In this document: piece after piece, positions 1 through 23,175 of the stretch
Numbering within the stretch: position 1 is the stretch's first letter
Layout: each line of letters opens with the position of its first letter
Source: Euperipatoides rowelli
Taxonomy: Eukaryota > Onychophora > Udeonychophora > Euonychophora > Peripatopsidae
Assembly: GCA_003024985.2 (NCBI GenBank)
Contig: PXIH01S0006119.1
Reading direction: 5' to 3' (one strand)
DNA: 23,175 bases
The notes under the pieces: generated by a model
Database searches by the model: none
What the model was told of the DNA's origin: nothing
The model's input: only the letters and a program-made list of their open reading frames with translations
Translations under genes and position numbers: made by a program

Positions 1-668
1 AAAAAAAAATTAGCTAATTCTCTTATTTTCTTAAGCCAAAAAATAACAAGAAATATTTGATTTTTCGTTTTTCCATTCTGGCACATTTATTAAAAAAAAA
101 TCAAGATTCTTTATATCAATTTTTGGGACATATTGCAACAAGAACAAGGGAGTAATAAATATATTTATTAATTTTATCACGTAATATGAAAAACTTTGAT
201 GTGCGGTATTATCTGCACCACGGTATTCCCCCCACTTCCCCTACCCCTAATTTGCTACAAAAAATGTATTTGTACCGAACAACTGTGACATATAATGTCA
301 TTTCGCCACAATAGCCAAGAAGCTTGAAAGCAATTATATTTTCTAGTAATATTGTTGGAAAGACAGAAACAAATTTTAAATAATGTCATAAATTTATAAA
401 GTAATCTATTTTAATGTTTTTAAACTCTTTGCTTACCATTTAAAAGTGTCTCACAACACACCAATACAGTGTCTTTTAAATATTACAATCACTCCCCATT
501 TGTCATGTTTNTTTTTTTTTTTTTTTTTTTTTTTTTGTAGTCCAGGAATCATAAAAAAACGGGTATTGTTGAAATAAATAAACACTCAAAACTGTTTGGA
601 AAATTGCATTTTTACTATACCAGGGTGGGAATTATGTGGTCTTTAAGCCACATATAGCTTTTTCTATG
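1..668. other. AT-rich intergenic or intronic DNA, no gene seen
   Basis: No reading frame with coding character is visible. The stretch holds A/T homopolymers, a single N at 511 followed by a run of about 24 T, and a short C-rich patch near 226-246. The N beside poly-T looks like an assembly break at a homopolymer. Nothing else is classifiable. Confidence 0.6.
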
Positions 669-1037
669 TCACTTCCTATAAAAAATTGCTGTTACACTTC
701 TAACACCGTCGCTTATAACTTTGTCAATTGTTGTTGGTTCAACTTGGAAATGATCATAATCAATTAGGAAGGCAGAGATGAAGCCGAAAGCATACTTCTT
801 TTCTCTGTCCCTTCCTGTGCCTTTGGGAACGTTCAGAAATGCTTGGTAAAGTTCTGCAATTTCTGTGAATGACTTCATGAATTTCCATGAGTATTCAGTA
901 ATTTCTGTGAGTATTCGGTAATTTGCATGAGTCAAACTTTTAATCCCATAATGCATCTTAGTGATATGATTGCAACATTCAGTCCAAAAGTCATTTGATT
1001 GATCAATGATGTTCGACATAAGTATTGATGACATCAA
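669..1037 (-). CDS. Candidate coding exon or exon remnant, unrecognised
   Basis: This is one of the longest open frames in the window, at 122 codons, and it is richer in G+C than its surroundings. The frame opens at a TTG at 1037, and the first ATG lies one codon inside, at 1034. An in-frame TAA sits just upstream, so it is either a short open frame or an internal exon whose acceptor AG lies in the few bases before it. The product looks globular and mixed-charge. It has an aromatic-rich N-terminal half (FWTECCNHITKMHYGIKSL) and a basic loop (GTGRDREKKY) in the middle, with no signal peptide or membrane span. I do not recognise a family. A GT that could serve as a weak donor lies at the very end of the frame. 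Against coding, the middle of the frame is built on a DNA repeat of about 20 bp, a period that is not a multiple of three. It may be a genuine exon, a pseudogene fragment or a chance frame. Confidence 0.35.
   Translation of the reverse strand: MMSSILMSNIIDQSNDFWTECCNHITKMHYGIKSLTHANYRILTEITEYSWKFMKSFTEIAELYQAFLNVPKGTGRDREKKYAFGFISAFLIDYDHFQVEPTTIDKVISDGVRSVTAIFYRK
858..932. repeat. Degenerate ~20-22-bp tandem repeat inside the candidate exon
   Basis: Four consecutive segments begin with AATTT and continue with a GTGA or ATGA core, at 858, 880, 900 and 920. The spacings are 22, 20 and 20 bp. On the minus strand this encodes the similar stretches TEITEYSWKF and KSFTEIAEL. Because 20 and 22 are not multiples of three, the repeat does not preserve the reading frame, which weakens the case that the surrounding frame is a conserved exon. 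Confidence 0.5.
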
Positions 1038-2098
1038 ATCTCTTTAATATGCACAAAATTTCCACTTCCAGTTGCAATGCATTGTGCGGCTGAGTTTAAC
1101 ACCTGTTTTCACTCTAGGCTACTTGCAGCTTTTAAGACTATGTTAAACAAAGTGATTTGCAAATAAATCTTTATCGTTTAAAAATCATATGCAACTATTC
1201 ATTCGATGAACGTCTGTAATTTCAATATCAGATGCTGCAACTGAAAAATGTACCATCGTATAAGATTCCTGACCACAATCCAACAGCTTATTTACTTTTC
1301 CCTTAAACAAAATTTTTAATCATAACATTGATATAAATTTTTGAAATCAAAAATTCATTCATAATCATAGGCTATTATTAAAAAGTATATATTAAAGTCA
1401 AATATAAGTTATTTGCAATTAATTTAAAATGTTAAAGCAGAGAAAATATTTTTTTAAAAAGTGTGATAAAAAAATCAAAATTTGCAGTAGTACATAATGG
1501 GAAGTAGTCTTATAGACCATCTTTTCTTTAAAAAAAAATAGGCTACTTATAAATACGATCAAGGAATTTATCATTTGAAAAATGAAATTAACAAGAGTTT
1601 TGAAACAACATATTAATTTCTTAAATATGATGTAGCCTAAATTTTTAAAATAGATTTAAATGTCATATACATAACTTTTTATTTATTAACTTTTTATTCT
1701 GTTTAAAATGACGTGCAGAAAAGTAGCAGTCCTAATTACATTATTTCAAGACAATAAAAAATAAAAACCCACACATTTCGATGAATAATTGACTATAGAT
1801 GAAAAATGTCTTTATAAACTAAATTGAATAAGATTAATTTATTATTTTAAAAAAAGAGCGAGATGAAATCTCTACAGTAATTTTTTTAATTTAGACCAAA
1901 AATTACTCCTGTAGTCGTGCAGGTGTGCTCGATACAACAGATCGGTCTATATTTAGTATAGGCCGTTCACCATGCGGTACTTCCAACTCTATGTAGACCA
2001 AACTAAACAATGATGAAAAACTTTAAGCATTTTTTTTTTTTAATTTTGTGAAAGGTTTATTTCCACTCCCATATTTACACTGCTAAATAACTCTATAA
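1038..2098. other. AT-rich DNA, no gene seen
   Basis: No coding-like frame, RNA gene or recognisable transposon end is visible. Poly-A and poly-T runs are frequent. A less AT-rich patch at about 1910-1985 has no structure I can classify. Confidence 0.55.
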
Positions 2099-2099
2099 C

Positions 2100-2180
2100 T
2101 ATGAATTAATCACAGTTTAATATAAAATTTCCAAATGAATTTCATTTGGAAATTTTATATTAAACCGTGATTAATTCATA
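2100..2180. repeat. 81-bp near-perfect palindrome (foldback)
   Basis: Two 40-bp arms, 2100-2139 and 2141-2180, are reverse complements around a single central base at 2140, with one mismatch (T in one arm against C in the other, near 2115 and 2166). Such a sequence would extrude as a cruciform or form a hairpin in single strands. It may be a tiny foldback MITE or the head-to-head junction of an inverted duplication. An assembly artefact is possible, although the mismatch argues against simple read self-complementarity. Confidence 0.9.
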
Positions 2181-2417
2181 GGAGTCTATGATGGTTTTTC
2201 TAACTTCAGAAATGACATGTTGATGCAATGTGATCATTCTATTGGTTGTCACACGCGATGATCGGATGGAAAGTTCATTCCATTCGACTTACTCGTGACC
2301 AACATTTTGCATATCACAATGACATTAAAACATGTTACATATTCCAAATTGCATAAGTTCTTAGTCAATCATATTGTGTGTGATAGAAATCGTATGCAAA
2401 TCGCTTCATCTAAAATG

Positions 2418-2921
2418 GCCTAGAGCAGTGATAGTGAACTCTATGATGCATGTCACTAGGTGATACTCGAACATAATTTGAATGGCACACCACATGAACA
2501 CATTATGCATTGTGTAGTATTGTCATATAATAAATAGGAAATTATGTCTGTGACAACTAATGCCACCCAAAATATGGGAAGTAGACATAATAGTTTTGTG
2601 AGATTTCTTAGAGAAGATCAGCACCGTATTGTGCAGTCCATCGCATTATACATCAGGAAGCGTTGTACATGAAATCAAGTATTTAGTCTTGTGGAAGTGT
2701 ACTCTTGGTGGTAAATAAGATTGCAAACTTTATATCTGCATATGCTCTAAATAATCGCCAGTTCTCGAAGATGTTAGACGAGATTGATTCTCAATATGGC
2801 GGACTTATGTACAAGAATGTTCACTGGCTGAGTCATGGTGGCACACTAGACATTTGAAAGTAATAAACCAAACTTCAAGTGGACCACTAGTCAAAAAAGG
2901 CTCACCATCACTGGCCTAGAG
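2418..2921 (+). mobile_element. Internally deleted hAT transposon with exact 8-bp TSD
   Basis: The element proper is 2426-2913 (488 bp). Its left end begins CAGTGATAGTGAAC and the reverse complement of its right end begins CAGTGATGGTGAGCC. This matches the hAT terminal pattern CAGTG-TGGCGAACC and the YARNG rule. Direct copies of GCCTAGAG flank it exactly, at 2418-2425 and 2914-2921; 8 bp is the duplication length expected of hAT transposition. The interior retains a decayed transposase fragment in the same orientation. The element is far shorter than an autonomous hAT (usually 2.5-5 kb), so it is a deletion derivative that would need transposase from elsewhere. Confidence 0.92.
2630..2857 (+). 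pseudogene. hAT transposase remnant (GTF2IRD2/ZBED5-like clade)
   Basis: A single plus-strand frame runs through this stretch with one internal stop (TAG at 2684-2686) and a terminal TGA at 2855. The translation contains IIHQEALYMKSS, then after the stop VVNKIANFISAYALNNRQF, MLDEIDSQYGGLMYK and VHWLSHGGTL. The order HQEAL, then an NFI-RQF helix, then LDEID-YG, then WLS-G is the pattern of the catalytic core of hAT transposases that gave rise to domesticated vertebrate genes such as GTF2IRD2 and ZBED5. Only about 75 codons remain of a protein normally near 600 residues, and the N-terminal zinc finger and the C-terminal dimerisation region are missing. It is non-functional. It sits inside the element at 2426-2913. 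Confidence 0.85.
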
Positions 2922-3691
2922 GGTAGAAGTCCTCAGTATGCCTATTTGCAAATGTCACTAAATGACACAACGAGCTTGACTTGAATATTGTTGAAATTAA
3001 GATGTGCTTGAGATCGCTAGTGACAACATACATCTGGAATACTAACTCAAGTTATATTTAAGTAGGTTATAATTTTATCAAAACTTAAGTCAACATGGCG
3101 AAGTGTGTGACCTTTTGATGTCTATAAATGACAAAATGTCACCTATCCCTAGGCTACATTATTTATTTTTAATTATTCAAATTAATTTTACTGCAATAAT
3201 TAAAAATATAAATCGTTCTTTCATTAATATATTTTAATACAGTATGAAAATTTTAATAATTTCCCATCCAAATTGCGGAAAATTTTAGTTTCTTATAAAA
3301 TATGAAGTCATATTAACAGTAATAACGAGAATGACAGAGGATTAAAGTTAATTCATCTTTCAAACTTAAAAAATTTCAATAAAAAAAGGGCAATTCCTTC
3401 AGTTTATTAATTTTGTTTGGTTTTATTTAAATCTTCCCTCATATTAAATTTCTAGCTTGTTTTCATTCTATTATTGAAAGTAATCAGTTTTATAAAAAAA
3501 AATTTAGTTTAGGGCTTTTTTAATATAGGCTGTTATATCTAGTATCTATGTATGAGATGTAGAGCCTATACGGTACAAGTATATAAAATATTGTAATGTT
3601 TTTTGTTTTTTTTTAAACTCCTAGCAAATTTAAAAATAAGACTTTTTATATTAATCTATTCTTTAAAATCATGCAGTCTGGGTTACATAAA
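2922..3691. other. AT-rich DNA, no gene seen
   Basis: No coding-like frame and no repeat ends were recognised. Short homopolymers are common, for example near 3490-3510 and 3600-3615. Confidence 0.5.
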
Positions 3692-3786
3692 ACTGCATGA
3701 ATTTCTGTTTACTCGTTTTTAATCAATTGGCTTCTAGGACTTTACAAAATTGCCACATTCTTAGTATGACGTTTGCTTATAGAACT
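3692..3786. repeat. 95-bp contig-end overlap, identical to 5506-5600
   Basis: This 95-bp stretch ends exactly at the N at 3787 and is identical to 5506-5600, which begins exactly after the N at 5505. Identical sequence abutting two gap symbols is the signature of a shared contig end (k-mer overlap) rather than of a biological duplication. It implies that the sequence before 3787 joins directly to the sequence after 5505. Confidence 0.9.
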
Positions 3787-3787
3787 N
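3787..3787. other. Single-N contig join
   Basis: This N separates the 95-bp overlap at 3692-3786 from an inverted-repeat element that begins abruptly on its other side. It should be read as a gap of unknown size or a misjoin, not as one unknown base. Confidence 0.75.
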
Positions 3788-4220
3788 AAACAACATGGCA
3801 ACAGCCGTAACAGTACACCCTTTTTAAAAAAAAAAAAAATTAAAAAGGAAATATTTATTTCAGAAATACAGGTAATAAAAAGTTCATTCAAGATGTCATA
3901 ATAACCTTTCACATGACCTAGATAATCTTCAGGAATAAAGTTAAAAAATAGATGAAAAAAATAACAACGAATAGCAATTAAAAAATAAGAATAGTAACTT
4001 ATTCATTACTAGAATGTATGATACAATTCTTATTTTTTAATTGTTATTCATTTTTGTTTATTTTCATGTATTTTTTAGCTTTATTTCTGATGATCATATA
4101 TGTTATGTGAAAGGTTTAATGATATCTTGATTGTACTTTTTATTACCTGTATTTCTGAAATAAATATTTCCTTTTTAATTTATTTTTTAAAAAAGGAGTA
4201 TACTGTCACATGTTGTTTTC
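3788..4220. repeat. ~430-bp inverted-repeat (foldback) element
   Basis: The left arm, about 3788-3992, is the reverse complement of the right arm, about 4020-4220, with moderate divergence and small indels. Diagnostic matching blocks are AAACAACATG at the outer end, AAATATTTATTTCAGAAATA with ACAGGTAATAAAAAGT, and CAATTAAAAAATAAGAAT next to the loop. The loop of roughly 30 bp holds no gene. The left arm may be truncated by the N at 3787. No coding capacity is visible. It resembles a foldback-type MITE; the target-site duplication cannot be checked because the left flank is lost at the gap. Confidence 0.85.
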
Positions 4221-4529
4221 TTATTTAAGCCATGCATTTTTTTTTTAAAAAAAATTATTAGCAAATAAAAATTGTTCTTTTTGTTTTGAATCAGAAAATT
4301 TCAAAATGACTTAAGATTTACATAAAATTGAGTTGAATTGAAACCTGCAATTCATTGGCTAAACAGGTATTGCCTGTACACTTATAAATTATCAAATATA
4401 GCTGTACAGTAATAGAAGCAGCCTAAGGTGAGGCCTGTTTCTAACAATTTTTCCCCTCGAGTTGAATCCTGCACAAAGTTGAATAAACTAGAATGCTCTG
4501 TATTCTAAGAACTTTTAAAAAAATATATC

Positions 4530-5375
4530 TGTACATAAGAAGTAACCTAAGATGATGTCGGCTTTTAACTTTAACTTCCACATAAGATTTCCAATAAGTA
4601 CGAGTAAATGAAGCAATCTATGATGTGGACAGCTTCTTACTTTAATTTCCACATAAGATTTCCAATAAGTTAGTATGAGTAGCGAAGCAGTATATGATAT
4701 GGCCAAATTCTAGCTTTAATTTCCACATAAGATTCTAAATATGTACGAGTAACAAAGCAGTCGGCTATATGGGCAGCTTCAACTTTAATTTCCATACAAA
4801 ATTTCCAATAAATATAAGTAACAAAACATTCTGCAATATGGCCAGCTTCCTACCTTAATTTCTACATAAGATTTCCAATATGTACGAGTAACAAAGCAGT
4901 CTGCAATATTGACAGCTTCCAACTTTAATTTCCACATAAGATTTCCAATAAGTATGAGTATCGAAGCAGTCTACCATATGACCAGTTCCTACCTTAATTT
5001 CCACAGAAGATATCCATTAAGTACGAGTAACAAAGCTGTCTGCAATATGGTCAGCTTCCAACTTTAGTTTCTACATACGATTTCCAATATGTACCGGTTT
5101 GAGTAAAGAAGCAATCTGTGATATGATCAGCTTCCAACTTTAGTTTCCACATAAGATATCCAACAAGTATGAGTAACAAAGCAGTTGTGATTGGCCAGCA
5201 TCCAACTTTAGTTTACACATAAGATTTCCAATAAATATTAGTAACGAAGCAGTATGCAATATGGCCAGCTTCAACTTTAGTTTCCACATAAGATTTCCAA
5301 TAAATACGAGTAATGAAACAGTCTCTGATGTGATCAACTTCCAACTTTAATTTCCACATATGATTTCCAATAATT
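4530..5375. repeat. Minisatellite array, ~70-bp unit, about 12 copies
   Basis: The motif CACATAAGATTTCCAATAAG recurs at about 4581, 4652, 4726, 4795, 4865, 4935, 5004, 5074, 5150, 5218, 5287 and 5357, a period near 70 bp. Each unit continues with ACGAGTAACAAAGCAGTCTG and GGCCAGCTTCCAACTTTAAT in degenerate form. Copies differ at many positions, so the array is old. Short open frames on the minus strand here are by-products of the repeat: the period is not a multiple of three and the frames do not persist. In the proposed corrected contig order (see findings) this array would lie inside the hAT-like element bounded by 5891 and 7953. Confidence 0.92.
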
Positions 5376-5380
5376 TAATA

Positions 5381-5504
5381 TTTATCAATTTAGTTTTATT
5401 TTGCTAAATAATGTATTTTTATTTCCTCAAATTTTCTTATTTCATTTAAAAAGGTGTGAAAATCTAAGTTTTATAAATTTTAGAGAACAAACGTCATCTA
5501 TTAC
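5381..5504 (+). repeat. Left arm of foldback element, cut by contig end
   Basis: This stretch is the reverse complement of about 6250-6380, including the block ATTTTGCTAAATAATGTAT (5398-5416) against its complement at 6344-6362. Its last 95 bp (5410-5504) are identical to 6095-6189. The arm therefore belongs with the sequence after the N at 6094, although the scaffold places another 588 bp in between. Confidence 0.85.
5410..5504. repeat. 95-bp contig-end overlap, identical to 6095-6189
   Basis: This 95-bp block ends exactly at the N at 5505 and repeats without difference immediately after the N at 6094. As with the first overlap, the length is exactly 95 bp and both copies abut gap symbols. 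It indicates that the piece 3788-5504 should be joined directly to the sequence starting at 6095. Confidence 0.9.
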
Positions 5505-5600
5505 NACTGCATGAATTTCTGTTTACTCGTTTTTAATCAATTGGCTTCTAGGACTTTACAAAATTGCCACATTCTTAGTATGACGTTTGCTTATAGAACT
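5505..5600. other. Contig join (N) plus 95-bp overlap with 3692-3786
   Basis: The N is at 5505, and 5506-5600 is the second copy of the sequence that precedes the N at 3787. The piece 5506-6093 is thus most simply the direct continuation of the sequence that ends at 3786. Confidence 0.88.
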
Positions 5601-6094
5601 TTAGAAACAAAATAAATTTAAAATTATATTATTCCTACTAAGTCAATAATTATCCTTAATATAGCAATAATGTTAATTTCAACACAGATACAGAACTTAC
5701 ATTAACATCATTTTTCAACATAGTCCCTTTCCCTTTCAACACACTTGTTCCATCATTGCACAATGCACAAGCTTCTTTTTACCCTCAGAAAAAAATGTTC
5801 TCAGCTGAGTAATGAGCCATGAATGCAATGTTTCCTTCACTTCTTGGTCTGAGATGAATCGATGCTCCTTTTTGTGATGGCCCATTACCATAGGGATCCC
5901 AGACGTCCCATATAATACGGGATTGTACCGTATTTCAGAGATGTGTCCCATTGTTCCGACAAGTGTTGTTGAAATGCCAAAATGTCCCATATTTTGAAAT
6001 TGGTTACCCCTTATTTAAAAAATGTATAACTTACGAGAATGTTCGCATCCATTATTTTTTAAATTTAACCTTTTACATTGTTTGTGCGGTTATN

Positions 6095-6380
6095 AATGTA
6101 TTTTTATTTCCTCAAATTTTCTTATTTCATTTAAAAAGGTGTGAAAATCTAAGTTTTATAAATTTTAGAGAACAAACGTCATCTATTACATCATTTAAAC
6201 ACAAATTAAAGCCGACACCAAATGTCTGCTTTGATTTATGTTTAAGATGATGTAATAGATGACATCACACTATTTTCTAAAATTGTACAAACTTTGATTT
6301 TAACACCATTTTAAATGAACTAAGAAAATTTTATGAATTACACATACATTATTTAGCAAAATATAACTAAATTATTGAAA
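6095..6380. repeat. Foldback element (right arm, loop and repeated left arm)
   Basis: The left arm at 6095-6215 pairs with the right arm at about 6228-6380. Matching blocks include ATCTATTACATCAT (6181-6194) against its complement near 6248-6261, and AAATTTTCTTATTTC against AACTAAGAAAATTTT. The apex is near 6213-6228. The arms are diverged, so it is old. A related copy lies at 19210-19372 and 21237-21420, so this is a dispersed family. No protein is encoded; frames found here follow the inverted repeat. Confidence 0.82.
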
Positions 6381-6780
6381 CGTTGAAAATAACATTGAAA
6401 ATACACTTTAAAAACAAGACATCAGTACCTTTATCATGTGATTTTTGTCCTGAGAGAGAAACGTTGAAACATAGGCCTACTGTATATTAATTGGCTGCAT
6501 GTACTTCTTTGTGGTGCAGAATTGATTTTTTCGTTTGGTATGAAGTACAAACGGTCATAAATATGTTAATGATTTTTTGCTCACTGGCTAGGAAACAAAA
6601 AAATACACCTTTCTATTGTTCCTTTTCTATTTTTTGTGTTGGAAAGTTTAAAATAACTTATCGCTGTGACTTCAAATATTTTACATTTGAATTGTTTAAT
6701 GAAAAATTGGTGTCATGTTGATCTAAACAGTCAGTAGCAATTTTTGGATGATCCTTTAATGATAAAATATTCCCTATGGA

Positions 6781-6806
6781 AGTGTGTGTGTGTGGGGGGG
6801 GGGGGG
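6781..6806. repeat. GT/poly-G simple repeat
   Basis: An alternating GT tract of about 12 bases runs directly into a G homopolymer of about 14 bases. It is a simple sequence with no coding meaning; the proline-rich frame on the other strand is a by-product. Confidence 0.9.
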
Positions 6807-7019
6807 AACCAGAAACAATATTTATATATCTAACTTTTGACATTCGTATTTTCGTTAAAATTACTAGTTTATTTATCTTTCTTCTTCTGGTTTAAAAAAA
6901 TTGAATTTTTTTTTGTATGAAATTTGTAATATAGGAAAATATACTTATGTTTTATATGTAATCTGCATTTAATGATGGTAGTGCATTTTATTTAACTTAT
7001 TTATTAATCAATACTAACT

Positions 7020-7200
7020 ACTACGGTTCTTAGAGAACCAACGTACTGAGTTAAAAAAAACTCTGGCAAGGTGTTGTAAGCCAGGGAAAAAAAACGTTCC
7101 AAAGCTGGCTCGACTAACCCGCGAACCTGGAATGTCACAGCTTATGTCTTCGCCCTCGCTTATGTCATTACTACAGACTGGACCACAAGGACGGGATGAT
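7020..7200. repeat. GC-richer unclassified repeat-like island
   Basis: The composition changes abruptly from the AT-rich surroundings. It begins near the palindrome GGTTCTTAGAGAACC (7025-7039), continues with a hairpin CTGGC-loop-GCCAG near 7064-7085, and ends with the internally repeated words GCTTATGTC (7141 and 7159). On the minus strand a GGTTCGCGGGTTAG stretch vaguely resembles a pol III B box, but I see no convincing A box. It may be a SINE tail or a piece of an unknown transposon. No gene is supported. Confidence 0.45.
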
Positions 7201-7765
7201 ATATAAGTTTTATTTTATTTTTATTGATCAGGATACTACTATTTGGATACTAATTTCCTTTTTTTTTTTTTAGAAAGACGGTGTTAACAAAGTGTCAGTC
7301 ATTTTAAATAAATTTTTATGGGATAGTAAATTAATCCATTTATTTAAAAAAAAAGACTGTATTACCTATATATTTTTTGAAAACTTAATTTTCATGGTTT
7401 GGCCAATGCGAATTAAATTGTGTTATTCAATACAGTGATTAATTTGGTCAATTTACTGTGAAAAATATTAAGGAGATTCAACCGACTGATACTCCTCCTC
7501 CGAATCAAAATATGGATTNGTGTATCCTTTGTAATTTGAAACAAACAAACAACAACAAAAAATAACACTAATGTTATAAAATCTAGTATTCCAGCATAGT
7601 GAAGCTTTATCATAATATCTGGAATGGCGAAATTTGTGTACTTGCGCATGCGATGTTCATAATTATTTGCTTCTGCTAGGTGGAGCCGCCACCATAATCA
7701 ATTGAAATGTTTTCTGTTGTTCATGTCTCGGTCGCACGATACTCCGGATATAATTTAAAAAAAAA

Positions 7766-7925
7766 GGAAATCCCCCCCCCCCCCCTCCCAGAAAAAAATG
7801 TGAAAAAAGTAATCCCCCCCCGGAAAAAATGTGAAAAAAGAAATAACCCCCCTACCCCGGAAAAAAATGTGAAAAAAGTAATACCCCAGCCCCCCCCCTC
7901 TTCCCCGGAAAAAAAAGTGTCCCTT
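7766..7925. repeat. C-rich/A-rich tandem repeat, ~4 copies of ~35 bp
   Basis: The unit is a C run, then GGAAAAAATGTGAAAAAAG, then TAAT. It repeats with starts near 7770, 7814, 7847 and 7884, with variable numbers of C and A. It lies immediately inside the right terminus of the hAT-like element (7953) and may be a subterminal repeat of it. The proline- and lysine-rich frames on the plus strand and the glycine- and phenylalanine-rich frames on the minus strand are translations of this repeat, not genes. Confidence 0.88.
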
Positions 7926-7961
7926 ATTTTTTTAAAAAAATCTGGGATCCCTACATTACCA

Positions 7962-10100
7962 TAATGATCCAAATGTTGTTGGCAGGATTAATGACACACT
8001 ATTTTAAATCAATATATGATTTGGACATTTTCAGATTTACACAATCTATATATTAATACGTGAAGGGAAAACTTTGAATCCCTTTTTAAGCATATTGGGC
8101 GCACGGAGGAGTGTGAGATTTGGCAGAGTTAAAATTTATATGGAGAGGGAGTCCAATGAGCTAAAATTTATATATAAAATTAAAACATTCATTGTTTAGC
8201 ATTGTGGCGGCTTTTTACAAAGGAAATTTTCTTATTGGTCGAATTTCGGCCAACACTGGATTACTAGTTCTAACTTATGTATTGTATTAGCTTTATTTTA
8301 AAGATAAATTTTTCAATAGTGTGTGCAATGAGAAAATTTGATGATTTAAGTGATGGATTTAATTTAGTGAATATCGATAAAATGCCTTATTTGTTATTTT
8401 TGAAACTTTAAAAAATTACAGTAGGCTAAATATTGATAAATTGAGGTTTTAGAATAGGATTATGAAAATGACCATTGTAAGGTTGATGATATCATCGTTG
8501 GTAAATTTTGTTTTTAGATTAAATATCGTAATGCCTAAAGATTTTTTAATTGAGCGATTCAGACTCAATATGGCCTCACAATGTCAATTTTGTGAGTTTG
8601 ATAAATCTATTGAACGCTACTGCTAGCTGTAATTTTTTTTCGATGTGTTCTATAAATATGCTTATTAATGTAAAGGTTTTTTTTTTATGTTTGACACATA
8701 TGTGGAAAGTTTTTTTTTTTATTCATCTTTTTTCATATATTATGGAAGATAAGATGTTATAATACAATATTTCAGAATTTTAGTTAGATTCATTGAAAGT
8801 ATTATATTTGTCAGATTAAAGAGATTTATTTGTTTGACATCAAATATTTAAATTTTGGTATTTTTAATAAATGAAATAACAAAACTATTAAAAAATTGTT
8901 GATTTAAATAGATCAACATTTTGTAAAAATTTGTAAAACGATAAATATTATGTAGGACTAATGATTCATAAGATGTATAGTAAATTTAGGATTTTATTTA
9001 TTTATTTATTTCATTAAAAAGATTTGTATTTTATATGATTTTTTTTTTACACGAGTTATTATTTAAAAAAGTTGTTAGGGAGGAGGGGGGGGTAAGATCC
9101 CCTTTGCAAAATAAAATAATAATAATAATTCTATTCTTCTGTCAATATGTTCTTATTTTTTTACAATAAAAAGTTAAAAAAAAAAAAATAGCATCTATGG
9201 CCGCAACATTTGTAGCAATCAAATTTAATATTTATTTATTGCTTGGTTCACCTTTTAGATAGGCTGATTTGAAAACGATTCATAAAAGCTTAAATAATAT
9301 TTATTATAACAATCAATAAAATGTTTATAAATAATATTTAAAAAATAATAATAAATAATTTCTTATTAAAAAACAAATAATAATCAATTAAAGTTTTAGT
9401 GCATTTTCTTACCTTAAAATAAAAGATACACACATTCACACACATACAAAAAAAAGACATTTTATATACCTGTATATGTCTGAAGCCAGTTATTTAAAAA
9501 TATCAATAAATTTAATAATGATGTAAAAGTTTTAAATAATGAGTAAAAGAAACAGCACTGATTTCTTAAATAATTGTACAAATTAACACTTACATGCATG
9601 ATCCATATTTTACCTGGACAGGTATATTATTCTTTCAGGTGTCAATTTGTAAAGAATTTATTATGATCAAATTTTATACCTACTCAAGCTGAAAAAGCTT
9701 TCTTTGTAAACCTTCCTTTAATAAGAATAATAAGAATAAATAAGAATAAAAAAAACCTTGAAATAAATTTTAAATTACACTATTTCTAAAGAGAAGAAAA
9801 CTGTGTCACATTTTAGACATGTATATAAAGATTGCTGAGTTGTAAATTACTTCCTTGTAGATAAGATAATATTAATGGTTGATTATATCAAGATTAAAGA
9901 TATAACAATGGAATTTAAACTGGATAGAAAAAGAAAAAAAAAACCGGTAGTTTTTGCTAGTTGCAGAAAATAAATTGTAGTCATAAATCATTTTCATACT
10001 AATTAATTAAACTTCTGAAATTGAAGTCAATTTACACAGTAGCCTACATTAATTTGCAAACTTGTCAAGTTGTAGGAAGGAAAATAGTAGAATGTTCTAT
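7962..10100. other. AT-rich DNA, no gene seen
   Basis: Long A/T homopolymers, TAA/AATAAT microsatellites (about 9112-9129 and 9720-9750), a G-rich tract at 9077-9092 and a run of AT-only sequence at 9290-9380 are present. I see no transposon ends or coding-like frames. A slightly GC-richer patch at 8095-8260 is unclassified. Confidence 0.5.
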
Positions 10101-10106
10101 ATCTAT

Positions 10107-10760
10107 GAACAGGTGAAGTAATTTAGATATTTGGGAAGTTTGATAACTGAAGATGGACGAACCACATAAGAAATTTGAACTTGAATAGGAATTTCAAAAT
10201 CTGCATTTTAGAAACAAAAAGAACTTCTAAGAAGAGACATTAACAAACATTTAAAATTGAAGCTGTTAAAATGGTATGTTTGGTCTGTTTTCTTATAAGG
10301 ATGCGAGACTTTGACTTTAACCAAAGACTTGGAAAAGAAGATCAATGTGATTGATATCTGATGTGCAAGAAGAATGTTGAAAATAAAATGGCCAGATTTG
10401 GTCAGAAATGAGGAAGTGTGGAAAAGATGGAGAGGAGGTTATAGTCTTTTGGATGAAGTAAGGAAGAGGAAGTGTGGAAAAGATGTGGAGGTGGTTATAG
10501 TCTTTTGGATGAAGTAAGGAAGAGGAAATGGAAATAGCCTGGGCATGTCTTGAGAGGATCTGCAGAAATTAGACTAGTAACAGCACTTATGGATGGACAG
10601 AAAGGAAAAAATAAGAGGAAGACCAAAAAGAGAATGGTTGGATGCCCTTAAGGACTGGGCTAACATCAGGCAATTCTCTGTATTAAAAAGATCTCAAGTT
10701 ATAAATTGTTGGCAATCCATGCATGTGAACCTCTGCCTCGGAAAATGCATCCAATTATGA
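10107..10760 (+). pseudogene. Non-LTR retrotransposon reverse transcriptase, C-terminal remnant
   Basis: The plus-strand frame starting at 10107 reads through about 110 codons with several stops but no frameshift. It contains RYLGSLITEDGRTT, then KYVW-like KWYVWSVFL, GCETLTLTKDLEKKI, RRMLKIKWPDLVRNEEV and KRW. After a 56-bp duplication come GHVLRGS and, in a shifted frame from 10611, RGRPKREWLDALKDWANIRQ, ending at a TGA at 10758-10760. The order YLGS-IT-DG, then YVWS-GCET-TL, then RRML-I-W-NEEV, then GHVLRG, then RGRP-WLD is the typical post-polymerase C-terminal tail of endonuclease/reverse-transcriptase LINEs such as the RTE group. The catalytic palm with FADD and the endonuclease are absent, consistent with either 5' truncation or decay. 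It is non-functional. Exact clade assignment is uncertain. Confidence 0.85.
10410..10531. repeat. 56-bp tandem duplication within the LINE remnant
   Basis: GAGGAAGTGTGGAAAAGATG recurs at 10410 and 10466, and a third partial copy, GAGGAAATGG, starts at 10522. The period is 56 bp. The intervening text, GGTTATAGTCTTTTGGATGA, is also duplicated. The period is not a multiple of three, so the duplication breaks the ancestral frame and occurred after the copy became inactive. Confidence 0.93.
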
Positions 10761-11370
10761 TTCAAGTTGTAAATTAGTTTACCCCTTCTCCATAAGTTGA
10801 ATCAGTTTGGTCAAGTTTTGTAGTAAGTTTATANTGTTTTGAAGGAGAACAAATAAGAAAGATGTGTGCATTATAGATGTGTCGATACTACCAAAACTGG
10901 TACTTTAACAAATATAAAATGTAACGAGTATATTTAATCGATACATGTTGATATTAGTCAATATACAGTCATACTACAGGTCCCTTGCGATTGATCATGA
11001 GTCCCGACTTTCATTCTCCTTACCATCATCAATACTCATTAAAGCTTTCATCATTAGTTACAAATAGTAAGTACTACTACTATACTACTTGGTTGGTTCA
11101 ACTTGTTTGGCGAGCCTAGTTGGGTAACCAACTTGGGTTTATGGTTCCATATAATTATGGTTCATTCATTAGTTTTTAATGCTTTTTCTTTAATACTGCC
11201 AACTCACATTTTTTTATAAAAGAAAATTAATTATCTACAATATGTACAAAGATCAATGATTAGATTCTTCTATCTCAAATACACAATCGTTGGGTTTCAT
11301 ATGTAATCTTTGACTGCTACGAAAAAATCCAATTTTGTTTGAAAACTAATGGTACCTATATATATAAAGA
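10761..11370. other. AT-rich DNA, no gene seen
   Basis: The stretch contains a single N at 10834 and a CTACTACTATACTACT-like simple stretch near 11071-11087. Words such as TGTGTCGATACT (10877-10888) and TTAATCGATAC (10935-10945) suggest a small worn transposon fragment, but no termini or duplications were found. Confidence 0.45.
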
Positions 11371-11374
11371 AAGA

Positions 11375-11490
11375 GAAAAATCCCCTGTTGCATACTAACA
11401 CCTGTCTGACAAAATGAAAATCCCCTAGGGTTAACATGTAAAAAGTCCCATTGGATTAATATAGGAAAATCCCCATGGATCAACATTGAA
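11375..11490. repeat. Degenerate ~35-bp tandem repeat with TCCCC motif
   Basis: The words AAAATCCCCT, AAAATCCCCTAGGGTTAACA, AAAGTCCCATTGGATTAAT and AAAATCCCCATGGATCAACA follow each other at about 11377, 11416, 11440 and 11465. This looks like three to four diverged units. The minus-strand frame through it is a by-product of the repeats. Confidence 0.5.
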
Positions 11491-12120
11491 CTAAAATACT
11501 TAACGAAAGGGACATGATATACTACTATTGCTAGCCTCAAAAAAATACAAAAGTATGTTATTTGAAGCTAAAATTCTTGCTAGCTCCTCACAAGCAATTA
11601 TAGTAGATACTTCCAAATAGAGCAAAAGGTGTAAGTTTACAATATAAACATAATAGTGATTAGCATTCTACTCTAGAAAATTAAAGAAAGCCAAACAAAA
11701 TTAAAGTTTACATGACAGAGAGCTGGTCAAAGAGCTATTACTAGCTTATGCTGCTATCAAACATTTTATACACGTACCACAACCATTAATATATGTTTTC
11801 AAAAAAAAGCATATATATTTATCAGATAAATGTAGCCCACTTTGAATAGCACTGATCTAGAGAATCAGGTATTTGTGATTATTTATTTATTTTGTTTACT
11901 AAATCTGCGGATATTTGTGTTGGATTTGTTGTTACAGATGTGTTAAGAAATTTGGAGCAATATTGTATGACATATTTTCTCAATGATAACTAATTTAGAA
12001 GAAAAAAAAGTTTGTAAGAAAACTATATTTCATAGACTAAAGTTTGATGAGGTAACTTTTTGTGGAAGGTGGGGTGGGGAAGGGAAGTCTGGGTAGAAAA
12101 ATTTAGGATTTTTGTAAACT
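11491..12120. other. AT-rich DNA, no gene seen
   Basis: No coding-like frame is visible. A G-rich patch at 12066-12094 precedes the N at 12121. Confidence 0.45.
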
Positions 12121-12121
12121 N

Positions 12122-12405
12122 ATCTAAAGATACGAATTTCTGAAGATACGCAACACAAGCATATTACGTCTGAACCATTGGATGAATGTCTAATCATCAG
12201 ATAGTAATAACATTGTAAATACTACTCCAAATTGTCTTCCTTTGTGAATGGCAGGGAGTATGGGGTACTAATCAACCAGTCGGCAAGACTCTCGGACTTT
12301 GTTATCTAAAGATACAAATTTCTGAAGATACGCAACACGAGTATATTACTTCTGAACCATTGGATGAATGTCTGATCATCAGAATGTAGTAATAATTGTA
12401 AATAA
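12122..12405. repeat. Direct repeat pair, 182-bp spacing, ~102 bp each
   Basis: ATCTAAAGATAC followed by AATTTCTGAAGATACGCAAC, TGAACCATTGGATGAATGTC and ATCATCAGA occurs at 12122-12223 and again at 12304-12405, with a few substitutions and small indels. The first copy begins directly after the N at 12121. This could be two units of a 182-bp tandem repeat truncated by a gap, or an allelic duplication at a contig join; the divergence favours a true repeat. Confidence 0.85.
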
Positions 12406-13670
12406 TATGAATAGAGAAATGCATATAGATTGTAAATAGTAGATTGCGCCCTGTCTTTGGGTAAGACACCAAGAACAGGTGTCAAAAATAAAATATTCTA
12501 TGTTGGAATTAAATGTCATTTCACCCTTCAGGGCAAAATATATTTTTAAAAAAACTTGAAAGATTTTTTATTAATGAATGATAGTATATTGTAAAGCAAT
12601 TTCTTCATTTTGCTTAAGGCAAGTCAATGTCTAGACTCTAGATATAGCATAATGCTGTTTGTTAATCTAGGCATCTTGATGATTTGAATCCTTCTGCATG
12701 AATAGGGTTGTTTGTGCTGTTAAAACAAAGAACTTGAAAGAGCACCTTAAGGTGAAGATCTGGTTTCTGCAATATCTTTTTTTTTTATTATTAGTACATT
12801 AAATTATGACCTATATTGTAAAAAGGTTTACCCTATGAAACAAAATTAATGTTCTTTTAAAGATGAATGTGGTTTTAAGTGTTAAAAATAATAAGTTTCT
12901 TTTATTTTAAAATGTATATTATTAGCTTACATAGTAACTTTGTATAGTTTTTATTATTTTTCTTTTATTGTACAATTAATCTTGATTGCATGCTAGTGAC
13001 TTGTTTTCCTTGTTTCCTAAGTTTCTTGTCTCCTAGGTTACCAAACAAAAATAGTATTCACAAGCCTTTTTAATACTTGAAATTAGAGAGCAAATTAAAA
13101 TCGGTGTATTTTTGTACTTGTTTTTATATAGGCCACTGTATATCTTTGAAATACAATCATTACGATAAATTAAATGTCTTATATTTTCTAATCATTTTAA
13201 TTTTTAAACCTTAATTTTGAACTGTTTAAATGTTAATGATGTGTACGGTGTATTAATCTCAGGAAATCCAATTTTAAATAATCTAATTTTGTTTTCCTTT
13301 TTTTTTTTTTTAAATTGCTTCTTTATATATATTATTATTTCATTAATTTGTGGATATTGTAATTATATTATTATTTATTTATTCTTGTATTATTATTATT
13401 TTAGTTGTTTAATCATAATGATTTTAATTATTACTAGGCTGCAGTGAAATCTTAAATTTTTTTTTGAATAGTTTAGTTTTCAAAAAAAAATTTTTAACAG
13501 AAACAACATCTGTGTTATCTCTCATCCCACCCACCCCCATCCACTCAATATGACACTATTTTTCTTAACTATCCCATTTTCCATCTTTTTACCTCACCAA
13601 TATCATAAATATTTAGTTAGGGTTTAGATAATGACAATATTACTCCAATTCAACTTACGACGGTAAAGTT
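12406..13670. other. AT-rich DNA, no gene seen
   Basis: The stretch contains poly-T runs (12777-12787 and about 13299-13312), TTA/ATT microsatellite-like sequence at 13330-13400 and a C-rich patch at 13525-13545. The short, strongly hydrophobic frame at 13217-13447 simply reflects T-rich sequence. No RNA gene was recognised. Confidence 0.5.
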
Positions 13671-13674
13671 TTTT

Positions 13675-14150
13675 TTTAATTTGTTTTTATTACATTCCTA
13701 ACCTTTTAGTCTACCTTACTCTGAACCCTAACTCCCACTACCTTAGCTTAAGACTATTTGTTTTTATTACATTCCTACCTTTAATTTACACTAAACTCTA
13801 ACTCCAACCAGTGTCAAGGGGGGGGGAGAAAGTATGAACAAACTTTATAAGAAATTATATAGTTATGACCAAAAGTGATGGGAGAGGGGAGCTCCATAAG
13901 CCTAGATAAAGGCCCATAAGTTTGAATAAGGGACCATATATTCAATAAATGTCTAAAAACGGCCATACAACCAAAAAAAAAGCATATCAAATATCCGTAA
14001 ATAAAAAAAAGCTTATCAAATATATGATGGTAGCCCTGCCTGAATTTCCAGTCCCAGTACCCGAAAAAAATGTGAGGGTCCTGACTCCAACTACCGTAGC
14101 TTAAGACTATTTGTTTTTATTACATTCCTAACCCTGAACCTCAACTCCAA
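13675..14150. repeat. Dispersed direct repeats (TTTGTTTTTATTACATTCCT unit)
   Basis: TTTGTTTTTATTACATTCCT occurs three times, near 13679, 13757 and 14110. The last two copies are preceded by TAGCTTAAGACTA, and all are followed by degenerate CCTAACTCCAACTA-type sequence. The first two are about 77 bp apart and the third about 350 bp further on, so this looks like a diverged, interrupted tandem family. G- and A-rich simple sequence lies between them. No coding potential is seen. Confidence 0.7.
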
Positions 14151-14720
14151 CTATCATGTGCATTTTACTATACATTTCATGCAATATGGTGGAAGAAGTT
14201 TATCGGAACCTTAGCCAAATGTTGTTGTGTTTTATGATTTATTTTATTTAAGCTTTTAAATAATAAACTTATTATTTTTTAAAAAAATATATCGGTTTAT
14301 CTACTGTATCGAATATGAAGGCATACCCCACACTAACTTACATAATTGGACCATAGCGATTTAGCAAACCGAATATTTACTTAATGAAAGGCTGTCTTTT
14401 TTTTCACTTATCGATTCATGTACTGCACTATTCTTATGACTTTTGTATGAATTAGTATTAAATCGTTTACAGTATTACTGTATTTATTCACATTGAAATT
14501 AGTAAAATATAAGTTAATCACCTAATCAAAGTATGTAAGCAATAATATGGAGATGTGAAGCGAAATCTATTGGAAAACAAACTGACAGCATGAAAAAAGT
14601 ATGCACTATAGGCAAGATTGTAGTTGAAAACTGATTGAATGGTGGGACACACCATTAATTCGTTTTTGCAAAGTGCACATAAGTAAACTAAGAACTGGGG
14701 TTACTATAAATATGTCTGTA
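14151..14720. other. AT-rich DNA, no gene seen
   Basis: No frame with coding character and no clear repeat ends were found. The words ATATCGGTTTATCTACTGTATCG (14288-14310 region) and TTATCGATTCATGTACTG could be worn transposon sequence, but this is not supported by duplications. Confidence 0.4.
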
Positions 14721-14902
14721 CTTATGAGCAGGGGAGGACTGGCCCACTCTGCCAATGCCGGGTGTGCTCTGACTCTTGTGGGCAAAACTGGGGGAAATAA
14801 ATGTGAAAATTTGGTCACCCTAACCTAAAATGGAAGAATTGGGCCCCAGACTGAAGTAAGCAGGGTGGGCCCTGGGCTTGTCAGTTCGCCCCTGCTTACG
14901 AG
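14721..14902. mobile_element. Small hAT MITE (166 bp) with near-exact 8-bp TSD
   Basis: The element 14729-14894 begins CAGGGGAGGACTGGCCCAC, and the reverse complement of its end reads CAGGGGCGAACTGACAAGCC. The shared terminus CAGGGG-G-ACTG fits hAT ends. The flanks are CTTATGAG at 14721-14728 and CTTACGAG at 14895-14902, which is 7 of 8 bases identical. It is too short to encode protein. GC content is well above the surroundings. A minus-strand frame crosses its left half by chance. Confidence 0.85.
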
Positions 14903-15600
14903 TACCCCTAAAGTGAAAATTCATATACCAGGATGCACTTATATTTTGTAGCATTTAATTATTTGAAAGGACTATACTATACAATATAGGCTACATTTAT
15001 ATGATATATTACTTTCAAATAATTGATTAAAAAAAATGAAGAAAAAAAAAGTCCCGCCCCCTGAACCACCATTGCTTGCATTTATTTATATTTTATATCC
15101 CCCATCATTAATGTGACAATAGTCCTTCTATTTTCCTATTTTACCTTACTCAAGTATTTTTATTCTATCAAACTTCTATTAGATCCTAACAATATACAGC
15201 ATGCATTTGTTATCGTCCTCTTTGAAGAAAATTGTTATTGCAAGCATACCTGTATATCCCAACATGCTTTGCTGTAAATATGCCAAACATTTTAGAAGAA
15301 ATTAGAAAAATCAGCTTAAAAACTTCTTAAAATATGTCAGAAGAATTATCATCTGCATGCAATCAAAAGACACAAGATCGAAATAATAAACCTCATTGTT
15401 TGACAGATATTAAAAAAAAAAAAACATAAATAAACATGACACAAAAATTAATCCAAGATTATTATTCATTTATTACATATTAATTCTAAGAGAAATTTTG
15501 AAATTAATAATCATTAGCAGATTTAATATTTTGCAAGTTTCTTTTTTTATAACCCTTTTCTTTACATATTATGAGAAAGATAAAAATCTATACACAGTAG
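14903..15600. other. AT-rich DNA, no gene seen
   Basis: No gene-like frame is visible. The stretch contains poly-A at 15411-15424 and ordinary AT-rich sequence. GTCCCGCCCCCTGAACCACC at about 15051-15070 looks like a short GC-rich transposon scrap without a partner. Confidence 0.45.
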
Positions 15601-15604
15601 ATAA

Positions 15605-16575
15605 AAACGAATGTCCGTCTGTACACTAAACATTTCCACATTGTTTGAGTTATCGGGCCAAACTAATCAGATTGACATATGATTCTATGAATAAAATAGG
15701 GTACCCTGGAACTTCAATCTATCTGTCTTTACGTTCCTTATATATTGTCATGCTTTTTGGTCTATCAGGATCAAGCTTGGAAAATAATTTACTATTAGAC
15801 TACAAATAATATAGGTAGCCTACCATGGAATCTCTGTCTGTTCCCAATACATGTCTATACTCTTTAGATATCAGGACTAAACTTGGCAAATTTACTTAAT
15901 ATGACACTACAAGTAGCATAGAAATCCCTCACACTCTTCTCTGTTCTCCATACCTGTTAGCTATCATGACTAACTTGGTAAATTGACTCACTATGATCCT
16001 AAAGTTCCACAGAGCACCCACAAACACCTGTCCATTCTCTTTCCTTTTAGCTATTGTAACAAACTTGTCAAATTGACTTACAAGTAACAGAGACCAGCCA
16101 AGAACTGCTGTCTTTTCTCTATCCCTTTTAGTTAACTTTACTAAGTTGAAAAATTGATTTACCATGACACTACAAGTAACATAGATCAGCCACAAACTCA
16201 TGTTTGTTTTGATAACTTATGAACTATCATGACTAATTGTCAAATTGACATGCTATGGCAATACAAGTAACATAGAATACCAACAAGCTTCTGTCTGCTC
16301 TCTATACCTTTGACTTATCATGACTAACTTGTAAAATTGACTTAATATCACCCTACAAGTAACTTTTAGCACCCACAAACTCCTGTCAGTTCTCTCTACC
16401 TTCTAAGTTACCCTGACTAACTTGACAAATTGTCTTATTATGATCCTACAAACACAGAGTACATAAAGTTTGTTCTCTCAACCTTTGTGCTATCATGACT
16501 AACATAATAAATTGACTTACTATGAACCTACAAGTGGAGCCAGGTACCCACGAAACAATAGAACTCTGTCTGTAG
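15605..16575. repeat. Degenerate tandem array, ~80-103-bp unit, about 10 copies
   Basis: The core ATCATGACTAACTTG, followed by AAATTGACTTACTATGA, CTACAAGTAACATAGA and then CTGTCTGTTCTCTATACC, recurs with core positions near 15660, 15762, 15865, 15968, 16048, 16135, 16228, 16318, 16412 and 16494. Units are strongly diverged, with indels. The minus-strand 90-codon frame at 15929-16201 covers three units and is a by-product. No telomeric or centromeric identity can be claimed. Confidence 0.9.
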
Positions 16576-17054
16576 AGTCCAAAGCCTGAATTAAGAAAAT
16601 ATGTTTTATAATCCACTGTAATTCGCTCCTAAGTATTATGAAAGGATAGCCACATTTAAAATGAAGGTGTCAAAGCCGAGTCAGAGCCAAACAGTAGTAA
16701 AATAGGGAAGTTGGAGCCGGAGACCAAGTATGGACTCTCCAGTTCCCTTCCTTTATATTTGTGATAAATAAATTATCTCTAGGAACAAAATATATCTTAA
16801 AAGATAAAAAAAATGGAGATTGATAACTTGCTGGCACTTTACAGTTAAATCTCATGTAAAGTGCAGAGATATACTCAATGTTAGAGTGAAAGAAAACATC
16901 ATGTGACCATTTCATCACTTCAAAGCACAAATTAATCATATTATTATACAATAATGTCAATTATGCACTTATAAACAAATGGGTTAATAGGTAAATTTCC
17001 CATCACTGTTCTTTGAATAGGCATAATAATGAGCTAAAAATTATCCAAAATTCA
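16576..17054. other. AT-rich DNA, no gene seen
   Basis: A short patch at 16672-16750 carries GAGCC and GGAGCCGGAGACC words reminiscent of a worn GGAGTC-type simple repeat. The minus-strand frame of 96 codons here has no recognisable domain and no compositional support, so I do not call it. Confidence 0.4.
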
Positions 17055-17310
17055 CCGAACAGGGGTAACACACAATGTAGTTTGGTAAAGAGTGACTTCC
17101 TAATGCTACCTTGGTCTAGGAGATATCCTTGTGTATTTTGTAGCATGATTCCTAATTTTTTCCCAGGATATATCTCTGTGTGTTTGGTAAAATGTAATAT
17201 TAGGCTAAATGACATCTTTGTCTGGCACGAGATGCTCATGTGTGTTTGGTAGAGTGTGGTTATAAATGCTACCTTTTCCCAGAAGATATCCAGTTGCATT
17301 TGTAGATAGT
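17055..17310. repeat. Degenerate ~55-65-bp tandem repeat, about 4 copies
   Basis: The unit reads roughly AATGCTACCTT-TCCCAGGAGATATCC-TGTGTGTTTGGTA. Recognisable copies lie at about 17103, 17152, 17205 and 17266. A 137-codon minus-strand frame and a 79-codon plus-strand frame both run through the array. Their translations contain imperfectly repeated segments matching the units, so they are explained by the repeat. Confidence 0.72.
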
Positions 17311-18056
17311 GTAACTCAGCTGTTGAATTCAATAATTGAAGATACACTTTTATTGTGGATTTTATACAGTATGTTACATTTTCATTATGTAGCAAACATT
17401 TCAAGATATTTTGCACACTGAAAACAAATTGGCCAAATGTATTTGCAATTTACAGAAAATATAGCATCACGTATAGAGTTCATAGGGTGCATGAAACAAA
17501 TGTTGAAAATATGTGAAATACCAGCCAATACCTATAAAATATCAGAGCTGAACGACTGTGATCACAGAGTTTTATATAAATACAGTTGTTGCTTCTTTCT
17601 CATCAACAAAATGTGACATTTTCAGTGTTATATTAAATAATAAATTAGTGAGCTAGATAATTAATAAATAATGTAGAAAGTAAACTTTATAAAACTGTAG
17701 CTACTTAAAAAATATTTGTATAGTGACATTTTANCATGATGTCATCAGTTTTTGCATATTGTATTTATTTTGTGTGTACATTTCAACAAATGTTTTAAAA
17801 TCTTAATATAAAATTAAGGAAAGATTAAATTTCAAAATTAAATTAGAAATTCATGGATACATTTTCTAAATGCTTTAATAAAAAATTTGGATGATAGTTT
17901 GCTTATAAAAGAAAAAATGTTTCACCCCGAACGCGAAACAATCTTTATTTACAATAATATATCCTTCTAACTTGTTCAATATTCGATGCCCTTCATCTTT
18001 TTCTTGGGTCTTCAATGTTATTTGATTTATAATTCCTGAAATTGTTGTGAATTTTT
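17311..18056. other. AT-rich DNA, no gene seen
   Basis: The stretch contains one N at 17734 and no frame or repeat boundary that I can support. The word TTTCACCCCGAACGCGAAACAATC near 17921-17944 is a GC-richer island without a partner. Confidence 0.45.
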
Positions 18057-18526
18057 TTCTAGGTCAGGGATTCCCAAAGTGGGTTCCATGGAACCCTAGG
18101 GTTTCACGGAATCCTGGGGTTCCATGAAAAGTTTTAGGGGTTCCACAGATGTTTGAAAAAATTATGGAACCAAATTTTCATGTTTGACGTTATACTCTTA
18201 GTTTTAAATCAATCATACCATTCAAATAAAATTATCTTTTCCATACTCATTTAGATANTACATACATATACATTTGTTTTTGAGTTTAAAATAAATACAA
18301 ATGATTTCTTTATTTTTGGTAACCTGAAAATATACAATATTTCCCTTTCTTGCACATTTTTACACTCAGAATTGTTTCGATGTTCACTCAATTTTGACTT
18401 TCACGAATGAATAAATTTTGAACTATCAAAACTATATTCATAAATTTTAGTGGGGTTCCGTGAACTGTGGAAAATTGTCTCAGGGTTCCATGACCAAAAA
18501 AAAGTTTGGGAACCCCTGTTCTAGGT
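18057..18526. mobile_element. Non-autonomous hAT element (454 bp) with exact 8-bp TSD
   Basis: The element 18065-18518 begins CAGGGATTCCCAAAGTGGG, and the reverse complement of its right end is CAGGGGTTCCCAAACTTT. It is flanked by exact copies of TTCTAGGT, at 18057-18064 and 18519-18526. Both subterminal regions carry repeated GGGTTCC and GGAACCC words, likely transposase-binding repeats by analogy with other hAT ends. The centre (about 18180-18420) is AT-rich, encodes nothing, and contains one N at 18257. It would depend on a transposase in trans. Confidence 0.95.
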
Positions 18527-18566
18527 GCATATTCCCATTTCCGGCATTCCATTTTTAAAACTGGGG

Positions 18567-18641
18567 CTCGGTGGGTGTTTTTCTTTTTACACGACATTTA
18601 GCAGTCTTATGTGTGTAGAAAAAACACCCCCTGGCACCGAG
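18567..18641. repeat. Short inverted repeat around CTCGGTG/CACCGAG
   Basis: CTCGGTGGGTGTTTTTC (18567-18583) is matched in inverse orientation by GAAAAAACACCCCCTGGCACCGAG (18618-18641) with a small indel. The loop is about 34 bp. It lies at the tail side of the SINE-like unit on the minus strand and may be part of that element. Confidence 0.7.
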
Positions 18642-18758
18642 ACCTGGAAAAGACTGGAGTATTACTGGCTACCCTGGGGATTGAAACTGTCCCCGGTGGT
18701 ATATGTCATAGGCTGCAGCAGCATGGCACACTATCCAGTGATCTACTGCCCTTTGATT
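18590..18758 (-). mobile_element. tRNA-derived SINE, minus strand
   Basis: Read on the minus strand from about 18756, the sequence contains TAGATCACTGGATAGTGTG, which resembles a pol III A box and the tRNA D-arm pattern TRGC-CAGTGG. About 45 bp later comes ACAGTTTCAATCCCC, which resembles the B box and T-arm pattern GGTTCAATCCC. The spacing and order match a tRNA head. The sequence then continues into a non-tRNA body toward 18600 and the CTCGGTG inverted repeat. The acceptor stem and anticodon arm do not fold into a clean tRNA, so it is a SINE rather than a functional tRNA gene. The target duplication was not identified. Confidence 0.7.
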
Positions 18759-19029
18759 AATTATTATCAATATTATATTTCAGAAATTCCTAAAAACAAA
18801 AAAAAATAAAATCACTAAGATTGAAATTTTATTAGTTTTTAAAAATAAAAGGGTAAATATTTATCATGATTTTATTATTGGTTATTTTAAATATTATTCA
18901 ATTATTGTTTAGAAATAAAAGAAAATTACCTTTCTGTAATTTAAAAAAGTAAATAAAACATGATATATTTGTAATATAAGTACGTAATTGCTCTGATTTT
19001 TTTATTATTTTATATTTAGAATTATATAG

Positions 19030-19118
19030 ATTCTTAGAAAAATGGCAAAGAAAGATAAAAATCTTTTGCATCCCAAGAGTGTGAACCTCCACCCTCGGAG
19101 AATGTAATGATGACGATA
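19030..19118 (+). pseudogene. Possible 3' end of a LINE related to the 10.1-10.8 kb copy
   Basis: GTGTGAACCTCCACCCTCGGAGAATG near 19079-19104 resembles the end of the LINE remnant at 10726-10748 (GTGAACCTCTGCCTCGGAAAATG). In translation both give VNL followed by a short basic tail. Here it is followed by ATGATGACGATA, a degenerate trinucleotide tail like those ending RTE-type elements. Only the last few dozen bases would be present, typical of severe 5' truncation. Confidence 0.45.
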
Positions 19119-19209
19119 TTGGAAATTATTGAAGGGTATTATCAATGCTATAATTATAATACACTTTAATCATTTCCTATATTATCATCATTACATTGTA
19201 AACTTTTGT

Positions 19210-19372
19210 TTTTATTTTTCCAAAAAAATATACATGTTTAATTCATCAAATTTTCTTATTTCTTCTAAAAAAAGTCTTAAAAATCTAAGTTTTATACAAT
19301 GTTAGAGGAAGTGTCATTTCTTACATCATCTTAAACCATCTTAGCAAATACCAACTATTTGTTTATTACATC
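19210..19372. repeat. Left part of foldback-family repeat, interrupted at 19372
   Basis: It shares AAATTTTCTTATTTC, AAAATCTAAGTTTTATA and TTACATCATCTTAAA with the foldback arm at 6095-6200. The homology stops where TAGGGTTGCC begins at 19373. Similar ACATCATCTTAAA sequence resumes at 21237, consistent with a foldback copy split by an insertion. Confidence 0.7.
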
Positions 19373-19432
19373 TAGGGTTGCCATAAGTCCTGGAAATCCA
19401 GGGTTGTCCCTGTTTTGAGCATTAATAAAACT

Positions 19433-19806
19433 TGTCCTGCCAGCAGGGTGAAATTAGGCATGGTCTTTTTGGGCTGAAGCATAGGGCCCCGTTCAATCAT
19501 AGGGCCCTCTTGTTGTCAAAAAAAATTAAAATAAAACAATTTGTATTGCGATTATAAGAAAAAATAAATTATTCGTAGATTCATACAATGTTTAAATGAT
19601 GTGGACGATTGTACTGTTACTAAAGTACTGATTAGGGCATCCAAACTTACTGAGATTGACCGGTAAACGGTAAATATTTTAAGTAAAAACTGTTGCCTAT
19701 AATTTTATTTAAAAACAGTAAAATACAGTTTTCAGCAATTGGGGTAGGCCCACAAAAAGTGATAGTCCAGGGCCCCCAAAGTTAACGGTCCGCCCCTGTG
19801 TCCTGG
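19433..19806. mobile_element. Nested hAT-like MITE (~358 bp)
   Basis: The element 19441-19798 ends in GGTCCGCCCCTG, whose reverse complement CAGGGGCGGACC is a typical hAT terminus. The left end reads CAGCAGGGTGAAATT, which matches imperfectly. The flanks are TGTCCTGC (19433-19440) and TGTCCTGG (19799-19806), 7 of 8 identical. Both subterminal regions contain AGGGCCC/GGGCCCC-type words in inverse orientation. It interrupts the left part of the TAGGGTTGCC element. The weak left terminus lowers certainty. Confidence 0.65.
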
Positions 19807-19944
19807 AAAGAATCCAATAATCATGTCAAATTCCTGTATTCTTAAATATTTGTCCATCACATTTTTTGTTACGTTATTTTTTTATTTAAAAAAACATCTA
19901 TATACAATAAAACTTCTGGCGAGGAATTAAAATAAACAAATAGC

Positions 19945-20090
19945 CAAGGGACCGTGGCCGTGAGGTTTTGTACCCTGTCACAGTAGCCTTGTGCATATAA
20001 AGGGTCGTGAGTTTGATCCCTGGACAGCTCCGGTGCAAAAAATTTGGTGAATTTTCTTTTGCTGTTTGGCAGCACCGGGGAATTTAGTAT
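19945..20090 (+). mobile_element. tRNA-derived SINE, plus strand
   Basis: GGGACCGTGGCCGTGAGG (from 19948) resembles a tRNA 5' region with an A box, and GTCGTGAGTTTGATCCC (20004-20020) matches a B box closely. The 50-bp spacing fits a tRNA head. The acceptor half and anticodon arm are degenerate, so this is a SINE rather than a working tRNA gene. The body continues through GCTCCGGTGC and its inverse GCACCGGGG near 20072-20080, and the unit appears to end near 20090. It is a different family from the SINE at 18590-18758. A minus-strand frame crossing it has no meaning. Confidence 0.7.
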
Positions 20091-20853
20091 AATATATCTG
20101 TATTAATTGTATGTTTCGTTATAGAAAATTAGATTTATGACAAAGGAAAAAGGAATAATAGAATTAACAAATAGAGAATGGACATGCGCAAGAAGAAGTC
20201 TTGCAACACTGTTGTATCCGGTTTAAGAAGACTGTTAAACCATACAAATTGTACATAATGAAAATAAACGCAGAAATTTCCTCTGGAAATTTGTTTAAAA
20301 AAAAAAATAAATAAATATGACAATACACAACAATCAATTTGTTTAACCAATAGAGTGGAACATAATATTCTCATTAATGAATTGTGCAGTGGACTGATAA
20401 AAGAAATAGATTAAAGACCATATGGATGATACAGTATAACGTCAGCAATATGACCTGTGGTGATTTTTATTCTTTCATAAGAAAAAAATCATAAGAAAAT
20501 ATCCAAAACAAAATCAAGACAATGGAATTAATTGTAATGCAACCACAATTGTTAATTCTAATCTAATCTATAATGCTATATTATATTAACCATAAAATTA
20601 ATAAAAAAGTCTATCAAATTTTTAATTTGTCAGTGATTTATTTTATTTTTTTTTTGCAGTTGGAATAAAGAGGCTGTGTGTCCTGTATTTTTATAAACCC
20701 TAAATTAAAATGTTATTAATTATATAAATATTGCTCTACTTTTTAAATAATATTTAAGATTAAGATTTTTTAGTTAACAAGTTTTCTCATTCCATGACCA
20801 TCTTCAGGCCTTTCCCGACCAGAGGCCTGTTCTTTCCATAGAACATAATTGAC
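20091..20853. other. AT-rich interior of the hAT-like element, no gene seen
   Basis: No transposase motif or coding-like frame was found. A hydrophobic minus-strand frame at 20135-20374 reflects A-rich sequence on the plus strand. AGGCCTTTCC/AGAGGCCT words near 20807-20828 form a small hairpin. Confidence 0.45.
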
Positions 20854-21236
20854 TGAATTTTGCATTTAGAGTGCATAAAACTTAACTAAACAATAAATTA
20901 AAAAAATCTAGTAAGTTCCCATGCTCCCTTGACCCCAGTGTGGGGCTGAATGCCCTAGACTCCCCCACCACACAATTTACTGTCCTGGATTTCCACTTTG
21001 AACATATGGCAACCCTAGTCCTAGTGTCATGCCACTTTTTTGTTTTGTTTGAGAACGTCTCAATAAATTTTNTGAATTTTGCATTTAGAGTGCATAAAAC
21101 TTAACTAAACAATAAATTAAAAAATATGGGATATTCCCATGCTCCCTTGACCCCAGTGCAGGGCTGAATGCCCTAGACTCCCCCACCCTCACAGTTTATT
21201 GTCCTGGATTTCCACTTTGAACATATGGCAACCCTA
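20854..21236. repeat. 164-bp direct repeat pair around the N at 21072
   Basis: Copies lie at 20854-21017 and 21073-21236. Both begin TGAATTTTGCATTTAGAGTG and end ACATATGGCAACCCTA, with scattered differences such as GTGTGGGGCTG against GTGCAGGGCTG. The second copy begins directly after the N. Two alleles placed side by side at a contig join, or a real terminal duplication of the hAT-like element, would both explain this. Confidence 0.9.
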
Positions 21237-21420
21237 CTTACATCATTTCTTACATCATCTTAAATAGAAATCAAAGCAAACACCAGCTGTTTACATCTAT
21301 TACATCATCTTAAACAAAAATCAAAACAAACACCAGATGTTTGCAGACATCATCTATTACACCATCCTAACAGAAAACAAACACAGGTGTTTGCTTACAT
21401 CATTTATTACATCATCATAA
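21237..21420. repeat. Degenerate ~50-bp tandem repeat (ACATCATCTTAAACA unit)
   Basis: Units run ACATC-ATTACATCATCTTAAA, CAAAAATCAAAACAAACACC and AG-TGTTTGC. Copies begin near 21240, 21294, 21350 and 21396. The same word order is present once at the apex of the foldback at 6181-6240 in diverged form, so this is an expansion of that family's centre. Confidence 0.8.
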
Positions 21421-21423
21421 GAG

Positions 21424-21670
21424 TGGTGTCACACTGGTCATTGTGTTGGCGTAGCAGTGACACAATTTTTATAAAGCACATAGTTTGTAATGGGAAGCGC
21501 AAAATAGATATTTGCGTTAGTTTTGCCATCATTTGCAGTAGACTTGTGGTGAAAAAACATAGAGCTTGTTTTAAAAAACTGTTGCGTGAACTAGCGGCCG
21601 TTTGCGTAGAAATCTACGCATTTTTTTTATAAAGAACATCGTTTTCAATGAGATGCGCCATATACACTGC
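21424..21670. repeat. Unclassified GC-richer repeat with internal similarities
   Basis: GTGGTGTCACACTGG at the start and GCAGTGACACA at 21454-21464 are partly inverse. TTTTATAAAGCACATAGTTT (21466-21485) resembles TTTTATAAAGAACATCGTTT (21626-21645), each followed by AATG and a GCGC word, and TAGAAATCTACGCA (21607-21620) is a small hairpin. This pattern suggests a piece of a DNA transposon, but I could not find a terminus pair with a duplication. The 81-codon plus-strand frame here has no recognisable domain. Confidence 0.45.
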
Positions 21671-23079
21671 AAGTTTAATGCCATTAGGATCTTTCTATTT
21701 CCGTCTGATATCTTGCTTTCATAATTAAAAAAAAAAAGTTGTGTTTTTGGAATATAAGTTCTAAAATAAGCAAAACCAAAAGCAATGCTTGAACATGATC
21801 TATTAATTTAAGAAGAGAGAAAGAAAAAAAAAGAATGGCTTTAATACTCAAGCTGTCTCCTGTTGCCGATCAAAAAGAAAAAAAATCCCTACAGTAGATG
21901 AAAGATTATTGCGAGTGGTCTTCCTTGAAATGAATAGACAATAGCCGGCCAGTAAGTCCACTTCTTATGATGAATGTTTGTTTGAAAATTATTCTTAGAT
22001 GACAAATATTACTGTGGCAGCAAATTCTCACAGAGAAGAAGAATCATATTATCGTTGTGGGAACTTTGTTAGGAGTGCTGAGCACCACCACATGGCAAAA
22101 TTGAGTGTGGTTGTGACTCGTGAAACACATTTCCTGAGCTAAAGAACAGAGAAGAGCCGAACAGGTATTTTAAGAACAGGATGTTCCTCCTGTTCATTAG
22201 AAAGAACTGGTAAGAAAGAGCAGTCTGTCCTTTTACTCCTCCATCTCTACCCAGAACATCTTCGTCAAGGACCCCTATACTTTGCATACATTAGCTGCAT
22301 GATAGATACGCCTGGCTAAATTTCCAGAAACAATTTCCATATTTGGTTATCAAAAGAATATGGCCTAACTATATTGTGTGGCCCATGAAACTTTTACAGA
22401 AACAAGCTTGTTTCCAAAATAAATACACTTTTTTTTTTCTGACGTCTACATTCATTTTAATTTATCATCTATATAATCAATATAAATGTGAAATTATTTA
22501 CTTCTTGTTAACATTTATATTTTTAATTAACATTTTAATAAAATAATGATTAGAAAAACATCATTGTAAATTTTTTTTTTCTTCTCCCCCTGATCTTCTA
22601 GATTAATTTTCTGCACAAAACTAAAAATAGTTATTTTATTATTGTTCAGTTAAAAATAAATTGTTATGCTTCAATAATTCTAGGAGTTTTAAAAGTAATT
22701 TTAATTATCTTCTTTTCTAAAAAAAAAATAATAATTATAAACATATCAATGCAAATAATTGTATTGCTTTTGTGTTTTTTTTTTTATGTTTACTGAAATT
22801 ACTATTTTAATGAAATCAATAAAATATAATTAGAGTCATTTCTTGGGAGAGTGAGGGTTAATATTTTTGTGGGGTGAGGGAGAAAGGTAAAACCAAGTTC
22901 TATTTTAATCAATTATCTAAGGAACACTAAGCAACATTTGTTAATCAATATTTCTATTTTTATTCAAATGTTTTTTATACTGACATATTTTTATTTCATC
23001 TTGAAATCTGTGACGATTTCCACGATAAATATGCCTTAGAGTCTGGATCTCAGACTTCACATAGCCTTCAACCAATATG
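21671..23079. other. Mostly AT-rich DNA, no gene seen
   Basis: The part at 21890-22340 is less AT-rich but yields no frame with a recognisable domain. It contains a small hairpin, GAACAGGA and its complement TCCTGTTC, around 22175-22197. From 22340 to 23079 the sequence returns to AT-rich DNA with poly-A and poly-T runs. Confidence 0.45.
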
Positions 23080-23175
23080 TCCTACATCAGGGGTCTCCAA
23101 CTTTTTTAGCCTAAGGGCCACACTAAATCCTCCATTAAGTCCCAAGGGCCAAGACCTAGTTGAGAAGCTTTTTTT
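23080..23175. mobile_element. hAT transposon terminus, cut by window end
   Basis: CAGGGGTCTCCAACTTTTTT at 23088 followed by AGCCTAAGGGCCACACTAAA is the characteristic end of Charlie/Buster-like hAT elements in many animals. The eight bases before it, TCCTACAT (23080-23087), would be the left copy of the target duplication. The other end lies outside the window, so length and coding status are unknown. Confidence 0.75.

Follow-up and report, generated by a model that had tools for sequence, protein, structure and literature searches.

When exact copies of contig ends are printed on pieces that are not neighbours, is the printed order of those pieces to be trusted? This question is raised by a window of 23,175 nucleotides from the onychophoran Euperipatoides rowelli, the whole stretch of DNA analysed here, which forms the end of scaffold C1343 (positions 2609-25783 of 25783) and was compared with 100.9 Mb of the genome in 4324 contigs. 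Ten single Ns divide the window into 11 pieces; the pieces A, B, C and D, each delimited by single Ns, and the next piece, E, are the ones of concern (Table 1). The window is poor in G+C (0.28 to 0.33 depending on the piece) and its longest open frame is of at most 137 codons. Five open frames gave no match in Pfam at E up to 1, and a scan of Rfam gave none at gathering scores. We conclude that, from 3787 to about 7961, the pieces are probably printed in a wrong order.

Table 1. Pieces, overlap copies and element ends discussed in the text (positions in the window).
Feature	Position	Strand	Remarks
Piece A	512-3786	+	Last 95 bases (3692-3786) are the likely contig-end overlap with C, inside a short repeat family
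Single N	3787		Probably false A/B adjacency; A/B crossed by 0 of 70 other loci
Piece B	3788-5504	+	Foldback element, tandem array of about 70 bp units, left part of second foldback element
Piece C	5506-6093	+	Complete short repeat begun by the end of A, mariner-like remnant (minus strand), hAT-like left end
Piece D	6095-7518	+	Begins within second foldback element; its right arm; many-copy repeat 6958-7196
Piece E	7520-10833		Next piece after D; holds hAT-like right end
Overlap 1, A's copy	3692-3786	+	Identical to 5506-5600
Overlap 1, C's copy	5506-5600	+	
Overlap 2, B's copy	5410-5504	+	Identical to 6095-6189
Overlap 2, D's copy	6095-6189	+	
Left target-site duplication CATTACCA	5883-5890	+	
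hAT-like left 203 bp	5891-6093	+	Begins with terminal repeat TAGGGATCCCAGA (5891-5903); truncated where C ends
hAT-like right part	7520-7953	+	Start of E; BLAST matches from 7688; terminal repeat TCTGGGATCCCTA at 7941-7953
Right target-site duplication CATTACCA	7954-7961	+	

Two exact identities of 95 bp at piece ends

The first-pass annotation had reported that the end of A equals the start of C and the end of B the start of D, over 95 bp each, and both identities proved exact. It had also described each copy as abutting an N, which is true of one side per copy: those of A and B end at an N, while those of C and D begin after one. When the suffix of each piece was compared with the prefix of every other (12-299 bp, both orientations, 11 pieces), these two were the sole exact end overlaps, so that two overlaps out of two share the single length of 95 bp. 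Among the 20 flanks of 95 bp next to Ns, the four overlap copies alone occur twice in the window.

That two exact repeats of equal length should each touch an N by chance is, in our judgement, not plausible. Real biological duplications would also leave exact copies of 95 bp, but two unrelated sequences would have to share the same duplicated length, and an assembly N would have to mark the exact point at which each copy stops or starts; we give this explanation a practically negligible probability; chance and biological duplication were both rejected on the equal lengths and the Ns. False duplication of diverged haplotypes, described in PMC2864568, is similar in that sequence is duplicated in the assembly and not in the genome. 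However, it concerns polymorphic regions that were assembled twice, whereas the copies found here are 100% identical, not diverged, and short, with the one fixed length of 95 bp, and it was rejected for the 95-mers.

Since unrelated sequences share one duplicated length and each stops at an N, a fixed overlap length is indicated, and the two 95-mers likely stem from a de Bruijn assembler, as contig-end overlaps that stayed unmerged. In such graphs, edges between neighbouring nodes are overlaps of k-1 bases and contigs break at unresolved repeats (PMC5368935, PMC9215042), which is the same pattern as here. PMC5368935 gives two usages, one in which k denotes the length of a node and one in which K denotes the overlap. 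With the assembler type deduced from the overlaps and their length from two cases, 95 bases likely mean k = 96 in the first usage and K = 95 in the second; the earlier estimate of a k near 96 fits the former and is refined by the latter. The scaffolders treated in these two sources merge overlapping neighbours or place the gap beside the non-overlapping part, whereas in this scaffold both copies stand on non-neighbours. A wrong order betrayed by overlaps on pieces that are not neighbours is a case for which we found no description in the accessible text of PMC5368935 and PMC9215042.

The other loci fetched from the genome, each of about 1.6 to 10 kb and together about 210 kb if overlapping parts are counted, include 21 distinct single Ns. 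They contained no 30-bp flank of an N duplicated within its own locus, and no end overlap of at least 15 bp between pieces of one locus. Their Ns are all single apart from ten runs of at least 356 bases, so this assembly does not seem to record how long its gaps are. Some scaffolders write one N for a negative gap. In one locus (L011, 2843-2860) two single Ns enclose only 16 Cs, so not every single N here stands for a join of contigs longer than k.

Another N of the window, at 21072, is flanked by a repeat pair (20854-21017 and 21073-21236, 93% alike), the right copy of which begins at the first base of its piece. The likeness to other genome copies of this repeat is 71 to 74% across roughly its first 164 bases and 80 to 87% where shorter parts of it match; these copies suggest that the pair belongs to a repeat family and is not clearly an allele laid out twice.

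Repeat copies elsewhere and the joins A-C and B-D

Exact overlaps are informative about adjacency only up to a point. Repeats of at least k-1 bases also create false graph edges (PMC9215042), and for this reason an exact overlap together with likeness to a repeat family does not by itself prove that two pieces are adjacent. We compared 440 ordered and oriented joins of piece ends, with 150 bp per side and the overlap counted once for A/C and B/D, with 70 loci elsewhere in the genome, and a join was counted when a locus aligned over at least 20 bp on each side of the border; of a join and its reverse, each tests one border of the overlap. Most of the loci had been retrieved with the end of B and with C as queries, a choice that favours those families, and they are not 70 independent places, as they include overlapping or mirrored pairs (L029/L061, L060/L066, L045/L046). 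The first 95 bases of D equal the end of B and were effectively in the query, while its further sequence was outside.

The join B/D stands out in this comparison. From the overlap into D proper run 27 of the 70 loci, from B proper into the overlap 31, and 31 cross in either sense; among the loci fetched with the end of B, 26 of 28 continue into D proper. Every other join was found in at most 4 of the 70 loci and 411 joins in none, the counts being 0 for A/B, B/C, C/B and D/E and 2 for C/D. In a separate run with 300 bp per side and 60 loci the counts were 28 for B/D, 2 for A/C, 1 for B/C and 0 for both A/B and C/D. The adjacency of B and D is thus strongly backed by repeat copies elsewhere as well as by the overlap.

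The sequence around this join is made of repeats. B contains a first foldback element, with inverted arms within 3807-4209, and a tandem array at 4567-5373 with units of about 70 bp (11.4 copies, 77% matches); for the query 4230-5380 one other genome match was listed, 73% identical over 4249-4648. A second foldback element has its left part from about 5381 in B and its right arm to about 6414 in D, and B ends inside it, in keeping with contig breaks that fall in repeats. Once B and D are joined, the sequence folds back over 5387-5504 plus 6190-6373 with 307 aligned columns at 81%, and D alone gives 261 columns at 79%. On the side of B, the outermost bases that other copies of the element possess are missing, so that B/D offers no target site to compare. 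Further into D, 6958-7196 is a dispersed many-copy repeat, with at least 40 matches besides its own among the best 40 of 92 candidates.

The join A-C shows another picture. The repeat at the end of A matches four other loci, beginning at 3693 (L005), 3694 (L004), 3700 (L003) and 3716 (L006). Since family matches begin at about 3693, A ends some 95 bases inside this short repeat, a point at which a graph would branch. On the side of C, 2 of 70 loci (L003 and L006) run from the overlap into C proper; L005 passes the end of A, and of the overlap, by 13 bp and L004 ends 2 bp before that border. On the side of A, the number of loci that cross into the overlap from A proper is 0 of 70, since this is where the repeat sets in. 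The join rests mainly on the 95-bp overlap, with weak backing from repeat copies. In this sense, the order A-C-gap-B-D proposed in the first-pass annotation holds unevenly: its B-D part has strong backing in the counts given above, its A-C part is carried by the overlap more than by the 2 of 70 loci, and the step that puts B-D after C is one that we infer.

It could also be argued that the ends of A and B are repeat copies that merely share at least 95 bases with the starts of C and D, which would make both graph edges false. All four ends do lie in repeat families, and repeats of k-1 bases can give such edges (PMC9215042). However, false partners would be expected genome-wide, yet the two pairs found here occur in a single scaffold within 2.5 kb. 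Moreover, the other copies listed of the end of A are 72 to 76% identical, with no exact one among the matches listed, and those of the end of B reach at most 94% over 66 bases, again with no exact one among the best 40 of 223 candidates. We therefore regard false edges as highly improbable and retain true k-1 overlaps as the preferred reading.

A hAT-like element with one end in C and, most likely, the other in E

A link that goes beyond the first-pass annotation is provided by a transposable element. C and E carry the ends of what we take to be a hAT-like element, a label given from its 8-bp target site and its TAGGG-type ends. hAT elements make 8-bp target-site duplications, and the C-E element resembles non-autonomous hAT elements in this and in its short terminal inverted repeats, which are of 13 bp without mismatch. 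Across the whole window, with up to 2 mismatches tolerated, there is a single terminal repeat of the left type, in C, and a single one of the right type, in E; both have 0 mismatches. The 8-bp flanks of the two ends match at 8 of 8 positions, a match that was found in 102 of 1,000,000 random pairs of 8-mers at distinct places of the window. In the fetched loci there are 14 end pairs of the family, and in 7 of them the flanks agree at 6 or more of 8 bases, compared with 5 of 140 controls that were shifted; as L045 and L046 are exact mirror copies, the distinct count is 6 of 13. These flanks suggest that the family makes 8-bp target-site duplications. Fifteen matches in other loci (two of them the same sequence repeated) reach the end of C or nearly so and continue, mostly with shared sequence. 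The lengths of six other copies whose flanks match range from 453 to 1316 bp. A search for the target sequence continuing from C into E beyond the element gave no locus that matched both sides. Most likely, C and E are the two sides of one insertion; from the matching ends and target sites, C would stand upstream of E in the same orientation, and all that is between them would lie inside the element. C also holds, at 5736-5990 on the minus strand, a remnant resembling the end of a mariner transposase, with a weak match to Mos1 (E 1.4).

In a test of 22 oriented piece starts against the sequence after the end point of C in 14 other copies of the element, the start of D ranks first (0 of 100 shuffles as high) and that of B second (2 of 100). 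The lead of D, if anything, would speak for the printed C-D and against an order A-C-B-D-E, and we suspect that its source is a short motif also present in the foldback element of D; the second rank of B would weakly favour the order that we propose. Against L053, in one of 24 comparisons, the first 150 bases of B score 39, whereas 100 plain shuffles reached 30 at best and none of 500 dinucleotide shuffles scored as high. Against L046 they score 31 (best plain shuffle 30; 6 of 500 dinucleotide shuffles as high), and the match is an A/T run. Such likeness appears too weak to place B. None of the comparisons of the last 150 bases of D with the element interior exceeded the best shuffle.

The two overlaps alone would also fit B and C as two alleles between A and D (A-C-gap-D and A-gap-B-D) that were laid out in series, since C joins A and B joins D, and the best score of the start of D as the sequence following C points the same way. 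Nevertheless, B and C have no likeness in the self-comparison of the window, the allele with B would keep the right end of the element in E without its left end, and no near-identical second copy was listed that covered the whole of the end of A, the start of B, the middle of B, C, D or the start of E (some of them among the best 40 candidates). Two alleles in series are thus quite improbable.

Proposed order and its possible origin

When A-C is taken from its overlap, C before E from the element, and B-D from its overlap and its repeat family, the order becomes A-C-gap-B-D-gap-E, which would be the smallest change to the scaffold, one swap of neighbours, that satisfies all three links. On sequence comparison, we consider it highly probable that the 95-mers are k-1 overlaps and not genomic duplicates and that the scaffold is misordered; its pieces most likely run in this order, with B-D within the hAT-like element. 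The position of B-D between C and E is a placement that we infer and hold to be fairly likely. The stretch affected, given earlier as 3787-6094, is probably wrongly ordered there and reaches to 7961, since one element with matching target sites ties C to E.

It is possible, if rather unlikely, that A-C-E is the true sequence, that the element closes between C and E, and that B-D belongs before A, after E or on another scaffold. Both ends of the element, with matching target sites, are in C and E, and the parts in these pieces make 637 bp plus the gap, within the range of the other copies, whereas with B-D inside it would exceed 3.6 kb; set against the 453 to 1316 bp of the copies whose flanks match, this is long, so B-D could lie elsewhere. 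On the other hand, the first 121 bases of E (7520-7640) match the interiors of six copies no better than the best shuffle does, which fits foreign DNA such as B-D already sitting inside the element; 7641-7700 is likewise not above shuffles. In addition, removing B-D would imply a larger scaffolding error than a swap of neighbours. Another explanation would be that B-D, with about 3 kb, its own foldback elements and the 70-bp array, is an insertion within the hAT-like element that only some chromosomes of the individual carry, and that the scaffolder interleaved two true alleles; this seems unlikely to us.

If the order A-C-gap-B-D-gap-E is correct, a possible explanation for the printed one may be that de Bruijn contigs broke in repeats, A in the short repeat family and B in the foldback element, and that paired-read scaffolding, presumably the step at fault, interchanged two short pieces, B of 1.7 kb and C of 0.6 kb. 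With B and C in this order neither overlapping pair was adjacent, so neither would have been merged and one N would have come to stand at each join, while B-D would truly lie inside the element that begins in C and ends in E. Incorrect joins and skipped contigs are among the errors of scaffolders in PMC4053845, which likewise concerns paired-read scaffolding errors in joining contigs; there, tools were scored on test genomes (S. aureus, P. falciparum and human chromosome 14), whereas the evidence here is internal to one scaffold.

The finding is an ordinary assembly artefact and not biology, and gene structure, repeats and synteny across 3787-7961 of this scaffold are not to be read as printed. 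For draft assemblies, exact overlaps of equal length between pieces that are not neighbours offer a cheap check, since they betray misordering; even without reads, the order of pieces can be tested with transposon ends whose target sites match.

Two further observations concern inverted sequence. In piece A, 2099-2181 is self-complementary (96% over 83 bp). Contig C3917, which contains L045, L046 and L087, has 11,249 bases and forms a mirror image around its midpoint. Its stretch 786-3978 recurs exactly, as reverse complement, at 7272-10464, while the central 1001 bases differ from their own reverse complement at 93 positions. This mirror is possibly an artefact of assembly in the form of an inverted duplication.
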